DNA of 64,000 nt from Thiorhodospira sibirica ATCC 700588 (GTDB lineage: Bacteria > Pseudomonadota > Gammaproteobacteria > Ectothiorhodospirales > Ectothiorhodospiraceae). Location: positions 2,599,011 through 2,663,010 of the forward strand of contig NZ_MU255056.1 in the NCBI RefSeq assembly GCF_000227725.2, given 5' to 3'. Below are positions 1 through 64,000 of this stretch, piece after piece. The translations under genes were made by a program, and so were the position numbers. The notes under the pieces are model-generated. The model saw nothing but the letters and a program-made list of their open reading frames with translations. It was not told the DNA's origin and did not search any database. How positions within the stretch are numbered: the stretch's first letter is position 1; every line of letters begins with the position of its first letter.

Positions 1-396
1 CAGCCGATCCTTGTGGGTAATGACCAGCCGCCGCATTTGCCGCCGCAAGATCATTTCTAATAGGCGTTGCAGTCCTTTTTTGCGGTCATTCATGCCCGAT
101 CCAAGGTCACGGATGACCTCTGCCCGCCATCCCTTAGCCGCGCAGTACGTTTCTAACATTTCTTGCTGGCGGTCGAGGTCGGCTTTCTGGTCATGACTGG
201 ATACGCGGGCATAGCAGATGGTCGGCGCATCTACATCACCCAGCCCAAGCAGTTGCGCGGTGTCGTAGTAGCGTGTGCCGCCTTTGGTCTTACGCGCAGG
301 GAGCAATTCTCCGGTGGCCTCCCATCGACGCAAAGCGTCTATGGAACACCCCAGGAGTTTTGCGGCCTCGCCTATCTTAACTAATCGCTTTTCCAT
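1..396 (-). CDS. tnpA: IS607-family serine recombinase TnpA, 3' end outside the window
   Basis: The first 132 codons are present; the gene runs off the left edge. The N-terminal 60 residues form a MerR-type helix-turn-helix (IGEAAKLLGCSIDALRRWE, then KTKGGTRYY). A resolvase catalytic domain follows with YARVSSHDQKADLDRQ, in which the serine of ARVSS is the expected nucleophile, and then DLGSGMNDRKKGLQRLL. A DNA-binding domain in front of the catalytic domain is the hallmark of IS607 recombinases, unlike Tn3-type resolvases. The start is the ATG at 394-396. The conserved C-terminal part and any partner tnpB lie outside, so I cannot say whether the element is intact. Family known; activity inferred. 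Confidence 0.88.
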   Translation of the reverse strand, partial: MEKRLVKIGEAAKLLGCSIDALRRWEATGELLPARKTKGGTRYYDTAQLLGLGDVDAPTICYARVSSHDQKADLDRQQEMLETYCAAKGWRAEVIRDLGSGMNDRKKGLQRLLEMILRRQMRRLVITHKDRL

Positions 397-403
397 TATC
401 GTA

Positions 404-420
404 GATTATCAGAGATAATC
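404..420. promoter_or_regulatory. Perfect 7-3-7 dyad upstream of tnpA
   Basis: GATTATC-AGA-GATAATC lies 8 bp upstream of the tnpA start codon, in an AT-rich leader. It could be an operator or recombinase-binding site of the IS607 end. The symmetry is directly visible; the role is inferred. Confidence 0.4.
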
Positions 421-493
421 AGATATTGTAAGCGTCAGTTAAAAACCCTTTAATGCAGTCATCACGCAATCATCGCCTAAATGGATAACGGTT

Positions 494-748
494 ATGCAGT
501 GGCTTAAGCGGTTGTACGCACGGCATCGAGTGACAGCGGGGGGCGTGACTACTCAGCCCACACGCCCGCCGGATTGGAAACTCATGCTTGATGATCTGTT
601 TGCCGAAATGCAGGCGGGAAAACGGGCATCGGTCGGCAATCCCCAAGCCCAATGGGCAAAGGACTTTGACATCCTCCCCGCCCTACCTGCCTGCGCCGCG
701 TGCGTCGCGGCAGGCAGGAAGGACGGGGATTCCCGGCATTGCTGCTGA
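494..748 (+). CDS. Doubtful small ORF, possibly a remnant, carrying a palindromic repeat
   Basis: 84 codons. Residues 1-63 look protein-like (e.g. PPDWKLMLDDLFAEMQAG). From about residue 64 the frame is made of the 33-bp palindromic repeat at 686-718 and ends in low-information sequence. There is no convincing Shine-Dalgarno sequence before the ATG. I do not recognise a family. It could be a gene fragment next to the IS607 element or a chance ORF. Confidence 0.22.
   Translation: MQWLKRLYARHRVTAGGVTTQPTRPPDWKLMLDDLFAEMQAGKRASVGNPQAQWAKDFDILPALPACAACVAAGRKDGDSRHCC
686..718 (+). repeat. 33-bp palindromic repeat A, copy 1
   Basis: An imperfect palindrome (CCTGCCTGCGCCGCG ... CGCGGCAGGCAGG). The exact same 33 bp occurs inverted at 23007-23039, and variants lie at 19265-19297 and 25710-25742. 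This copy sits between the arms CCCCGCCCT and AAGGACGGGG, that is, within another hairpin. Confidence 0.8.
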
Positions 749-899
749 GCGCTTTCTGCTTCGCCGAGACCTGCCAAATGCCTCAAAGAGACACCGGACT
801 TACAGTTTCTCCACAGACTAACCCCGCCAGCCCGGCGGTTAAAATGAAGATAGCATCCATGTATAAAGAGAGCAAGCTACCAAAGAGGAGGCCTCGGGA

Positions 900-972
900 A
901 CAGGAGCACGCTTTGCGTGCTGCGCTATCCCTCCTTGGCCTTGCGGCCGGGGTTTCCCGCGCAAACTGATGA
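900..972 (+). repeat. Double-hairpin end-like repeat, copy 1
   Basis: Hairpin AGCACGC-TTT-GCGTGCT (906-922), then CTATCCCTCC, then a GGCC-rich hairpin, then GGGGTTTCCCGCG and AACTGATGA. The same order of elements occurs inverted at 18908-18990. Hairpins of the type CCGGCC...GGCCGGGGTTTC are typical of IS200/IS605-type right ends, so this may be a relic or a non-autonomous end. No tnpB is present. Similarity between the copies is seen; the origin is inferred. Confidence 0.45.
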
Positions 973-991
973 CACAACGGAGAGCCATGGC

Positions 992-1357
992 CTAGACTTT
1001 GAACAAGGCCGCCAGATTGCGATTTAACAGCGTTTCATTGCCTAAATTGAGCTCTACCAAGCGGCGCAGGTGTTGGGCACTTTCGATATCCATTTGCTCA
1101 ACCTGTAGGCCGATGGTGCCATCGGCGACACGCACCACGGTGACTTCCAAAAAAATATCCAGTCCGGCGCCCAGGGGGACGCGCAACTGATAGCGTGTCT
1201 CATCCATGGCGTAGTGCTGATCGGCCTTGATCAAGGCACCGTGCAAAGAGAGGTCGATAAGATCGACTTTGCGTTCGCTATCGCCGGGCAGTGAAAGGTA
1301 CGCCTCGCCACCAAAGCTGATGCGATTAAAACGCCGTCTGTTCTGTTCCTGAACCAT
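992..1357 (-). CDS. PilZ domain protein
   Basis: 121 residues, a single PilZ domain, the usual cyclic-di-GMP receptor fold. The binding signatures are visible: NRRRFNR at residues 6-12 (RxxxR element) and DLSLHG at 35-40 ((D/N)xSxxG). It is soluble, with no signal peptide or membrane segment. Two diguanylate-cyclase-type proteins are encoded later in the window (57117-59789; degenerate at 61173-62348), so a c-di-GMP network is plausible, but the target of this receptor is unknown. It is separated by about 95 bp from the RDD gene on the same strand. Confidence 0.85.
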   Translation of the reverse strand: MVQEQNRRRFNRISFGGEAYLSLPGDSERKVDLIDLSLHGALIKADQHYAMDETRYQLRVPLGAGLDIFLEVTVVRVADGTIGLQVEQMDIESAQHLRRLVELNLGNETLLNRNLAALFKV

Positions 1358-1452
1358 CTAGGAGACTCCAATTCTGTACAAGTATCCGCCGCCAAATAGC
1401 GCATGTTCAGCGGCCCCAAGGGTTAAGCATGCGAAGGTGAGCGCACGCGCCT

Positions 1453-2019
1453 TTAGGATTTTTTCGGAAGGTTGACCAGGCGCGTGCGTGACAACCAGTC
1501 ATGCAGCATCAATTTTTGCGGATGTCGCAGACTAAAGGCAAGCCCGATAAATATCAGCGCTGCGATCAGGCCGACTCCGGCATACCAGTGTCGTATCCAC
1601 ACATACACCAGCGAAAGAATCACCAGCCATTGCAAAAAGGCGTAGATAAAGCGCAGCAAGGCAAGATTCCAGCCCACCGCGCGTCCATCATCAGCGATGA
1701 GCTTGACCCGCCAGGCGCGCATCCCCAACGATTGACCGCCGTGCGTCCAGACCCAGCCATACAGAAAAAAGCTCACGCCCACAAGAATGGGCAGATTGAG
1801 CACAAACAGAGGGCTTTCGGGACGCATGCCCACCACAACCAGGGCAAAAGAGACAAAGACCAGGGTTCCGGCAAGCAAGAACGCATCATAAATGACCACC
1901 AGCAGGCGCTTGATCAGGCCGACCGGGGTGTAGTGGATGGCGGCAGTGCTTTCGCTTTCCAAAATAAAAGACTCCCAGGCAAGGTTAATGATGAAACGTC
2001 GGGCCCCCGCCCGGCACAT
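1453..2019 (-). CDS. RDD family membrane protein
   Basis: 188 residues from the ATG at 2019. An RDD domain spans about residues 30-185, with three or four hydrophobic segments (about 35-65, 72-92, 120-140, 143-162). Family motifs are seen: GGQSLGMRAWRVKLI after the second helix and LMLHDWLSRTRLV near the C-terminus. RDD proteins are integral inner-membrane proteins of largely unknown function, some linked to ion transport. The start is uncertain: no Shine-Dalgarno precedes the ATG, while a TTG at 1962 has GGAG 9 nt upstream and gives the usual short N-terminus. Confidence 0.8.
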   Translation of the reverse strand: MCRAGARRFIINLAWESFILESESTAAIHYTPVGLIKRLLVVIYDAFLLAGTLVFVSFALVVVGMRPESPLFVLNLPILVGVSFFLYGWVWTHGGQSLGMRAWRVKLIADDGRAVGWNLALLRFIYAFLQWLVILSLVYVWIRHWYAGVGLIAALIFIGLAFSLRHPQKLMLHDWLSRTRLVNLPKKS

Positions 2020-2042
2020 ATAGAGCGCCGGGCACCAGGCAT

Positions 2043-2348
2043 TTAGCAGCAGTTTTCCTCAACCCAGTCGAGCAGCTCCAGCGCCGTCTCATCGTCATGC
2101 GCCTCAAAGAGTTCCCGCAAGGAATTAAGATGTGCATGGATCAAAAACAAATCATCGGGCTGCGGGCCCGAGGCGCCGGTACGTTTGTTCAACAGGTAGC
2201 TCACCAAGGGGCCATGTTCACCGGCACGCTCGGCATAGCTTTCAACCTGCTGCATGAGCTTTTCAGCATTGCCATTGCAATCAATGCCTTTGAAGCTGAT
2301 ATAGCGATCGATCACGGTGTTTTGCGAGGGGTTGCCCTGTTCTTGCAT
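2043..2348 (-). CDS. cowN: N2-fixation sustaining protein CowN
   Basis: 101 residues from the ATG at 2346-2348, which is preceded by GGAG; a longer frame continues to 2420 without support. The body carries the CowN signatures DRYISFKGIDCNGNA near the start, PDDLFLIHAHLN in the middle, and RELFEAHDDETALELLDWVEENCC at the end, including the terminal CC. In known diazotrophs CowN keeps Mo-nitrogenase active in the presence of carbon monoxide. No nif, fix or vnf gene is visible in the window. It is divergent from recC. A possible sigma-54 site lies upstream at 2404-2419. Confidence 0.9.
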   Translation of the reverse strand: MQEQGNPSQNTVIDRYISFKGIDCNGNAEKLMQQVESYAERAGEHGPLVSYLLNKRTGASGPQPDDLFLIHAHLNSLRELFEAHDDETALELLDWVEENCC

Positions 2349-2403
2349 TGAAAAACTCCACTGGCTAAGGTGAGTATTGGATATGTGAGACTGGCGGCGG
2401 CAA

Positions 2404-2419
2404 AGCCGGCCAAGTCCCA
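2404..2419 (-). promoter_or_regulatory. Possible sigma-54 (-24/-12) promoter of cowN
   Basis: Read on the minus strand: TGGGACTTGGCCGGCT. It has TGG and AC of the -24 element and GCT of the -12 element, with exactly 10 bases between GG and GC, but the TT before GC is missing. It lies about 55 bp upstream of the cowN ATG. RpoN dependence of CowN is known in purple bacteria; the site itself is inferred and imperfect. Confidence 0.3.
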
Positions 2420-2473
2420 TGGATTGATTCCCTGTTATAGTGCGATTGGTACAAAATTGGAAGGATTTTGTAA

Positions 2474-5400
2474 ATGCTTTATCACAGTCATGACCCCGCC
2501 AGCCTGCAAGCGGCGTTTATACAGCATTTAACCAGCCAGCCCCTGGCGGTGTTTGCCCATGAATTGATTCTGGTGGATAGCCCGGACACGGCGTTTTGGC
2601 TGCAAACGGCGCTGGCACAGCCCACACAGCACGGCGGTCTGGGGATTGCCAGCGGCTTTGATTGGCGTTTGCCGGGGGCTTTTTTGCATTGGGCCATGCA
2701 GCGGGTGCTCGGCCCCGTCTCGTCCAGCGCGCCGCCCTTGGAACCGGCCAGCCTGCAATGGCGGATCTGGCGGGTGCTGCCTCAGCTCCTGCCCCATCCC
2801 GACTGTATCCCCCTGGCCCATTATCTGGCCGGCGATCAGGGCCAGCGCAAGCGCTATCAGCTCAGTGTGCAGGTGGCCGGGCTGTTTGCGCAGTATCAAT
2901 ATTATCGTCCCCAGTGGCTGGAGGACTGGTACGCAGGGCAGATGATCCAGCGTGATCAGCCCACATCCGAGGGCGTGCCTTTAGCGCCAGAACAACGCTG
3001 GCAGGCGGTTTTGTGGCAGGCATTATGTGCCCAACACCCAGCAGATACCACCGCAGCAAGCCCCTTGCGTTACCGCGAGGCCCGTTTTCTGGAGGCCCTG
3101 CACCGCGCACAACTCCCGTCAACGGGATGGCCTGAGCGCCTGTGGGTGTTTAGCCTGGGGCGCTTGCCCGCGCCGGTCTGTAAAACCCTGGAAGCCATAC
3201 AGCGTACCAAGGTCATGCGCCTTCATCTGTTTCTGCGACGCGGGAGCGAACTGGACCCCGCAAGACCGCATCCACTGTGTCAATCATTAGGCCAACGTTC
3301 GCGGGAACACAACGGCTGGCTGGCGCGGCTCACTGAGCCTGACGCTCACGCGCTGCCAATGCCGCCGGGGGCAGATACCCTGCTTGGGCAATTACAGCAG
3401 CAGCTGCGTCATGGCAAGGCCCCTCAACGGGCCAGCGCCATCGCCCCGGATGATCGTTCCATCGTCTTTCATCTGGCACACAGCGCCCATCGCGAGGTCG
3501 AGATCCTGCATGATCAAGTGCTTGACGCCCTAACGCGCACCCCAGGACTGCATCCTGGGGATATTCTGGTGCTATCACCGGATATTAGTGCCTATAGCGC
3601 AGCGATTGAGGCCGTATTTGGGCAATATGCCCCTCATCATCCGGCCTATCTTCCCTTTGCCATTCATGACCAGAACCCATTGCAGCATCATCCCTTGCTG
3701 TTGGCCCTGCAAGCCCTGCTTGATGCTGAATTCAGCCGCTGGCAACACAGCGAGCTTCTGGCCCTGTTGGATGTTCCTGCCGTACGCGAGCGCTTTGCCC
3801 TGCGCGAGGAGGATTTGCCCACCCTGCAACGCTGGATCAGCGAGTCTGGCATCCGCTGGGGGCTGGATGCGCCGCAGCGCACGCGCCTGGAGCTGCCGGA
3901 TGGGCTTCATCAGCACACCTGGCAATTTGGGTTGCAGCGCATGTTGCTGGGCTATGTCACCGACCAGCACAGCGCCTGGCACGAGATCGAACCCTATCCC
4001 GAAGTCGCGGGGCTGGAGGCCGCATTGGCGGGTAAGCTGGCACAGCTGATCGACGCCATCCAGCGCCTGCAAACGCAGCTCCTGCAAGCGACCCATGCGG
4101 CTCAGTGGCAAACGCGCTTTACGCAGGTACTGGATGATTTTTTTGCCCCGAACAGTGAGGCGGAGATCGCGCTGCTATCGGCTTTGCGCCAAGCCCTGAC
4201 ACACTGGATAACACAGCTCAGCGAGGCCGGATTGGAAGACGATGTGCCGCTGGACGTGGCGCGAGCAAGCTGGCTGGCCGAACTTACCCAGCTGCCGAGT
4301 ACGCCGCTGCGCTTAGGTGTGGTGAATTTTGCCAGCCTCAGTAGCGCCCGCCTGCGGCCAACGCGCTACCTGTGCCTGCTGGGGATGCACGATGGTGCCT
4401 TCCCACGTACCCCCGCGCAGCTGGAATTTGACCTGCTAGCCCCGACTTATCAAGCGGGCGATCCCTCCGTGCGTGAAGATGAACGCGAGGTTTTCTTGCA
4501 GGCACTGCACACCCCCCAAGACACCCTCTACATCAGCTGGATCGGCCGCTTTATCCGGGATAACAGCGAACGCCCGGCCTGCGTACCGGTAGGACAGCTG
4601 CGCGACACCCTTGCGGTGATGGCGCATCCTGATGCGCCACAGCACGGTGCCCGGCTGCTCGTCCGCCTCACCACACAACACCCGCTCCAGCCCTTCAGCA
4701 TCCGCTATTTTTCCAGTGCCCCGGAAGATCATGGGCTATTTACCTATGCACAGCACTGGCGGCGCGTCCATCAAGCCATGACTTACGCCGTCCCAACGCT
4801 TTCTCGTCTACCGCCCATGGATCATGAAATGATTCTAAGAATCAATGATCTGCAATCCTTTTTACGACATCCGGTGCGCTATTTTTACAGCCAACGCCTG
4901 CGCATTGACTTTGCCAGATTGCCCGATGCCGAGGTTTTGGATGAGGAAGCCTTTAGCCTGGATGGACTGAGCCGCTGGCAATGCCACAGCGAGGTATTGG
5001 ATCAGGCATTGCTTGAAGAGCACGACCCCGCACAACGACACGCCGTGGCACAGCACGCCATTGCCCGACTACAACGCGCCGGACGGCTCCCCTTATTCGG
5101 GCGCGGTGAGCCCGCTCGCCAGCAATTGCAAACCGTCACCGCCACGCTGCTTGAGCGCTATGAAGCGCTACGAAGCCAATACCCCAACCCCGTAGACGCC
5201 GTGACACTGGAACTCACCCAAGGCCCCCGCGTGATTCGTGATACCGTACACGGCCTGTATGAAAACGCCAGCGCGCAGCGCGCATCCATCACACTCTTAC
5301 CCACCACGCTGAAAAACAAACATCACCACCTGGTCAGACCCTGGGTCAGGCACCTGCTGCTGTGTGCCAGTGGCCAAGCCTTAACCAGCTACCTCATCGC

Positions 5401-5758
5401 CCATGATCAAATCTGTTTTTGGCCGACATTGGCAGACACTGCCGCCACGCAATACCTCAGCGATCTCCTCACCGCCTGGGAAGAAGGCACCCAACGCCCG
5501 CTAGGACTGGCCTGCAAAACCGCATTTGCCTGGCTTGAGGCCCTCCACAAAAACGACGGCGACAACACCGCCGCTTCACACAAAGCACAGCAATGCTACG
5601 AAGGCAGCTACGCCCGCACCGGCGAAGTCTCTAACGACCTGTGCCTACTGCGCGAATTCCCCCGCTTTGCACCACTCATCGCCACCAACGACCTGCCCCA
5701 ATGGGCCGAGCGACTCTACCAACCCCTGTTAAATATCGACATACGCACCGATACCTAG
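2474..5758 (+). CDS. recC: Exodeoxyribonuclease V gamma subunit RecC
   Basis: 1094 residues, close to the usual 1100-1120. RecC is the Chi-recognising, DNA-splitting subunit of RecBCD, which processes double-strand breaks. The start LYHSHDPASLQ and the segments AHSAHREVEILHDQVLDAL (around 335) and GDILVLSPDISAYSAAIEAVFG (around 360) are typical of the inactivated helicase domain 1A. LGVVNFASLSSARLRPTRYLCLLGMHDGAFPR lies near 620-650. The start is supported by GGAAGGA 9 nt upstream. In most gammaproteobacteria recB and recD follow directly; here the next gene is pgpA on the opposite strand, so recBD must be elsewhere or absent. Confidence 0.93.
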   Translation: MLYHSHDPASLQAAFIQHLTSQPLAVFAHELILVDSPDTAFWLQTALAQPTQHGGLGIASGFDWRLPGAFLHWAMQRVLGPVSSSAPPLEPASLQWRIWRVLPQLLPHPDCIPLAHYLAGDQGQRKRYQLSVQVAGLFAQYQYYRPQWLEDWYAGQMIQRDQPTSEGVPLAPEQRWQAVLWQALCAQHPADTTAASPLRYREARFLEALHRAQLPSTGWPERLWVFSLGRLPAPVCKTLEAIQRTKVMRLHLFLRRGSELDPARPHPLCQSLGQRSREHNGWLARLTEPDAHALPMPPGADTLLGQLQQQLRHGKAPQRASAIAPDDRSIVFHLAHSAHREVEILHDQVLDALTRTPGLHPGDILVLSPDISAYSAAIEAVFGQYAPHHPAYLPFAIHDQNPLQHHPLLLALQALLDAEFSRWQHSELLALLDVPAVRERFALREEDLPTLQRWISESGIRWGLDAPQRTRLELPDGLHQHTWQFGLQRMLLGYVTDQHSAWHEIEPYPEVAGLEAALAGKLAQLIDAIQRLQTQLLQATHAAQWQTRFTQVLDDFFAPNSEAEIALLSALRQALTHWITQLSEAGLEDDVPLDVARASWLAELTQLPSTPLRLGVVNFASLSSARLRPTRYLCLLGMHDGAFPRTPAQLEFDLLAPTYQAGDPSVREDEREVFLQALHTPQDTLYISWIGRFIRDNSERPACVPVGQLRDTLAVMAHPDAPQHGARLLVRLTTQHPLQPFSIRYFSSAPEDHGLFTYAQHWRRVHQAMTYAVPTLSRLPPMDHEMILRINDLQSFLRHPVRYFYSQRLRIDFARLPDAEVLDEEAFSLDGLSRWQCHSEVLDQALLEEHDPAQRHAVAQHAIARLQRAGRLPLFGRGEPARQQLQTVTATLLERYEALRSQYPNPVDAVTLELTQGPRVIRDTVHGLYENASAQRASITLLPTTLKNKHHHLVRPWVRHLLLCASGQALTSYLIAHDQICFWPTLADTAATQYLSDLLTAWEEGTQRPLGLACKTAFAWLEALHKNDGDNTAASHKAQQCYEGSYARTGEVSNDLCLLREFPRFAPLIATNDLPQWAERLYQPLLNIDIRTDT

Positions 5759-5825
5759 ACGGTGTCGTCATGGCGATATTTTATCTTATCGATCTATTTG
5801 TGACGACGCACTCTATTTTTATGCA

Positions 5826-6305
5826 CTATCCCAAAACCGGCAGCCAATCAAGGTGCAACAGCCCCCAGGCCAGTAAATGCAACACCGCCGCTGCCGCTAT
5901 CCCGGCCAGGACATCATCCAGCATAATCCCCATGCCGCCGTGAACCCGGCGATCAATCCAGCGAATCGGCCAGGGTTTCCAGATGTCAAACAGGCGAAAT
6001 AGCATAAAGCCCACGACCATCCATTCCCAACCGCTTGGTGCTGCGATCATTGCAATCAGATAACCGACAATCTCATCCCACACCACCGAGGGCGGGTCAT
6101 CACGCCCGAGCTGGCGCGCCGCCAGCTCGCAAATCCACACCCCCAGGGCAAACAACACCAGGGTAATTCCCAGATACCACCACAGCGGTAAATCGGCCAT
6201 CAGCCAAAATAAAAACACCCCCGGTAAGGTTCCCACCGTCCCCGGCGCCTTTGGCACCCGCCCGGTGCCAAAGCCTTGTGCAATAAATAAAATCATAGAA
6301 TTCAT
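5826..6305 (-). CDS. pgpA: Phosphatidylglycerophosphatase A
   Basis: 159 residues. It dephosphorylates phosphatidylglycerol phosphate to phosphatidylglycerol in the inner membrane. Family signatures are all present: GFGTGRVPKAPGTVGT near residue 11, VVWDEIVGYLIAM around 80 (acidic catalytic residues D and E), LFRLFDIWKPWPIRWIDRRVHGGMGIMLDDVLAG around 103-136. Three or four hydrophobic helices are visible. It often follows thiL, which is not here. It is convergent with recC. Confidence 0.93.
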   Translation of the reverse strand: MNSMILFIAQGFGTGRVPKAPGTVGTLPGVFLFWLMADLPLWWYLGITLVLFALGVWICELAARQLGRDDPPSVVWDEIVGYLIAMIAAPSGWEWMVVGFMLFRLFDIWKPWPIRWIDRRVHGGMGIMLDDVLAGIAAAAVLHLLAWGLLHLDWLPVLG

Positions 6306-6581
6306 AACGCGTTGATCTCCATGCTTTTCAGATTGTGTGTTTGCCTTTCAAGGCGTTGAATCACTGGAATGGTGAGCGCTGCCGGACGCAGACGGCCAGT
6401 CGATAAACCCCCGCGCATTTTAAGGTACACGATACCTGGTCATTGTCGCTACTTTGTTTGGCTCAGTAGACGGCGTCAACAGCGGTTAGCCGGGGAGAAA
6501 TGCACGAAGCTTCGTTCAAGACGTTCCTTGCGAAAACAGGGCCTGGATAGAATGTTTAATCGCTTGCCCGCCGACGTGCGG
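6306..6581. other. Non-coding gap between pgpA and purA
   Basis: Together with the hairpin that follows, about 320 bp lie between two minus-strand genes. No ORF here looks like a protein and no tRNA-like fold is visible. The one clear element is the plus-strand terminator at its right end. I could not find a good promoter feeding that terminator. Confidence 0.5.
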
Positions 6582-6611
6582 CGCCCCTCCTTGAGGAGGA
6601 GGGGCGTTTTT
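6582..6611 (+). terminator. Intrinsic terminator, plus-strand polarity
   Basis: A 9-bp GC-rich stem (CGCCCCTCC / GGAGGGGCG), 7-nt loop, then TTTTT. Polarity is plus, yet the flanking genes are both on the minus strand. On the minus strand the hairpin follows the purA stop but lacks a U-run, so it could also protect the purA mRNA end. Confidence 0.6.
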
Positions 6612-6624
6612 AGAGGCGCAGCGC

Positions 6625-7929
<1,305 letters not shown>

Positions 7930-9108
7930 TTAAATATCCGCAATAATCCACTGTTGGTTGTGTTGGTGCAAACGGCGCTGACACCCCAGCGCATCCGCCG
8001 TATCGCCCGGCGCTAGAGCATGTACGATGCACATGCCCTGGGCGCGCAGGGTGGCGATGGTCTGGGTTAATGCCGGGTCATCGCTGCAGGGGGCAAAAAT
8101 GCGCTCTGGCGCGGGCGGTGTACTCGGTGAAAGCCCCGCCAGGGTTTTGAGATCCGCACTAAAACCTACCGCTGGCCGGGCCCGGCCAAAGACTTCGCCG
8201 ATGGCATCATAGCGCCCGCCGCGAGCAATTTCCTGACCCATGCCGGGGGTGTAGGCGGCAAAGACCAGGCCGGTATGGTAGTGATAGCCGCGCAGTTCTG
8301 CCAGATCAAGATGCAGGCCGATGTCGGGATGTTGTGTTTGCAAGGCGCTGGCGGTGGCCTCCAGGTGGCGCAAGGCCGCCTCAATGCCCGGCTGTTCGGT
8401 AGGCAGGGCAGCGCGGGCCTCACCCAATACGTCCAGATCGCCGTTGAGTTGCGCCAAGGCCGCCAGCGCCTGACGATACTGCGGGGCGGCATCATGGGCG
8501 TTGAGAAACTCTTCAATCTCGGGCAGGGCCTTGCGTTGCAATAGCTCAAATAACAGGGCTTCCTGCGGCTGATCCAGCCGGGCCAGGGTGCTGAGCGTGC
8601 GAAAGATGCCGACATGGCCCAGGTCAAGGTGAATCGACGGGATCTCACAGGCTTGCAGCGTGGCCAGCATGAGTTTGAGGATTTCCAGATCACTGGCCAG
8701 ACCGGCATGACCATAAAGCTCTGCGCCGATTTGCAGCGGGGCGCGTGAGCCCGCCAAACCATCCGGGCGGGTGCGCAATACGCTGCCCATATAACATAGC
8801 CGGGTGGGCGCACTGTGTTTGAGACGATGCGCGTCAATGCGCGCCACCTGCGGGGTCATATCCGCCCGCACGCCCATCAGGCGACCATTGAGCTGGTCGG
8901 TGAGTTTGAAGGTGTGCAGGGAGAGATCATGCGCCGCACCGGTCAGCAAAGACTCCAGATATTCGATCAGGGGCGGCATGACCAGTTCATAGCCCCAGGC
9001 GGTATAAATATCCAGCAGATGACGACGATAGTGCTCAAGCTTGCGCGCCAACGGCGGCAGGGCCTCGTCAATACCCTCAGGCAATAACCAGCAATTGGAA
9101 TCTGTCAT
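7930..9108 (-). CDS. hisZ: ATP phosphoribosyltransferase regulatory subunit HisZ
   Basis: 392 residues. It is a histidyl-tRNA-synthetase-like protein that activates the short form of HisG in the first step of histidine synthesis. Class II core motifs remain: LLPEGIDEALPPLARKLE at the start, GYELVMPPLIEYLESLL (motif 1 region), VRADMTPQVARIDAHRL (motif 2 region) and ARGGRYDAIGEVFGRARPAVGFSADL (motif 3 region). The anticodon-binding domain of true HisRS is absent, and the length fits HisZ. Its presence implies a short hisG elsewhere. Placement between the hfl genes and purA is common outside enteric bacteria. Confidence 0.94.
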   Translation of the reverse strand: MTDSNCWLLPEGIDEALPPLARKLEHYRRHLLDIYTAWGYELVMPPLIEYLESLLTGAAHDLSLHTFKLTDQLNGRLMGVRADMTPQVARIDAHRLKHSAPTRLCYMGSVLRTRPDGLAGSRAPLQIGAELYGHAGLASDLEILKLMLATLQACEIPSIHLDLGHVGIFRTLSTLARLDQPQEALLFELLQRKALPEIEEFLNAHDAAPQYRQALAALAQLNGDLDVLGEARAALPTEQPGIEAALRHLEATASALQTQHPDIGLHLDLAELRGYHYHTGLVFAAYTPGMGQEIARGGRYDAIGEVFGRARPAVGFSADLKTLAGLSPSTPPAPERIFAPCSDDPALTQTIATLRAQGMCIVHALAPGDTADALGCQRRLHQHNQQWIIADI

Positions 9109-9118
9109 GAATTTTTGC

Positions 9119-9310
9119 CTAGCCTCTTACCCACCATAGCAGCAACAGTCCCGCGAGCATACAAAAAAGGCCGACGCCGCGAAAAACGCCGGTAGGGATC
9201 TGGGCCATTTGCAGCAGACGGCGACGGGTTCCAGCGGGGTCTAAAAACGGCAGTATGCCCTCGATGATCAACAACAGGGCAATGGCTGCCAGAAAATCCG
9301 TCCATAACAT
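9119..9310 (-). CDS. DUF2065 (YjeT-type) small membrane protein
   Basis: 63 residues with two hydrophobic helices (about 3-24 and 42-60) joined by a short basic loop (GTRRRLLQMAQIP). Pattern and length match DUF2065. Its place between hflC and purA is the same as E. coli yjeT. The function is not known; the position suggests an accessory to the HflKC membrane complex. Confidence 0.87.
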   Translation of the reverse strand: MLWTDFLAAIALLLIIEGILPFLDPAGTRRRLLQMAQIPTGVFRGVGLFCMLAGLLLLWWVRG

Positions 9311-9383
9311 AATGGGGTCACTTGGGAGCAGGCAGCGAGCCGCACACGCAGGGTGTGCGGCCCACCATCGCTACGGCGGGCGC

Positions 9384-10292
9384 TTAACGACGCCCCGTGG
9401 CGGGTGCGGCGGCAGAGGGTTGTTCAATCCCCATTCTGCCTTGCGGATGGGTGAAGTAGCGGAAGAAGTCTGAATCCGGCTCCATCACGAACATATTGCC
9501 TGAGCCGCTGAGGGTGTTGCGATAGGCGGTCAGGCTGCGATGAAAGCGGAAGAACTCTTCATCTTTACCAAAGGCGGCGGCATAAATCTGTGCCGATCCG
9601 GCATCCCCTTCACCGCGCACGGTTTCGGCCTCACGGTAGGCATTGGCGACAATGACGGTGCGCTCACGGTCTGCACGGGCGCGGATGCGTTCGGCCTCTT
9701 CCTGCCCTCGGGCACGGAAGTCTTGCGCAATACGCTCACGCTCGGCGCGCATCCGGTTATACACCGATTCGCTGACCTCATCGGGCAGGTCGATGCGGCG
9801 AATGCGCACATCCACCAGCGTTACCCCCAGTTCGCGGGCCGTCGGAGTGGCCGCTTCACGGACCGCGCCCATGATGGTGATACGCTCACCGGCGACCACA
9901 TCGCGCAGGGTGTAACGGGCAAACTCGTTACGCATCCCGTCGCGCAGAATCTGCGCCAGACGATCCTGAGCACTGCGCTCATTACCCCGCGTTGAACGGA
10001 AAAACTGGCCTACATCGTCAATGCGCCATTTGGCATAAAAATCGACGATGACGTTTTTGGCCTCGCTGGTCAAAAAGCGATCCGGCGGAATATCCAGCGT
10101 CAGAATCCGCGCATCAAATTTGCGCACATTGTTAACCAGCGGAAATTTCAAATGCAAACCCGGATCCAGATCAACCTTTTTGATCTCACCCAGGCTAAAT
10201 AAAATGACGCGCTCGCGCTCGTCCACGGTATAAGTCGATAAGGAGATGATCACACCAAGGACCGCAACCGCCATCAGGATATACTTAAACAT
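9384..10292 (-). CDS. hflC: HflC, SPFH-domain modulator of FtsH
   Basis: 302 residues. With HflK it forms the large periplasm-facing cage around FtsH protease in the inner membrane. The N-terminal anchor helix is residues 4-22, then VDERERVILFSLGEI starts the SPFH/band-7 domain. The helical C-terminal part has the charged ARGQEEAERIRARADRERTVIVANAYREAE coil. The tail (PSAAAPATGRR) is low-complexity. The start codon overlaps the hflK stop by one base (TGATG), indicating translational coupling. Confidence 0.95.
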   Translation of the reverse strand: MFKYILMAVAVLGVIISLSTYTVDERERVILFSLGEIKKVDLDPGLHLKFPLVNNVRKFDARILTLDIPPDRFLTSEAKNVIVDFYAKWRIDDVGQFFRSTRGNERSAQDRLAQILRDGMRNEFARYTLRDVVAGERITIMGAVREAATPTARELGVTLVDVRIRRIDLPDEVSESVYNRMRAERERIAQDFRARGQEEAERIRARADRERTVIVANAYREAETVRGEGDAGSAQIYAAAFGKDEEFFRFHRSLTAYRNTLSGSGNMFVMEPDSDFFRYFTHPQGRMGIEQPSAAAPATGRR

Positions 10293-11446
10293 CAGCGAAT
10301 CTCCCGGGTGCGTGGATCAGGACGTTGTGAGGACAGGCTGCTTTGCTGCTGCGGACTGCGCACACCTACCGTACTGGAAGAGGGCATGGGGCTCAGGTTT
10401 TGTGAAGCACCGCCCTCGCGCATCAGCTTGTCGATGGGCAGATACAGCAGATTATTGCTGTTCTGGGTGTCAACAATGACCTTGCCCACGCTGCCCAATA
10501 CGCTTTCCATGGTCTCCAGATAGAGACGCTCGCGGGTGATGCTGGGCGCGTTTTGGTATTCCACCAAAAGCTGAGTGAAGCGCGCACTGTCACCGGTAGC
10601 CTTGGCGATGACTTGTTCACGATAGGCCTCGGCTTCCTGAATCAGGCGAGCGGCCTCACCGCGTGCCCGTGGAATCACGGTATTGGAATAAGCCTCGGCC
10701 TCATTGCGGAAACGCACCTCGTCTTCGCGGGCGCGGATGGCATCGGCAAAGGCCTCCTGCACCGGCTCAGGCGGCTGCGCCTGCTGCATACTGACCGAGG
10801 TGATGAAAATGCCCGATTGATAGGCATCCAGGGCTTCCTGAATCACAGTGCGGGCGGTCACGGCGACATCGCCACGGCCTTCACCGAGAATGAATTCAAG
10901 ATTGTTTTTGCCGACTCGTTCACGAATCGCGCTTTCCATGATCTGGCGGGCGGTAATGTCAGGACTGCGCACATTGAAGAGAAAATCTTCCGGATCACGC
11001 ACGCGATATTGCATGGCGATATCCACATCAATGATGTTTTCATCGCCGGTGAGCATCAGGGCGCGATGTTGCAGGCTGCGGATGGTATCGATATCGACGA
11101 TCTCCACCCGCTCCACCGGATAAGGGATATGCCAGTTAGGACCCGGCGTGGCAACTTTCTGGAATTCGCCAAAGCGCAAGACCACGCCACGCTGTCCTTC
11201 GCTGACAATAAAAAAGCCCGAAGCCAGCCAGATGACAAGGGCGAGAATCAGCACCAAACTGATTCCTGCCGAAGCGGCACGGCCCATACCACCGCCGCCA
11301 TCACCACCGCCGCCTAACAGGCCGCCGATCTGGTTCATCAGTTTTTTCAGGGATTCATCAAGATCCGGTGGGCCTTGGTTACCGCCACCGCGATGACCGC
11401 CACCCCAAGGGTCTTTGCTGTTTCTTCCTGGTTCGTTCCAGGGCAT
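10292..11446 (-). CDS. hflK: HflK, SPFH-domain modulator of FtsH
   Basis: 384 residues. The cytoplasmic N-terminus is rich in Gly and Pro (MPWNEPGRNSKDPWGGG and QGPPDLDESLKKLM), as in E. coli HflK; one membrane helix lies at about 67-87 (ISLVLILALVIWLASGFFIV), followed by a band-7 domain. The ATG at 11446 is preferred over the ATG two codons upstream because GGAG stands 7 nt before it but only 1 nt before the other. hfq and hflX, the usual upstream partners, are not adjacent; 214 bp upstream separates it from manC. Confidence 0.95.
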   Translation of the reverse strand: MPWNEPGRNSKDPWGGGHRGGGNQGPPDLDESLKKLMNQIGGLLGGGGDGGGGMGRAASAGISLVLILALVIWLASGFFIVSEGQRGVVLRFGEFQKVATPGPNWHIPYPVERVEIVDIDTIRSLQHRALMLTGDENIIDVDIAMQYRVRDPEDFLFNVRSPDITARQIMESAIRERVGKNNLEFILGEGRGDVAVTARTVIQEALDAYQSGIFITSVSMQQAQPPEPVQEAFADAIRAREDEVRFRNEAEAYSNTVIPRARGEAARLIQEAEAYREQVIAKATGDSARFTQLLVEYQNAPSITRERLYLETMESVLGSVGKVIVDTQNSNNLLYLPIDKLMREGGASQNLSPMPSSSTVGVRSPQQQSSLSSQRPDPRTREIR

Positions 11447-11660
11447 GAGCATACTCCAACGTTGAATGACTGAGTGTATCGTTTAGAAAAAGGGCAATCT
11501 AGCGAGGGAATGGTGCATTGTAGTAGCAGCTTGGATAAATATCTATGCTTTCCATGCAGCGACGGTTTTCAGCTGCCGCAAAAGCGGTATCAAAAAGATG
11601 CCGCGACGTGTTTATGCCGGACAGGTGTCCGGCGTTTCCTGGGTGAGCGGCGAATCCTGC

Positions 11661-13070
11661 TTAGCGCCCGGTGCGGCCATAGGTGTCTTCAAAGCGTACG
11701 ATGTCGTCTTCGCCCAGGTAGGTGCCGGATTGCACTTCGATCAGTTCAAGAGGGATTCTGCCGGGGTTTTCCAGGCGGTGTACGACACCTAGGGGGATGT
11801 AGGTGGACTGGTTTTCGCTCAGGACAAAGCTTTCTTCACCACGGGTAATGCGGGCGGTGCCGCTGACGACGATCCAGTGTTCGGCGCGGTGGTGGTGCAT
11901 TTGCAGGGAGAGTTTTTCGCCGGGTTTAACGCTGATGCGCTTGACCTGAAAGCGCTCGGCGCGGTCGATGCATTCATAGCTGCCCCAGGGGCGCGAGACG
12001 CGCCGATGCGCCTGGGCCTCGTGGCGATTGTCTTTGCGCAGGGTGGTGACCACTTGCTTGACCTCCTGAGTGCGCGCCTTGTCCATCACCAGCACGGCAT
12101 CGCCGGTTTCAATGATCACCAGATTTTCAATACCCACCGCCGCAATCAGGCGGTTTTGCGCGTGGATGTAGCTATCACGCACATCCTGGCTGATGACATC
12201 GCCATGCAAGACGTTGCCGTTTTCATCGCGACTTTGCACCTGCCACATGGATTCCCACGAGCCGATGTCGTTCCAGCCGGCCTGCAGGGGGACCACCACC
12301 GCCTGATCGGTTTTTTCCATCACCGCGTAGTCGATGGATTCGCTGCGACAGCGCTGGAAGGCCTCGGCATCCAGACGGATGAAGTCCAGGTCGCGGCGGG
12401 CGTGCTGTAGTGCCTGTTGACAGGCTTTCAAAATATCCGGGGCATGGCGGGCCAGTTGTTGCAGGTAGGTGCTGGCCTGAAATAAAAACATGCCGCTGTT
12501 CCAGAAATATTGCCCGGTGGCGAGATACTGCGCTGCCGTTTTCGCATCGGGTTTTTCCACAAATTCAGCTACGGGATACACTTCGCTGCCGGCCTCGGCA
12601 GTCGCGGCGCGAATATAGCCATAGCCGGTCTGCGGGCTGTCGGGGACAATCCCGAAGGTGACCAGCTTGCCTTGCGCTGCCGCCGGGCGGGCCACGCTGA
12701 GCGCATAGTGAAAGGCCGCCAGGTCGTGTAACACATGATCTGCCGGCATCACCAGCAGCTGGGCATCACCGGGTTGCAGCAGGGCGGCAATGGCAACAGC
12801 AGGGGCAGTGTTGCGTCCACAGGGTTCCAGCACCATTGCCGCCGGGCTAATGGCCTTGGCGCGCAACTGTTCGGCCACCAGAAAGCGGTGTTCGCCGTTG
12901 CAGACAATCACCGGGGCGCCCGCGTCTTCAATGCCGCTGACGCGCTCCAGCGTGCTTTGCAACATTGACGGCCCACTAGCCCCGATGGATAAAAACTGCT
13001 TGGGGTAGAGTTCACGCGATAACGGCCACAGCCGGGTTCCGGAACCGCCGGATAAAATCACTGGAATCAT
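11661..13070 (-). CDS. manC: Mannose-1-phosphate guanylyltransferase / mannose-6-phosphate isomerase
   Basis: 469 residues, typical of the bifunctional type II PMI/GMP family. It makes GDP-mannose for O-antigen or exopolysaccharide. The N-terminal nucleotidyltransferase has GGSGTRLWPLSRELYPKQF at 8-27 and EKPDAKTAAQYL-type sugar-binding segments. The C-terminal cupin isomerase domain contains RPWGSYECID, QMHHHRAEHWIVVSGTARI and YIPLGVVHRLENPG. Neighbours on the same strand (phosphatase, PlsC, then glycosyltransferases) fit an envelope role. 4 bp separate it from the phosphatase gene. Confidence 0.94.
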   Translation of the reverse strand: MIPVILSGGSGTRLWPLSRELYPKQFLSIGASGPSMLQSTLERVSGIEDAGAPVIVCNGEHRFLVAEQLRAKAISPAAMVLEPCGRNTAPAVAIAALLQPGDAQLLVMPADHVLHDLAAFHYALSVARPAAAQGKLVTFGIVPDSPQTGYGYIRAATAEAGSEVYPVAEFVEKPDAKTAAQYLATGQYFWNSGMFLFQASTYLQQLARHAPDILKACQQALQHARRDLDFIRLDAEAFQRCRSESIDYAVMEKTDQAVVVPLQAGWNDIGSWESMWQVQSRDENGNVLHGDVISQDVRDSYIHAQNRLIAAVGIENLVIIETGDAVLVMDKARTQEVKQVVTTLRKDNRHEAQAHRRVSRPWGSYECIDRAERFQVKRISVKPGEKLSLQMHHHRAEHWIVVSGTARITRGEESFVLSENQSTYIPLGVVHRLENPGRIPLELIEVQSGTYLGEDDIVRFEDTYGRTGR

Positions 13071-13074
13071 CAGG

Positions 13075-13761
13075 TTATTCTCGCCTCAGCAGTCGATCAA
13101 TAAGAACATCAAACAAGGGGGTCGGTTTGAACTGCTGTTTGAGGGTGTCTCGTGCATAGCGGGTGTCAATCCATTCCAGCAGGGAGCACGGATGGATGCG
13201 CTGATCCGCCAGATAGGCCGCAAAAAAATAGTCCAGCCGGCCGGTTTTGGCGTAGCGATAATGAAAATAGGGCCACAGGCGCAGCTGGTGCGTTTGCTCC
13301 AGCGCAATCCCGCGCATCCAGTGCAGATATAAGGTCGCCATCAGACCCGCCCGGTCAGCCCCCGATTTACAGTGAAACCAGGTGGGATATTCCAGCAGGG
13401 GCAAGAGATCATGCACCGCGTGTAAGGCCTCTGGCCGGGGCAAGTCACGAGAATGCAGTTTAAGTGTATGCAGCGCTACACCAAGCTCGGCGCAGGTGGC
13501 ACGCTCCAGGGCAAGCATCGGATTGCCCGGTTCCTCACCGCGCAGATTGACGACACTGCGAATCCCGTAGCGCGGGATGTAGTGGCGCAGATGGCGGGGC
13601 GAGGGTTGGCCGGAACGAAAAGCGTGGGCATCAATGCGGTGAAAATTGGTCAACAAAAATTCGCGCACCCACCCATGATCCTGCCACATAGCTACAGCAT
13701 AACTGGGTCTACGCTCCGCGGTGTGTTGAGGCGGCGGTTTTTCAAGGTTTGGCGCGGTCAT
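13075..13761 (-). CDS. CX5R tyrosine or dual-specificity phosphatase-like protein
   Basis: 228 residues from the ATG at 13761, which overlaps the end of plsC by 20 bp; an ATG at 13689 is an alternative. The P-loop HCKSGADRAG (catalytic Cys and Arg) lies near residue 142. An upstream NFHRIDAHAFRSGQPSP and RSVVNLRGEE are typical of DSP-like phosphatases that act on phosphoprotein, phosphoinositide or lipid-linked phosphate. The order plsC-phosphatase-manC on one strand suggests envelope polysaccharide or lipid metabolism, but the substrate is unknown. Confidence 0.82.
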   Translation of the reverse strand: MTAPNLEKPPPQHTAERRPSYAVAMWQDHGWVREFLLTNFHRIDAHAFRSGQPSPRHLRHYIPRYGIRSVVNLRGEEPGNPMLALERATCAELGVALHTLKLHSRDLPRPEALHAVHDLLPLLEYPTWFHCKSGADRAGLMATLYLHWMRGIALEQTHQLRLWPYFHYRYAKTGRLDYFFAAYLADQRIHPCSLLEWIDTRYARDTLKQQFKPTPLFDVLIDRLLRRE

Positions 13762-14539
13762 CGCTTGTGGGCATCGCGGGGGCAGGGGTTTCAAGCACCT
13801 GCATGCGTGTCTCAATCCAGGCACGGGTTTTTTCCAGCACCGCCTCGGCGGTTTGGCCGCTGGGATCAATCGCCGGGCCAAACTCCATGGAAATTTTGCC
13901 CGGATAGATTAAAAAGCCACGGCGCGGCCAATATTGCCCGGAATTGTGCGCCACCGGGATGATCGGGCTTTGGGTGTTGACCGCCAACATGGCCCCGCCG
14001 CTTTTGTAGCGCCCCTGCTGACCGACTGGCATGCGCGTCCCTTCCGGAAAGATTACCACCCACAGGCCGCGCTGCAGTCGATCTGTGCCTTGGGCAATCA
14101 GCTGGTCGATGGATTTTTTGCCGGCTTTGCGGTCAATGGCAATAGGGTGCATGATCGCCATACCCCAGCCAAAGAAGGGGATACGCATCAATTCGCGCTT
14201 GAGCACCCACACCTGCGGCGGGATAAAGCGCTGAATCGCCAGGGTTTCCCAGGTTGATTGGTGCTTGGCCATGACAATGGCGGCGCCTTCGCGGGGTAAA
14301 TGTTCCAGACCACTCACCTCGCAGTCCAGACCGCAGCAGCGTTTGAGCCACCAGATATTAAAGCGGCTCCATTGCGACATGACGCGATAGCGTCCGCGAA
14401 AATCCAGAGGCCATAAAATCAGCCAGCCGAATGTGGAGAAAATCATCGTGCTCAGCCCAAATCCCATCCAGAAAAGTATCGAGCCAAGATAGACCCCAAG
14501 GCTTGGACGGACAGTGTTCAGGGCGTTGTTAGTCATCAT
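13742..14539 (-). CDS. plsC: 1-acyl-sn-glycerol-3-phosphate acyltransferase (PlsC family)
   Basis: About 265 residues from ATG ATG at 14534-14539; an upstream GTG-started extension would run into a repeat hairpin. It transfers an acyl chain to lysophosphatidate at the inner membrane. Acyltransferase blocks: AKHQSTWET (the HX4E variant of HX4D), the conserved AIDRKAGKKSIDQL, FPEGTRMPVGQQGRYKSGGA and PVAHNSG. A hydrophobic anchor spans about 14-38. No clear Shine-Dalgarno is seen before the start. It overlaps the downstream phosphatase gene, indicating co-expression. Confidence 0.9.
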   Translation of the reverse strand: MMTNNALNTVRPSLGVYLGSILFWMGFGLSTMIFSTFGWLILWPLDFRGRYRVMSQWSRFNIWWLKRCCGLDCEVSGLEHLPREGAAIVMAKHQSTWETLAIQRFIPPQVWVLKRELMRIPFFGWGMAIMHPIAIDRKAGKKSIDQLIAQGTDRLQRGLWVVIFPEGTRMPVGQQGRYKSGGAMLAVNTQSPIIPVAHNSGQYWPRRGFLIYPGKISMEFGPAIDPSGQTAEAVLEKTRAWIETRMQVLETPAPAMPTSDDRAKP

Positions 14540-14563
14540 TTTTTTGTCTATGCAAACACATCG

Positions 14564-14617
14564 TGGAGCGCCGGACGCTGGGCCAGTCACTGTGCCGGGC
14601 TGGTGACCGGCGCTCCA
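14564..14617. repeat. Inverted-repeat element C (11-bp arms)
   Basis: TGGAGCGCCGG ... CCGGCGCTCCA, perfect 11-bp arms with a 32-bp spacer that itself contains CCAG/CTGG pairing. It lies between hemN and plsC. Related TGGAGCGC or GGGAGCGC fragments are seen at 24622, 28882 and 63838. Confidence 0.6.
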
Positions 14618-14636
14618 TAAGCGGCGCTGTGTGCGC

Positions 14637-16028
14637 TCAGATCACCCGTGAGAAGCGTGATTTAGCGGCAGGGTCTTGCAAGTAGGCATCAAAGACCATG
14701 CAGATATTGCGGATCAATAAGCGGCCTTTGGGAGATACCGCAATATGCCGTTCTGAAACGGTGAGCAGACCGTCTTCCTGCATGGTGGCAAGGGCTTTGA
14801 GCTCGTTGGCAAAATAGGCGTTAAACACAATATTGTGGGCCTGTTCTACCAAGGCAAATTCGAGTTCAAAGTGGCAGATCAGTCGGGTGATGACCTCACG
14901 GCGCAGGAGATCATCGGCGTTCAGCTCAAGCCCACGGAAAATCGGCAAGTGCCCGGCGTCGATGTCGGCCTGATAGGCTTCCACATCGTGGCGGTTCTGG
15001 CTGTAGCTGTTACCCACCATGCCGATACTGGTAGCGCCCAGACCGATCAGATCACAGTTGGAATGGGTGGAATAGCCCTGGAAATTGCGATACAGGGTGT
15101 GGTCGCGCTGGGCCACGGCAAGTTCATCATCGGGCTTGGCGAAGTGATCCATGCCGATATAGACATAGCCCGCCTCGGCCAGCTGTTCGGCGGTGTTTTT
15201 CAAAATCGCCAGCTTTTCTGCCGGGGAGGGCAATTCGTCTTCATTGATGCGTCGCTGCGCCTTGAAGCGGTCGGGCAGATGCGCATAGTTAAATACCGAG
15301 ATACGCGCCGGTGAGATCTCAATCACCTTCTCGATGGTGGTGCGGAAACTGGCCTGATTTTGATGCGGCAGGCCATAAATCAGATCCAGACTGGTCGAAC
15401 CAAAACCCAGCCGCCGCGCTTCTTCCAGCACCGCCATGACCTGGGTTTCGCTTTGTACCCGGTTGACCGACTGCTGCACCTTCTCGTCAAAATCCTGCAC
15501 GCCGAGACTGATGCGATTAAAGCCCAGACTGCGCAGCAGGCTTAAGGTGTCATCACCGACCTCACGCGGGTCAATCTCAATGGAAAATTCCGCATGGGCC
15601 TCTTTGCTGAGCAGAAAATGGCGGCCTGTGACCTCCATTAACTCACGCATCTCATCGGATGACAAAAAGGTCGGTGTGCCGCCGCCCCAGTGCAACTGCT
15701 CGACCGGGCGGGTGCGGTCAAACAGCGCGCCTTGCATGGCGATCTCGCGGTGCAGCCGGTCCAGATAAGGCTGGGCGCGGTTACGGTCGCGGGTGATGAT
15801 CTTGTTGCAGGCGCAATAAAAGCAGACGGTATCGCAAAAGGGGATATGCACATACAAAGACAGCGGGCGAGCGGATGGATTGGTCTGTTGGGCGAGCTCT
15901 GCGTAGCGCGTAGCACCAAACCCATCGTGAAATTGCACCGCCGTAGGATAAGACGTATAACGCGGGCCCGCCGTGTCATAACGACGGATTAAATCGGTAT
16001 CAAATTCTAGGGTTTGTGAGAGACTCAT
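14637..16028 (-). CDS. hemN: Oxygen-independent coproporphyrinogen III oxidase
   Basis: 463 residues (E. coli 457). A radical-SAM enzyme that converts coproporphyrinogen III to protoporphyrinogen IX without oxygen. The RYDTAGPRYTSYPTAVQFHDGF start is typical of true HemN rather than HemW. The cluster motif CDTVCFYCAC supplies CX3CX2C plus the adjacent fourth Cys. WGGGTPTFL and SIEIDPREV follow. No match to a TTGAT-N4-ATCAA FNR site was seen in the 215 bp upstream. AGGAG precedes the start at a long spacing. Confidence 0.95.
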   Translation of the reverse strand: MSLSQTLEFDTDLIRRYDTAGPRYTSYPTAVQFHDGFGATRYAELAQQTNPSARPLSLYVHIPFCDTVCFYCACNKIITRDRNRAQPYLDRLHREIAMQGALFDRTRPVEQLHWGGGTPTFLSSDEMRELMEVTGRHFLLSKEAHAEFSIEIDPREVGDDTLSLLRSLGFNRISLGVQDFDEKVQQSVNRVQSETQVMAVLEEARRLGFGSTSLDLIYGLPHQNQASFRTTIEKVIEISPARISVFNYAHLPDRFKAQRRINEDELPSPAEKLAILKNTAEQLAEAGYVYIGMDHFAKPDDELAVAQRDHTLYRNFQGYSTHSNCDLIGLGATSIGMVGNSYSQNRHDVEAYQADIDAGHLPIFRGLELNADDLLRREVITRLICHFELEFALVEQAHNIVFNAYFANELKALATMQEDGLLTVSERHIAVSPKGRLLIRNICMVFDAYLQDPAAKSRFSRVI

Positions 16029-16243
16029 AAGACAATAGACTCCTGGTCACCACGCAAGCCGTTGCAACAACGCCAAGGCAGCGCACCATCAGATTAAAAA
16101 GTGATTAAAAGCCTTGGCGCCTGGCGTTCCCGTTCACGCCTGATCGCAGCGATCAACGCGGGCCATACAAACACCACAGCTCGAAGGGAAACGATTGTAC
16201 TGACCCACAGCCACAGCGACAACCATTCACGCGGTGATTGCCA

Positions 16244-17416
16244 TCAGCTTGCTGTGTTTTTGTCTTCAATGAGCGCCGCGAGCAGCTGTTGTTCATAGCG
16301 CGTGAGCATCTGCGCAAAAGAAAAACAACCGGCCCGTTGTCGGGCACCGGTGGATAGCTGCGCGGCCAAGGTGCGATCCTGCAACACCCGCTGCAATGCC
16401 TCTGCCAGGGCGGTGGCATCATCCACCGGCACCAGAATGCCGCTCTTACCCGCTTCAATGATTTCTTGCGGCCCCCATTCACAGGCGGTGGAAACCACCG
16501 GAATGCCCAAGGCCATCGCCTCAACCAGGGCATTGCCAAACCCTTCCAGCCGCGAGGCCATGGCGAACACATCCGCCCGCGCAATCCAGGGAAAGGGATT
16601 ATCCTGATGACCAGGCAGCCAGACTTGCCCCTGTAAGCCCAGCGATGCCATCAACTGCTCCAGCCGCGCCCGATCCGGCCCTTCGCCGAGCAAAATCAGT
16701 TGCGCATCCATATGTTGTCGTAGCCGGGCGAAAGCCGCCAGCAAGACATCCAGACCCTTTTCTGCACTCAGGCGCGAGGCGGTGACAATCCAGGGGCGCT
16801 GCTTGGGTGGCAGCACCAGGGTCTGGCGAGCCTTGCTATGGATACGCGCTAAATCAACGCCGTTGTAAATGCAATGCAGGCGCGCTGCCGGGGCATGAAA
16901 ATGCCTGATCAAATCCTCACGCACTCCGAATGAGGGCGTAATCAGCGCATCCATCCCGCGACAGATCAAGCCAAACAGAACACGTTCGTAGGTACTGGGC
17001 GGATGTCCGCAGAAGCGAAAATGCGCCGTTGGTGGCCCCAGAATGCAGCCAAAGCGCAAACCGCGCAAGCCTGCCGTCAAGGCCGCCAAGGTAACAAAAT
17101 ACGTGCCGTGGTGCATCCAGCCAAAGGTCAGCGCCGGGCGCAGACGGTGGGCCTTTAAGGCAATCGCCTGGGCATAATGCAGGCTGTTTTGCAGGTCATA
17201 GGCATAGGGATTGCTGCACTGCATATCCTCAAAATAATGACATTCCAGCGCCAGCTCACGGACACCCGGCAAGCTGCGCTGCGTCAGCAGCACCGGACGA
17301 ATGCGCGTAAACTGCGGCAACATCTGCAACAAGCGAATCTCCGCCCCACCCGGCACCGTCGCAGGCAATACAAACAGCACCGTGGGACGTGGGGTGCCAA
17401 AGCGATACAATTTCAT
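16244..17416 (-). CDS. GT4-family glycosyltransferase
   Basis: 390 residues, GT-B fold. The N-terminal domain begins LFVLPATVPGGAEIRLLQML. The C-terminal nucleotide-sugar domain has IVTASRLSAEKGLDVLLAAF, LILLGEGPDRARLEQL and the EX7E motif in ASRLEGFGNALVEAMALGIPVVST. It probably transfers a sugar in LPS or capsule synthesis; donor and acceptor are unknown. Its start overlaps the stop of the PIN-like gene by 4 bp (ATGA), making it the last gene of a znuC / PIN-like / GT4 transcription unit. Confidence 0.88.
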   Translation of the reverse strand: MKLYRFGTPRPTVLFVLPATVPGGAEIRLLQMLPQFTRIRPVLLTQRSLPGVRELALECHYFEDMQCSNPYAYDLQNSLHYAQAIALKAHRLRPALTFGWMHHGTYFVTLAALTAGLRGLRFGCILGPPTAHFRFCGHPPSTYERVLFGLICRGMDALITPSFGVREDLIRHFHAPAARLHCIYNGVDLARIHSKARQTLVLPPKQRPWIVTASRLSAEKGLDVLLAAFARLRQHMDAQLILLGEGPDRARLEQLMASLGLQGQVWLPGHQDNPFPWIARADVFAMASRLEGFGNALVEAMALGIPVVSTACEWGPQEIIEAGKSGILVPVDDATALAEALQRVLQDRTLAAQLSTGARQRAGCFSFAQMLTRYEQQLLAALIEDKNTAS

Positions 17417-18102
17417 GACATTCCCTGGGTGGCAATCGTCCTGATCTTTGTCTCACAATAGCTCACCTTTTGATCTTTTATGTGGATCGCACCCACTGTC
17501 TGCAGTTTTTGCAGCAAAGCCTGATGCACTGCATCCGACTGCTTGGGCAGTTTAGCTTTGATGCTATTGCGCAAGGTCTGCTCTTTTGCAGGACGATTTT
17601 TGCTGTAGTTTGATAGATGCTGACAATAGACGATCAAGGGATCTGGATCGGTTGAGGGCTCTTGGTTGGACGGCGTAAATGGCGTCTCGCGCTCAAGGTT
17701 GCTGATGCGTTGCGCCTGACGTTGGTGCTGTCCGAGTAGGGTAATGACATGATCAAGGTCTTTATCATTAGATAAAATCCAAAATTCTGTGTCAGGCGGC
17801 AGTTGCATTGCCAGCATTCCAGCCAGAAAAGTGATCCCGAAATCTGCTGCATTTTTACCAATGGCCTCCATTTTGTGCAGCGTCAAGCGATGCTCTGCAA
17901 TCGCTTTGCTCAAGGGTATGAGTAAATCAATCGGCAGTTTGACGCTGGGATTCGCGTAACAGATAAGAATTTTTGTAAAATCATCAAACCGTTGGGCAAG
18001 CTGTGTGAATTGTGTGGGGCAATTTTCCAGATCCACTAATAACACCCGAGGATGATTTGTGGTGTCAGCATTGTTTTTCTGATCTGGATTATCATCACTC
18101 AT
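17413..18102 (-). CDS. PIN-like (NYN-type) nuclease-domain protein
   Basis: 229 residues from the ATG at 18100-18102, whose ATGA overlaps the znuC stop. The PIN-like core has VLLVDLENCP near residue 20, GKNAADFGITFLAGMLA around 80-96 and FWILSNDKDLDHVI around 105-118; the acidic residues of these motifs are the expected metal ligands. The C-terminal about 70 residues (LRNSIKAKLPKQSDAVHQALLQKLQTVGAIHI) look like a small winged-helix module. I infer an RNA-acting nuclease. Its position between a zinc-transport ATPase and a glycosyltransferase is unusual, and codons are more AT-rich than in the neighbours. Confidence 0.68.
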   Translation of the reverse strand: MSDDNPDQKNNADTTNHPRVLLVDLENCPTQFTQLAQRFDDFTKILICYANPSVKLPIDLLIPLSKAIAEHRLTLHKMEAIGKNAADFGITFLAGMLAMQLPPDTEFWILSNDKDLDHVITLLGQHQRQAQRISNLERETPFTPSNQEPSTDPDPLIVYCQHLSNYSKNRPAKEQTLRNSIKAKLPKQSDAVHQALLQKLQTVGAIHIKDQKVSYCETKIRTIATQGMS

Positions 18103-18911
18103 GGCGAGCGATTGTCCTTTGTTGCGGCGGCTTTTTGCCTGATCACATTCCCGCACAGGTCATGGGCATGGTCATGTTGATGCCGATAGGGTGCTACCCC
18201 GAAGGGCAGTTGTTCGCCAAACAATTTGAGGTATTCAGGATGGCGGCTGACCGCCTGTGGCTGTCCGGTGCAGCAGATGTGGCGATTGAGGCAGATCACC
18301 TCATCCGCAGCGGCCATCACCCAGTGCAATTCATGGGAAACCATCAATACCCCGCAATGGTAGCGCTGGCGCAGCTGCTCAATCAGCGCAAAAACCTCGC
18401 CCTGACGGCCAACATCCACCCCTTGGGCCGGTTCATCCAACACCAGTAACTGGGGGCGGCGCAACAAGGCGCGGGCCAATAAAATCCGCTGCATCTCACC
18501 GCCTGAGACGGACTGAATCGGTTGATTGAGCAGATAGCCCACCCCGGTTTCCTCCAGGGCGGCGGCCAGCTGTGCGGGCTGCACCCGCCCGGCCAGGCTT
18601 AAAAAGCGTCGCACGGTAATCGGCAATACCGGATCAATAACGATGCGCTGTGGCATATAGCCGATACGCAGCCGGGGGGCACGGCTGATATGCCCGGCGC
18701 TGGGCGCTAATAAGCCCAGCAACACCCGCAGCAGACTGGTTTTACCCGCGCCATTGGGGCCAATCAGGGTGATGATGCGCCCCGCCTGCAGACTCAGATC
18801 AATATGCTCAAGAATCACCCGGCCGCCCAACCGCAGCGTCACTGCATGGGCCTGGATTAAGGCATCTGGCGGCGCTGTGACGCTGGAACGATGGGGGGCT
18901 TGGGGATTCAT
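18099..18911 (-). CDS. znuC: Zinc ABC transporter ATP-binding protein ZnuC
   Basis: 270 residues from the ATG at 18909-18911 with GGAG 7 nt upstream. Walker A GPNGAGKTS, ABC signature VSGGEMQRILLARALL, Walker B LLVLDEPAQGVD and H-loop VSHELHWVM are all intact. RIGYMPQRIVIDPVLPITVRRFL and a His-rich tail (YRHQHDHAHDL) are characteristic of ZnuC. No znuB, znuA or zur is adjacent. The start codon and Shine-Dalgarno fall at the end of a repeat (18908-18958). An open frame continues upstream to 19148 through repeat sequence and is not believed. Confidence 0.9.
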   Translation of the reverse strand: MNPQAPHRSSVTAPPDALIQAHAVTLRLGGRVILEHIDLSLQAGRIITLIGPNGAGKTSLLRVLLGLLAPSAGHISRAPRLRIGYMPQRIVIDPVLPITVRRFLSLAGRVQPAQLAAALEETGVGYLLNQPIQSVSGGEMQRILLARALLRRPQLLVLDEPAQGVDVGRQGEVFALIEQLRQRYHCGVLMVSHELHWVMAAADEVICLNRHICCTGQPQAVSRHPEYLKLFGEQLPFGVAPYRHQHDHAHDLCGNVIRQKAAATKDNRSP

Positions 18912-18958
18912 CAGTTTCTCCGCGAGAAACCCCGGCCAAAAGGCCGGGGAGGGATAGC
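18908..18958 (-). repeat. GGCC-hairpin end-like repeat, copy 2
   Basis: Read on the minus strand: GCTATCCCTCC, the hairpin CCCCGGCC-TTTT-GGCCGGGG, TTTCTCGCG, then AACTGATGA. It matches 924-972 closely. It ends exactly over the znuC Shine-Dalgarno and ATG, so the repeat appears to have provided the translation start of znuC. Confidence 0.6.
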
Positions 18959-19264
18959 GGCTACGCGCTTGCAGCCGCCGGAAATCGTTAGGTGCAGGCC
19001 TTCCACCTGCTGGGCCGTGAGGCTCTGCCCGTAAGGGCCTGGTGACGGACAACGCCTCGCGGCGTGGTCGCTCCCCTCGCCAATGTGTACAACCGGCTCC
19101 CGCTTGCACGGCGATCAAAACCTTCGACGTTTTACCTTGCGTCAGCATGATCCTGATCTTTCAGAGCGGCAGACTGAGGAAGCATCCGCCGGTGAGTCTT
19201 GACGACCTGTTGTACACGTAGCCCCTTTAACAGGGCTTAGGCTGGTCAACCTAGCTTGTTTTCA
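18959..19264 (-). other. Highly structured non-coding stretch upstream of znuC
   Basis: About 300 bp with several nested hairpins on the minus strand (for example GCGGCT/AGCCGC just before copy 2, and CGCCGCGAGGCG). It ends in an IS200/IS605-like hairpin. Placement and structure resemble the right end and reRNA scaffold of a TnpB-type element, but no tnpB reading frame is present. No other gene is seen. The relation is inferred. Confidence 0.3.
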
Positions 19265-19325
19265 CCTGTCTGCGCCGCGTGCGCCGCGGCAGGCAGGCAA
19301 GCTCCGCCCTTTAGGGCGGGGTAGT
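19265..19325. repeat. Palindromic repeat A copy 2 plus a CCGCCC/GGGCGG hairpin
   Basis: 19265-19297 is repeat A with two substitutions relative to copy 1. It is followed at 19304-19319 by CCGCCC-TTTA-GGGCGG, a hairpin of the kind found at IS200/IS605 ends. The pair ends just after the stop codon of the large glycosyltransferase gene. Confidence 0.7.
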
Positions 19326-19328
19326 TGA

Positions 19329-22300
19329 CTATGGCGTGGCGTGATTGCGCCACAGCGACAGAGACAAACGATAAAGCCGCTCACTGATGAGGTCATAGCG
19401 GTGCGTCTCGCGCCAGCGGTGCGCGTTGGCGGTAATGGCTTGCGCCCTGGGGCTGTTCTGGCGCAGTTCATCCAGAATGCGATGCAGGCTGTGAGCAATC
19501 TCTTGGGGCTCTGTGCCACTCAGGCGAAACACGCTCTCGCCCAGATCATCAAAAATTTCCAGCGGACTGACGGCCACCGGGCGATGGCTGGCCATGCCGT
19601 GACGGGCGGCGGCGCTGGAAGATTCAGTGGTGTGCTGATAGGCAAAGACTAATAAATCAGCCTGTTGCAGGCGCGCCAGGGTCTCCGGCTCCGGAAGAAA
19701 GCGATGCTCGGTGATCACCAACGCTTCAAGTTGATGCTGCTGGATTTTTTGCTGCAGTCTCTGCATCAGTTCACGCGAGCTGTCCACCGGGTACTCGGCA
19801 TTGAGCAGCAGCAGGCGGATCGGTTGCTGGCGCTGTTTGAGCAGTGCCGCAGCCTCCACCAGTTCCAGCAGACCTTTGTGTGGCAGACAAAAGCCATAGC
19901 TTGCCACCAGCGGCGGCTGGCGGCGTTTCAGATAATTTTTGATCCAGCGCGGCGGCGGCGGGGGCGGGTAATCCAGCACCCCATGCGGAAACAGGGTGAC
20001 ATTATCCACCAGACCCAGCGCCTTGAGGCGGTTAAGATCGCTGATGTTGTGTACCAGGATGCGCTCGCACGCCTGCAAGGCCTCACGCAGCTCCTGTAAC
20101 TGCCAGTTAGGGGTTTCTCCGTAGGGATCACGGGTGGCATGCATGATCATGATCACCCTTCGGCCCACCGCCTGTTGTCCGCAAACAAATTCAGACAATG
20201 CGGCAAAATCAAACAGGCCATAGTTAAACTGAATCACCAGCATATCAGCCTGGATTTGCGCCAGCGGTGCCGCCAGCGCCTGCAGCTGATTGTCGGCCTT
20301 GCCGACGTGCCAGAGACGCTGGCAATAAACCGGATCAGGCCCTAATGGGCTGTCGGTTTTGGCGGCCAGTACATGGCGCTGGTTCTCCGGCCAGGCGCCT
20401 AGCAGATGATGCGCATACAGGGCAATCCCGCAATGGGTGTTATAAGTGGTAATCCAGGCCAGCTTCGGGGGAGGGCGTTGCGGGCCTTCGCTGAGCCGGT
20501 GGGCAAAATCTGCACAGCGTTGCGCGACCTGTTTCCAGCGAAAATCCTGCAGCAATTTTGTCCGTCCCTGTTCTGCCATGTGGGCCAGGCGTGCTGGCGG
20601 GGTCTGCGAGGCGGCGTGCAATGCCTCCCCCAAGGTCTTGACATCGGGTACGGCCCAGACCGAGTCAAACAGTGCAAAATGGCTTTGTGCCGGGGCAAAT
20701 TGATAATCCAGCAGCCAACTGTTGTGATGATCACAAAAATCTCGTTGTCCACCCCAGGCGGTGGTAATCACCGGCAGCCCGCTCAGCAGGGCTTCAGCCA
20801 GCGGTAAACCAAAGCCTTCCGCGTAACTGGGGGCGACCAATACATGACAGGCGGCCATCAGGGCCTTGAGATCGGCCTCGGGAAGATCCTCCTGAATCAG
20901 CACCACATCGGGATAATCCGGCGCATGTGCCCGCAGCGCCTGCAGGGTGGCGGCAATGTCGTGGTGTGGATTGGGAAAAGTCTTGATCACCAGCGAGACA
21001 TCATCATCCTGGGTAAAGGTCTGCCCATAGGCGTTCAGCAATGTCTCGATGCCCTTGCGCGGAAAGCACGAGGAGATATGCAGGAAGCGAAAAGACCGGG
21101 CGGTGAGGACAAAAGCCGGATTGGCATGGATGCGCTCCCAGTGATCCACACCACAGCCCGACACCTGCATGGGTACGCACACGCCATGATCTATCAGAAT
21201 TTTCTGCACATGCCGGGAAAGCGTGGTCAGGCCATCCAGATGGCGATTGAAGGCCGCCACCCAGTCCTGCGGAAAACCCGATTCCTCCCAGGCGTAATGA
21301 TGCAGCATCGACACCATGCCGCGCATATCATGCACCCTCGGCGGGTACAGATTGCGGCTGACCACATCGACCGGTACCGCTGGCTCGCGGCTGCGGGCAT
21401 ATAATTCGGCCAGGTCGGGCTGAGCGGCAAGAAAGGCGGGGTCTGGCGCAAAATCTCCAGGCCCTTCTGTGGAATGCAGGCTGACCGTGTGCCCCAGCGC
21501 AACCAGCGCCCGGGCGGTTTCACGATTCAGCAGGGCCAGGCTGTAGCTGCTGTCAAAAGGCCCTTCAATGCGCCAATGCACGGGGTGCGCGGGATTTAGG
21601 TGGCGACGTGCCCGGTAAGCGGTCTTGAGGTTTTGGTCCAGGCAGGCCGCGACATGACATAGCTCCACCTCCGTGATCTTGTAACGGTGCGCCAGGGCCG
21701 CAAGCCGTGTCTGAATGGCGTCATAATCCTGCGGACGCTGCCTGACGGGCTGGGCAGCAACGAGAGCCTCAAGCGCGACAAGGGCTTTCTGGGCGCATTG
21801 ATCCCAGCTGAATTTTTGCGCCTGCAGATGCGCATGGTCTTTAAGACTTTGCCAGAAGTCCTGATCGCTTAAGGCGCGGGTCATCAGCGCGCCGATGGCA
21901 TCGACGGAGGTCGGGTCAAAGGTGGCATCGGCGCGCCCAATGACCTCAGGAATGCTGGAGCTGTTGGAACCGATGGTGGCCGCGCCCAGGCTCATCGCCT
22001 CCAGCGGCGGCAGGCCAAAACCTTCATGCAGGGAAGGAAATACAAATAAGTGACACTGGGCATACAGCAGTGCAAGATCTGCATCCGGCAGATAACCGGT
22101 TAAAATCAGCTCCTCATCCTGCAGGCCGCATTGCCTGGCCAGCGTCTGTAAGTGGCTGCGTTGTTTTGGCTGTAATTTACACACTAACACCAGCTGATGT
22201 TTTTGCCGCAGCGGTGTGGGCAGGCGGGCATAAGCCTGAATCAGACCTTCAAAATTTTTGCGCGGCTCATAGGCACTGGTATGCATCACAAAGGGGCGGG

Positions 22301-22976
22301 TAATCCCCAAATGCTGCAAGCGGGTCTGGCGGGCGGCCTCCCTCAGCTGTGCATCGGGCGGTGTGATGCCATCCGCTGCCGATAAAATCGGCACAATCCG
22401 CGCCGGATCAAGCCCCAGATGATCCACGGCCTCGGTTTTGGCATAGGCCGAAATGGCCAGCAACAGATCAGCGCGTTTCAGATACTCAATTTTTTGATAA
22501 TAGGATTTTTTTTGCCCTTGACCGGGGATAAATTGCGCGGGATTGATATAGGGAATCAGATCATAAAAAATCACCGCTGTCAGGCTGCTTTGCGGTAATT
22601 CTCCAATACTGGTGACGGTATCATCATAGCTGCCTTCAAACAGGCTGCCGATCAACACCACATCGGGATGCAGATCCTGCAAAAACTGCTCACGCAATAG
22701 CTTTGCGGCCTGTGGAAACCAGTCATTGACGGCGCAGGCCTCCTGGACCGGGCCGGGAATATGAAAGCTCAATATCTGCTGGGGCGGTAGATATTCCGCC
22801 AGCGAACGCTTTACTTCATCCAGGCTGTCAGCAAAGGCGGCATTGAGCACCACCAGGATTTCATGTCCGGCCTGATTGTTGCGCACCAGTGCTTTCAGCA
22901 AGGACTGGCAATAGCGCCCGATCCCGCGCAGACGGCTGTTATTCTGCGCGCCTTGCAAATCAATCACGATTCTCAT
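19329..22976 (-). CDS. Three-domain GT4 glycosyltransferase (1215 residues)
   Basis: Three GT-B units in one chain. Unit 1 (about 1-410): MRIVIDLQGAQNNSRLRGIGRY start, SLHEGFGLPPLEAMSLGAATIGS. Unit 2 (about 460-830): starts near HPVHWRIEGPFDSSYSLALLN, with APSYAEGFGLPLAEALLSGLPVITT. Unit 3 (about 845-1215): starts near KLAWITTYNTHCGIALYAHHL; its EX7E region (HTTESSSAAARHGMASHRPV) is less standard. Such polymers are typical of LPS O-polysaccharide assembly. The start overlaps the methyltransferase stop by ATGA, so the two are made together and probably act on the same chain. Sugar specificity cannot be read. Confidence 0.9.
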   Translation of the reverse strand: MRIVIDLQGAQNNSRLRGIGRYCQSLLKALVRNNQAGHEILVVLNAAFADSLDEVKRSLAEYLPPQQILSFHIPGPVQEACAVNDWFPQAAKLLREQFLQDLHPDVVLIGSLFEGSYDDTVTSIGELPQSSLTAVIFYDLIPYINPAQFIPGQGQKKSYYQKIEYLKRADLLLAISAYAKTEAVDHLGLDPARIVPILSAADGITPPDAQLREAARQTRLQHLGITRPFVMHTSAYEPRKNFEGLIQAYARLPTPLRQKHQLVLVCKLQPKQRSHLQTLARQCGLQDEELILTGYLPDADLALLYAQCHLFVFPSLHEGFGLPPLEAMSLGAATIGSNSSSIPEVIGRADATFDPTSVDAIGALMTRALSDQDFWQSLKDHAHLQAQKFSWDQCAQKALVALEALVAAQPVRQRPQDYDAIQTRLAALAHRYKITEVELCHVAACLDQNLKTAYRARRHLNPAHPVHWRIEGPFDSSYSLALLNRETARALVALGHTVSLHSTEGPGDFAPDPAFLAAQPDLAELYARSREPAVPVDVVSRNLYPPRVHDMRGMVSMLHHYAWEESGFPQDWVAAFNRHLDGLTTLSRHVQKILIDHGVCVPMQVSGCGVDHWERIHANPAFVLTARSFRFLHISSCFPRKGIETLLNAYGQTFTQDDDVSLVIKTFPNPHHDIAATLQALRAHAPDYPDVVLIQEDLPEADLKALMAACHVLVAPSYAEGFGLPLAEALLSGLPVITTAWGGQRDFCDHHNSWLLDYQFAPAQSHFALFDSVWAVPDVKTLGEALHAASQTPPARLAHMAEQGRTKLLQDFRWKQVAQRCADFAHRLSEGPQRPPPKLAWITTYNTHCGIALYAHHLLGAWPENQRHVLAAKTDSPLGPDPVYCQRLWHVGKADNQLQALAAPLAQIQADMLVIQFNYGLFDFAALSEFVCGQQAVGRRVIMIMHATRDPYGETPNWQLQELREALQACERILVHNISDLNRLKALGLVDNVTLFPHGVLDYPPPPPPRWIKNYLKRRQPPLVASYGFCLPHKGLLELVEAAALLKQRQQPIRLLLLNAEYPVDSSRELMQRLQQKIQQHQLEALVITEHRFLPEPETLARLQQADLLVFAYQHTTESSSAAARHGMASHRPVAVSPLEIFDDLGESVFRLSGTEPQEIAHSLHRILDELRQNSPRAQAITANAHRWRETHRYDLISERLYRLSLSLWRNHATP

Positions 22977-24226
22977 GATCGTCTTGCCTTACCAGTTTGC
23001 GCCGCGCCTGCCTGCCGCGACGCACGCGGCGCAGGCAGGCAGGCGCGACAGGCAGGTGGGATGCGCTGTTTGATGGCGTGATAGAAGTGTCGCGCCTGTG
23101 GGCTTAGATCGTCAGCAGCGCGAATCTCATTAAGCCAGCGGCAGGCTTTAGGCTGCGTTCTTGCGCGTTTGGCAGGATGGAAACGGCGCAGTAGTGACGC
23201 CCCAAAAGAGAATTTTTCCCACAGATTAACAAGAAAAATTTGCCCAGCCCGGTGACGACTTAATTTTATTTGCAAGGAAAAAATGAGTTGTGCACGTCGT
23301 GCAGAGAGCGTGCGCCGGGTATGCAGCAACCCATCCAGGGTCCAGCGCAAGGGTGCCGTGATTTTCCAGGAAAGGCTGTTGGTTATCTGTTGTGCGCGGT
23401 CAATCTGCTGCTGTATATCTATCAGTTGGCCACGCAGCGCTTCCAGATGTTGTGCCTGACATCGCAGGGCCTGTTCTTGCTGTAACTGCTTTTGATCAAA
23501 GCGCTGCGCCAGGGCTAACAGGCTCAAGCCATACTCTTTGGCAAACAGGGCATCAAATGCCACCATTTGCGAAGGCAAGCCCGCTTTTTGCGCAATCACC
23601 GCATAATCCGGGCTCACCTGGGTCAGTACCTGCAGCAGGGTGATACGGGTTTCACTTTCCAGCTCGTGCAAATGCTGCAGACGGGCAATGAGGGTACGGG
23701 CCGCGCCATGATGCTCCGTTAAAAACCGCAATAAATCGGGGGGAAGAGGCCGTTGGTGGGTGGGATCAAGATAAAAGCTGTTGCAGCCCACGCTGATATT
23801 TTCCGGATTCGGGGTTTCCAGAATGAGCAGCCCGCCGGGACACAGCACCCGGAATGCCTCATCGAGCATCGCTTGCAGGCTTGCAAACGGCAAATGTTCC
23901 ACCAGATGAAAGGCGCTGATGACGGCCTGCGAATTGCTGTCCTGTGTACGCAGATAGGCCAGCGCGTCCGCTTCATAAACTAAAAGACCTGCACGGCGCG
24001 CCGCTGCCAGCATGGCCGCATCGGTATCCACACCCACGCCATCAAAGCCATGCGCTTTCAGGACTTCCAGCCACTCTCCACGCCCGCAGCCCAGATCCAG
24101 CGCCTTGGGTTTTACACCCAACGCCGACAGCGGCTGCAGGAAGGGACGGTAAAAGCCAAGGCGTGAGATGATGGTGTCGCGAGTGCCGCGAAACTGCTCC
24201 TCAAAAGCACGGTAAAATGCAGACAT
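22973..24226 (-). CDS. WbdD-like class I methyltransferase with coiled-coil C-terminus
   Basis: 417 residues. The SAM-binding domain is about 1-210: ALDLGCGRGEWLEVL (motif I), GVGVDTDAAMLAAARRAGL, VISAFHLVEHLPFASLQAMLDEAFRVLCPGG and ETPNPENISVGCNSFYLDPTHQRP. Residues about 245-290 form a Gln-rich coiled coil. This resembles the methyltransferase part of WbdD-type O-antigen chain terminators. No kinase domain follows. The C-terminal residues 396-407 (CLPAPRASRQAG) are encoded by the 33-bp repeat A, so the tail was created or extended by repeat insertion. Confidence 0.87.
   Translation of the reverse strand: MSAFYRAFEEQFRGTRDTIISRLGFYRPFLQPLSALGVKPKALDLGCGRGEWLEVLKAHGFDGVGVDTDAAMLAAARRAGLLVYEADALAYLRTQDSNSQAVISAFHLVEHLPFASLQAMLDEAFRVLCPGGLLILETPNPENISVGCNSFYLDPTHQRPLPPDLLRFLTEHHGAARTLIARLQHLHELESETRITLLQVLTQVSPDYAVIAQKAGLPSQMVAFDALFAKEYGLSLLALAQRFDQKQLQQEQALRCQAQHLEALRGQLIDIQQQIDRAQQITNSLSWKITAPLRWTLDGLLHTRRTLSARRAQLIFSLQIKLSRHRAGQIFLVNLWEKFSFGASLLRRFHPAKRARTQPKACRWLNEIRAADDLSPQARHFYHAIKQRIPPACRACLPAPRASRQAGAAQTGKARRS
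23007..23039 (-). repeat. 33-bp palindromic repeat A, copy 3 (in a coding region)
   Basis: Exact inverted copy of 686-718. It lies in frame inside the 3' end of the methyltransferase gene, which stops 11 codons later. Confidence 0.85.
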
Positions 24227-24314
24227 CGTTAAGCATCAAGTGGCGGACACGTCGTGCGTTCGCATGTTCAGGCGGCATTGTGTGTAGCAAATCGTTTAGA
24301 AAAGCAGGAAAAGC

Positions 24315-24530
24315 TCAGCGCAGCACATACACCGTGCCGCAATAGGGGCAGCGGATCTGGCCATCGCTGGCTTCGTGAATGGGGAGGTATACCCGAGGAT
24401 GCGAGGCCCACAGGGCACTGCCCGGTTCCGGGCAATACAGCGGCAGATCAGCGGCGCTGATCTCAATGTGCGCCTTGGTATTGGCAGCGGGATAGTGCGT
24501 CGGTTGCTTGGCCGTTTGTGGACTGGGCAT
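24315..24530 (-). CDS. Small zf-CHCC zinc-finger protein
   Basis: 71 codons from the ATG at 24528-24530; a TTG five codons upstream also opens the frame. The C-terminus has the zf-CHCC ligand pattern: C in LPLYCPEPG, then H in HPRVYLPIH, then RCPYCGTVYVL. Such proteins are often next to ilvE, as here, and resemble the small accessory of mitochondrial complex I (NDUFS6 type). The function is not established in bacteria. Confidence 0.85.
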   Translation of the reverse strand: MPSPQTAKQPTHYPAANTKAHIEISAADLPLYCPEPGSALWASHPRVYLPIHEASDGQIRCPYCGTVYVLR

Positions 24531-24555
24531 GGTGGAGGTCCTCAAAAAATACCAC

Positions 24556-24613
24556 GTGGCGGCATCATCTTGATGCCACTGAAAACCAAGCGAACGCAGG
24601 ATGCGTCCGCCAC
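24556..24613 (+). repeat. MITE-like repeat B, copy 1 (58 bp)
   Basis: Terminal inverted repeats GTGGCGG / CCGCCAC enclose the hairpin GGCATCATCTTGATGCC and end in GATGCGTCCGCCAC-CTCA. A second full copy lies at 25760-25840 in the same orientation, on the other side of ilvE. Confidence 0.7.
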
Positions 24614-24709
24614 CTCAATCTGGGAGCGCGCAGCACCCGCTGCGCATTCAGTCAACACACTGCAAAACTTAGGCGCCGCGTTCCCTGGATAAAAAACGGA
24701 TGAAGGCGT

Positions 24710-25630
24710 TTAGACAAAGGTCAGCCATTGGCTGTGGCTGTCTGTGCGCCCATGCACCACATCAAAATACAGGCTTTGCAGGCGTTCGGTAATCGGGCCA
24801 CGTCCGCCGTTGCCAATCTTGCGCCGATCCAGCTCACGAATGGGCGTGACCTCGGCAGCGGTACCGGTAAAGAAGGCCTCGTCAGCGACATAGACTTCAT
24901 CACGGGTGATGCGTTTTTCGCGCACCTCAATGCCTTGCTCGGCGGCCAGGGTAAAGATGGTGCGCCGGGTAATGCCATCCAGTGCAGCGGTCAGATCCGG
25001 CGTAAAAATCACCCCGTCCTTGACCAAAAAGAAATTCTCGCCACTGCCCTCAGACACATAGCCTTCGGTGTCCAGCAGCAGGGCTTCATCATAGCCACCG
25101 CTCAAGGCCTCCTGCAGCGCCAGCATGGAATTCATATAATTGCCATTGGCCTTGGCCTTGCACATGGTGATATTGACATGATGGCGATTAAACGAAGAGG
25201 TGTGAATGCGAATGCCGCGCTCCATATTCTCCGCGCCCAGATAACTGCCCCATTGCCAGGCGGCGACAATGCAATGCACCTTTAGATTATCCGCCCGCAG
25301 GCCCATGCCCTCAGCACCATAAAAACACATCGGCCGGATATACGCACTTTCCAGGCCATTTTCACGCACAGCGGCACATTGTGCGGCGTTGAGCTCGTCC
25401 TGAGTGAAGGGGATCTGCATATTCAGGATATGCGCTGAGTTAAACAGGCGGCGGGTGTGATCCTGCAAACGGAAAATGGCGGTGCCCTGTTCGGCATGAT
25501 AGGCGCGCACACCTTCAAATACGCCCATGCCATAATGCAGGGTATGGGTGAGCACATGGGTTTGCGCCTCACGCCAGGGAACCATCTTGCCATCAAACCA
25601 GATCAGACCATCACGGTCGGCCATCGACAT
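24710..25630 (-). CDS. ilvE: Branched-chain amino acid aminotransferase
   Basis: 306 residues from the ATG at 25628-25630 with GAGGTG upstream; a GTG three codons earlier is less likely. PLP-dependent class IV aminotransferase that makes valine, leucine and isoleucine from the 2-oxo acids. The PLP lysine is Lys160 in KAKANGNYMNS, aligned with E. coli Lys160. THTLHYGMGVFEGVRAY, EGYVSEGSGENFF and FFTGTAAEVTPI are intact. It is flanked by MITE-like repeats on both sides and next to a zf-CHCC gene. Confidence 0.96.
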   Translation of the reverse strand: MSMADRDGLIWFDGKMVPWREAQTHVLTHTLHYGMGVFEGVRAYHAEQGTAIFRLQDHTRRLFNSAHILNMQIPFTQDELNAAQCAAVRENGLESAYIRPMCFYGAEGMGLRADNLKVHCIVAAWQWGSYLGAENMERGIRIHTSSFNRHHVNITMCKAKANGNYMNSMLALQEALSGGYDEALLLDTEGYVSEGSGENFFLVKDGVIFTPDLTAALDGITRRTIFTLAAEQGIEVREKRITRDEVYVADEAFFTGTAAEVTPIRELDRRKIGNGGRGPITERLQSLYFDVVHGRTDSHSQWLTFV

Positions 25631-25670
25631 CGAAATCACCTCAAGATTTGTCTAACATAGCGACATCTTC

Positions 25671-25694
25671 GTGGCAGCATCATCGTGATGCTGC
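25671..25694 (+). repeat. Partial repeat B (hairpin part), copy 2
   Basis: GTGGCAGCATCATCGTGATGCTGC: the left arm and hairpin of repeat B without the right terminal repeat. It is followed 15 bp later by a repeat A copy. Confidence 0.6.
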
Positions 25695-25709
25695 ATAACG
25701 CGACGGCTA

Positions 25710-25742
25710 CCAGCCTGCGCCGCAAGCGTCGCGGCAGGCAGG
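25710..25742 (+). repeat. Palindromic repeat A, copy 4
   Basis: Differs from copy 1 at four positions, all in the outer left arm or the loop. It is nested between flanks GCGACGGCT and AAGCCGC, which can extend the stem. Confidence 0.7.
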
Positions 25743-25759
25743 GAAGCCGCTGCCACGCT

Positions 25760-25840
25760 GTGGCGGCATCATCTTTGATGCCGCTTCAAAAAACGACGGG
25801 CCAAGCCGCCGCTACAGCGAACGTACGATGCGTCCGCCAC
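25760..25840 (+). repeat. MITE-like repeat B, copy 3 (81 bp)
   Basis: GTGGCGGCATCATC at the left, hairpin GGCATCATCTTTGATGCC, and GATGCGTCCGCCAC at the right, with an internal insertion relative to 24556-24613. Its right flank CTCA contains the stop codon of fabH (TGA on the minus strand at 25842-25844). Confidence 0.7.
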
Positions 25841-25841
25841 C

Positions 25842-26810
25842 TCAGTAACGCAACAAGGCCGAGCCCCAGGTAAAACCGCCACCAAAGGCTTCCATCATCA
25901 CCATATCGCCCTCCCGGATACGGCCATCACGCACCGCCACATCCAGTGCCAGCGGAATCGAGGCCGCTGAGGTATTGCCATGATCCTCTACGGTGACCAC
26001 CACCCGCTCCATCGGCATCTTCAGCTTGCGGGCAGTGGCCTGAATAATGCGGATATTTGCCTGATGCGGAATCAGCCAATCAATGTCTGCCTGATCAATC
26101 TGATTGTGTTCCAGCGTCTCATCAACAATGCGCCCCAGCGTATTGACCGCCATCTTGAAGACCTCGTTACCCTTCATCTGGATAAACGCTTCCCCGGCGA
26201 GCAGGCGCTCATAGCCGCTGGAGACACCATAGGGCACATTCAAAAGCTCGGCAAAACGGCCATCGGCATGCAGGTGCGTGGATAAAATCCCCGGCCTGTC
26301 CGAGGCTTCCAGCACCACCGCCCCGGCACCATCGCCAAAGAGCACACAGGTGCCGCGATCCTCCCAGTTCAAAATGCGCGAGAGGGTTTCTGCGCCCACC
26401 ACCAGCGCACACTTGGCCCCACCAGTACGCACAAAGCGCTCAGCCACACCCAGGGCATAGATAAAGCCGGTGCACACCGCCTGAATATCAAAGGCGGCAC
26501 AGCCATGCACCCCCAAGCGTTGCTGCAACAGACAGGCGGTGCTGGGAAAAACGTGATTCGGGGTGGTGGTTGCCAGCACAATCAGATCCACATCCGTGGG
26601 GTGGCGATTCGCCATCTGCAATGCCGCCCGGGCGGCCCGTTCCGCCAGATCACAGCAGGTTTCATCGGGGGCGGCAATATGGCGCTTTTTGATGCCGGTG
26701 CGTTCGGTGATCCAGGCATCCGTGGTATCGACGAGGTGCTCTAGTTCTGCGTTAGTCAAGGCCTTGGCGGGTAAATAGCCCCCGGTTCCGGTGATCCGCG
26801 CATAGCTCAC
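25842..26810 (-). CDS. fabH: Beta-ketoacyl-ACP synthase III
   Basis: 322 residues. It condenses acetyl-CoA with malonyl-ACP to start fatty acid synthesis. The catalytic triad is intact: Cys113 (AVCTGF), His249 (IPHQANIRI) and Asn279 (DHGNTSAAS). TGYLP-type start ([11 protein letters not shown]), [11 protein letters not shown] and C-terminal [16 protein letters not shown] are typical. The start overlaps the plsX stop by 4 bp. Its stop codon lies within the CTCA flank of repeat B copy 3. Confidence 0.97.
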
Positions 26811-27835
26811 GAGCCTCTCCTTTCATGCAAAAACCGCTCGATTTCCTTGCCAATGCGCTGTGGTACCCCTTTTTTGGCCTCCAGACAGGCAATGCGAATC
26901 GCATTTTCAAAGGCCGTGGCATCCGCCCCTCCGTGGCTTTTAATCACGATGCCCTGCAAACCCAGCAAACTGGCGCCGTTATAGCGGCGCGGATCAATGC
27001 GCCGCTTGAAACGCTGCAATACCGGCATGGCCAACAGACCGGCAAGCCGTCCGTACAGACTGCCCTTGAATTCAGCGCGCATGAAATGCGCCACCATCCG
27101 CGCCACGCCTTCCGTGGTTTTCAGTGAGACATTGCCGACAAAGCCATCACAGACGACGACATCCACATCGCCACAATAAATATCATCACCTTCCACAAAG
27201 CCAATGTAATTCAGCGCGCTTTGCTCCAGCAAACGGGCCGCATCCTTGACCTGCTCATTGCCCTTGATATCTTCCTCGCCAATATTGAGCAAACCGACCT
27301 TGGGCGCGGCATTATTATCAATGGCCCCGGCCAATACCGACCCCATCACCGCAAACTGATACAAATGCTCGGCGGTGCAATCGACATTCGCCCCCAGATC
27401 CAGCATGTGGGTGTGCCCGTTGATCGAAGGAATGGAGGTACTGATGGCCGGTCGGTCAATCCCTGGAAGGGTCTTTAACACATAGCGGGCCGTGGCCATC
27501 AAAGCCCCGGTATTCCCCGCACTGACGCACGCCTGCGCCTGCCCCTGCTTGACCAGATTGATTGCCACCCGCATCGAAGAATCTTTCTTGTTACGCAGCG
27601 CCAGGGCGGGTGGTTCTTCCATCCCGACCACCTGCGAGGCATGGTGAATTTTGAGCCGCGCATGACCCGAGGATTTAAGCGCAACCAGCTGAGCCTCAAT
27701 AACGCCTTGATCCCCCACCAACACCAGCTCAAGCTCAGGGCGATGGCGCAAAGCCTGGACAGCCGCAGGGACAACCACGCCGGGGCCATGATCTCCGCCC
27801 ATGGCATCAAGCGCAATCGTAAAGGTTTCGCTCAT
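26807..27835 (-). CDS. plsX: Phosphate acyltransferase PlsX
   Basis: 342 residues. It forms acyl-phosphate from acyl-ACP for phospholipid synthesis. The start [85 protein letters not shown] and [17 protein letters not shown] are hallmark segments. It is part of yceD-rpmF-plsX-fabH; a strong stem-loop lies between rpmF and this gene. Confidence 0.97.
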
Positions 27836-27917
27836 AATCGTATTCGGTGCACCCGGCTAAGGCGTTCGCAACACCTTAAAAAGTGAAATAAATTCAGATA
27901 GATTCAATGCAAGCTGT

Positions 27918-27947
27918 TTTAACCCTGCCAAGCCTGGCAGGGTTAAA
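27918..27947. terminator. 13-bp perfect stem-loop between rpmF and plsX
   Basis: TTTAACCCTGCCA / TGGCAGGGTTAAA with a 4-nt loop, located just after the rpmF stop. The U-run is within the stem rather than after it. It may be a partial terminator or an mRNA-stabilising or processing hairpin that lowers plsX-fabH relative to rpmF. The structure is seen; the role is inferred. Confidence 0.55.
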
Positions 27948-27956
27948 GATAATTAT

Positions 27957-28148
27957 TTAATCGTCGTCTTGTGCCACCGGCGCTTTAACCACCTGACGCC
28001 CGCGATAATAGCCATCGGCGGTCAGATGATGGCGGCGATGCACCTCACCTGAAACCGGATCAACCGACAGCGTCTGCCCTTTAAGGGCATCATGAGAACG
28101 GCGCATCCCGCGACGGGACGGCGTGGTACGACCTTGTTGTACAGCCAT
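27957..28148 (-). CDS. rpmF: Ribosomal protein bL32
   Basis: 63 residues, start [20 protein letters not shown] as in most proteobacterial L32. It is the zinc-free type (no CXXC pairs). It belongs to the large ribosomal subunit. It is followed by plsX and fabH, the usual operon order, and preceded by yceD. Confidence 0.96.
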
Positions 28149-28256
28149 GCAATAACACTCCGCAAAGAAGATTTAATAAACCGCAACCCAAAAATCCGCC
28201 GTGTACCGTTTCATCCGGTGCCCGGCCAACCGCGCAAAAAACCTATGCCTGCAACG

Positions 28257-28793
28257 CTAAGTCTTGCGGTCTTTATCCTTGAGCTGTTTGAGTACCGCAA
28301 AAGGATTGGGTTTTGTCGGAGCAACCGGCGCTGCCTGCGCAACGCTCCCCCGGTGAGACACCCCACGACATGCCTCAAGATCGGCATGTAAGGGCGCAAA
28401 CGGAATCCCTAACAACAGCTCATCCTCAATCAGACTCGCCACATGCAAGCGTCCCTCCGGCACCAACACCACATCCTCCTCATCTGGAAAACTGGCTAAA
28501 TCCACCTCCGTTTCCACCAGCCAGGCATCCAGCGAAGTTTCCAGCGCATATGCAAACGGTTCAAGACAGCGCTGACACAGCAACCTCACCGTCGCCTCAA
28601 CATGCCCGCTGACCTTATCCCGACCCGGTGCCACATGCCTGAACTCAAGGCGAAAAAAAACCGCACCGGCGGCATCCTCAACACCATCGGCCAGACGAGG
28701 AAAATCACAAAGCGGTAAACTGCCCTGCAGGGTGCGTCCTTGACTAGCAAGGCGAAAAGGATCAACCGTCAAGGATAAATCGACTTGAGACAT
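28257..28793 (-). CDS. yceD: DUF177 / YceD family protein (large-subunit rRNA accumulation)
   Basis: 178 residues from the ATG at 28791-28793; the longer frame to 28844 would cover the promoter. The central LCQRCLEPFAYALETSLDAWLVETE and PDEEDVVLVPEGRLHVASLIEDELLLGIPFAPLH are the DUF177 core. E. coli YceD is linked to 23S rRNA accumulation. It is the first gene of the rpmF operon. There is no Shine-Dalgarno sequence; the ATG sits 9 nt after a -10 hexamer, so the mRNA may be almost leaderless. Confidence 0.9.
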   Translation of the reverse strand: MSQVDLSLTVDPFRLASQGRTLQGSLPLCDFPRLADGVEDAAGAVFFRLEFRHVAPGRDKVSGHVEATVRLLCQRCLEPFAYALETSLDAWLVETEVDLASFPDEEDVVLVPEGRLHVASLIEDELLLGIPFAPLHADLEACRGVSHRGSVAQAAPVAPTKPNPFAVLKQLKDKDRKT

Positions 28794-28802
28794 AAGCACA
28801 CA

Positions 28803-28832
28803 ATGATAAAGCGTAACCTGCCCCAGTGTCAA
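28803..28832 (-). promoter_or_regulatory. Sigma-70-type promoter of yceD-rpmF-plsX-fabH
   Basis: On the minus strand TTGACA (28827-28832), 18-bp spacer, TATCAT (28803-28808). The start codon is 9 nt downstream, which predicts a leader of about 2-3 nt. Confidence 0.6.
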
Positions 28833-29152
28833 AATTCCCCGCACAACCGCTCACCACGGATCACGGATTCACGGACATCTTATGGAGCGCCAAACCCCGG
28901 CTCGGTCTGTTTTGCCGCCCAAGATATTGCGCGGTAGACCCGTAATCTGCGTGTAAACCATGACAGCAAAAACCAAAGGCTTTGATCATGTAAAGGCGAT
29001 GCGCAGCTGTGGGGTAGTTTCCGGGTTACGCAGGTGTAGTCAGTGGGTTGGGAACTGGCGTATTATCGGGGCGTATTTTTAAATCAGCTGGGCGGCATTG
29101 CGATGGCGGCGTTGTGCGCTCGGCAACCATCAACGCCATTTGTGAGGCTTTT
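28833..29152. other. Divergent intergenic region, nothing clear
   Basis: About 320 bp between the yceD promoter and the DUF4389 gene. It includes a TGGAGCGC fragment related to element C near 28882. No ORF, tRNA or riboswitch could be recognised. Confidence 0.4.
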
Positions 29153-29485
29153 GTGAATCCTGAACTCAAAGACAATCTGACCCGTACTTCTTCCTGGATT
29201 CGGGTGGCTTATATGGTGTTGTTTGCCATTGTGTATAACATTGCCGAGCTGGTGGGCTTGCTGGTGGTGTTATTCCAGATCGGCAGCACCTTGATTACGG
29301 GCAAGCGCAATGAATTTGTCAGCGGCTTTGGGCGCAGTCTGAGCCGCTATATTTTTCAAATCTGGAGCTATTTGACCTATTCCAGCGAACAGCGCCCCTT
29401 TCCCTTTATGGTCTGGCCGTCCTCTGCTCCTGGGCCTGATCTGGATTCAGGCCGGGTGAATCCGTCTTTGCCGGATCAGCATTAA
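29153..29485 (+). CDS. DUF4389 membrane protein
   Basis: 110 residues from the GTG at 29153 (GAGG 5 nt upstream). The upstream frame to 29048 is not protein-like. NPELKDNLTRTSSWIRVAYMVLFAIVYNIAELVGLLVVLFQ contains the first two hydrophobic helices. TGKRNEFVSGFGRSLSRYIFQIWSYLTYSSEQRPFPF is the signature block of DUF4389. The function is unknown. It is immediately followed (12 bp) by queC, which suggests co-transcription. Confidence 0.85.
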   Translation: MNPELKDNLTRTSSWIRVAYMVLFAIVYNIAELVGLLVVLFQIGSTLITGKRNEFVSGFGRSLSRYIFQIWSYLTYSSEQRPFPFMVWPSSAPGPDLDSGRVNPSLPDQH

Positions 29486-29497
29486 GTTAGGTTCGTG

Positions 29498-30190
29498 ATG
29501 TCAGCATCCCCAAAAGCGATTGTGCTGTTAAGCGGTGGCCTGGATTCGGCCACGGTACTGGCCTTGGCTAAGCGTCAGGGCTTTGCGGTGTATGCGCTGT
29601 CCTTTCGCTACGGCCAGCGTCATCAGATTGAACTGGCGGCGGCGGCTAAACTGGCCAAGGCGCATCAGGTGGTGGAGCATGTTTCCCTGGAGATTGATCT
29701 GCGCATCTTTGGTGGTTCGGCCTTGACGGCAGATATTGCCGTGCCCAAAGATCGCGCTGAGGTTTCAGGCGGTAGCGCCATTCCCGTGACCTATGTACCG
29801 GCACGCAATACCATCTTTTTATCCTTTGCCCTGGCGTGGGCGGAGGTTTTAGAGGCGGCAGATATCTTCATCGGGGTGAATGCGCTGGATTATTCCGGCT
29901 ATCCCGATTGCCGCCCGGCGTTTATTCACGCCTATCAAGCCATGGCCAATCTGGCCACCCGCGCCGGGGTGGAAAACGCAGATCCCTTGCGTATCCATAC
30001 CCCCCTGATTCACATGAGCAAGGCAGAAATCATCCGCTTGGGTCATTCTCTTGGTGTGGATTATGGCCTGACCTGCAGTTGTTATGATCCCTCGCCGGAA
30101 GGGCAGCCATGCGGCCATTGTGATGCCTGTCTGTTGCGGGCCAAGGGCTTTGCCGAGGCCGGGATGGCAGATCCGCTGTGCGGCGGCTGA
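29498..30190 (+). CDS. queC: 7-cyano-7-deazaguanine synthase QueC
   Basis: 230 residues from the ATG at 29498. It converts 7-carboxy-7-deazaguanine to preQ0 in the queuosine tRNA pathway, using ATP and ammonia. The PP-loop SGGLDS is at residues 12-17; YGQRHQIEL and [16 protein letters not shown] follow. The zinc site [22 protein letters not shown] near 190-210 has all four cysteines. It is in an operon with queE. Confidence 0.97.
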
Positions 30191-30211
30191 CTGATTTAAG
30201 AGCGCGTGTAC

Positions 30212-30850
30212 ATGGCGTATCAGGTCAAAGAGATTTTTTACAGCCTGCAAGGTGAAGGCGCCCACAGTGGCCGGGCTGCGGTATTTTGCCGTTTCAGTGG
30301 TTGCAATCTGTGGTCGGGGCAAGACCGTGATCGGGCCAGCGCGGTGTGTGGCTTTTGCGATACCGATTTTAATGGCACCGATGGCCCTGCAGGGGGGCAA
30401 TATGCAGATGCCGCGCAGCTGGCTGAGCAGATTGCCCGGCATTGGCAGGCCCGCGATACCGCCTGTTCCCGCTTTGTGGTGCTCACCGGTGGCGAGCCGT
30501 TATTGCAGGTGGATGCGCCGTTGCTGGCGGCCCTGAAGGCACAGCATTTTCAGATTGCCCTGGAAACCAACGGCACCCTGCCCGTGCCCGAGGGGATTGA
30601 CTGGGTCTGCGTCAGCCCTAAATCCTTACACCGCCTGCGGGTGCATCACGGCGATGAACTCAAACTGGTGTTTCCCCAGCCGCAATTATCGCCAGAAAAG
30701 CTGACAGGTCTGTCGTTTAGCCATTTTTTTCTCCAGCCGATGGACGGCCCTAACCTGGCTGACCATCAACAGCTGGCCGCGCAGTATTGCCTGCAGCATC
30801 CGCCGTGGCGTTTAAGCCTGCAGCTGCATAAACTGCTGGGCATTCCCTGA
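30212..30850 (+). CDS. queE: 7-carboxy-7-deazaguanine synthase QueE
   Basis: 212 residues from the ATG at 30212; a GTG two codons upstream is the alternative. A radical-SAM enzyme that makes CDG from CPH4. The cluster cysteines are Cys31, Cys46 and Cys49, the CX14CX2C spacing of proteobacterial QueE. YSLQGEGAHSGRAAVFCRFSGCNLW, LTGGEPLLQ and ALETNGTLP are conserved. It is 21 bp after queC. QueD and QueF are not in the window. Confidence 0.95.
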   Translation: MAYQVKEIFYSLQGEGAHSGRAAVFCRFSGCNLWSGQDRDRASAVCGFCDTDFNGTDGPAGGQYADAAQLAEQIARHWQARDTACSRFVVLTGGEPLLQVDAPLLAALKAQHFQIALETNGTLPVPEGIDWVCVSPKSLHRLRVHHGDELKLVFPQPQLSPEKLTGLSFSHFFLQPMDGPNLADHQQLAAQYCLQHPPWRLSLQLHKLLGIP

Positions 30851-30937
30851 TAGACACGCCGTGGGCGGCGTTACGCTGCAACTGGTCACCAAGACTCCCA
30901 ATTCATTGTAATCGTTGATTAAGTGAGGTCGCAGACG

Positions 30938-31342
30938 ATGGAGCACATGAGTGTGCAGGTCCGTTTGGCGCAGTTACGTTCTACGCCGTCTTTTCTGGGG
31001 CAGGTGGTTGCTGATCTGGCCTATGGGGCGCGGGTTTTGCGGGTGCGCAGTGAAGGAGACTGGCTACAGGTACGCAGTGACGGCCAGTACGGCTGGATGC
31101 ATCAATCCGCCCTCACGCCCAAGGAAATCATTTTAAATCCCAGCGCCCAGGATGTAGAAAGGGCCGCCAATAGCACCGAGATTGCCCTGGCAGGCAAGGG
31201 CTTTAATGCCGAGGTGGAGAAGCAATATCGTCAGCGTCACCAGCAGGCAGATTTTGCCTGGGTCGATCGGGCCGAGACGCTACAAAGCACCACAGCGCAG
31301 ATTGCGCGTTTTGTCACTCAAGGTAGCCTGAATAAGGTATAA
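30938..31342 (+). CDS. SH3-domain protein
   Basis: About 134 residues from the ATG at 30938. A bacterial SH3 domain at about 5-65: VRLAQLRSTPSFLGQVVADLAYGARVLRVRSEGDWLQVRSDGQYGWMHQSALTPKE, with segments typical of SH3_3. The rest is helical and charged. Usually such proteins carry a signal peptide; none is visible here and no upstream in-frame start gives one. It is 40 bp before the M48 lipoprotein gene, so it may work with it at the envelope. Confidence 0.75.
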   Translation: MEHMSVQVRLAQLRSTPSFLGQVVADLAYGARVLRVRSEGDWLQVRSDGQYGWMHQSALTPKEIILNPSAQDVERAANSTEIALAGKGFNAEVEKQYRQRHQQADFAWVDRAETLQSTTAQIARFVTQGSLNKV

Positions 31343-31382
31343 GATACGCATCACGCAATGGGCCTTTGGCGGAGGCATTATC

Positions 31383-32309
31383 ATGTCAGATCAAGCACGG
31401 CGGGCGGTGTTGGTGTGGGGCTGGCGTTCACTGGCCATCGGCCTGGGCGGTGGGATGCTGGGTGGCTGTAAAACCCTGGAAATCGGAGCTAATCTGGGGC
31501 AATCGCTGGGATTGCTGGATGCCCAGCAGGCGCAGTCTTTGGTGCGCACGGGCACTGCGGTGGGGCGCGCCATGGAGCAGATTGACCCAGAGCAGGAATA
31601 TTATATCGGGCGCAGCGTGGGGGCGACCCTGTTAAGCCAATACCCGGTGTATCAAAACCCGGCCTTGCACAGTTATCTTAATCTGCTCGGCAGTTATGTC
31701 AGTCTGGCCTCGCAAACCCCGCAGACCTTCGGCGGTTATCGGTTTTTGGTGCTGGATTCTGAGGAAATCAATGCCTTTGCAGCGCCGGGCGGCTTGATTA
31801 TGGTCACGCGTGGCATGTTGCGCTGCTGTACCTCGGAAGATGAGCTGGCGGCGGTGCTGGCGCACGAGGTCAGTCATATTCAACAGCGCCACGCGGTGCA
31901 GGCGATTTCACAGGCGCGTATTGTAGCCGCGATGCAGGCGATCACCGTGGAGGGGATACGCCATTATGCACGCGGTACGGATTTGACTATGCTGGTGGAG
32001 GCCCTGGAAGGTTCTATCGGTGACATTATGAATACGATGGTGCAGCGCGGCTATGCGCGGACGCAGGAGCAGGAGGCGGATCGTATTGCGGTGGGGATTT
32101 TGCAGCGCACCGGTTATGATGATCAGGCGCTGCCGACCATGCTTGAGCAGATGCAGCAGCGGTTGCAGCCGGGTGGGCTGGATTTTGCGCGAACGCATCC
32201 CGCCCCAAGCCAGCGCATTGAAGGCATTCAGCCTTTGCTGGCCAGCGTGCGTACCGCCATTCCCAAAAGTCGCACCCAGCGTTTCCAGCAGGCGCTGCGT
32301 GGTGTTTGA
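31383..32309 (+). CDS. M48-family metalloprotease, lipoprotein
   Basis: 308 residues. The N-terminus has a hydrophobic segment ending in the lipobox LGGC, with Cys29 as lipidation site, so it is probably periplasmic. The zinc motif HEVSH is at 161-165 and the third ligand is in EQEADR (Glu231). It resembles the BepA/LoiP/YcaL type without the TPR domain, hence a role in outer-membrane quality control is likely. GGAGG 8 nt upstream supports the start. Confidence 0.88.
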   Translation: MSDQARRAVLVWGWRSLAIGLGGGMLGGCKTLEIGANLGQSLGLLDAQQAQSLVRTGTAVGRAMEQIDPEQEYYIGRSVGATLLSQYPVYQNPALHSYLNLLGSYVSLASQTPQTFGGYRFLVLDSEEINAFAAPGGLIMVTRGMLRCCTSEDELAAVLAHEVSHIQQRHAVQAISQARIVAAMQAITVEGIRHYARGTDLTMLVEALEGSIGDIMNTMVQRGYARTQEQEADRIAVGILQRTGYDDQALPTMLEQMQQRLQPGGLDFARTHPAPSQRIEGIQPLLASVRTAIPKSRTQRFQQALRGV

Positions 32310-32334
32310 GAACCATTAACCCTTTCAGGTGAAC

Positions 32335-33231
32335 ATGCAAAACAGATTATTGATCATTGGCTGCGGTGATGTGGGCTTGCGCGTCGCACGCCAGGCACAG
32401 GGCGCAGGCTACCACGAGATCATCGGGGTAGTACGCTCTGCGCAGCGGGCAGAGGTGTTGCGCGCCCACGGAATTTCTGCCGAGGAGATGGATTTGCATG
32501 ATGCGCAGGCGGTGCAGGCATTGCCCACCGAAGGGGCAGAGGTGGTCTATCTGGCGCCGCCGGCGGCGCTACACGGGAATCAAGACCAAGGCATGAGGCA
32601 TTTTCTGCACCGCTGTCAAACGCAGACCCCAGCCAAGGTCGTCTATATCAGCACCAGTGGCGTGTATGGCGATTGTCAAGGCGCTACAGTGACCGAGCAA
32701 AGCCCGGTCAATCCGGCGACAGCGCGCGCCCGGTTGCGTCTGGATGCAGAACAGCAGGTGCAGGCCTTTGGCCGGACCTATGCCGTGCCTACGGTGATTT
32801 TGCGGGTGGCGGGGATTTATGGGCCTGGGCGTTTGCCGCTGGAGCGGATTCGTGAGGGGATGGTGGTGGTCTGCCCAGAACAAGCCCCCCTGAGCAACCG
32901 CATTCACGCCGATGATCTGGCCAGCATTTGTCTGGCGGCATTGCAACGCGGCCTGGCGCAGGCCATTTATAATGTCGCGGATGGTCAGGCCAGCACCATG
33001 ACCGATTATTTTTATGCGGTGGCCGATATCGCCGGTGTGCCGCGTCCGCCCTGTGTGCCGCTGGCTGAGGCGGCAGCGCATTTAAGCCCGATGATGATGT
33101 CGTTTATCAATGAATCGCGCGTGCTGGATTGCCGGGCGCTGTTTAGCCAGTTGCAGGTACAGCTGCGTTATCCGCAGTTAAGCGACGGCATCCGTGCGAG
33201 TCTGGAAGTCCCCTCAGCGGAAAATAATTAA
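32335..33231 (+). CDS. NAD(P)-dependent epimerase / YeeZ-like SDR
   Basis: 298 residues from the ATG at 32335; GTG at 32329 is an alternative. The Rossmann start is LLIIGCGDVGLRVARQ (GxGxxG variant). VVYISTSGVYGD and the later IYGPGRLPLERIREG, IHADDLASICLAAL and IYNVADG match atypical extended SDRs such as YeeZ. The catalytic YxxxK is not obvious (ARARLRLDAEQQV where it is expected). The substrate is unknown. Confidence 0.82.
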   Translation: MQNRLLIIGCGDVGLRVARQAQGAGYHEIIGVVRSAQRAEVLRAHGISAEEMDLHDAQAVQALPTEGAEVVYLAPPAALHGNQDQGMRHFLHRCQTQTPAKVVYISTSGVYGDCQGATVTEQSPVNPATARARLRLDAEQQVQAFGRTYAVPTVILRVAGIYGPGRLPLERIREGMVVVCPEQAPLSNRIHADDLASICLAALQRGLAQAIYNVADGQASTMTDYFYAVADIAGVPRPPCVPLAEAAAHLSPMMMSFINESRVLDCRALFSQLQVQLRYPQLSDGIRASLEVPSAENN

Positions 33232-33239
33232 TAAATCAG

Positions 33240-33267
33240 TTGACATGCTAATAAAAATCATTATCAT
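33240..33267 (+). promoter_or_regulatory. Sigma-70-type promoter of the sRNA candidate
   Basis: TTGACA (33240-33245), 16-bp spacer, TATCAT (33262-33267). A perfect -35 and a 5 of 6 match at -10, lying in the intergenic gap 33232-33435. It is overlapped by a Fur-like site. Confidence 0.7.
33247..33265. promoter_or_regulatory. Fur-box-like operator
   Basis: The 19 bp GCTAATAAAAATCATTATC match the Fur consensus GATAATGATAATCATTATC at 16 positions, with the right half perfect. The site covers the spacer and most of the -10 hexamer, the expected position for iron-dependent repression. Confidence 0.7.
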
Positions 33268-33273
33268 TTGCAT

Positions 33274-33395
33274 TGAGCATCGTTGTACTGCTTTGTGCCA
33301 CACCCCATGTTGCGCAACACCAGTGATCGATCTTCATGTCGTTGACTTTTCTCCTCATTCTTTCTTTGCGACCCGTTCTCGGGTCGCTTTTTTTT
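33274..33395 (+). ncRNA. Candidate iron-regulated small RNA (about 120 nt)
   Basis: The predicted start is 6-8 nt after the -10, near 33274; the predicted end is the terminator at 33368-33395. No reasonable ORF lies within it. Visible parts: a 12-bp palindrome TGTTGCGCAACA (33308-33319), a CU-rich unpaired stretch TTTTCTCCTCATTCTTTCTT (33347-33366) whose CUCCUC can pair with a GAGGAG ribosome-binding site, then the terminator with an 8-U tail as favoured by Hfq. This matches the architecture of RyhB/PrrF-type RNAs, though I see no sequence similarity to them. The alternative is a leader or attenuator of hldE. Confidence 0.55.
33368..33395 (+). terminator. Strong intrinsic terminator
   Basis: A 7-bp stem GCGACCC / GGGTCGC with the 6-nt loop GTTCTC, followed by eight T. 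It ends 40 bp before the hldE start. Confidence 0.88.
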
Positions 33396-33435
33396 CACGC
33401 GTCCGTGTCGCTTACCCCGCTGAGTATGCCCTGTG

Positions 33436-34860
33436 ATGCGCCTGCCGTCTTTTACCAAGGCACGGGTAGCCGTTGTCGGTGATGTCATGCTGGATCGCTA
33501 CTGGAGCGGGCTGGTTGCACGGATTTCGCCTGAGGCCCCGGTGCCGGTTGTACATATCCAGGACGTACACGATCACCTGGGGGGGGCGGCCAATGTCGCG
33601 CTGAACCTGGCCCAGCTGGGCGTGCAGGTGAGCCTAAGCGGTGTGATCGGTCGTGATGAGGCTGGCCACACGGTCACACAACTTCTGGCCCGACATGGCA
33701 TTAGCAATGCGCTGCTGACGCACCCCCAGCATCCCACCATCACCAAGCTGCGCATTCTCAGTCAGCATCAGCAACTGTTGCGCCTGGATTTTGAGCAGCC
33801 GCTGCGCGACTGGGACAGCCGCGCTTTAGAGGACACCCTCAGCGCCCGCCTGGCGACAGGGGTTGAGGTGTTGGTGTTATCGGATTATGCCAAAGGGACT
33901 CTGCAGGAGGTCTCACGACTGATTGCACTGGCAAGGGCGCGGGGGATTGCGGTGCTGGTAGACCCCAAAAGCCGGGATTTTTCGCGGTATCGTCAAGCCA
34001 CGCTGGTCACGCCCAACCGCGCCGAATTTGAGGCGGTGGTCGGTCACTGTGTCGATGAGCACAGCCTGAGTGAGCGCGGCGAGGCCCTGCGGGCAGCGAT
34101 GCACTGGCCTGCCTTGCTGATTACCCTGGGGGAGCGCGGCATGTTGCTCTTGCGCGAGCACCAGCCCCCCCTATGCCTGCCAACCCAGGCGCGTGAGGTC
34201 TTTGATGTCACGGGAGCGGGTGATACCGTGATTGCGGTACTTGCGGCCTGTCTGGCCTGTGGTGAAGATCTGGCGGATGGGGCACGGCTGGCCAATCTGG
34301 CCGCCGGGATTGTGGTTGGCAAGCTGGGCACCGCCGGGGTTTGTGTCGCTGAACTCCAGGCGGCTTTGCGGCCGCCGCCTGCCCCGCACTGCGGTATCCT
34401 GGATCAGGCCACCTTGCAAAGCACCGTTGCCGACGCAAAGGCACGCGGAGAGCGCATTGTGATGACTAACGGCTGCTTTGACATTTTACATGCCGGGCAT
34501 GTGCAGTATCTGCAGCAGGCTAAAGCCCTGGGGGATCGACTGGTGGTAGCGGTCAATGACGATGCCTCCGTGCAACGGCTCAAGGGGGCGACCCGGCCCG
34601 TGCATTCGCTGGCTCAACGCATGAGTATTCTATCCGCGCTGGCCTGCGTGGATTGGGTTACGGCATTTAGCGAAGACACGCCAGAGGCCCTGATCTGCGC
34701 GCTGTGTCCGGATGTCCTGGTCAAAGGCGGCGATTATCGGCCCGAGCACATCGCCGGCGGGGATTGCGTCCGCCGCCACGGCGGGCAAGTAATCGTGCTA
34801 GACTTTCTTCCCGGCCATTCCACCACTGCCTTGATTGATAAAATTCGCGGGCCCGCCTAA
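33436..34860 (+). CDS. hldE: Bifunctional heptose kinase / adenylyltransferase HldE
   Basis: 474 residues from the ATG at 33436. The N-terminal PfkB-type kinase (about 1-320) phosphorylates heptose-7-phosphate: GDVMLDRYWSG, DHLGGAANVALNLA, LVDPKSRDFSRYRQATLVTPNRAEF and DVTGAGDTVIAVLA (catalytic Asp). The C-terminal cytidylyltransferase-like domain (about 345-474) has TNGCFDILHAGHVQYL with HxGH and HSTTALIDKIR. It makes ADP-heptose for the LPS inner core. No good Shine-Dalgarno is seen. The terminator lies 40 bp upstream, so it needs its own promoter or read-through. Confidence 0.96.
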   Translation: MRLPSFTKARVAVVGDVMLDRYWSGLVARISPEAPVPVVHIQDVHDHLGGAANVALNLAQLGVQVSLSGVIGRDEAGHTVTQLLARHGISNALLTHPQHPTITKLRILSQHQQLLRLDFEQPLRDWDSRALEDTLSARLATGVEVLVLSDYAKGTLQEVSRLIALARARGIAVLVDPKSRDFSRYRQATLVTPNRAEFEAVVGHCVDEHSLSERGEALRAAMHWPALLITLGERGMLLLREHQPPLCLPTQAREVFDVTGAGDTVIAVLAACLACGEDLADGARLANLAAGIVVGKLGTAGVCVAELQAALRPPPAPHCGILDQATLQSTVADAKARGERIVMTNGCFDILHAGHVQYLQQAKALGDRLVVAVNDDASVQRLKGATRPVHSLAQRMSILSALACVDWVTAFSEDTPEALICALCPDVLVKGGDYRPEHIAGGDCVRRHGGQVIVLDFLPGHSTTALIDKIRGPA

Positions 34861-34902
34861 GCTCGGCCTGCTTTCCTAACCTTTGATGAGGGATTCCTGT
34901 TC

Positions 34903-35337
34903 ATGCGCCTCGTTTCTCTATTACTACTCGGTATGCTCGCCAGCGGGCTTTGGTTCAGTGGCTTTAGTACAGCACAGGCCGTAGAAGCGGCCACCTGCGA
35001 TTTACACCAAAGCGAATGCCGGGCACCGCTGCATACCGGCGAGGCTTTCGCGGTCCTATCCATCACCCCGCGCCCGATCAAAACCATGACCCGCCAGGAA
35101 ATCAGCGTACAGCTAGAGGGCATCAGCCTGTCAGCACTGCTTATCGACTTCTCCGGCGTGGAGATGTTCATGGGTCTAAACCAGACCCGCCTGCAAGCAG
35201 ATGCCGATGGTGTATTGCGCGGCTCGATCATCTTACCCGCCTGCATGAGCGCACAGATGACCTGGCAGGTCAAACTGTTCAGCGATACCGATAAAGCGCT
35301 GCTAACCGCCCCGTTTTTCTTCAAAACTGGACGATAG
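34903..35337 (+). CDS. Secreted hypothetical protein with Met/Cys pattern
   Basis: 144 residues with a signal peptide (hydrophobic 4-20, cleavage likely after AQA near 26). The mature part is small and beta-rich: Cys32, Cys39, Cys114 and the methionines in EMFMGLNQTRL (88, 90) and LPACMSAQMTW. The pattern MxMGxN followed by LP-C resembles YtkA/FixH-like periplasmic proteins, so metal binding is possible. I could not assign a family with certainty. It is 43 bp after hldE on the same strand. Confidence 0.7.
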   Translation: MRLVSLLLLGMLASGLWFSGFSTAQAVEAATCDLHQSECRAPLHTGEAFAVLSITPRPIKTMTRQEISVQLEGISLSALLIDFSGVEMFMGLNQTRLQADADGVLRGSIILPACMSAQMTWQVKLFSDTDKALLTAPFFFKTGR

Positions 35338-35346
35338 AACGACGTA

Positions 35347-35368
35347 GCGGCATCTTCACAGATGCCGC
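35347..35368. repeat. 9-bp hairpin related to repeat B, between convergent genes
   Basis: GCGGCATCT-TCAC-AGATGCCGC. It shares the GGCATC...GATGCC core of repeat B. It lies just after the stop of the secreted-protein gene and before the nuoD stop on the other strand, so it may act as a shared 3' end hairpin; there is no U-run. Confidence 0.5.
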
Positions 35369-35384
35369 ACCAGCTATGCAGGGA

Positions 35385-36602
35385 TTAGCGGTCGCATTCA
35401 CCGCCGATCATGTTGATCGAGCCGAAGGTGGCGACGATATCGGCGAGTTGGTAGCCTTCGAGCAGGCGGTGTAAGCCGCCCATGTGGACAAAGCTGGGGG
35501 CGCGGACATGCACTTTGTAGGGCGCGCCTTCGCCGGTGCTAATGAGGTAAAAACCCAGCTCGCCGTTGGGTGATTCATGGGCGCGATACACTTCGCCCGG
35601 CGGGACTTTGGGGCCTTCCATCACCAGTTTGAAGTGGTTGATCAGGGATTCGATTTCCTGATAGACGAGGGTTTTGGGCGGGAAGACGCAGCGCCGGTCA
35701 TCGACGTTGATCGGCCCTTCCGGGAGCAGGTCCATGAGCTGGCGGATCATATAGACTGATTCGTCCATTTCGCACATGCGCACATAGTAGCGGTCGTAGT
35801 TATCCCCTTTAATACCTACCGGCACCTCAAACTCCAGCTCGCTGTAGGCCAGATAAGGCGTGTCTTTACGCAGATCCAGGGCGGCCCCGGTGGAGCGCAG
35901 GATCGGGCCGGTATAGCCCCAGTGAATGGCCTCTTGCGTGCTGAGCACGCCGATATTGCGCATCCGGTCGATGAAGATGCGGTTGCGATCGACCAGTGTA
36001 TGTACCCGGCCCACAAAGGTTTCGTATTCCTTGAGAATTTCATCCAAGCGGCTGAGCCAGCCTGTGGGCAGGTCACAGGCCAGCCCGCCGATACGGCCAA
36101 AGCTGTGGGTGATGCGCGCCCCAGTGAGATCCGCCATGTGTTCATAGATGTAATCGCGGATGGTCATCAGGTATAAAAAGGCGGTCATCGCGCCGAGTTC
36201 CATGAGACCGGCGGCGGTGCAGGTGAGATGATCGGCGATGCGCGAATATTCTGACAGGAGGGTGCGCAGATAGCGGCAACGCGGGGTGATCTCGATATCC
36301 ATCAAGGTCTCAACCGCATCGCAGTAGGCGAAGTTGTTGATCATGGCTGAACAGTAGTTCAGCCGATCCGTATAGGGGATGAGATTATGCCAGGTGTGAT
36401 CTTCGCACTCTTTTTCAAAGCCGCGATGCAGATAGCCGCAATGCACATCCGCGCCCACCACTTTTTCACCCAACAAGCGGGTAAAGATCTGGATGGTGCC
36501 GTGCATGGCCGGATGTGACGGCCCCAGGCTGAGGATAACCTCGCCATCCTGGGGCGCGGCGTTAAGGGGGCTTGGCGGTATGCTGGAGGGATGCTGTGGC
36601 AT
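35385..36602 (-). CDS. nuoD: NADH-quinone oxidoreductase subunit D, stand-alone
   Basis: 405 residues, full length. It forms part of the quinone-binding cavity of complex I. Typical blocks: LGPSHPAMHGTIQIFTRLLGE, HCGYLHRGFEKECEDHTWHNLIPYTDRLNY, ARITHSFGRIGGLACDLP, ESPNGELGFYLISTGEGAPYKVHVRAPSF and the C-terminal FGSINMIGGECDR. No other nuo gene is in the window; the neighbours are zapD and a secreted protein gene. Either the nuo operon is split or this is a second nuoD-like gene. Confidence 0.92.
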   Translation of the reverse strand: MPQHPSSIPPSPLNAAPQDGEVILSLGPSHPAMHGTIQIFTRLLGEKVVGADVHCGYLHRGFEKECEDHTWHNLIPYTDRLNYCSAMINNFAYCDAVETLMDIEITPRCRYLRTLLSEYSRIADHLTCTAAGLMELGAMTAFLYLMTIRDYIYEHMADLTGARITHSFGRIGGLACDLPTGWLSRLDEILKEYETFVGRVHTLVDRNRIFIDRMRNIGVLSTQEAIHWGYTGPILRSTGAALDLRKDTPYLAYSELEFEVPVGIKGDNYDRYYVRMCEMDESVYMIRQLMDLLPEGPINVDDRRCVFPPKTLVYQEIESLINHFKLVMEGPKVPPGEVYRAHESPNGELGFYLISTGEGAPYKVHVRAPSFVHMGGLHRLLEGYQLADIVATFGSINMIGGECDR

Positions 36603-36627
36603 AGGCGATCAATGCAATCCTGAGCCG

Positions 36628-37416
36628 TTAAAGGGCGCAGCAGGTCAGTTGAAATTCCAGGTCACGCCCGTTACCACATTGCTGCGGGCGTCCGAGCATA
36701 TCGCCGGGTTCGAGAAAGCGGATGGAGAAGCGTTGCCGCCCGGCGCTGATTTCTGGATAGCAGGGAAAATCAAACGGCAAGATCACGCGCAGCATCTGCC
36801 AGGGAACGGTGTTATCGAGGGCCTGCTCAAAAAAACCTTGCACGGCAGTGACGCGACGCGGCTGGATGCTATTGCGAATCAGATCCAGAATCAGCACGAT
36901 GGGTTCATGAATATCATAAAACGGTGCAGACCATTGACAGAGCAGCTCATGGCGCTGGGTTTGCGAGCGGGTCAACCAGTAATGATAGGCGGGCAGGTCA
37001 AAATCACAGGTGCCTCCGGGAATGGAGGTCCGCTTGCGAATGCTGTTAAACAACTCGTTGTTTTTAACGTACTGATCCAGCTGACCATTGATGGTGTGGA
37101 TTTTTTCAATGAACAGGCGCTGACGATCCATGACTTCATGCAGCCGTTCCTGATCGACGGTAGGCTCCTCGGCCAGCCGCCCGAGATTGGCAATCTGGCG
37201 CTCCAGCTCTTTCATCAATTCGCGCTTCAAATCGATGCGATTGGTCAGATTGACCATCTCAATCAAGGTGCTCAGCGCCATGTGAGTGTCGATGCTGGTG
37301 TCTTTTTCCAGGCTGTGGTGAAAGCGCTGCGTGAGTTCTTCCACGCGCATAAACAATCGCATGCGCTCGTTGAGGGGTTGTTCGTAGACGACAAAGTCAT
37401 TCACAGGCGAAACCAT
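36628..37416 (-). CDS. zapD: Cell division protein ZapD
   Basis: 262 residues from the ATG at 37414-37416; the frame opens 20 codons earlier, but homologues start close to VYEQPLNERMRLFMRVEEL. ZapD bundles FtsZ filaments at mid-cell. RERQIANLGRLAEE-type helical region (LMKELERQIANLG), WLTRSQTQRHELLCQW and the beta-domain segments RVILPFDFPCYPEISAGRQRFSIRFLEP are diagnostic. It follows coaE and pilD as in most gammaproteobacteria. Confidence 0.94.
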   Translation of the reverse strand: MVSPVNDFVVYEQPLNERMRLFMRVEELTQRFHHSLEKDTSIDTHMALSTLIEMVNLTNRIDLKRELMKELERQIANLGRLAEEPTVDQERLHEVMDRQRLFIEKIHTINGQLDQYVKNNELFNSIRKRTSIPGGTCDFDLPAYHYWLTRSQTQRHELLCQWSAPFYDIHEPIVLILDLIRNSIQPRRVTAVQGFFEQALDNTVPWQMLRVILPFDFPCYPEISAGRQRFSIRFLEPGDMLGRPQQCGNGRDLEFQLTCCAL

Positions 37417-37601
37417 GGGTAAGTTGTGAATCGAGTAGTCGCTATTGTCTACTGTTAGGGCGAAATTGACAAACATTAGGATGTTTCCGGGTAAAACTTA
37501 GGCAAAGCGTGTCACCATCATCGCATCGTTAAAAGCATCCGCAACCGTATCAGCGCCGCTCACCTGTAAAAAGCACGGCCAGCGCTTTATCAGGCGGGGC
37601 C

Positions 37602-38306
37602 TCATGAGGAAGCCTTTTGTAAGGAGAATGGCGGTCTTTTAGGCCGGGAAGACAATGGGCGGCGGGCCAGATCAAGATAATGCCGATGCAGTGGACGGAC
37701 TTGGTATTGCAGGCTCTGGGGCGTATGTTCATAGCCATTATCAATCAAATCGTGGGCACTGCACAGGCGTTGCATACGGGTACTTTGGGCATTGAGCATG
37801 TGCTGCACCTGTTCGGCAGAAAGCCCATCGCGAGCCATCACGCGCTCACGCTGCAAAATTTTCGGGCAGTCCACGACCAGGATGCGGTCAACCAGATCCT
37901 GCCATCCGGATTCGACCAGCAAGGGGATGACCATCATGACATACCGGCTGCGCGATTGCGCACGCAGCGCCTGCATGCGCTCGCGGATCAATGGATGCAT
38001 TAGTTCATTGAGTGCCTCGCGGGCCTTGGCATCGGCAAAGATGCGGGCGCGCAAGGCGGCCCGATTGAGCTGGCCATCCGCCTGTAGAATCACCCGGCCA
38101 AACAGCAGGGTAATGTGGGCTAAGGCGGGTGAGCCGGGCGTGACCAGTTCACGCGCCACCACATCGGCATCAATGATTTCGGCACCCAACTCGGCAAAAA
38201 GCCGGGCAACCGTCGATTTGCCACTGCCAATCCCACCGGTCAGGCCCACGCAGAAGGGTAATAAGGGCGGTGGCCGCTTCAATAATACGGGCAGTGGTGT
38301 GTTCAA
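37602..38306 (-). CDS. coaE: Dephospho-CoA kinase
   Basis: 234 residues starting at a TTG (38304-38306) whose TTGA overlaps the pilD stop, the analogue of an ATGA overlap; there is no ATG before the P-loop. It phosphorylates dephospho-CoA in the last step of CoA synthesis. GLTGGIGSGKST is at 21-32, then EIIDADVVARELV, LNRAALRARIFAD, HPLIRERM and PLLVESGWQDLVDRILVVDCP. The C-terminus is basic and not conserved. Confidence 0.95.
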   Translation of the reverse strand: MNTPLPVLLKRPPPLLPFCVGLTGGIGSGKSTVARLFAELGAEIIDADVVARELVTPGSPALAHITLLFGRVILQADGQLNRAALRARIFADAKAREALNELMHPLIRERMQALRAQSRSRYVMMVIPLLVESGWQDLVDRILVVDCPKILQRERVMARDGLSAEQVQHMLNAQSTRMQRLCSAHDLIDNGYEHTPQSLQYQVRPLHRHYLDLARRPLSSRPKRPPFSLQKASS

Positions 38307-39190
38307 AATGCGCTACGCAGATAAAGCTGCATGATGTCTTCTCCCCACAGCAAGGCAATCCAGCCCGCAGCGGCCAGATAGGGACCAAAGGGCAGAGGAA
38401 TATTGCGATCCCGCCCGCGCAGCAGGATCAAGGTCAAGCCCACGAGGGCGCCGGTGAAGGCCGAGAGCAAAATGATCAAGGGCAGCATCTGCCAGCCCAG
38501 CCAGGCCCCCAGCAGGGCAAACAGCTTGAAATCGCCAAAGCCCATGCCTTCCTTGCCGGTCAACAGCCGAAATGCCTGATACACCAGCCACAGGCTCATA
38601 TACCCTGCGACCGCTCCCAACAGACTGCTGGTGGCATCGGTAAACAGCCCCGATAAATTCAGCACCAGACCCAGCCACAAAATGGGCAGGGTGATCACAT
38701 CCGGCAATAAGGTGGTACGCAGATCAATCACCGCCAGGGCCAGCAAGGCCCAGGTCAGCACCAGCGCCGCCAGCGCCTCCCAGGACAGCCCGAAATACCA
38801 GACCACGACCATTGATAACCCGGCGCTGGCGAGTTCAACCAGCGGATATTGCCAGGAGATCCGGGTGCCACAGGCACGACAGCGGCCACGCAAAAACAGA
38901 TAGCTGAGCAGCGGGATATTTTCCAGGGCGCTGATCTGATGATTGCAGTGCGGACAAGCCGAGCGCGGCACGATGAGATTATACGGCGTCGAGGCAGGCG
39001 GCTCGCCAGGCGGCGGGCCTTGGCTGGCCTCAAAGTAGCCATAGGCGTCCTGCGCCCATTGGCGTTCGAGCATGATGGGCAGGCGGTGAATCACCACGTT
39101 TAAAAAGCTGCCGATGACCAGACCCACAAGCCCGGTCAATAGCAGCAGCCAGAAAAGATCCTCCGCCAGGAAGGTTAAAATATCGCTCAT
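38303..39190 (-). CDS. pilD: Type IV prepilin peptidase / N-methyltransferase PilD
   Basis: 295 residues from the ATG at 39188-39190. It cleaves and N-methylates type IV pilin and pseudopilin precursors at the inner membrane. The zinc-binding CPHC and CRAC pairs (Cys79, 82, 104, 107) and the catalytic aspartates Asp156 (AVIDLRT) and Asp220 (GMGFGDFKL) are intact. Seven to eight hydrophobic helices are seen. pilB and pilC, often upstream, are absent here. Confidence 0.95.
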   Translation of the reverse strand: MSDILTFLAEDLFWLLLLTGLVGLVIGSFLNVVIHRLPIMLERQWAQDAYGYFEASQGPPPGEPPASTPYNLIVPRSACPHCNHQISALENIPLLSYLFLRGRCRACGTRISWQYPLVELASAGLSMVVVWYFGLSWEALAALVLTWALLALAVIDLRTTLLPDVITLPILWLGLVLNLSGLFTDATSSLLGAVAGYMSLWLVYQAFRLLTGKEGMGFGDFKLFALLGAWLGWQMLPLIILLSAFTGALVGLTLILLRGRDRNIPLPFGPYLAAAGWIALLWGEDIMQLYLRSAF

Positions 39191-39287
39191 CAGTAGGGGT
39201 ATCCGTTTCGACATCTGCAGGCTTGCTGTCCGCAACGACAGCAAGCATCTGTGCAGATTATAGCGTATCGCAGAACCTGGCCGGTAC

Positions 39288-40760
39288 CTAACGCGGCGGC
39301 TTGGCCGCGTTTAGGCGTGCTTCCAGCAGCTGCATGGTGCCCACGCTGGCCAGTCCGCTAATCATGATACTCATAAACAACCCGCTCCACGCCTGTTCCA
39401 GCAAGATAAAGCCGATCAGCGCCACCGCCAAAACCAGCTCCGGCACGCCTTTCCAGGGGTATCTGGCTTTGGCATGAGTGCCTTGCATCAGACCCTTGGG
39501 CGTGCGGACAAACTCACTTTGCCGTCCGATCAGGGCCTCAAGCACAGCGCGGGCATTCGATAACACCAAGCCACTGGTAAACATCAAGGACAGGGCAATC
39601 AGCACAAGGGGATGGGGTTCATGCGGCTCAGCGGGATCAGTGCGCCAGCGCTGGCCGGTGATTAAAAAACCGATGGTTCCGGCAAAACCCAGCACCGTCG
39701 CCAGAACGCCCAGAATCATCAATGCCGGATGCAACGCGATCTCTGCGGCCAGTAAGGGCAAACTCAACAGCAAGCACACCAACCCCAAGGGGAAAAACAG
39801 GCTTTGCCCCATCTGCAGACTGACCGCCAGCTTGTGCCATCCCGGCCATGCACTGCGCCAGATGGTTGGCGAGAGTTTCAGGGTGCATTGGGCAAAGCCC
39901 TTGGTCCAGCGGGCCTGTTGGGTACGCCATGCTTGGGCAGACGTCGGCAATTCACCCGGTACGCCCAGATCATGAAGGAATGCCGCCCGCCACCCGGCAA
40001 GATGCACCCGCATACTCAGATCCAGATCCTCGGAGAGGGTATCGCCTTGCCAGCCGCCTGCTGAATCAATGGCGCTACAGCGCCACATGCCACAGGTTCC
40101 ATTGAAGGCCAAAGGCAAGCCGAGACGGGCACGGGTTTCCTGCTCCACGCGAAAATGCCCATCCAGCAACATCGCCTGCACCCGGGTCAAGAGGTTTTGT
40201 CGGCGGTTTGCATGGACCCAGCGACCCTGCACGAAAGCCAGGGCATGATCTGCCTCCAGTAAAGCCACCGTGCGGCGCAAAAAATCACGCGGCGGCATAA
40301 AATCTGCGTCAAACATGGCGACATACGGCACCTGTGGCAGTCGCTTCAAGCCCTCCGCCAAGGCCCCGGCTTTATAGGCATGGCGCTTTGTGCGGTGCAG
40401 CAATTCTACCTGCAAGCCCTGTGCTTTCGCCCACGCCACCGCCTGCTGACTGTGTATCAGCGAGCCGTCGGTGCTGTCATCAAGTATCTGGATATACAGC
40501 CTGTCGCGTGGCCAATCCAGTTGAGCCGTAGCCTCAAGCAAGCGTTGTGCAAGATCGCCCTCGTTATACAACGGCAATTGCACCAGTACCGCAGGCAATG
40601 CCGCCTCAGACAGGGATCGGGTGGGATAAACCCGCGTTGGAGCAACATGCCGCGCAATCGCCAAAAACAGCAGATTGCCAGACATCAACATCAGGCATAC
40701 CAGCGCCACGCCTAAAAGAATTTGCAGCAGCGCATATACGTCAGTCAATGACATCAACAT
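39288..40760 (-). CDS. GT2 processive-type glycosyltransferase (cellulose/mannan-synthase-like)
   Basis: 490 residues. Membrane helix at about 10-35, then a cytoplasmic GT-A domain with VLVQLPLYNEGDLAQRLLEA, IQILDDSTDGS, VAMFDADFMPP, TLSEDLDLSMRVH and QQARWTKGFAQC (the D, DxD, ED and QxxRW set of processive beta-glycosyltransferases). Four or five C-terminal membrane helices follow. The closest general type is CslA/beta-mannan synthase-like. Product unknown; no cyclic-di-GMP PilZ domain is attached. Confidence 0.88.
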   Translation of the reverse strand: MLMSLTDVYALLQILLGVALVCLMLMSGNLLFLAIARHVAPTRVYPTRSLSEAALPAVLVQLPLYNEGDLAQRLLEATAQLDWPRDRLYIQILDDSTDGSLIHSQQAVAWAKAQGLQVELLHRTKRHAYKAGALAEGLKRLPQVPYVAMFDADFMPPRDFLRRTVALLEADHALAFVQGRWVHANRRQNLLTRVQAMLLDGHFRVEQETRARLGLPLAFNGTCGMWRCSAIDSAGGWQGDTLSEDLDLSMRVHLAGWRAAFLHDLGVPGELPTSAQAWRTQQARWTKGFAQCTLKLSPTIWRSAWPGWHKLAVSLQMGQSLFFPLGLVCLLLSLPLLAAEIALHPALMILGVLATVLGFAGTIGFLITGQRWRTDPAEPHEPHPLVLIALSLMFTSGLVLSNARAVLEALIGRQSEFVRTPKGLMQGTHAKARYPWKGVPELVLAVALIGFILLEQAWSGLFMSIMISGLASVGTMQLLEARLNAAKPPR

Positions 40761-41189
40761 AATCTTTGCCAGTTGCCTCGTAAAAACAGGGAAATGGGGG
40801 GGATGAAACCGTTGGGTATGCGATGGCCTGAAGACAGTGCGACATCAAGCCAAGGGCAGATAACCGCGAAGACATGGCCTTGAGTGTCTGGATGACCGAA
40901 CCAGCCACCCGCCTTAAGCTTTGACAATACGGCGCAAACCTGCGCCGTTTGCCGCTTAAACGGCGTTGGCCCGCTGCACCGATGACCACATCCACGCTTG
41001 GATCAGCGTGGCTAGTTTGACATGCTTTGCGTGAAAAGTGCGTGGCGCTCACAGGTATTTTTTATCTGTTGTGCAGATCTCCGGATTCTAGCATCTGGGC
41101 CGCTTGATCAGGTGGTTTTTAAAGGCCAAGATGTGTCAATATCAGGCTGCAAGCCCTACACTGATGACTGACCCGATAAGGAGGATAAC
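40761..41189. other. Intergenic region between GT2 gene and soxY, with two competing hairpins
   Basis: 430 bp without a convincing gene (a 103-codon minus-strand frame has no family-like content). At 40930-40965 two stems share the segment CGCCGTTT: CGGCGCA/TGCGCCG and CGCCGTTT/AAACGGCG, so only one can form at a time. A third stem CCACGCT/AGCGTGG lies near 40992. No promoter for soxY could be placed with confidence. Confidence 0.45.
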
Positions 41190-41657
41190 GTGATCAAAAA
41201 ACGTCGTATGGTTTTAAAAGGTACTCTGGCAGCCACTGCCGTGGGTGTTAGCGCGGGCACGGGCCTGTTGAGTGCCACCGCCCATGCCGCCCGGCCAGAT
41301 AGCGCCTTTGCCAGCAGTTCATTTAATAGTGCGTTGCGGGCGGTTGCGGGAACCGAAAACCCCCTGGATGGTGATATTGCGCTGGACGCCCCACAGGTTG
41401 CGCAAAACCCTTCTTCAGTATTGATTACCATTGAAAGCACGATCAGTGGGGTGCGTGAGATTGCCTTGCTGGTAGCCCAGGGCAATGCCAGCCCGCTGAA
41501 TGGGACCTATGTGCTAGGCCCCAATACCTTGCCCTATGTGGCTACCCGCATCAAAATGGCGGAAAGCAGCGACGTGGTGGCGGTGGTCAAAACCCGCGAT
41601 CAGGCCTACAGCACCCGTACCCAGGTACTGGTGCCCGAAGGCGACGGCTGCGTATAA
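41190..41657 (+). CDS. soxY: Thiosulfate-oxidation carrier protein SoxY
   Basis: 155 residues from a GTG with a strong AAGGAGG 7 nt upstream. A twin-arginine leader (KKRRMVLKG at 3-11) exports it to the periplasm with SoxZ. The mature part has NPLDGDIALDAPQVAQNPSSVLITIES and PPNTLPYVATRIKMAESSDVVAVVKT-type SoxY blocks. The carrier cysteine is Cys154, in the C-terminal GDGCV. The usual terminus is GGCGG, so the swinging arm is altered. soxZ follows; soxXAB and soxCD are not in the window. Confidence 0.9.
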   Translation: MIKKRRMVLKGTLAATAVGVSAGTGLLSATAHAARPDSAFASSSFNSALRAVAGTENPLDGDIALDAPQVAQNPSSVLITIESTISGVREIALLVAQGNASPLNGTYVLGPNTLPYVATRIKMAESSDVVAVVKTRDQAYSTRTQVLVPEGDGCV

Positions 41658-41685
41658 GTACATCAGGCTCTGAGGAGAATTTTTT

Positions 41686-41994
41686 ATGTCCACCATTCGA
41701 GTTCGGGCGCAGATCAGCGAAGGCATTACCACGGTGCGGGCGCTCATCAGTCATCCCATGGAAAGCGGCAGACGGCGCGATGAACAGGGCCAGCTGGTTC
41801 CTGCACATTACATCACGGAAGTTAATGCCACAGTCAACGGTGAGCACGTCATCACCGCGTATTGGGGGCCAGCCGTGGCGCGAGATCCGCATCTTTCATT
41901 TAAATTCAGCGGTGCCAAAGCGGGGGATCAGCTGAACATTCGCTGGCAAGATAACCGGGGTCAACAGGACAGCGCAGAGACCACGATCAGCTGA
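41686..41994 (+). CDS. soxZ: Thiosulfate-oxidation protein SoxZ
   Basis: 102 residues. IRVRAQISEGITTVRALISHPMESGRRRDEQGQLVPAHYI is the SoxZ start, and the second half has the fold that pairs with SoxY and holds the substrate carrier. No signal peptide, as usual: it is exported bound to SoxY. It lies 28 bp after soxY and its stop overlaps the holA stop (convergent) by 8 bp. Confidence 0.93.
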   Translation: MSTIRVRAQISEGITTVRALISHPMESGRRRDEQGQLVPAHYITEVNATVNGEHVITAYWGPAVARDPHLSFKFSGAKAGDQLNIRWQDNRGQQDSAETTIS

Positions 41995-43018
41995 CCCGAC
42001 GCAGCGGTTGTGGCAGGATAACACCCGCAAAAGCCAGCGCCAGGCTCTGCAGCTCTTCCCAAGGTCTGCCGCCTTGCGCCTGGCCTTTTAGCAAACGATC
42101 AAGCCGTGCGCACTGGCCAAGCAAAGCCTCCCAGCGCCTATAGCCTGCGCGCTTGAGTGCCGCCTGCATCAAGGGGCGCTGGATATAACTGCGCACCCCT
42201 TGCAAAATCGCCTCCAATGGCTCGCCACGCGCCTGACGAAAGGCCATCTCCGCCAGTGTGCGGGTCTCACGAGTTACCAGCCACAGCACCAATAAGGGTT
42301 CTACGCCTTCATCCTGCAAGCCTTGCATAATCTTGACAATGCGGGCGCCATCCGCTGCCAGCATGGCATCGCTTAGGTCAAACAGGCTGTAACGCGCATG
42401 ATCGCCCACGGCACTGAGCATGGCCGCCTCATCGAGCGCGCCGCCGTGCGGATATAACAGGGCCAGTTTATGCACCTCCTGGGCGGCGGCCAACAGATTG
42501 CCTTCGCTGCGCTCCAGCAGCAATTGCACCGCCGCCGCCGAGGGTTGCAAATGATGTTTTTGCAGCCGCTGTTTTAACCAGGTCTCCATCTGCGCCGGTT
42601 TAAGCGGCATGCTTTGCACCCAGATGCCCTGTTTATCCAGCATCTCTACCCAGCGCGCTTGCCGGTCAAGTTTGCCGCACTGCACCAATAACACCACATC
42701 CTCAGGTCGCTGTTTGACATAAGCCTCCAGCATCTTGACCCCTTGGGTGCCGGGTTTACCTGTGGGCATTCTTAATTCCAGCAGCCGTTTGGCACAAAAC
42801 AGTGAACGATGCTCCACGGATAACCAAAAGCCTGACCAGTCAAAACCGCTCTCAACCTCAAACACCTCGCGCTCATGATAGCCCTGCCCCTTAGCCACCG
42901 CCCGAATTAGATCCAGCGATTCCATCAACTGCAACGGCTCCTCGCCGCTTAACACATAAATCGGTGCAAGACCATGCTGGTGTAAATGCGCGCCCAGTTG
43001 CGCCGGTTTAAGTTGCAT
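41987..43018 (-). CDS. holA: DNA polymerase III delta subunit
   Basis: 343 residues from the ATG at 43016-43018. The clamp-loader subunit that opens the beta clamp. MQLKPAQLGAHL, APIYVLSGEEPLQLMESLDLIR, DVVLLVQCGKLDRQARW and SEGNLLAAAQEVHKLALLYP are typical. The last 50 residues form the collar helices. A terminator for the upstream gene lies between them. lptE and leuS, frequent upstream partners, are absent. Confidence 0.94.
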   Translation of the reverse strand: MQLKPAQLGAHLHQHGLAPIYVLSGEEPLQLMESLDLIRAVAKGQGYHEREVFEVESGFDWSGFWLSVEHRSLFCAKRLLELRMPTGKPGTQGVKMLEAYVKQRPEDVVLLVQCGKLDRQARWVEMLDKQGIWVQSMPLKPAQMETWLKQRLQKHHLQPSAAAVQLLLERSEGNLLAAAQEVHKLALLYPHGGALDEAAMLSAVGDHARYSLFDLSDAMLAADGARIVKIMQGLQDEGVEPLLVLWLVTRETRTLAEMAFRQARGEPLEAILQGVRSYIQRPLMQAALKRAGYRRWEALLGQCARLDRLLKGQAQGGRPWEELQSLALAFAGVILPQPLRRVS

Positions 43019-43033
43019 CGCTCCCCCCAAAGC

Positions 43034-43058
43034 AAAAAGGGGAGCTGAAAAGCTCCCC
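43034..43058 (-). terminator. Intrinsic terminator upstream of holA
   Basis: On the minus strand: 8-bp stem GGGGAGCT / AGCTCCCC, loop TTTC, followed by TTTTT. It is 25 bp after the stop of the secreted-protein gene and 16 bp before the holA start, so holA needs its own promoter or read-through. Confidence 0.85.
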
Positions 43059-43083
43059 CCTGAATTACACAAACAACGGCGGC

Positions 43084-44178
43084 TTATTCGCCATACACCT
43101 GACTGGGAATCAGCAGCAGCGTTTTCCAGAACAGCTGCGCCTGCTGTGCAGTCAGCTTTTGCACGCCCATGTTATAGGTCACGGCACTTTTCACAGGCCG
43201 CTCCACCCCGCCGGTATAAGTATCCTTGAAATGGATGGTGCCGTTAATCGTGGAACGATTCGGCGTGCTCATGAAAAAGGCCTCTTCCCCTTGCGCATCG
43301 CCAAAGAAAGCCGCCTCATCCTGCGGACCGCCCTTATCCTCATTAAATACGACATTCAGCTCATAACGGCCTTCGGTATCACTGAGTTCCACCCACTTCA
43401 TGCCGCCAGACACCACATCCTGGGTACCGCCATAGCTATAGGTGAGCGTCGGGAACCAGTTATCCGTTTCGTAGGAATACACCAGCTGGCCATCGACCAC
43501 CGCCTCGGTATAATTGGCCGAAGGGCCAGCGGCCAGCGTCACCCGCTGAAACTTCACCGGATCCACATCGCCCAGCGTCACTGACACCTCACGCTCTCCC
43601 ACCATGCGGGTGATCGTGGCGCTCTGTTTGGCCGCCGTATCCAAAGCCTCGCGCAGCGTGCTGGTGGCTTTCACGGGACTGGATACCACCACCCCGGCAA
43701 AACTTGAGGTAAAGGCCTGAGCGCGGCCCATCGCCTGCACTTCTATCCGCAAATTGGCGCGGCCTAAATCAACCCGCCCTTCACGATCTTTGGGCGCGGT
43801 GCCGACCACCTTACCCACGACCGCACGCTGGCTGGTATCCGCCGGGTTAATCACCCCAATATTGACATCATATTGGCAGCTCCCCTCTTGCAGCAAACGC
43901 CCCAAATGGCGCGAAAATACGTAGGGCACGCACTGGATACTGCCCTTGTAAAAGGTATTACCGACGGTGGCATCCAGTTGATAAAAATCCGCCACGCCCG
44001 GCTTGGGGGCGTCATTTTCCTGATTTTGTGGTAACCGCGAATGCCAGTCGATCACCATCGTTCCGGTGACATAGCCATCCTGGGTCACTGACTCATTTGC
44101 CAAGGTCGCCTGACTGGCCAACACCAGCCCTGAACCGGCAAGCAACGCAATGGATAAGGTTTTCAATGGGGTCTGCAT
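43084..44178 (-). CDS. Secreted hypothetical protein, 364 residues
   Basis: From the ATG at 44176-44178 with GAGGAG 6 nt upstream. Signal peptide: TPLKTLSIALLAGSGLVLASQATLA, cleavage likely after residue 27. The mature part is acidic and rich in Thr, Val and Gly, with beta-like strands (DGYVTGTMVIDWHSRL; SATITRMVGEREVSVTLGD; STINGTIHFKDTYTGG). Two Cys (IQCVPYV and GSCQYDV) may form a disulfide. I do not recognise a family. It has its own terminator, so it is a single-gene unit and may be well expressed. Confidence 0.8.
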   Translation of the reverse strand: MQTPLKTLSIALLAGSGLVLASQATLANESVTQDGYVTGTMVIDWHSRLPQNQENDAPKPGVADFYQLDATVGNTFYKGSIQCVPYVFSRHLGRLLQEGSCQYDVNIGVINPADTSQRAVVGKVVGTAPKDREGRVDLGRANLRIEVQAMGRAQAFTSSFAGVVVSSPVKATSTLREALDTAAKQSATITRMVGEREVSVTLGDVDPVKFQRVTLAAGPSANYTEAVVDGQLVYSYETDNWFPTLTYSYGGTQDVVSGGMKWVELSDTEGRYELNVVFNEDKGGPQDEAAFFGDAQGEEAFFMSTPNRSTINGTIHFKDTYTGGVERPVKSAVTYNMGVQKLTAQQAQLFWKTLLLIPSQVYGE

Positions 44179-44253
44179 ATATCGCTCCTCGTTGTGAAAG
44201 GCCCGGCAGGCGCAAGCCGCCGGGCGTCTTTGTGCAATCCACACACTACTACA

Positions 44254-44625
44254 TCAAACCGGCGATCCCAGCCCAAAGTTACGCAAGGCGGTACGGAAAG
44301 AATTAAAGGGACTGAGAACGGCATCAATCAAAATCACCGCACAACCAAACCAATGGAAAAAGGTCGGTGTCTCCTTCAGCGCAAAAATCATATACGACAT
44401 CAGCACCGTTGCCACCACCAGGGCAAACACCGCGCTGAGAATATCTATCAGAAAGGCAAACTCGTTCACATCTCCAGACTTAAAGAACTCAAAAAATAAC
44501 ACCACCAGACACAAAACCAGGAAAATGTAACCAGCCACACCCGACATATCGATGTTGATGAAATGCACCACCACCATATACAAGATAATCGTCAGGGTCC
44601 AAGGAATCTTGCTAAAGGTTGACAT
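44254..44625 (-). CDS. Four-helix membrane protein of unknown function
   Basis: 123 residues from the ATG at 44623-44625; an ATG at 44664 would add 13 residues. Hydrophobic segments at about 8-28, 30-47, 57-80 and 84-105, with the conserved-looking end VILIDAVLSPFNSFRTALRNFGLG. No family recognised. 75 bp upstream of the secreted-protein gene on the same strand. Confidence 0.7.
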   Translation of the reverse strand: MSTFSKIPWTLTIILYMVVVHFINIDMSGVAGYIFLVLCLVVLFFEFFKSGDVNEFAFLIDILSAVFALVVATVLMSYMIFALKETPTFFHWFGCAVILIDAVLSPFNSFRTALRNFGLGSPV

Positions 44626-44754
44626 CGTGCGCCCCGCAGGTCGAAGAGGGAGATTGACAGCCATAAAGGGAACCCCCGTTATGCAATAGAGTGAAATGAC
44701 CCTCGCAGTATAGGCCACACCCACGCCACTTGTTAAGCCATTCGACAAGGCTTT

Positions 44755-44778
44755 GCCTGTGCTTCATGAAGCACAGGC
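44755..44778. repeat. 24-bp perfect palindrome
   Basis: Both arms read GCCTGTGCTTCA; no spacer. It lies alone in the 255-bp gap between the membrane-protein gene and fapA. It could be a cruciform, a terminator for fapA (minus strand, no U-run) or a dimer-binding site. Confidence 0.6.
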
Positions 44779-44880
44779 CAGCAGACCGGCAACGAGGCCG
44801 CGGTGTTTGTCGTGCTATTGGCATAACCACATCTTCGAGATGTCCAGGCCGAGGCTCGGCGTTCCCATGGCGACACCCTT

Positions 44881-46557
44881 TTATTCGCTGGCTCCGATGC
44901 ACAAGATTTTTTCGCCCCGGCGGCAGACTTTCACCGGACCATAAAGGGCATCCTGAGAGCGCAGGGTTTGGCCGTCCAGATGGAAAATGCAGTCAGAGTA
45001 AATCTCTTTGCGGGCAAGCACTTCCAGTACCTGGTGATTTTTGAATTCTTCATGCAAGGCATTGATTTCTTCATCCGTTTGGCTAATGCGCCGCCCCAGC
45101 TCCTCGGCTTGCAGCTTGAGGGTCTGCAAGATGTTGTATTTATTTTGCGGCAAATGCGGGGTATCAATGAACGGGGCGATCTTTTTATCAATGCTTTCCT
45201 TCATGTTGATGTAGCCTTGACGTTGGCTTTCCAGCTCTTCGAGCAGCTCCTCAAGCTGGTAGTCTTCACCGCTGGTGATGGTGGTGACGATATTGGCCTC
45301 GGTGCCGATGTAATCGGACTCAACCCCTTGCAAGGCGAGGATATGCCCGCCGACGATGCGGCCGTTATTGACAATCACCTTGCCGCGTGAGCGTACATTG
45401 GATTGATCAATGCCGCGTTCAACAATCACATCCCCCCCGGCCTCAATCTCGGCGTTTTGAATGAATTTGGCGTGGATGGTGCCGGCGGCGCGGATGTAGC
45501 CTTCCATGCCAATGATGCCGCCTTTGACGATAATATTGCCGCCACAGATCACCACGGCATTTTCAATATAGCCATCGATTTCGATATCTCCATCGGTCTC
45601 AACACGCGATTCAGCTTCGACATTTTGACGCACCACCAAGGCACCGGGATGGCTGATATTGCCGGTTTCCAGGCCAACGCTGCCGGGGATCATGTAGACA
45701 TTATCCACCGCCAGAATCTGGTTGACAAAACGCAAACGCCCCTTGATGGCGGAGTAATATTCCCCTTTGACGGTATCCACCTTGACGTTTTTGGCCACCC
45801 GCAACTTGACATGTTGTGGTACCCGCGCCGGCAGAATACGGCCAAACACATCCACGCCGGCTTTGCCGGGCTGGGGTGGATGCAAGATGGCGAGCAACTG
45901 GTCATCACGCACCGACAGATTATTCCCGCGCTCGCGATAATCCACGCTCCCCTGATCCGGGTCAACGCTCATTTCATGGCTAAAAAAATCCTTGGCCCAT
46001 TCCAGGCGGGCATCTTGCGGCTCAACCGGCGGGGTGCCGGTGAGCAGCACCTGCTCGTGCAGGCGCACCATCCGTGGTTTGTCTGCATAGGCAGATGGAT
46101 TATTGTTCCGGGCTTGTTGTTCAAGTTCCAGCGCGGCGCCAATCATCAGATCGATATTCACCAGCGCCTCTTCCATGATGTTGTGCTTGCGACAGCCCAT
46201 TTTTTTCAGGCTCTGCACCATATATTCCTTGAATTCATCGACCAGCTCCGCCTCAAATTCTGCATTCAGGGAAAGCGTGCATTTATCCGAGGACAGCATC
46301 ATCTGTACGCTGCTGGTGTTCAGGCTGGGCTTGGGTGGTGCCTCAACGGCAGGCGCTGCCGCCTCTGCCGCTGTCTCGGCATCTGGAGGGTCTTGAGGGG
46401 GTGGCGCAGGGGCGGCCTCCTCGCCGCTGGGCGAAGTGACTTCGCTAACGGCAACGATTTGTGCAGACTCAGTGACTGATGTGGTGTCGTCCGATGAACT
46501 GTCCGTGGAATCCGTTTGCGGTGTTGCTGGGTTGTTTTCTGGGACTGAATTCATCAT
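44881..46557 (-). CDS. FapA (DUF342) family protein
   Basis: 558 residues. The N-terminal 75 residues are disordered and rich in Ser, Thr, Ala, Glu and Pro. A region at about 80-210 precedes the DUF342/FapA core of right-handed beta-helix turns (about 250-400): ISHPGALVVRQNVEAESRVETDGDIEIDG-type turns, each with repeating I/V-G spacing. A long coiled coil follows (about 420-500). Family proteins are linked to flagellar assembly, polar localisation and cell-surface matters; no flagellar genes are nearby, so the role here is open. Confidence 0.87.
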   Translation of the reverse strand: MMNSVPENNPATPQTDSTDSSSDDTTSVTESAQIVAVSEVTSPSGEEAAPAPPPQDPPDAETAAEAAAPAVEAPPKPSLNTSSVQMMLSSDKCTLSLNAEFEAELVDEFKEYMVQSLKKMGCRKHNIMEEALVNIDLMIGAALELEQQARNNNPSAYADKPRMVRLHEQVLLTGTPPVEPQDARLEWAKDFFSHEMSVDPDQGSVDYRERGNNLSVRDDQLLAILHPPQPGKAGVDVFGRILPARVPQHVKLRVAKNVKVDTVKGEYYSAIKGRLRFVNQILAVDNVYMIPGSVGLETGNISHPGALVVRQNVEAESRVETDGDIEIDGYIENAVVICGGNIIVKGGIIGMEGYIRAAGTIHAKFIQNAEIEAGGDVIVERGIDQSNVRSRGKVIVNNGRIVGGHILALQGVESDYIGTEANIVTTITSGEDYQLEELLEELESQRQGYINMKESIDKKIAPFIDTPHLPQNKYNILQTLKLQAEELGRRISQTDEEINALHEEFKNHQVLEVLARKEIYSDCIFHLDGQTLRSQDALYGPVKVCRRGEKILCIGASE

Positions 46558-46693
46558 CGTAGTATTGAGGAAGCAGCGGTTTGGCCGCGCCTGGGATTAC
46601 CCACCCCCCTCCTTCATATCGTTAAATAAGGTTAATAGCAACACGTTGGCAGTGCCTGCCAACCGATTTATGCAACCGCAGAGAAAAAAATGG

Positions 46694-49399
46694 TCAGCTT
46701 CTCATCCGCGCCCGCTGTAGAAAGCCGATAAGCAGCAGCAATAATAATGCCGGGACATACATCCATTGCGCTGCCGGTCGCTCGGTGCGCACCAGCACCG
46801 CACTGACGCGAGATCCCGGCTCCAGACCCAGACGCTCCGCCTGAGAGGAAAAATCCACTTGGGTGATGCTGACCTGACCGGCAAAACTCATCACCCCAAG
46901 CCCGGCATCTCTAAGCCGCTCCTGGGCGCTACCCTCAGACCCTAAAGCCAGCATCACCTGGCGCGTTTGCACGCGGCCATCCAGACTCAATCCCTCAACC
47001 TCAAGGCGCAGATGCGCAGCGGGTTTAAGGTCGTCGATGGTGGCAAACAGTGCTTCGGCGGGTGCCGCTCGAAACTCCGGCTGTAAGCGATCCAGCCACA
47101 GACCGGGCATGAATAAGGTCAGCGCAATTAAAAGCAGCGCCAATGATTCCCACCAGCGGCTGCGGGTCAGCCAGTAGCCCTGGGTGGCAGCGGCAAATAT
47201 CAGCATCCCCACCAGTCCGCCAAATACGGTGAGCAGTAATTGCCATACGCTGTGTACCCCAATCAGCAGCAGCTGCGGATTGAAGACAAAGAAAAACGGC
47301 AAGGCCACGGTGCGCAGACTGTACCAGAAAGCCTGGATGCCGGTTTTGATGGGATCAGCCCGCGACACCGCCGCCGCCGCGAAGGAAGCCAGGCCCACCG
47401 GCGGCGTGACATCCGCCATGATGCCAAAATAAAACACAAATAAATGCGCGGCAATTAACGGCATCAGCAAGCCGTTAACCGCCGCCAGCTCGACAATCAC
47501 CGGCGCCATTAAGGTGGCGACAATAATGTAATTGGCGGTGGTGGGTAGCCCCAGACCCAAGATCAGACAAATGAACGCTGTCAGAAACAGCATCAGGAGC
47601 AGATTGCCCCCGGAGACAAACTCGACAAAATCAGTCATCGCCAGGCCAATGCCGGTCATCGCCACGGTGCCCACGATGATCCCGGCGGCGGCAGTGGCTA
47701 CGCCGATACCGATCATATTGCGTGCGCCCTGCACCAAACCCTCCAGCATTTCACGCACCCCGCGCCGGATTGCTGCGGGTACGCCGCGCTGCCGGGTAAA
47801 CAAAACGCTGAGCGGACGCTGGGTCAGCAGAATGAAGATCATGAACAGCACGGCCCAGAAGGCTGACAGGCCCGGCGAAAGGCGCTCAACCACCAATGAC
47901 CAGATCAGCACCACCACCGGCAACAGGAAATGCAAGCCGCCCAGAATCGTTGGCCCAGCCGCCGGCAAGATCAGAGTATCCCCATCTTCCATCGAGGTCG
48001 GCGGGATCTTACAGGCTATCCACAAAAGCCCCAGATAAGCCAGCAGCATCAAGGCCAGAATGAGATAAATCGCGGCTTCCCCGGCGACGGTTTTAATCCA
48101 CCCCAGCCCGTAATACACCAGCGCCGCCAGAATAATCAGCCCGCTCAGGCTTAAACCAAACCCTACTAAACGCCCCTGCCAGGTACTCCCCACGGCCCTC
48201 GGCAGACCTTGCATGTTGGCTTTAAGGGCCTCCAGATGGACGATATATAAGAGTGCGGCATAGGAAATCACCGCAGGCAAGAAGGCATGCTTGATCACCT
48301 CGGCATAGGAGATGCCCACATATTCGACCATCAAAAAGGCGGCTGCCCCCATCACCGGCGGCATCAATTGCCCATTCACCGAGCTGCTGACCTCAATCGC
48401 CCCGGCTTTATGCGCTGGAAAGCCCACCCGCTTCATCAAGGGTACGGTAAAGGTGCCGGTGGTCACGGTGTTGGCAATGGATGAACCCGAGATCAGGCCG
48501 GTCATCCCGGAGGCCACCACCGCCGCCTTGGCTGGCCCACCGCGCAAATGTCCCAGCAGGGCAAAGGCCACGCGAATGAAATAGCCTCCGGCGCCGGCCT
48601 TGTCCAGCAATGCGCCAAACAACACAAACAAAAATACAAAGCTGGTGGAGACCCCCAGGGCAATCCCGAATACCCCCTCGTTGGACAGCCATTGCTGACT
48701 CATCGCCCGTCCCAGCGAGGCGCCGCGATGGGCAATCATATCCGGCATCCACGGCCCGGCAAAGGTATACACCAAAAACACCAGGGCAATGATCATCAAG
48801 GCCGGTCCCAGCACTCGCCGGGTGGCCTCCAGCAACAGCGCAATCCCGCACACCGCCACGAGCAGATCGCTCAAGGTCGGCGACCCTGGGCGTAGTGCCA
48901 GCTCGCGGTGATACAGATACAGATAGGCCGCACAAAAAGCCCCGGCAAAGGCCAGCAGCCAGTCATTGAGCGGTACCCGGCGCGGATCTTCCGGGCGCAA
49001 GGCGGCATAGGCCAGCAGGCCATTGAGCAGCGCCAACATCAGCAAAACCAGCGGGCGGCCGGAATCCTGGGTATATTGATACAGCGCCAGCAGCACAAAG
49101 CCCAAGGCAGCCAGCACATACACCGGCCCGATGAAGCTCGCCCCGTTGCCCAACGCCGGACGGGCGGGAAACATCAAAAAGGCGAGGAAAATGGCAAAGG
49201 CCAGATGAATCGAACGTGCCTGGGTCTCGCTGACCATGAACACATCGAACCAATACGGCAAAGGCGAGGCAATCCACAGCTGAAACAAAGACCAGGCCAG
49301 CGCGGTGAGATAAATCAGCCGCCGCGTCAACACCCCTGGCTCGCGCCCACCTGAGTCTATTTTGTCAAGCGCCAGGGCGCCAGGAGCTAGCTTAGTCAT
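46694..49399 (-). CDS. TRAP transporter fused permease (4TM/12TM) with C-terminal DUF3394
   Basis: About 901 residues. The small DctQ-like part (about 20-220) is fused to the large DctM-like part (about 230-730): SGSSIANTVTTGTFTVPLMKR, SSSVNGQLMPPVMGAAAFLM, LGLGLPTTANYIIVATLMAPV and the final DVTPPVGLASFAAAAVSRADP motif. The C-terminal 170 residues (EVEGLSLDGRVQTRQVMLALG; GVMSFAGQVSITQVDFSSQAERLGLEPGSRV) are the DUF3394/PDZ-like extension. The solute-binding partner is not adjacent. Fused permeases usually work with TAXI-type receptors. ATG at 49399 preferred over a GTG 7 codons upstream. Confidence 0.93.
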   Translation of the reverse strand: MTKLAPGALALDKIDSGGREPGVLTRRLIYLTALAWSLFQLWIASPLPYWFDVFMVSETQARSIHLAFAIFLAFLMFPARPALGNGASFIGPVYVLAALGFVLLALYQYTQDSGRPLVLLMLALLNGLLAYAALRPEDPRRVPLNDWLLAFAGAFCAAYLYLYHRELALRPGSPTLSDLLVAVCGIALLLEATRRVLGPALMIIALVFLVYTFAGPWMPDMIAHRGASLGRAMSQQWLSNEGVFGIALGVSTSFVFLFVLFGALLDKAGAGGYFIRVAFALLGHLRGGPAKAAVVASGMTGLISGSSIANTVTTGTFTVPLMKRVGFPAHKAGAIEVSSSVNGQLMPPVMGAAAFLMVEYVGISYAEVIKHAFLPAVISYAALLYIVHLEALKANMQGLPRAVGSTWQGRLVGFGLSLSGLIILAALVYYGLGWIKTVAGEAAIYLILALMLLAYLGLLWIACKIPPTSMEDGDTLILPAAGPTILGGLHFLLPVVVLIWSLVVERLSPGLSAFWAVLFMIFILLTQRPLSVLFTRQRGVPAAIRRGVREMLEGLVQGARNMIGIGVATAAAGIIVGTVAMTGIGLAMTDFVEFVSGGNLLLMLFLTAFICLILGLGLPTTANYIIVATLMAPVIVELAAVNGLLMPLIAAHLFVFYFGIMADVTPPVGLASFAAAAVSRADPIKTGIQAFWYSLRTVALPFFFVFNPQLLLIGVHSVWQLLLTVFGGLVGMLIFAAATQGYWLTRSRWWESLALLLIALTLFMPGLWLDRLQPEFRAAPAEALFATIDDLKPAAHLRLEVEGLSLDGRVQTRQVMLALGSEGSAQERLRDAGLGVMSFAGQVSITQVDFSSQAERLGLEPGSRVSAVLVRTERPAAQWMYVPALLLLLLIGFLQRARMRS

Positions 49400-49443
49400 C
49401 GGAGTCTTTTTCGTCCTCACACAGGCCGTGGCATCATCGGCAC

Positions 49444-50952
49444 TTAGCTGAATTTAAGGCGGATATCAAAGGGCTTAATCCGTTCAGCCTCCAGCTCCAG
49501 ATCCGCACAGGTCAGGGGATGCTGATCCAGCCAATGCGGGGCGAAGCGCAGCTTAAGCCAGGCGTCACTGGCTTTGATGGTCGCCAGCTCAATGGGGTTT
49601 TCACTGCGATTGCGATGCAACAACACCGCCAGCCGCAATAAAATGGCCAGCCGCAGCACCATCAGGCGTTGTGCCGCGTCCAGTGCGTGCGCCTGCTTGA
49701 GCGACAATTTGCGTCGATGCAGCCGCACCAACAGCGCAAGGATCCGCTGGTCCTCGCGTGAAAAACCGGCCAGATCAGCGTTTTCCATGATATAGGCCCC
49801 ATGCTTATGGTAGTCGCTATGGGAAATGGATAAACCCAACTCATGCAGGCGGGCCGCCCACACCAGAAAATCAGCGGCGGTTTCATCCAGCGCCCACACC
49901 TGATTGACCGCATTAAACAGGCTGATGGCGGTGGCTTCCACCCGGCCTGCATGCTGGGTGTCGATTTGAAAGCGCCGCATCAGGGAATCAACGGTACGGG
50001 TACGCACATCCTCATCACGAATCCGCCCCAGCAGATCGTAGATCAGACCCTCGCGCAAGGCCCCATCCGAGACCTGCATGCGTTCAATACTCAGTGCCTC
50101 AAACAAGGCCAGCATCACCACCACGCCGCCCGGAAAGACCGGCTTGCGCTCCTCGCTCAGCCCCTGCAGATGCACGCGCTGCATGTGGCCTGCCTTGATC
50201 AGATGCGCACGCAACTGCAACAGGCCGGTCAAGGTAATGCCATCATTCGACCAGCCCTGTTCGCGCAGCACCCGCTCAATGGCCAGCGCCGTACCCGAGG
50301 CCCCAAAGCCCGCCTGCCAGCCCACCCGCCGATACAGCTGCTCAATCGGCTGAATCTCCAGACGGGCGGCAATATCCGCCGCCCGCCAGGCCATCTCGCC
50401 AAGCTCGCCCTTGGGGAAATACAGCCGGGTCATATTGACACAGCCCATGTGCAGGCTTTCGGTGTGCAGCGGATTGAAGCGTTCACCGATGATCACCTCG
50501 GTGCTGCCGCCGCCAATATCAATCACCAGACGATGCCCTTCGTGCTGGGCCACGCAATGCGACACCCCAAGATAAATCAGGCGCGCCTCTTCACGCCCGC
50601 CGATGACCTCAATGGGATGCCCCAGACAGCGCTGTGCCTGCGCCAGAAATTGTGCGGCATTGCGCGCCTTGCGCAAGGTATTGGTGCCCACGGCGCGCAC
50701 CGTGCCCTGCGGTAAATCCTTGACCCGCTGGCCAAATCGACCCAGGGTATTTAAAGCCCGCTCGGTTGCCACAGCGGTAATCTGATTGCGCTCATCCAGA
50801 CCCCCCGCCAGACGCACCGTTTCGCGCAGCCGATCCAGCACATGCACATTGCCATCGGTAATGCGCGCCACAATCATGTGAAAACTGTTGGATCCCAAAT
50901 CAACCGCTGCAACCAATTCGGGGAGGGTACGGCGTCGAAACATGGGCGGCAT
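49444..50952 (-). CDS. ppx: Exopolyphosphatase (Ppx/GppA family)
   Basis: 502 residues from the ATG at 50950-50952 (GAGGTG upstream). It removes terminal phosphate from long-chain polyphosphate. AAVDLGSNSFHMIVARI and VIDIGGGSTEVIIGE are the two ASKHA nucleotide-fold motifs; GTNTLRKARNAAQFL and GFGASGTALAIERVL lie between. The C-terminal HD-like helical domain has HELGLSISHSDYHKHGAYIMENADLAGFSREDQ. 15 bp after the flavoprotein gene. Confidence 0.94.
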   Translation of the reverse strand: MPPMFRRRTLPELVAAVDLGSNSFHMIVARITDGNVHVLDRLRETVRLAGGLDERNQITAVATERALNTLGRFGQRVKDLPQGTVRAVGTNTLRKARNAAQFLAQAQRCLGHPIEVIGGREEARLIYLGVSHCVAQHEGHRLVIDIGGGSTEVIIGERFNPLHTESLHMGCVNMTRLYFPKGELGEMAWRAADIAARLEIQPIEQLYRRVGWQAGFGASGTALAIERVLREQGWSNDGITLTGLLQLRAHLIKAGHMQRVHLQGLSEERKPVFPGGVVVMLALFEALSIERMQVSDGALREGLIYDLLGRIRDEDVRTRTVDSLMRRFQIDTQHAGRVEATAISLFNAVNQVWALDETAADFLVWAARLHELGLSISHSDYHKHGAYIMENADLAGFSREDQRILALLVRLHRRKLSLKQAHALDAAQRLMVLRLAILLRLAVLLHRNRSENPIELATIKASDAWLKLRFAPHWLDQHPLTCADLELEAERIKPFDIRLKFS

Positions 50953-50967
50953 AGGCAAGACACCTCA

Positions 50968-52371
50968 TCAATAGCGGGGCAGGAAGGGCGCCTGTGCAGC
51001 GCCTTCGATGTGCTGCACACAGGCACTGAGGGCATCAAACAACCCCTCAATCAGGGTCGGATGATACTGCGGGGCCTGATTGAGTAGTTCGCGGGCCGTC
51101 AGGCCCTGACTGATGGCCAAGGCCAGATAATGGGCGATGTATTCGCCATCCGGCATGCACAACTGCGCCCCCAGCAGGCGCCCATCGGCCCGTGCGGCAT
51201 AGACGCGCAACACCCCTTGCTGGCGCGCCATGACAATGGAGCGCCCCTGCATCACAAAACCGCGCTCACCGATGACGATATCGGCCTCATCGAGCTGATT
51301 AAAGGGGACGCCGACCTGGGCAATTTGTGGATCGGTAAAGGCTATCGCCAGCGCCGGACGGCGGGCAAAGGCGGTATCATGATCCCGCGCCGCGTTATAG
51401 CCGGCCACCGTGCCTTCATCCGCTGCCTCATGCAGAATCGGTCGATACGCGGCCGCATCCCCCGCCACATAAATCGGCCAATCCCCCAGACGCTGGGTGC
51501 GCGTATCCAGCAGGCTTTGCCATTGTGCCGACAGATCCTCCAGACCCAGAGCCTCCTGCAGATTCAGGTGATCAATATTAGGGCGTCGTCCCAGCGAGGC
51601 CAGCACCGCATCAACCTGCACCTGACGCCCATCGGAGCCATTCACCAACACCCCTTGCGCCGCCGGTTCCAGCGCTGCGGTAACCCCAAGCCAGAGATCC
51701 ATATCGGCACCCAGGGCCTCAATGGCTGCCTTATTGACCACCGGGTCTGTCAGCCCGGCAAGCTGCTGGGTCTGCTCGATGCCCGTGACCTTAACGCCCA
51801 GGCGCGCCATCGCCTGCCCCAACTCCGAGCCAATCGCCCCCAGACCAATCACCGCCATCCGCGTCGGCAGGGTGGGCAATTCAAAAAATTGTTCGGTGGT
51901 GATCACCCGCTCACCCAGCGCCCGCCAGGCATCCGGCAACACGGGGCGCGAACCGGTGGCAATGATAATTTTGTCGGCCTGAATGCGCTCGCCGTTGACC
52001 TCCAGCGTATCCGGGGCGACAAAGCGCGCCTGTCCCTGCAGATTGCGCGCACCGATTTTATCAATGCCCTGCATCACCCGAGAGACAAAAAAATCGCGCT
52101 TTTCGCGCACATAACGCATCACCTGCGCGGGATCAATGCCCAAGGCCTCCGCCCCGGTGATCCCAAACTGACTATAGTGACGACGCCGTTCAAACTCACG
52201 CGCCACCTCAATCAACACTTTCGACGGCATACAGCCCACCCGGGCACAGGTCGTCCCATAGGGGCCATCATGGATCAGCACCGTCTCTGGTTTATGGGGA
52301 GCCACCTGCTTAAAGGCATTCAAGCCCGCAGTCCCGGCCCCGATAATCGCAACATCAACACGGCGTGACAT
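50968..52371 (-). CDS. Dihydrolipoamide dehydrogenase-like flavoprotein
   Basis: 467 residues, class I pyridine nucleotide-disulfide oxidoreductase. FAD motif DVAIIGAGTAGLNAFKQV; redox Cys42 and Cys47 in TTCARVGCMPSK; NAD domain MAVIGLGAIGSELGQAMARLG; second FAD motif YVAGDAAAYRPILHEAADEGTVAGYNA. The C-terminal dimer domain has QYHPTLIEGLFDAL where lipoamide dehydrogenases have HPTxxE (here His and Glu are kept with spacing HPTLIE). No 2-oxoacid dehydrogenase genes are near. It could serve another disulfide or sulfur substrate. Confidence 0.87.
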   Translation of the reverse strand: MSRRVDVAIIGAGTAGLNAFKQVAPHKPETVLIHDGPYGTTCARVGCMPSKVLIEVAREFERRRHYSQFGITGAEALGIDPAQVMRYVREKRDFFVSRVMQGIDKIGARNLQGQARFVAPDTLEVNGERIQADKIIIATGSRPVLPDAWRALGERVITTEQFFELPTLPTRMAVIGLGAIGSELGQAMARLGVKVTGIEQTQQLAGLTDPVVNKAAIEALGADMDLWLGVTAALEPAAQGVLVNGSDGRQVQVDAVLASLGRRPNIDHLNLQEALGLEDLSAQWQSLLDTRTQRLGDWPIYVAGDAAAYRPILHEAADEGTVAGYNAARDHDTAFARRPALAIAFTDPQIAQVGVPFNQLDEADIVIGERGFVMQGRSIVMARQQGVLRVYAARADGRLLGAQLCMPDGEYIAHYLALAISQGLTARELLNQAPQYHPTLIEGLFDALSACVQHIEGAAQAPFLPRY

Positions 52372-52451
52372 ACATCAATTCCTCAATCATTAGTTTTGCC
52401 CATAGAGAGTCCGGCATTCATTAAAAAGACGCAGGCCTGCCACCTGACAGG

Positions 52452-52583
52452 CTATGTTGGCCTTGGATCATCACCCCGACCACCAGGGCCTCGTGTGTCG
52501 ATCATCGGGGCGCGCAACCGTCGTGGATACATTTGACGCAGACCTCCGGTGACAGCTTCAGCCAAGTGCTTGAGGCGTCCCAT
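52452..52583 (-). CDS. Candidate 43-residue microprotein
   Basis: ATG at 52581-52583 preceded by AGGGGG at 5 nt, an unusually good Shine-Dalgarno; stop TAG at 52452. Basic: starts MGRLKHLAEAVTGGLRQMYP, then a Gly/Pro/Arg-rich tail. The first 20 residues could form an amphipathic helix. It lies 80 bp upstream of the flavoprotein gene on the same strand. No family known to me; it may be a chance ORF. Confidence 0.35.
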   Translation of the reverse strand: MGRLKHLAEAVTGGLRQMYPRRLRAPMIDTRGPGGRGDDPRPT

Positions 52584-52930
52584 GATTCCCCCTTCGCTTC
52601 TTTTTTAAGTTTAGCGCATCTCGGCGTTTGTCATAAGGTGATAAGCCGTCAGGGATGATCCAAAGGCAACGGCGTGCCTGATGCATAAAAAGCGACATCA
52701 CGGCCCGCATGGAAGCGGCCATGATCAAGGTATAGCGGCGGAGGTGGCACGTTATCATGCTTGGGATGCGGTTTGCAGAATTACGCACCGCATCAATACC
52801 AATCCCCACAGCAGCTTGCAACGGAGCGCTGTATAAATTATTGCCCCCCGTTTTTTCAGCGTGTTTTAAGCCTGTCTTTTGCATACTGCGCGTGTACTTA
52901 ATCCTTCATCTCTCATCATGGAGACGCCGT
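52584..52930. other. Intergenic region before the cytochrome b561 operon
   Basis: About 350 bp; AT content rises towards the b561 start (around 52825-52920). No clear -10/-35 pair could be fixed. A TGGCAC at 52745 was considered as sigma-54 and rejected. Confidence 0.4.
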
Positions 52931-53497
52931 ATGAGCTCGCAACAAAACATCAAAATCTGGGATGCCCTGGTGCGTTCCTTTCACTGGTTCGTGGTGCTGG
53001 CCGTGTTGGTCGCCTGGCTGAGTGCCGACGATTATCTGGAGATACATACCTTTGCCGGCTATGCGATTTTCTTTTTAGTGGGCTTGCGTATCTTGTGGGG
53101 GATCATCGGCCCCACCCATGCCCGTTTTCATGATTTTGTCAAACCCCCAACACAGGCTGGCAGCTATCTTTTCGGCCTGATACAGAGCAAGGCCCCCCGT
53201 TTTCTCGGACATAACCCGGCTGCGGGATGGATGATTCTGCTGTTGTTAACGGTGTTGCTATTGGTGGCCATCAGTGGCGTTGCAACCCTGGCGGTTGAGG
53301 AGCACACCGGGCCGTTGGTGCAGGCCTTAAGTGGTCTTTCCCATGCGCAGCGCGAATGGATAGAGGAGGCACACGAATTTTTGGCAAATCTACTGCTGGG
53401 CTTGATTGCTTTACATATCGCGGGGGTACTGCTCAGCAGCTTAGTACACCGCGAAAACCTGATTATGTCGATGATTACTGGCTATAAACGCCAATAA
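52931..53497 (+). CDS. Cytochrome b561 family protein
   Basis: 188 residues from the ATG at 52931 with GGAG 8 nt upstream. Bacterial b561: four helices at about 16-32, 36-60, 99-120 and 147-172. Candidate haem-b ligands are His18 (RSFHWF), His39 (EIHTFAGY), His148 (EEAHEF) and His162 (ALHIAGV). It should carry electrons across the inner membrane between quinol and periplasmic partners. First gene of the set with PepSY, haem protein and two-component genes. Confidence 0.92.
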   Translation: MSSQQNIKIWDALVRSFHWFVVLAVLVAWLSADDYLEIHTFAGYAIFFLVGLRILWGIIGPTHARFHDFVKPPTQAGSYLFGLIQSKAPRFLGHNPAAGWMILLLLTVLLLVAISGVATLAVEEHTGPLVQALSGLSHAQREWIEEAHEFLANLLLGLIALHIAGVLLSSLVHRENLIMSMITGYKRQ

Positions 53498-53522
53498 TGC
53501 GTGTTTTTAACCCAAACCTGAG

Positions 53523-53861
53523 ATGACGATAATGATGCGTAAAAAATCCCGTTATGCCCTGATTCCGATGACCGTATTACTGTTTAGTGCGGTAGTGAGC
53601 TTGAGCCCGCCGGTCTTTGCCAGCGATAAGCTGTCGCAAACCGAGGTTCGTGAGCTGCGTCAAAACGGTACGATTTTGTCCATGGAAAGCATTTTAGCCA
53701 AAACGCGCACGGTGCAACCCGGCGATGTAGTGGAGATTGAACTGGATCGCGAAGACGGGAGATACGTCTATGAAGTTAAGCTGATTGATGCGCAGGATCG
53801 TTTCCATAAGCTTTATCTGGATGCCGGTTCTGGGGAGGTTATTCGTCAGAAAACGCGCTAA
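53523..53861 (+). CDS. PepSY-domain periplasmic protein
   Basis: 112 residues with a signal peptide (hydrophobic 12-30, cleavage likely after FAS near 34). PepSY domain about 38-112: LSQTEVRELRQNGTILSMESILAK then VVEIELDREDGRYVYEVKLID and YLDAGSGEVIRQKTR. Proteins of this kind next to QseC/PhoQ-like kinases often act as periplasmic regulators of the sensor. 25 bp after b561. Alternative starts at 53532 and 53535. Confidence 0.9.
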   Translation: MTIMMRKKSRYALIPMTVLLFSAVVSLSPPVFASDKLSQTEVRELRQNGTILSMESILAKTRTVQPGDVVEIELDREDGRYVYEVKLIDAQDRFHKLYLDAGSGEVIRQKTR

Positions 53862-53949
53862 GCCGCTATCGCTGCCCTGGTGAGTCAAGAAATCATCAGG
53901 GCAGTTGTATGTTGTATTCATTGAGGTTTTTTATGGGAGCGGGATATTT

Positions 53950-54462
53950 ATGCAGCGCATATCACGACATATTTTGCTGGCCGTGCTGCTGGGCATACCG
54001 TCGGTAGGGATGGCGGGTGCATCGGCAAATACCTTGATTGAAAGCCGTGCCATTGCCGAACAGCTTGAACAGCGTTTACAGCGCGACTTAAAAGAGAGGC
54101 TTGAGTCGGCATCCGGGCAGGGGGCGCTGGCGCGGTGTCATCAAATAACCCAGGCGATTCTGGAGCAGATGTCTGCAGACACCGGCTTTACCATCAAGCG
54201 CATCAGTTTATATGCCCAGCATCCCCAGACTCAGCCGGAGCGCTGGGAAAAGGTTGTGCTGGAAACCTTTAACGCACAGTTAAAAGCCGGTGATGCCCTT
54301 GAAAAACTGGAGTTTTATGAACGCCATCAGCACAAAACGACGACTGAGTTTCACTATATGCGCGCACTCCAGCCCGCCGGGGTGTGCGCACACTGCCACC
54401 AATCGCCGCAGGGCGCGGTGGTGGGTGCGCTCAGCGTGGTCAAGATTGTGCCGCTGCGCTGA
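53950..54462 (+). CDS. DUF3365 c-type haem protein
   Basis: 170 residues from the ATG at 53950. Signal peptide 1-22 (HILLAVLLGIPSVGMA). One CXXCH haem site, CAHCH at 146-150, near the C-terminus, plus Cys63. The pattern RALQPAGVCAHCHQSPQGAVVGALSV matches DUF3365/Tll0287-like sensor or redox domains. It probably sits in the periplasm and could pass electrons to or from cytochrome b561, or sense redox for the kinase. Both are inferred. Confidence 0.87.
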   Translation: MQRISRHILLAVLLGIPSVGMAGASANTLIESRAIAEQLEQRLQRDLKERLESASGQGALARCHQITQAILEQMSADTGFTIKRISLYAQHPQTQPERWEKVVLETFNAQLKAGDALEKLEFYERHQHKTTTEFHYMRALQPAGVCAHCHQSPQGAVVGALSVVKIVPLR

Positions 54463-54540
54463 CTGCCATGATGAGCATGCGGCGGTAGCGCTCAGTTACC
54501 GCCGGGAGTTTTTTGCCAACCGCGACGGTATTTACACATT

Positions 54541-55212
54541 ATGCGTCTGCTTTTGATTGAAGATGATGCCCTGCTTGGCGCACGACTGAAACAGCGCCTG
54601 CAAAAGGCCGGTTATGCCGTCGATTGGCGAACCTGTGGGGTTGATGGGCTGCATGAGGGGCACTATGAACCCTATGATGTCATCGTCTTGGATCTGGGCC
54701 TGCCGGATATCTCCGGCATGGAGGTATTAGCCCGCTGGCGCAATGCCGGGGTCGATACCCCGGTCTTGATTCTGACGGCCCGCGATGGCTGGAGCGAACG
54801 GGTGGCCGGTCTGCATGCCGGTGCTGATGATTACCTGGGCAAGCCTTTTAAAACCGAGGAATTGCTGGCACGTCTGCAGGCGATTTTGCGGCGCAGTGCC
54901 AAGGTCTATGCACTGGAGCTGCGCATCGGTCGGCTGCGTCTGGATGAGCAGCGTCAGTGCCTGGTGGATGAACAGCAACAGGCTATCGCCCTGACCGCCA
55001 CTGAGTTTCGCCTGCTACGCTATTTTTTACGCAACCCCGAGGTGGTGCTGTCCAAGACGCAATTAAGCGAGCATATCTATGATGATCAGGACACCCGCGA
55101 CAGCAATATCCTGGAGGTGTATATCCGCCGCTTGCGTGAGCGCATTGGTGTGGATGCCATTCAGACACATCGCGGCAAAGGCTACAGCCTCAATCCCCGT
55201 GCCCTGGAATAA
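54541..55212 (+). CDS. OmpR/PhoB-family response regulator (QseB/PmrA type)
   Basis: 223 residues. Receiver domain 1-115 with Asp51 phosphoacceptor (VIVLDLGLPD), acidic pair EDD at 7-9, Thr79 (LTARD) and Lys101 (GKPFK). Winged-helix DNA-binding domain 125-220: LTATEFRLLRYFLRNPEVVLSKTQL and LEVYIRRLRERIGVDAIQTHRGKGY. Stop 3 bp before the kinase gene, so the two form a two-component system. Target unknown; the upstream b561/PepSY/haem genes are likely candidates. Confidence 0.95.
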   Translation: MRLLLIEDDALLGARLKQRLQKAGYAVDWRTCGVDGLHEGHYEPYDVIVLDLGLPDISGMEVLARWRNAGVDTPVLILTARDGWSERVAGLHAGADDYLGKPFKTEELLARLQAILRRSAKVYALELRIGRLRLDEQRQCLVDEQQQAIALTATEFRLLRYFLRNPEVVLSKTQLSEHIYDDQDTRDSNILEVYIRRLRERIGVDAIQTHRGKGYSLNPRALE

Positions 55213-55215
55213 ACC

Positions 55216-56541
55216 ATGTATTCATTGCGCCAGCGCCTGATTATCCTGCTGACCGTAGGGCTGGGGACGGTCTTTATCATCGTGGGGCTAGTCCTGCACG
55301 CTCAGCTCAAAACCCTGGTCGAAACCTATGTTTTGTCGCGGCTGGAACATGATGCCGATATGCTTTATGCCAAGGTGCTGGAGACGGCGGATCTGCATCA
55401 TGCCGCGCAGGCCATGAGCACAACCGTCTACGCCTTGCCGCTCTCGGGCCATTATTTTCTGCTGGAACGGGGCACCGAGCAGATGGGATCGCGCTCCTTG
55501 TGGGATGAGGCATTGCACCTGTCACCCCGGCACGCTGAGGCCGCTACAGCAATCATAGAACTCAGCCAATTGGCCGGTCAGCCTTTATTGGTATTACGCA
55601 AGCCCTACGATCTGGACGCAGACACGGTATGGATCACGGTTGCCGAGGATATCAGCATCTTTCAGCAGACCCTGGAAAGCCTGCGGGGATTTTTGCTGGT
55701 GGGTTTAAGCGCTGCATTGCTGGGGCTATTTATAGTACATAGCCTGATGATCCGGCGGGCGCTGCGTCCGCTGGATGAGGCGATTATCGCCTGCCAACGC
55801 ATCGAACGCGGCGAGGCGGTCACGCTCCCGCTGCGCGGTCCGCAAGAAATTGTGCCCTTGCTGCAAGCGGTGAATCAGCTGGCGCATTACCATAATCGGC
55901 GCCTGACCCGTATTCGCCACGCCCTGGCTAACCTCTCCCATGCCCTGAAAACCCCCTTAACCCGGCTGTATCAGCTCGTCGAGATGCAGGAATCATCCAG
56001 CGTGGACGCACAGGCGATGCACAGCGAACTGGATGCCATGCACCACAGCATTGACCGTGAGCTACGCCGTGCCCAGCTTGCGGGCGGCGGCTTTGGCACC
56101 CATCGCTTTATGCTCGCCCCCCAGCTGCGCGAACTGGCGACAGCCCTGCAGCGCTTATATGCAGAACGCATCACCTTGCACATGGAGATTCCGCCCCGCG
56201 AGTATCCGCTGGATGCACAGGACATGCTGGAGCTGTTCGGCAATCTGCTCGATAACGCCCATAAATGGGCCCGCAGCACCGTCACCCTGCGGGTGCTGGA
56301 TACCCCGCAGTTGGCCTTTTATATCGAAGACGACGGCCCCGGTATGAACCCGGCCACCCTGGAACGCCTGGCCAAAGGGGTGATGCGCTACGATGAAAAA
56401 CCCCTCGGACATGGCCTGGGCCTGTTGATCGTTCACGATATCGTTGCGCAATACGCAGGACACATTGAATTCAGCCGCTCAGACACCCTCGGCGGATTAA
56501 GCGTCTATGTCCGCTTATTTGATGCCCAATTGCCGCCATAA
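55216..56541 (+). CDS. Sensor histidine kinase paired with the upstream regulator
   Basis: 441 residues. Membrane helices at about 8-28 and 158-177 enclose a periplasmic sensor of 130 residues with no known cofactor site. HAMP at about 178-230. Phosphoacceptor His242 (LANLSHALKTPLTR). N box LFGNLLDNAHKWA, G1 IEDDGPGM and G2 GHGLGLLIV are intact. PhoQ/QseC-like. A PepSY protein encoded three genes upstream is a plausible modulator. Confidence 0.95.
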   Translation: MYSLRQRLIILLTVGLGTVFIIVGLVLHAQLKTLVETYVLSRLEHDADMLYAKVLETADLHHAAQAMSTTVYALPLSGHYFLLERGTEQMGSRSLWDEALHLSPRHAEAATAIIELSQLAGQPLLVLRKPYDLDADTVWITVAEDISIFQQTLESLRGFLLVGLSAALLGLFIVHSLMIRRALRPLDEAIIACQRIERGEAVTLPLRGPQEIVPLLQAVNQLAHYHNRRLTRIRHALANLSHALKTPLTRLYQLVEMQESSSVDAQAMHSELDAMHHSIDRELRRAQLAGGGFGTHRFMLAPQLRELATALQRLYAERITLHMEIPPREYPLDAQDMLELFGNLLDNAHKWARSTVTLRVLDTPQLAFYIEDDGPGMNPATLERLAKGVMRYDEKPLGHGLGLLIVHDIVAQYAGHIEFSRSDTLGGLSVYVRLFDAQLPP

Positions 56542-57116
56542 GAAATGCAGCACATAGGGTTTGTAACTGGTGGCCATAATATGCGTTTTTCTATGAAAAC
56601 CCCCTATTTTCTCGATAACTTGACAACCCCCCGAGCGGTTATATAGAGGTTGTCCAGCACGATAACCCAGTGCTGATCATGGTCGCGACGCGCTCAGGCG
56701 AGACCTTAAACGCACGCAAGCGTCAGGTAAGACGGGTTCGCCCGCACTGGCGTTGACGGCGTGAACATGCCAAAGATCATCATAGATTTTCGTGATTTTC
56801 CTAAGTATTTATGAGCGGCTTAGGAGTCATTCTGATCGAGTTTCGCTAACAAACGTTAGCGCGCACCCTCAAGTGAGGATGGGCCGATCCGCCAAAGCCA
56901 GATGAATAAACATCTGGCGCTAAGTTCTTGAGTACGCTTTAGGTTTTACATCTGAGACTTGCCCAGATAACCGCAAACCTAAACTCATTAAAGAACTAGA
57001 ACAGCCCTTGGTTCTCGGGCTAAGGCCATAGTAGGGTATGCTAAAGCGGTATGTAAACCTTATTTCTAACTGAACTTTCTAGGAGGGTTTGTCTGTAAAT
57101 GTTAGCGAATCGAAAC
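56542..57116. other. 575-bp non-coding region between convergent genes
   Basis: No ORF of note. A promoter-like TTGACA-16-TATAGA (56620-56647, plus) lies inside an inverted repeat GACAACC/GGTTGTC. Further hairpins: CAGCAC/GTGCTG (56655-56675), GCTAAC/GTTAGC (near 56847), GCCAGATG/CATCTGGC (near 56897) and long-range TTTAGGTTT/AAACCTAAA. It could hold an undescribed RNA or a decayed element. No terminator with a U-run was seen. Confidence 0.4.
56620..56647 (+). promoter_or_regulatory. Promoter-like element in the 56542-57116 gap
   Basis: TTGACA and TATAGA spaced by 16 bp. The -35 is perfect; the -10 matches 4 of 6. It is followed after about 8 bp by the hairpin CAGCAC/GTGCTG. Confidence 0.4.
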
Positions 57117-59789
57117 CTAGGTGTAAGCTCCACAGATCTGGTTGCGTCCTTGATGTTTGGCGCGGTAGAGGGCTTGGTCGGCGCATTCCTGGAGGTGGCG
57201 CAGATCGGTCTTGGTGCTGTCTGGTCCATGGGTGGCGACCCCAATGCTTAAAGTGACCACCGAACCAACGCTGGAGCGGGCATGGGGGATGGCCAGCGCC
57301 TCCACGGCGACGCGCATCTGCTCGGCAAGATGGAGCGCGCCATCAATCTCGGTTTCCGGCAGCAGGGCGACAAATTCCTCGCCGCCATAGCGCGCCACCA
57401 GGTCTAGCGGACGTTCGCCACAGTGCGCAAGCGCTTGCGCCACCTGCCTGAGACAATCATCCCCCGCGCCGTGGCCATAATGATCGTTGTATTGCTTGAA
57501 GTGATCGATATCAATGAGTACCAGAGACAGGGGCAGACCGGTGCGCAGCACACGCTTCCATTCGACCTCCGCGCGCTGATCGAAATAGCGCCGATTGGCA
57601 ATGCCGGTGAGGCCGTCTTGCATCGAGAGCTTTTCAAGCAGCTCGGTCTTGAGCTTGAGTTCCCGCTCCACCTGCTTGCGCTCAGTGATCTCCTGTTCCA
57701 GCGCGAAATTAGTTTCTTGCAACAAGGCTTCGGCTTGTTTTCGCACGGTCGCATCTTGCTGATAGCCAAACCAGCGGGTGTCGCCATTGTCAAAGAACAT
57801 CGGCGTGGATTCAATCAGCATAAAGCGAATTTCGCCATTGATAATCACCCGCCCTTCCCAGTGAAATGATCGGCGTTCACGCACGACGTGTTCATTCAGT
57901 TGTTTAAATTCCTCGAACTCATCCGGGTGAATCACATCCCAGGCTAGAAACGCATTGTTCAGCAATGCTTCGCGGCGTATTTGATTCATGACACACCAGC
58001 TATCGCTGACATACTCGAATTCCATCGTACCATTGGCGCGGAGCCAAAACACATAAACCCCTACGGACACGCGATTAACGAGATCGTTGAAACGGCGTAA
58101 ACTCTCGCTCAAAGCCTCCTCGGCACGCTTGCGATCAGTCACATCCGCAAGCACCCCTTCCCAGACGGTTGTTCCGTCAGACAGGGTGCGGGGAAAGGAT
58201 TCAGCGGTGATCCAGCGCACTTCATTTTGCACCACCACCCTCGTTTCACCAAAAAACGGTTTCTTTTTGTTGAAGGTTTCTACATTCAGCGCGACCCACG
58301 CCTCAAAGTCGTCTGGATGCACGCAGGCAAAGCCCTTCATGGGATCTGAGGCGGCTTCTTCCCGCGTGACTCCAGTCAGTTCCAGAAAACGACGGCTCAT
58401 AAAGGCAAAATGCGCCATGCCGCCGTCTGCGGGTTGTACCATGGTGTAGGTGCCGACCGGGATATTTTCCGTCAGTTCATAGGCGGTTTTTTCCAAGCGT
58501 TGCTCAGCAATGCGCAGGGCTTCTTCTGTTCGCTTTTGCGCACTCTGGTCATACATATAGCTGCGAATATTCGTCAGTTGGCCGGCTTTGTTACGCAGCA
58601 ACACGGTAAAATCATACACCCAGAAATACTGACCCGATCGGGTTTTTAAGCGATAGGACTCCTCGAAGCGATCAATGTGCTCGGCAATATTCTGTTTGAG
58701 CCGACTGACGACAGCCTCGGCATCATCTGGATGGATCAAAGCCGGATAAGAAAACTCAGGCTGCTGCATCTCGGCCTGGCTGTAGCCAAGAATGCGTTCG
58801 ATATTCGAGGAGGCGCGCTTAATTGGCCAGTGACCATGCTGCTCCGCCTCCCATTCCATGGTGAACACCGGTCCCTCGGCAAACAGATCCCGCTCTCGTT
58901 TCAGCGCATCTCCGGCTTTCCTGTTTGCCGCCATCAGCAAAACGATGACGGCAACAAAGGTTAGGATGGCCGTCGCGACGACAAGATAAATCCACATCAC
59001 CGGGGCGGAAAACACCGAGTAAGCACTCCAGCCACTAGCGGGGATTGCCGCCATCTGCCAGTTTCCGTGGGGGAGTTCGAGCCACTGGGTGACCGGCTGG
59101 TTTTCAAAGACCCTTGGGTCACCAAAAAAGACCTCGCCCTGTTCGCCGAGGGCATCGCGCCCCCGGATGCTGAGGCGCACGTCATTGTGTTGCGTGATAC
59201 CCGCGCCGGCAAAAATGGCATCGGCGTTCATGACCACTGAGGCAAAGCCCCAAAACTGTTCCTGACCCGTTGCCGCATCGGCAACATGAATAGGGATGCG
59301 GGCAATCAGGCCCTCGCCGCCCTGCACCAGGGTCAGCGGTCCGGCAAGGACGATCTGGTTCAGATCCAGTGCTCGCTGGACAGCCTCAAGCTGCTCAGGA
59401 ACGGTTCGATAGTCCAGGCCAATGGCCGCTTCATTGCCTGCGATGGGATGCATGAGGCGCATTACCATGTCACGCGCCAGGCCGATGTTGCGCAAATCGC
59501 TTTGCTCCTTGAACACCACGGTCATGGCGCGGGTGAAATCTTCCTGTGTCAGCTCAGGATTCATCGCTACCAGGGCTTTCACCCCCGAAACGGCAAAGAT
59601 ATTCGAGTAGATGCGAATCTTTAGCGCTGTCGTCAGCACGTCGAGTTGCTGTTTGACGGTTTCTATTTCCTGCTGCTGGTGGCGTTCGGATTCAAAGCGA
59701 AACAACTGTGCGCCAATCAGCACGAATAAACTCAGCAACACCGCGAAGAGCGCTGTTCCCAATGCCGTCAGATGATGTTCATGTTTCAT
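57117..59789 (-). CDS. Membrane diguanylate cyclase: CHASE, three PAS, GGDEF
   Basis: 890 residues. Helix 1 at about 11-31, periplasmic CHASE domain (about 40-260: GVKALVAMNPELTQEDFTRAM, IGLARDMVMRLMHPIAG), helix 2 at about 267-290. Three PAS/PAC units follow (about 305-425, 440-560, 570-695), each with HPDD- or HPDE-type motifs, then a GGDEF domain (about 725-885) with the active site GGEEF at 802-806 and the inhibitory I-site RPLD at 793-796, five residues before it. It is predicted to make c-di-GMP with product inhibition. No EAL domain. The PilZ protein at 992-1357 is a possible receptor. Confidence 0.94.
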   Translation of the reverse strand: MKHEHHLTALGTALFAVLLSLFVLIGAQLFRFESERHQQQEIETVKQQLDVLTTALKIRIYSNIFAVSGVKALVAMNPELTQEDFTRAMTVVFKEQSDLRNIGLARDMVMRLMHPIAGNEAAIGLDYRTVPEQLEAVQRALDLNQIVLAGPLTLVQGGEGLIARIPIHVADAATGQEQFWGFASVVMNADAIFAGAGITQHNDVRLSIRGRDALGEQGEVFFGDPRVFENQPVTQWLELPHGNWQMAAIPASGWSAYSVFSAPVMWIYLVVATAILTFVAVIVLLMAANRKAGDALKRERDLFAEGPVFTMEWEAEQHGHWPIKRASSNIERILGYSQAEMQQPEFSYPALIHPDDAEAVVSRLKQNIAEHIDRFEESYRLKTRSGQYFWVYDFTVLLRNKAGQLTNIRSYMYDQSAQKRTEEALRIAEQRLEKTAYELTENIPVGTYTMVQPADGGMAHFAFMSRRFLELTGVTREEAASDPMKGFACVHPDDFEAWVALNVETFNKKKPFFGETRVVVQNEVRWITAESFPRTLSDGTTVWEGVLADVTDRKRAEEALSESLRRFNDLVNRVSVGVYVFWLRANGTMEFEYVSDSWCVMNQIRREALLNNAFLAWDVIHPDEFEEFKQLNEHVVRERRSFHWEGRVIINGEIRFMLIESTPMFFDNGDTRWFGYQQDATVRKQAEALLQETNFALEQEITERKQVERELKLKTELLEKLSMQDGLTGIANRRYFDQRAEVEWKRVLRTGLPLSLVLIDIDHFKQYNDHYGHGAGDDCLRQVAQALAHCGERPLDLVARYGGEEFVALLPETEIDGALHLAEQMRVAVEALAIPHARSSVGSVVTLSIGVATHGPDSTKTDLRHLQECADQALYRAKHQGRNQICGAYT

Positions 59790-59900
59790 TGCATGCCTCT
59801 TTCTGGCGTCATGGACTGGGTAGCATTCTATAGAAGAATGCTAAGCGACGCCCTTCACGAAGATGGCCGAATCTGCCGGAACATCTTAATCGCGGAAGCG

Positions 59901-61163
59901 TTATGCCGGGGTTTGGGATGCGAGTTCGCGCAGGGCTTGCAGGCGTTGGCTGCGCAGGGCGGCGGCGATGGCTTGGCCGCTGAGTCCTTGGGCGGTGAGT
60001 GGATGAGGGTTGATGTTTTGGCATAGGGCGAGGGCTTGGCGCAGGTAGTCGGCTTGGGGGTAGGGGCGGTCTGCATAGCCAGGGCGGCCGCAGGCGTCGG
60101 CTTCGCAGGCACACAGGAAATCTTCAAAGCGTTGCGGTTTGCGCAGGGCGTCGAGTTTTTCAAGGGTTTTGAGCAGGGTGTCGGGGCGCAGTTCCAGGGC
60201 GCGGTGGGCGTGGGTGTGGTAGTGGGCGACCAGGCAGGCGAGTTCGCGGTAACGTCTGGGGGCGCGTAGCCGTTGGCACAGGTTTTCGATCAAGCTGACG
60301 CCGCGCTGTTCGTGGCCGTGGTGTTTGGGGAGCAGGTGTTGTGGGGTGTTGCCTTTGCCCAGATCATGCACCAGTGCGGCAAAGCGCACGATGGGGTCTG
60401 TGGAGCGGCGGACGGCTTGCTGCAAGACCAGCAAGGTGTGGATGCCGGTGTCGATTTCGGGGTGATACTGTGGCGGTTGCGGGACGCCAAACAGGCGGTC
60501 TACTTCGGGCAATAAGACCTTGAGCGCCCCGCAGTGGCGCAGTTCTTCAATGAAGCGTTCCGGGCAGGGTTCGCCAAGGGCCCGCTCCAGTTCCTGCCAG
60601 ACCCGTTCGGGGACAAGGGCATCGACCTCACCGGCATTGACCATGGCCTGCATCAGCTCGCGGGTTTCGGCGGCGATGCGAAAGCCCAGCGGTGCCAGGC
60701 GGGCGGCAAAGCGGGCCACGCGCAAGATGCGCACCGGGTCCTCGGCAAAGGCCGGGGAGACATGGCGCAGATACCGCGCTGCCAGGTCTGCCTGACCATT
60801 GAACGGGTCAATCAGCGTACCGTCCGGGCTTTGGGCCATGGCGTTGATGGTGAGATCACGGCGCAATAAATCTTCTTCCAGGGTGACATCCGGGTCGGCA
60901 TTGACCGTAAAACCGTGATAGCCGCGTCCGCTTTTCCGTTCGGTGCGTGCCAGGGCATGTTCTTCATGGCACACCGGATCGAGAAACACCGGAAAATCCC
61001 GCCCGACCTGTTTAAAGCCCCAGGCTAACAAGTCCTCGGGCTGGGCACCGATCACCACCCAGTCGCGTTCTTTGACGGGCAGGCCCAGCAGGGCATCACG
61101 GACGGCACCGCCGACCAGATAGCGGCGGATGGGCAGGGTGTCGATGGAGGTAGGCTGTGGCAT
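59901..61163 (-). CDS. cca: Multifunctional CCA tRNA nucleotidyltransferase
   Basis: 420 residues (E. coli 412). It adds or repairs the tRNA 3' CCA end; the HD domain gives phosphatase and phosphodiesterase activity. [25 protein letters not shown]: the catalytic pair is E32 and D34 (Asp-Asp in E. coli). [30 protein letters not shown] and the HD motif [22 protein letters not shown] follow. 111 bp upstream of the cyclase gene start. Confidence 0.95.
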
Positions 61164-61172
61164 GGGGCGGTT

Positions 61173-62348
61173 TTATTCGGCAGTGGGTTTGGCCAGCGTG
61201 GCGAGGCTGGCGGACAGGTTAAGCGTGTAATGCTGGTCAGCCAACTCCAGCAGCGGCAGCAGGCTGTGCAGCAGGCGTGGCAAGTGGGGACGTACCGCCT
61301 CCTGGTCGCCCGCACGTAATAAAACCAGTGCCTGTTCCAGGGTCAGCGCTTGGCGTTGCATCGCTTTATCGGTCGCCGGGGGGTGTTTTTCATCGAGGAC
61401 CACGCAATCTCCGCCCAGCGCCAGGGCCTTTTGTACCCGCCCTTCCGCCAGTTTCACCACTTCATCAAAGCGCAGATGTTCGAGCAGTTCCGGGGTTACC
61501 AGCCCCAGGCTTGCGGTCATGCTAAAGCGTACCTCGCCCAGCCGGTAGCTGGTTTTGCGCATCAGGGCATGAATGCGGCGGGCAATCTGTGAGGCGCCCT
61601 GCGTCCCGGCATCCAGCATCAGGACGGCAAACTGGGCGCGGGCGATGTGGGCGACGGTATCTTCTTTGCGCACGCAGTGGCTGATGACTTTGCCGATGTT
61701 GCCAAGAATCCGATCGGCTACCGCCCGCCCATGCTTGGCCTCAATGCTTTCAAACTGGTCAATGGTGATGCGCAGCACCGACAGATTGGCCGCATGACGC
61801 AGGGCAAAAGACAGCAAGACTTCGCCATGTTCGCGAAAGTGGTTGAGATTGGCCAGCCCGGTGATCGGATCAATGGTAGAGCGTTGCTCCAGCGCGGTTG
61901 AGGCCTCCTGTAATTTGCGCTGGGTGTCGCCGGAGCGGATATGCGCTTTGGCACGGGCGCGCAGCTGCAGGCTGTCAAAGGGTTTGGTGATGAAATCCGT
62001 GGCGCCGAGCACCATCGCCTGACGGCACATGTTCTCGTCGTCTTCGTGGCCGGTCATGATGATGACGGGGAGCTGCTTGATGCGTTCGTGAATGGATTCA
62101 CGAATCTGGCGCAGCAGCATAAAACCGTTCATGCGCGGCATCATCAGATCGGCAAAGACCACCTGAATAGCGTGCTCGTCGCGGATCAACTCCCAGGCAG
62201 TATCACCGTCATCGGCCTCCAGCACGTTCATCTCCTGACTGAGCAGGCGCACAATGGCACGGCGCATGGTCTTGGAATCATCCACGACCAGCAGGGTGGG
62301 TTTTTCTAAGGTGTAGCTGGCATCATCGTCAAGCAAATCAGGGAGCAT
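61173..62348 (-). CDS. Response regulator with degenerate GGDEF domain
   Basis: 391 residues. Receiver domain 15-140: acidic DD at 23-24, Asp67 phosphoacceptor (VVFADLMMP), Thr99, Lys122. GGDEF-like domain about 155-325: DPITGLANLNHFREHG and GRAVADRILGNIGKVI are recognisable, but where GGDEF should stand the sequence is IARAQFAVLML, so it cannot be an active cyclase. The C-terminal 60 residues are helical. It may act as a scaffold or nucleotide sensor. 12 bp after murD, 9 bp before cca. Confidence 0.88.
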   Translation of the reverse strand: MLPDLLDDDASYTLEKPTLLVVDDSKTMRRAIVRLLSQEMNVLEADDGDTAWELIRDEHAIQVVFADLMMPRMNGFMLLRQIRESIHERIKQLPVIIMTGHEDDENMCRQAMVLGATDFITKPFDSLQLRARAKAHIRSGDTQRKLQEASTALEQRSTIDPITGLANLNHFREHGEVLLSFALRHAANLSVLRITIDQFESIEAKHGRAVADRILGNIGKVISHCVRKEDTVAHIARAQFAVLMLDAGTQGASQIARRIHALMRKTSYRLGEVRFSMTASLGLVTPELLEHLRFDEVVKLAEGRVQKALALGGDCVVLDEKHPPATDKAMQRQALTLEQALVLLRAGDQEAVRPHLPRLLHSLLPLLELADQHYTLNLSASLATLAKPTAE

Positions 62349-62360
62349 GGGATAATCCTG

Positions 62361-63704
62361 TCAACAGGTATCCAGCAGGGCAAGAACCTGCTGGGTGAAC
62401 ACCTCGCCACGGTGTGCATAATCGGCAAACATATCCAGACTGGCGCAGGCCGGGGCGAGGAGTACGCTATCGCCGGGCTGGGCCTGCTGGTGGGCGATCT
62501 GCACCGCCTCGGCCATGTCAGCGACACGCCATGTCGGTACCACCTCACGCACCACCTGCGCCAGCTGCTCGGCATCCTCGCCCAATAAGATCATTGCCCG
62601 CACCCGCCCTTTGACCGCCGCCGCCAGGGGGCTGAAATCCTGACCTTTGCCCTGTCCTCCGGCAATCAGGATAATCGGCGCGGGCAGGCCGTTTAAGGCC
62701 GCCAGTGTGGCCCCGAGATTGGTGGCTTTGGAATCATTATACCAGTCCACACCGCGGTGCTGGCCGACCCACTGGCAGCGGTGTGCCAGGCCGGGAAAGC
62801 GGCGCAGCCCGTCCAGCATGGGCGCTGGCGCGAGCCCAAGTGCCTTGCCTAAGGCCAGGGCAGCCAGGGCATTGGCCATATTATGCTGACCTTTTAGTGC
62901 CAATTGCGTGACAGGGATAAGGTTTTGGCTGCCTTGCGCCAGCCAGCGCATACCGTGCTGTTCGCGCAGGCCATAATCCTGCGGCGTGGGCGGCGCCTGC
63001 AGGCCGAAGCTGATGCGCTGCTGGCCACCGGGCATGGCGGCGGTGATGGGGTCATCACGGTTATAGATGGCGGTGTGCGCCTGGGCAAAGATGCGCGCCT
63101 TGGCAGCGATGTAGGCGTCAAGGCTGCCGTGGTGATCCAGATGATCTTCGGAGACATTGAGCGCGGCGGCGGCTTGAGGTTTGAGGCTTTGCACCCGCTC
63201 CAGTTGAAAGCTCGACAACTCCAGCACATACACATCGCACGGCGGCGGGATAAGTAAATCCAGCGCCGCCTCCCCCAGATTGCCCCCCACACCAACCGAT
63301 AGCCCGCAGGCCCGAGCCATTTCCCCCAGCAGGGTGGTGACGGTACTTTTGCCATTGGAGCCGGTAATCGCTGCATAGGGCGCTTGCACCTCGCGGGCAA
63401 ACAGCTCGATGTCACTGAGCAGCGCAACACCTGCAGCATGGGCTGCCTGCAGTGCTGGGTTACTGAGCGGAATGCCCGGACTGACGATCAGCCGTCGCGC
63501 CTGTGTCAGGCGTACACTATCGAAAGGGCCGGTATAGACCGGGATGTGTGGGGCCAGCTGTGCCAGAGCCTCCCGTTTGGGCGGCTGGGCACGGCTATCC
63601 ACCACCGCAAAGGATTCCCCACGGGCCAGCAGATAGCGGGCCACCGACAGGCCGGTGATTCCCAGGCCAACAATCAGCGTATCAGGGGAGGTATTAGATG
63701 ACAT
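62361..63704 (-). CDS. murD: UDP-N-acetylmuramoylalanine--D-glutamate ligase
   Basis: 447 residues. It adds D-Glu to UDP-MurNAc-L-Ala in peptidoglycan synthesis. DTLIVGLGITGLSVARYL at the start, ATP motif AITGSNGKSTVTTLLGEM, ELSSFQLERVQSL, NVSEDHLDHHGS, HNMANALAALAL and WYNDSKATN are all present. The usual dcw-cluster neighbours (mraY, ftsW, murG) are absent, so here murD stands outside that cluster. Confidence 0.95.
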   Translation of the reverse strand: MSSNTSPDTLIVGLGITGLSVARYLLARGESFAVVDSRAQPPKREALAQLAPHIPVYTGPFDSVRLTQARRLIVSPGIPLSNPALQAAHAAGVALLSDIELFAREVQAPYAAITGSNGKSTVTTLLGEMARACGLSVGVGGNLGEAALDLLIPPPCDVYVLELSSFQLERVQSLKPQAAAALNVSEDHLDHHGSLDAYIAAKARIFAQAHTAIYNRDDPITAAMPGGQQRISFGLQAPPTPQDYGLREQHGMRWLAQGSQNLIPVTQLALKGQHNMANALAALALGKALGLAPAPMLDGLRRFPGLAHRCQWVGQHRGVDWYNDSKATNLGATLAALNGLPAPIILIAGGQGKGQDFSPLAAAVKGRVRAMILLGEDAEQLAQVVREVVPTWRVADMAEAVQIAHQQAQPGDSVLLAPACASLDMFADYAHRGEVFTQQVLALLDTC

Positions 63705-63835
63705 AAAGAACCCAGGTCAGCGCACTGTACGCAGTGCGATCTTGAATAGTGAGCGGAGTTTTTAAAAGAGCTTACACCTAGTACGCCCAGCAATCTTTTT
63801 ATCACAGGTGCAATGATCTCTGGAAGGTATCGCCG

Positions 63836-63874
63836 CTGGGAGCGCGGAGCATCAGTTATGCGCTCCCAGGTTTT
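63836..63874 (+). terminator. 10-bp hairpin followed by TTTT
   Basis: CTGGGAGCGC / GCGCTCCCAG, loop of 14 nt, then GTTTTA. The loop GGAGCATCAGTTAT and the stem resemble fragments at 24619. No plus-strand gene precedes it, so it may rather be a dispersed repeat between murD and the next gene. Confidence 0.4.
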
Positions 63875-63946
63875 AGCGGGTCACAGCATGTAGGTATTTC
63901 CGACCCCCATCTTCTCACACCTGCACAAAATTCCCCTGGGCTTGCG

Positions 63947-63952
63947 TATAAT
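63947..63952 (+). promoter_or_regulatory. Perfect -10 hexamer right before a start codon
   Basis: TATAAT followed by the GC-rich discriminator GCGCCC and then the ATG at 63959. The predicted transcription start coincides with the A of ATG, so the mRNA would be leaderless. The -35 region is weak. Confidence 0.45.
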
Positions 63953-63958
63953 GCGCCC

Positions 63959-64000
63959 ATGGATATGAATCATGTTATGCAAACCATTGCCATCTGGGCC
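63959..64000 (+). CDS. Site-2 protease family protein, first 14 codons
   Basis: MDMNHVMQTIAIWA, cut off by the window end. The stretch IQTIAIWA-like (MQTIAIWA) is how many M50-type bacterial site-2 proteases begin, just before the first HExxH helix. With only 14 residues visible the assignment is tentative. No Shine-Dalgarno is present. Confidence 0.5.
   Translation, partial: MDMNHVMQTIAIWA

Follow-up and report, generated by a model that had tools for sequence, protein, structure and literature searches.

Genes for a b561-type cytochrome, a PepSY-domain protein, a response regulator and a sensor kinase form, as judged by sequence comparison, one conserved and widespread module, and a cluster of Thiorhodospira sibirica in the 64,000-nucleotide stretch of DNA analysed here (the window) is a natural variant of this known kind of module, extended by a different c-type haem protein. 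We tentatively read the window operon as a variant of the SK1/Orf1 module whose haem protein would serve as the periplasmic electron partner of b561 and not as a direct input to the kinase. All five genes lie on the + strand at confirmed positions with gaps of 25, 88, 78 and 3 bp, and gene calls and Pfam agree with the initial annotation, which had described five same-strand genes separated by 3-88 bp. The features are as follows.

52854-52870, + strand: predicted regulator box TTTCAG-CGTGT-TTTAAG (PWM)
52931-53497, + strand: cytochrome b561-type membrane protein, 188 aa (Pfam Ni_hydr_CYTB, 7.7e-26)
53523-53861, + strand: small, secreted PepSY-domain protein, Orf1/DbfQ-like, 112 aa (Pfam PepSY, 7.3e-13)
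53871-53905, + strand: hairpin between the PepSY and haem genes, 13-bp stem, 9-nt loop (folding)
53950-54462, + strand: stand-alone Tll0287-like (sCache_heme, formerly DUF3365) periplasmic c-type haem protein, 170 aa (Pfam, 7.7e-13)
54480-54514, + strand: terminator-like hairpin (54480-54504) followed by GGAG and T6, in the gap between the haem and regulator genes
54541-55212, + strand: OmpR-type response regulator, 223 aa (Response_reg and Trans_reg_C)
55216-56541, + strand: sensor kinase, SK1 type, 441 aa (HAMP, weak HisKA, HATPase_c)

Across 85 related modules, the window counted in, clustering of the b561, PepSY, regulator and kinase genes is far above chance expectation. A same-strand b561 gene occurs in 58/85 modules and is missing from 27/85, and it accompanies the module even where the gene order is permuted (L108, L196-L200). 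SHP and/or the diheme cytochromes (DHC) of the SHP operon are present in 24/85 modules, 20/85 having both genes; DUF1924 and DHC were confirmed by Pfam on modules L014 and L112. PepSY adjoins the regulator in 69 of the 77 measurable modules, with the window among the eight exceptions. The initial annotation had treated b561, PepSY, regulator and kinase as parts of one module, which the 85 modules bear out. It had also expected a conserved five-gene order, and this failed, as none of the other 84 modules has the haem gene.

The b561 protein scores 91.4 bits against PF01292 (cut-off 30.1), and its histidines H18, H39, H94, H148 and H162 are invariant in a 15-sequence alignment and 95-98% conserved among 58 sequences. 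The window PepSY gene is the sole PepSY match of the genome. The phospho-acceptor Asp of the response regulator is kept in 85/85 modules, and BasR/PmrA and P. aeruginosa CarR (=BqsR) are among its best matches of solved structure.

The kinase and its likely PepSY partner

SK1 kinases are defined by SGVYWQ- and RSRSLWD-like motifs in their periplasmic domain (PMC2909971). The window kinase, whose acceptor is His242, has SGHYFLL and GSRSLWD, and by these two motifs it is of the SK1 type of the SHP operon paper, a kind also found in DbfQRS and BqsRS. The pair had been called QseBC-like, an identity that the NCBIfam equivalogs reject, with scores of 190.4 bits for QseB (cut-off 345) and 72.8 bits for QseC (cut-off 475). 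Among the structure matches listed, the predicted kinase model matched kinase cores, with the sensor part barely covered.

From the gene order in Mariprofundus (L014) we infer that Orf1 is a PepSY protein, and in the window PepSY lies in the same cluster, one gene removed from the regulator. The window also has, no more than four genes from a regulator and kinase, a small protein with PepSY as its only domain, which is how a DbfQRS-like module is defined following PMC12714742. In that system DbfQ binds DbfS and favours its phosphatase activity, and the operon is positively autoregulated (PMC12714742). By analogy, the window PepSY protein likely acts on the kinase as DbfQ does on DbfS. Of the earlier suggestion that PepSY or the haem protein informs the kinase, the PepSY part thus has an experimental precedent (PMC12714742), while signalling from haem to kinase is unsupported.

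A plain two-component system that answers envelope stress or Fe(II), with b561 as a mere target gene and no part of the sensing, is possible if on balance unlikely. The relatives fit such a system, as DbfRS responds to outer-membrane damage, not iron (PMC12714742), and BqsS senses Fe(II) (PMC12666569), and the modules lacking a same-strand b561 point the same way. The persistence of b561 under permuted gene order argues against it, as does the kinase itself, whose motif HDx[DE], next to the membrane on its outer side, tracks the cytochromes. It is found in 53/59 modules with module cytochromes (b561, SHP, diheme) or the haem gene, versus 10/26 modules without them; in the window the membrane-proximal stretch reads RLEHDAD (residues 42-48). 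For the BqsS-type RExxEN (ExxE) Fe(II) motif, no ExxE was found in the aligned N-terminal 160 residues of the kinase. A plain two-component system is compatible with much of the reading that we prefer, the point of difference being whether b561 feeds the sensor.

Upstream box and hairpins

In 60/85 modules, the window included, the first gene is preceded by a direct repeat, TTTCAG-N5-TTTCAG, which is conserved across several operon layouts. In the window the box stands 77 bases ahead of the b561 start and is followed in register by a third, poorer half-site, TTTTG (52877-52881). Its PWM score of 20.4 was reached by 0/2,550 shuffled upstream regions. When the window was excluded from training the box scores 15.7-20.6, a level reached by 0.34-0.52% of 3,269 genomic control stretches, and the held-out test gave 27-36 of 42 per split. 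The predicted box suggests, with good support, that the operon is controlled by its own regulator. Since it is conserved upstream of the first gene and falls within 52800-52930, the interval in which binding had been proposed, expression of the first genes is probably driven by the regulator, as the initial annotation had supposed. Conservation across layouts also makes the regulon searchable.

The BqsR box TTAAG-N6-TTAAG was rejected as a shared site, being present in 1/85 upstream regions (regions poorly placed for some genes). Exact TTMAG-N6-TTMAG sites number 24 in the host genome, and sites of the reversed pattern 4; the top-scoring site falls within a 781-residue gene, and the remaining ones are unconvincing. 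With one mismatch allowed, the 64-kb window has 9 such sites versus 6.9 expected, no excess over chance. A literature search combining TTTCAG, "response regulator" and "direct repeat" matched only work on phaseolotoxin.

The haem gene is flanked by two hairpins. The 88-nt gap between PepSY and haem genes folds at -30 kcal/mol (z = -3.1; 0/200 shuffles as good), and its hairpin sequence is single copy in the genome, which rules out a repeated element as its origin. The 78-nt gap between haem and regulator genes folds at -27 kcal/mol (z = -2.2); terminator-like sites of the kind seen there numbered 5 versus 5.3 expected in the scanned region. Neither gap gave an Rfam match to a known RNA element. 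The regulator start is poorly marked, and this and the two hairpins may uncouple the last two genes, regulator and kinase, from the first ones. Given the hairpins around the haem gene, the five genes may not all share a single full-length transcript.

The haem protein

The haem protein scores 49.5 bits against PF11845 (gathering 24.1) and has one CXXCH, CAHCH at residues 146-150. C63, C146, C149 and H150 are invariant among 14 sequences, and in the alignment Cys63 falls opposite a Cys of Tll0287, so Cys63 is probably an axial ligand of the redox type, as in Tll0287. The haem-protein profile aligns to PDB 5b82 at 1e-17; a single-sequence phmmer search against the PDB gave no match. An AlphaFold model built without an alignment (mean pLDDT 57.8) had Tll0287 as its best PDB match, at an E of 0.018 that carries little weight. 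A post-haem YPxD segment of ~22 residues, kept in 56/56 other sampled homologues and present in Tll0287, is missing in the window protein, the only one of 57 with a short post-haem loop.

In no other sampled genome does the haem gene lie near this PepSY gene, and homologues lay away from the module in all 13 other neighbourhoods opened. With the haem gene linked to the module in no other sampled genome, its role has no co-conservation support. A plasmid search with the protein returned 13 distant records. Base composition gave no sign of a recent transfer, which was rejected (GC3 0.632, with the other four genes at 0.549-0.690). That the haem gene replaced SHP/DHC was likewise rejected: the nearest modules in the tree lack SHP/DHC, and indeed any haem-c gene, so that the haem protein seems to have come in addition and not in exchange. 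A literature search did not find the haem family (DUF3365/Tll0287/sCache_heme) joined with PepSY; the same search found DUF3365 and cytochrome b561 together in work on Geobacter.

A linkage unique among the sampled genomes, homologues that reside elsewhere, hairpins on either side and a gene that breaks the usual PepSY-regulator adjacency would all suit a passenger, partly insulated by the hairpins and with a separate periplasmic redox job unconnected to b561 or the kinase. We consider this rather unlikely, since the gene is on the same strand downstream of the box, its GC and GC3 resemble those of its neighbours and its haem ligands are intact. That the haem protein senses periplasmic redox or gas and informs the kinase directly or through PepSY, as the initial annotation had it, is very improbable: a signalling-linked family member does bind NO tightly (PMC12889525), without its post-haem segment the protein might have a more open haem pocket and the gene sits between PepSY and regulator, but it is missing in 84/85 modules, no interface or partner evidence was seen and the axial Cys is kept, which goes with redox-type rather than sensor behaviour in a stand-alone sCache_heme protein (PMC12889525).

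Under our preferred reading, in which the haem protein partners b561, PepSY would hold the kinase in phosphatase mode through its periplasmic domain until a signal in the envelope, be it metal, redox or damage, frees it. The phosphorylated regulator would then bind the predicted box and raise its own operon. Electrons would pass between the quinone pool and the periplasm via cytochrome b561, and the haem protein, probably Cys/His ligated and made alongside b561, would be their periplasmic partner, filling the job that the diheme cytochrome and SHP have in other modules.

More speculatively, and we think this quite improbable, b561-linked kinases could form a class of their own among periplasmic redox/metal sensors, in which b561 sets the redox state of a metal at RLxHDx[DE] from the quinone pool, with sCache_heme adding an electron path. 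The RLxHDx[DE] site lies at about the Fe(II)-binding position of BqsS. If this were true, a b561-linked kinase would gauge electron pressure in the respiratory chain. The signal and function of SHP operons were left open in 2010 (Meyer et al., PMC2909971). These operons are now tied to the DbfQRS/BqsRS kinases and a kinase motif tracking the cytochromes has been singled out, and the signal of b561-linked kinases becomes a directly testable question.

Comparison with known systems

E. coli cytochrome b561 (PDB 5oc0), also called superoxide oxidase, belongs to the same family as the window protein by profile (4e-05), but is distant, and a hydrogenase cytochrome b subunit scores better (1.3e-08); a single-sequence phmmer search of the PDB with the window b561 gave no match.

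As described in PMC2909971, the SHP operon resembles the window operon in having cytochrome b first, Orf1 (here PepSY), a response regulator and an SK1 kinase on one strand, with kinase motifs that are also in the window kinase. It differs in that the window operon lacks SHP (DUF1924) and diheme cytochrome c, neither profile matching it, and has instead a Tll0287-like haem protein placed between PepSY and regulator, not between b561 and PepSY. The Vibrio cholerae DbfQRS system (PMC12714742) shares the small secreted PepSY protein before an OmpR-type regulator and kinase and a self-regulated operon (predicted for the window), whereas the window adds b561 and the haem protein; the word "cytochrome" is absent from the main text of PMC12714742.

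P. aeruginosa BqsRS/CarRS (PMC12666569, PMC4682146) is alike in that CarR is among the closest solved regulators, PepSY genes lie beside the kinase and the box is a period-11 direct repeat (BqsR: TTAAG-N6-TTAAG), and unlike in that the module box is mostly TTCAG-N6-TTCAG and the window kinase has RLEHDAD at about the place of the RExxEN Fe(II) motif. Finally, Tll0287 and P. putida Target 1 (PMC12889525) share with the window haem protein the CXXCH, the axial Cys and a form without a fused output domain. The window protein is ~22 residues shorter after the haem motif and, unlike theirs, its gene lies inside a two-component operon.

The four-gene module and its conservation

The initial annotation described five clustered genes on one strand as a single redox-sensing module. 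The clustering is confirmed, and the Pfam families were assigned as follows.

52931–56541, + strand: five-gene cluster, with gaps of 25, 88, 78 and 3 bp
In gene order: cytochrome b561 (Ni_hydr_CYTB); PepSY; Tll0287-like (former DUF3365), the haem gene; OmpR-type regulator; HAMP/HATPase sensor kinase

Class-level searches of 369 genomes gave 107 positives with the PepSY protein and 101 with the haem protein, phylum-level searches (398 genomes, overlapping the class set) gave 116 and 46, respectively, and 9 of 47 genomes were positive for PepSY in the family; among 58 relatives drawn from all ranks, 37 had the haem protein. When coordinates from the class, phylum and family searches were compared by eye, PepSY and haem genes stood close together only in the window's genome, with the closest pair noticed elsewhere about 30 kb apart (genome G345), and some links could be missed since many of the sampled assemblies are fragmented. 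In the genomes sampled, conservation holds for b561, PepSY, regulator and kinase and fails for the five genes together. No PepSY match other than the cluster's own was found in the window's genome.

Regions were fetched around the 80 best class PepSY matches (weaker matches left out), 7 family loci and 3 of 17 further loci, making 91 rows with the window included. Six without a complete regulator-kinase pair beside PepSY (L114, L117, L158, L163, L165 and L171) were dropped and 85 modules were counted, 58 of them with b561 on the same strand. b561 stands alone in 34 modules, 24 have SHP (DUF1924) and/or DHC (diheme cytochrome c) genes (20 SHP, DHC and b561; three b561 and DHC; one, L160, DHC, with b561 not found), and in one, the window, b561 is joined by the haem gene. 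The other 26 have neither b561 nor SHP/DHC on the same strand, including three (L141, L154 and L168) with an opposite-strand b561 gene. Single frames match two families at two loci: L135 2481–3743 matches both b561 and diheme cytochrome, and L168 1343–3012 matches DHC and SHP, adjoins b561 and is divergent from the PepSY and two-component genes there.

With the limit set at −20 to +60 bp, PepSY stands only some tens of bases from the regulator start in 69 of the 77 modules with a placeable start (not placeable in 8). The other eight comprise the window, L177 and six modules of the family whose order is permuted. Loci L108 and L196–L200 of the window's family carry the same quartet reordered: the kinase gene precedes the regulator gene, and b561 comes first or last. 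The quartet's co-occurrence survives this rearrangement. The four-gene module is real, conserved and of a known kind, and the haem gene is one atypical addition.

The haem gene and its product

In a midpoint-rooted FastTree phylogeny of regulator, kinase and PepSY, read by topology alone, the window's neighbours are Lautropia L004, beside which b561 was not found, modules of its own family and modules of genome G055; the grouped modules of the latter two have b561 and lack a haem-c gene. Because these neighbours lack it, the haem gene looks to have been added to the four-gene module. Its GC and GC3 are similar to those of neighbouring genes.

CAHCH and Cys63 of the haem protein are invariant in a 14-sequence alignment, and the Cys63 column matches a Cys of Tll0287 (PDB 5b82; profile E 1e-17), whose haem is described as Cys/His-ligated (PMC12889525). 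This preprint reports redox-type behaviour for a stand-alone sCache_heme member with an axial Cys, and tight NO binding for a signalling-linked member without one. Since the haem protein keeps the axial Cys, as the redox-type member does, this analogy makes a redox partner more likely than a gas sensor. A segment of about 22 residues that follows the haem motif and includes YPxD is missing from the protein. It is kept in 56 of 56 other distinct sequences (from best-scoring loci rather than a random draw), so the protein is atypical and the redox-partner reading calls for caution. By eye, no frameshift is visible as the cause: the reading frame runs uninterrupted, and no such segment shows up in the frame overlapping it. 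The proposal that the haem protein signals to the kinase is unsupported. The window's genome has one more Tll0287-like gene (L002/L214; C4:1239775–1240182), which retains the YPxD segment; the product of an adjacent gene resembles, by eye, a cyclic-nucleotide-binding/EAL protein.

A predicted regulator box and expression of the cluster

Upstream of the first gene in the 85 modules, identical 5-mers repeated at period 11 number 143 versus 25.9 expected, with TTCAG alone so repeated in 31 regions. A weight matrix from these regions converged on TTTCAG-N5-TTTCAG, and 60 of 85 regions passed the 99% threshold set by shuffled regions (22/24 SHP/DHC, 26/34 b561-only, 11/26 others and the window), most predicted sites beginning 60–70 bases ahead of the start codon. 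In ten random splits with matrices trained without the window, 27–36 of 42 held-out regions exceeded the 99% level of a control of 3,269 real genomic stretches.

52854–52870: predicted regulator box, weight matrix score 20.4
52877–52881: third, weaker half-site in register with this box

No box sites were found in the cluster's internal gaps. From the position and conservation of the box we infer that the cluster's regulator binds it, and with a direct repeat shared upstream of the first gene, the initial annotation was probably right that the regulator controls the first genes. A box-like repeat, ATTCAGCATCGGTTAAG (score 15.4; L233 about 1375–1516, minus strand, G000:C4 near 2491641), lies ahead of a gene for a small class I cytochrome c in the window's genome and may mark a second target of the regulator.

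A hairpin with a 13-bp stem (z −3.1) is predicted between PepSY and the haem gene, while the gap on the regulator side folds to a terminator-like hairpin with T6 behind it (z −2.2); sites in the terminator scan are overall no more numerous than expected. No clear Shine-Dalgarno was seen by eye before the regulator start. Given these features, regulator and kinase may be made at a level different from the first three genes.

Comparison with known sensor systems

The name QseBC proved wrong for the regulator-kinase pair, as its equivalog scores fall far below the QseB and QseC cut-offs. Solved regulators nearest to the cluster's include BasR/PmrA and P. aeruginosa CarR (= BqsR). The published BqsR operator, TTAAG-N6-TTAAG (PMC4682146), is like the window box in period but differs in half-site. 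In the window's genome TTMAG-N6-TTMAG occurs 24 times, whereas its reversed pattern occurs 4 times; two of the 24 sites are identical and separated by 71 bp (C4:1977299 and 1977370). The cluster kinase has RLEHDAD (42–48) in the helix following the first membrane segment, similar in position to the BqsS motif RE45xxE48N, whose Glu48 is reported to bind Fe(II) (PMC12666569); that motif itself is absent from the cluster kinase. HDx[DE] is present in 63 of the 85 kinases (32/34 b561-only, 20/24 SHP/DHC, the window and 10/26 others), and its association with cytochromes is a lead rather than a test, as it partly reflects ancestry, deep tree branches lacking both.

The cluster kinase also carries SGHYF and SRSLWD, variations of the SK1 signature defined for the SHP operon sensor by Meyer et al. 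(PMC2909971), who describe a periplasmic accessory protein, Orf1, as always associated with SK1. The order in Mariprofundus (L014), b561, DUF1924 (SHP), DHC, PepSY, regulator and kinase, agrees with the six-gene SHP operon named for Mariprofundus in that paper, and from this fit we infer that Orf1 is a PepSY protein.

From the role of its family, and from a profile resembling both hydrogenase cytochrome b and the b561 of E. coli, the b561 protein should link the quinone pool with the periplasm. The haem protein is placed as a putative electron partner. V. cholerae DbfRS is reported to act via c-di-GMP (PMC12714742), so the neighbourhood of the convergent CHASE-PAS-GGDEF protein (57117–59789, minus strand) may merit attention. 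In DbfQRS, whose operon is described as positively self-regulated, the PepSY protein has a Kd of 30 nM for binding to the kinase sensor and was inferred to bias the kinase toward phosphatase (PMC12714742); by analogy, PepSY of the cluster is likely a brake on its kinase.
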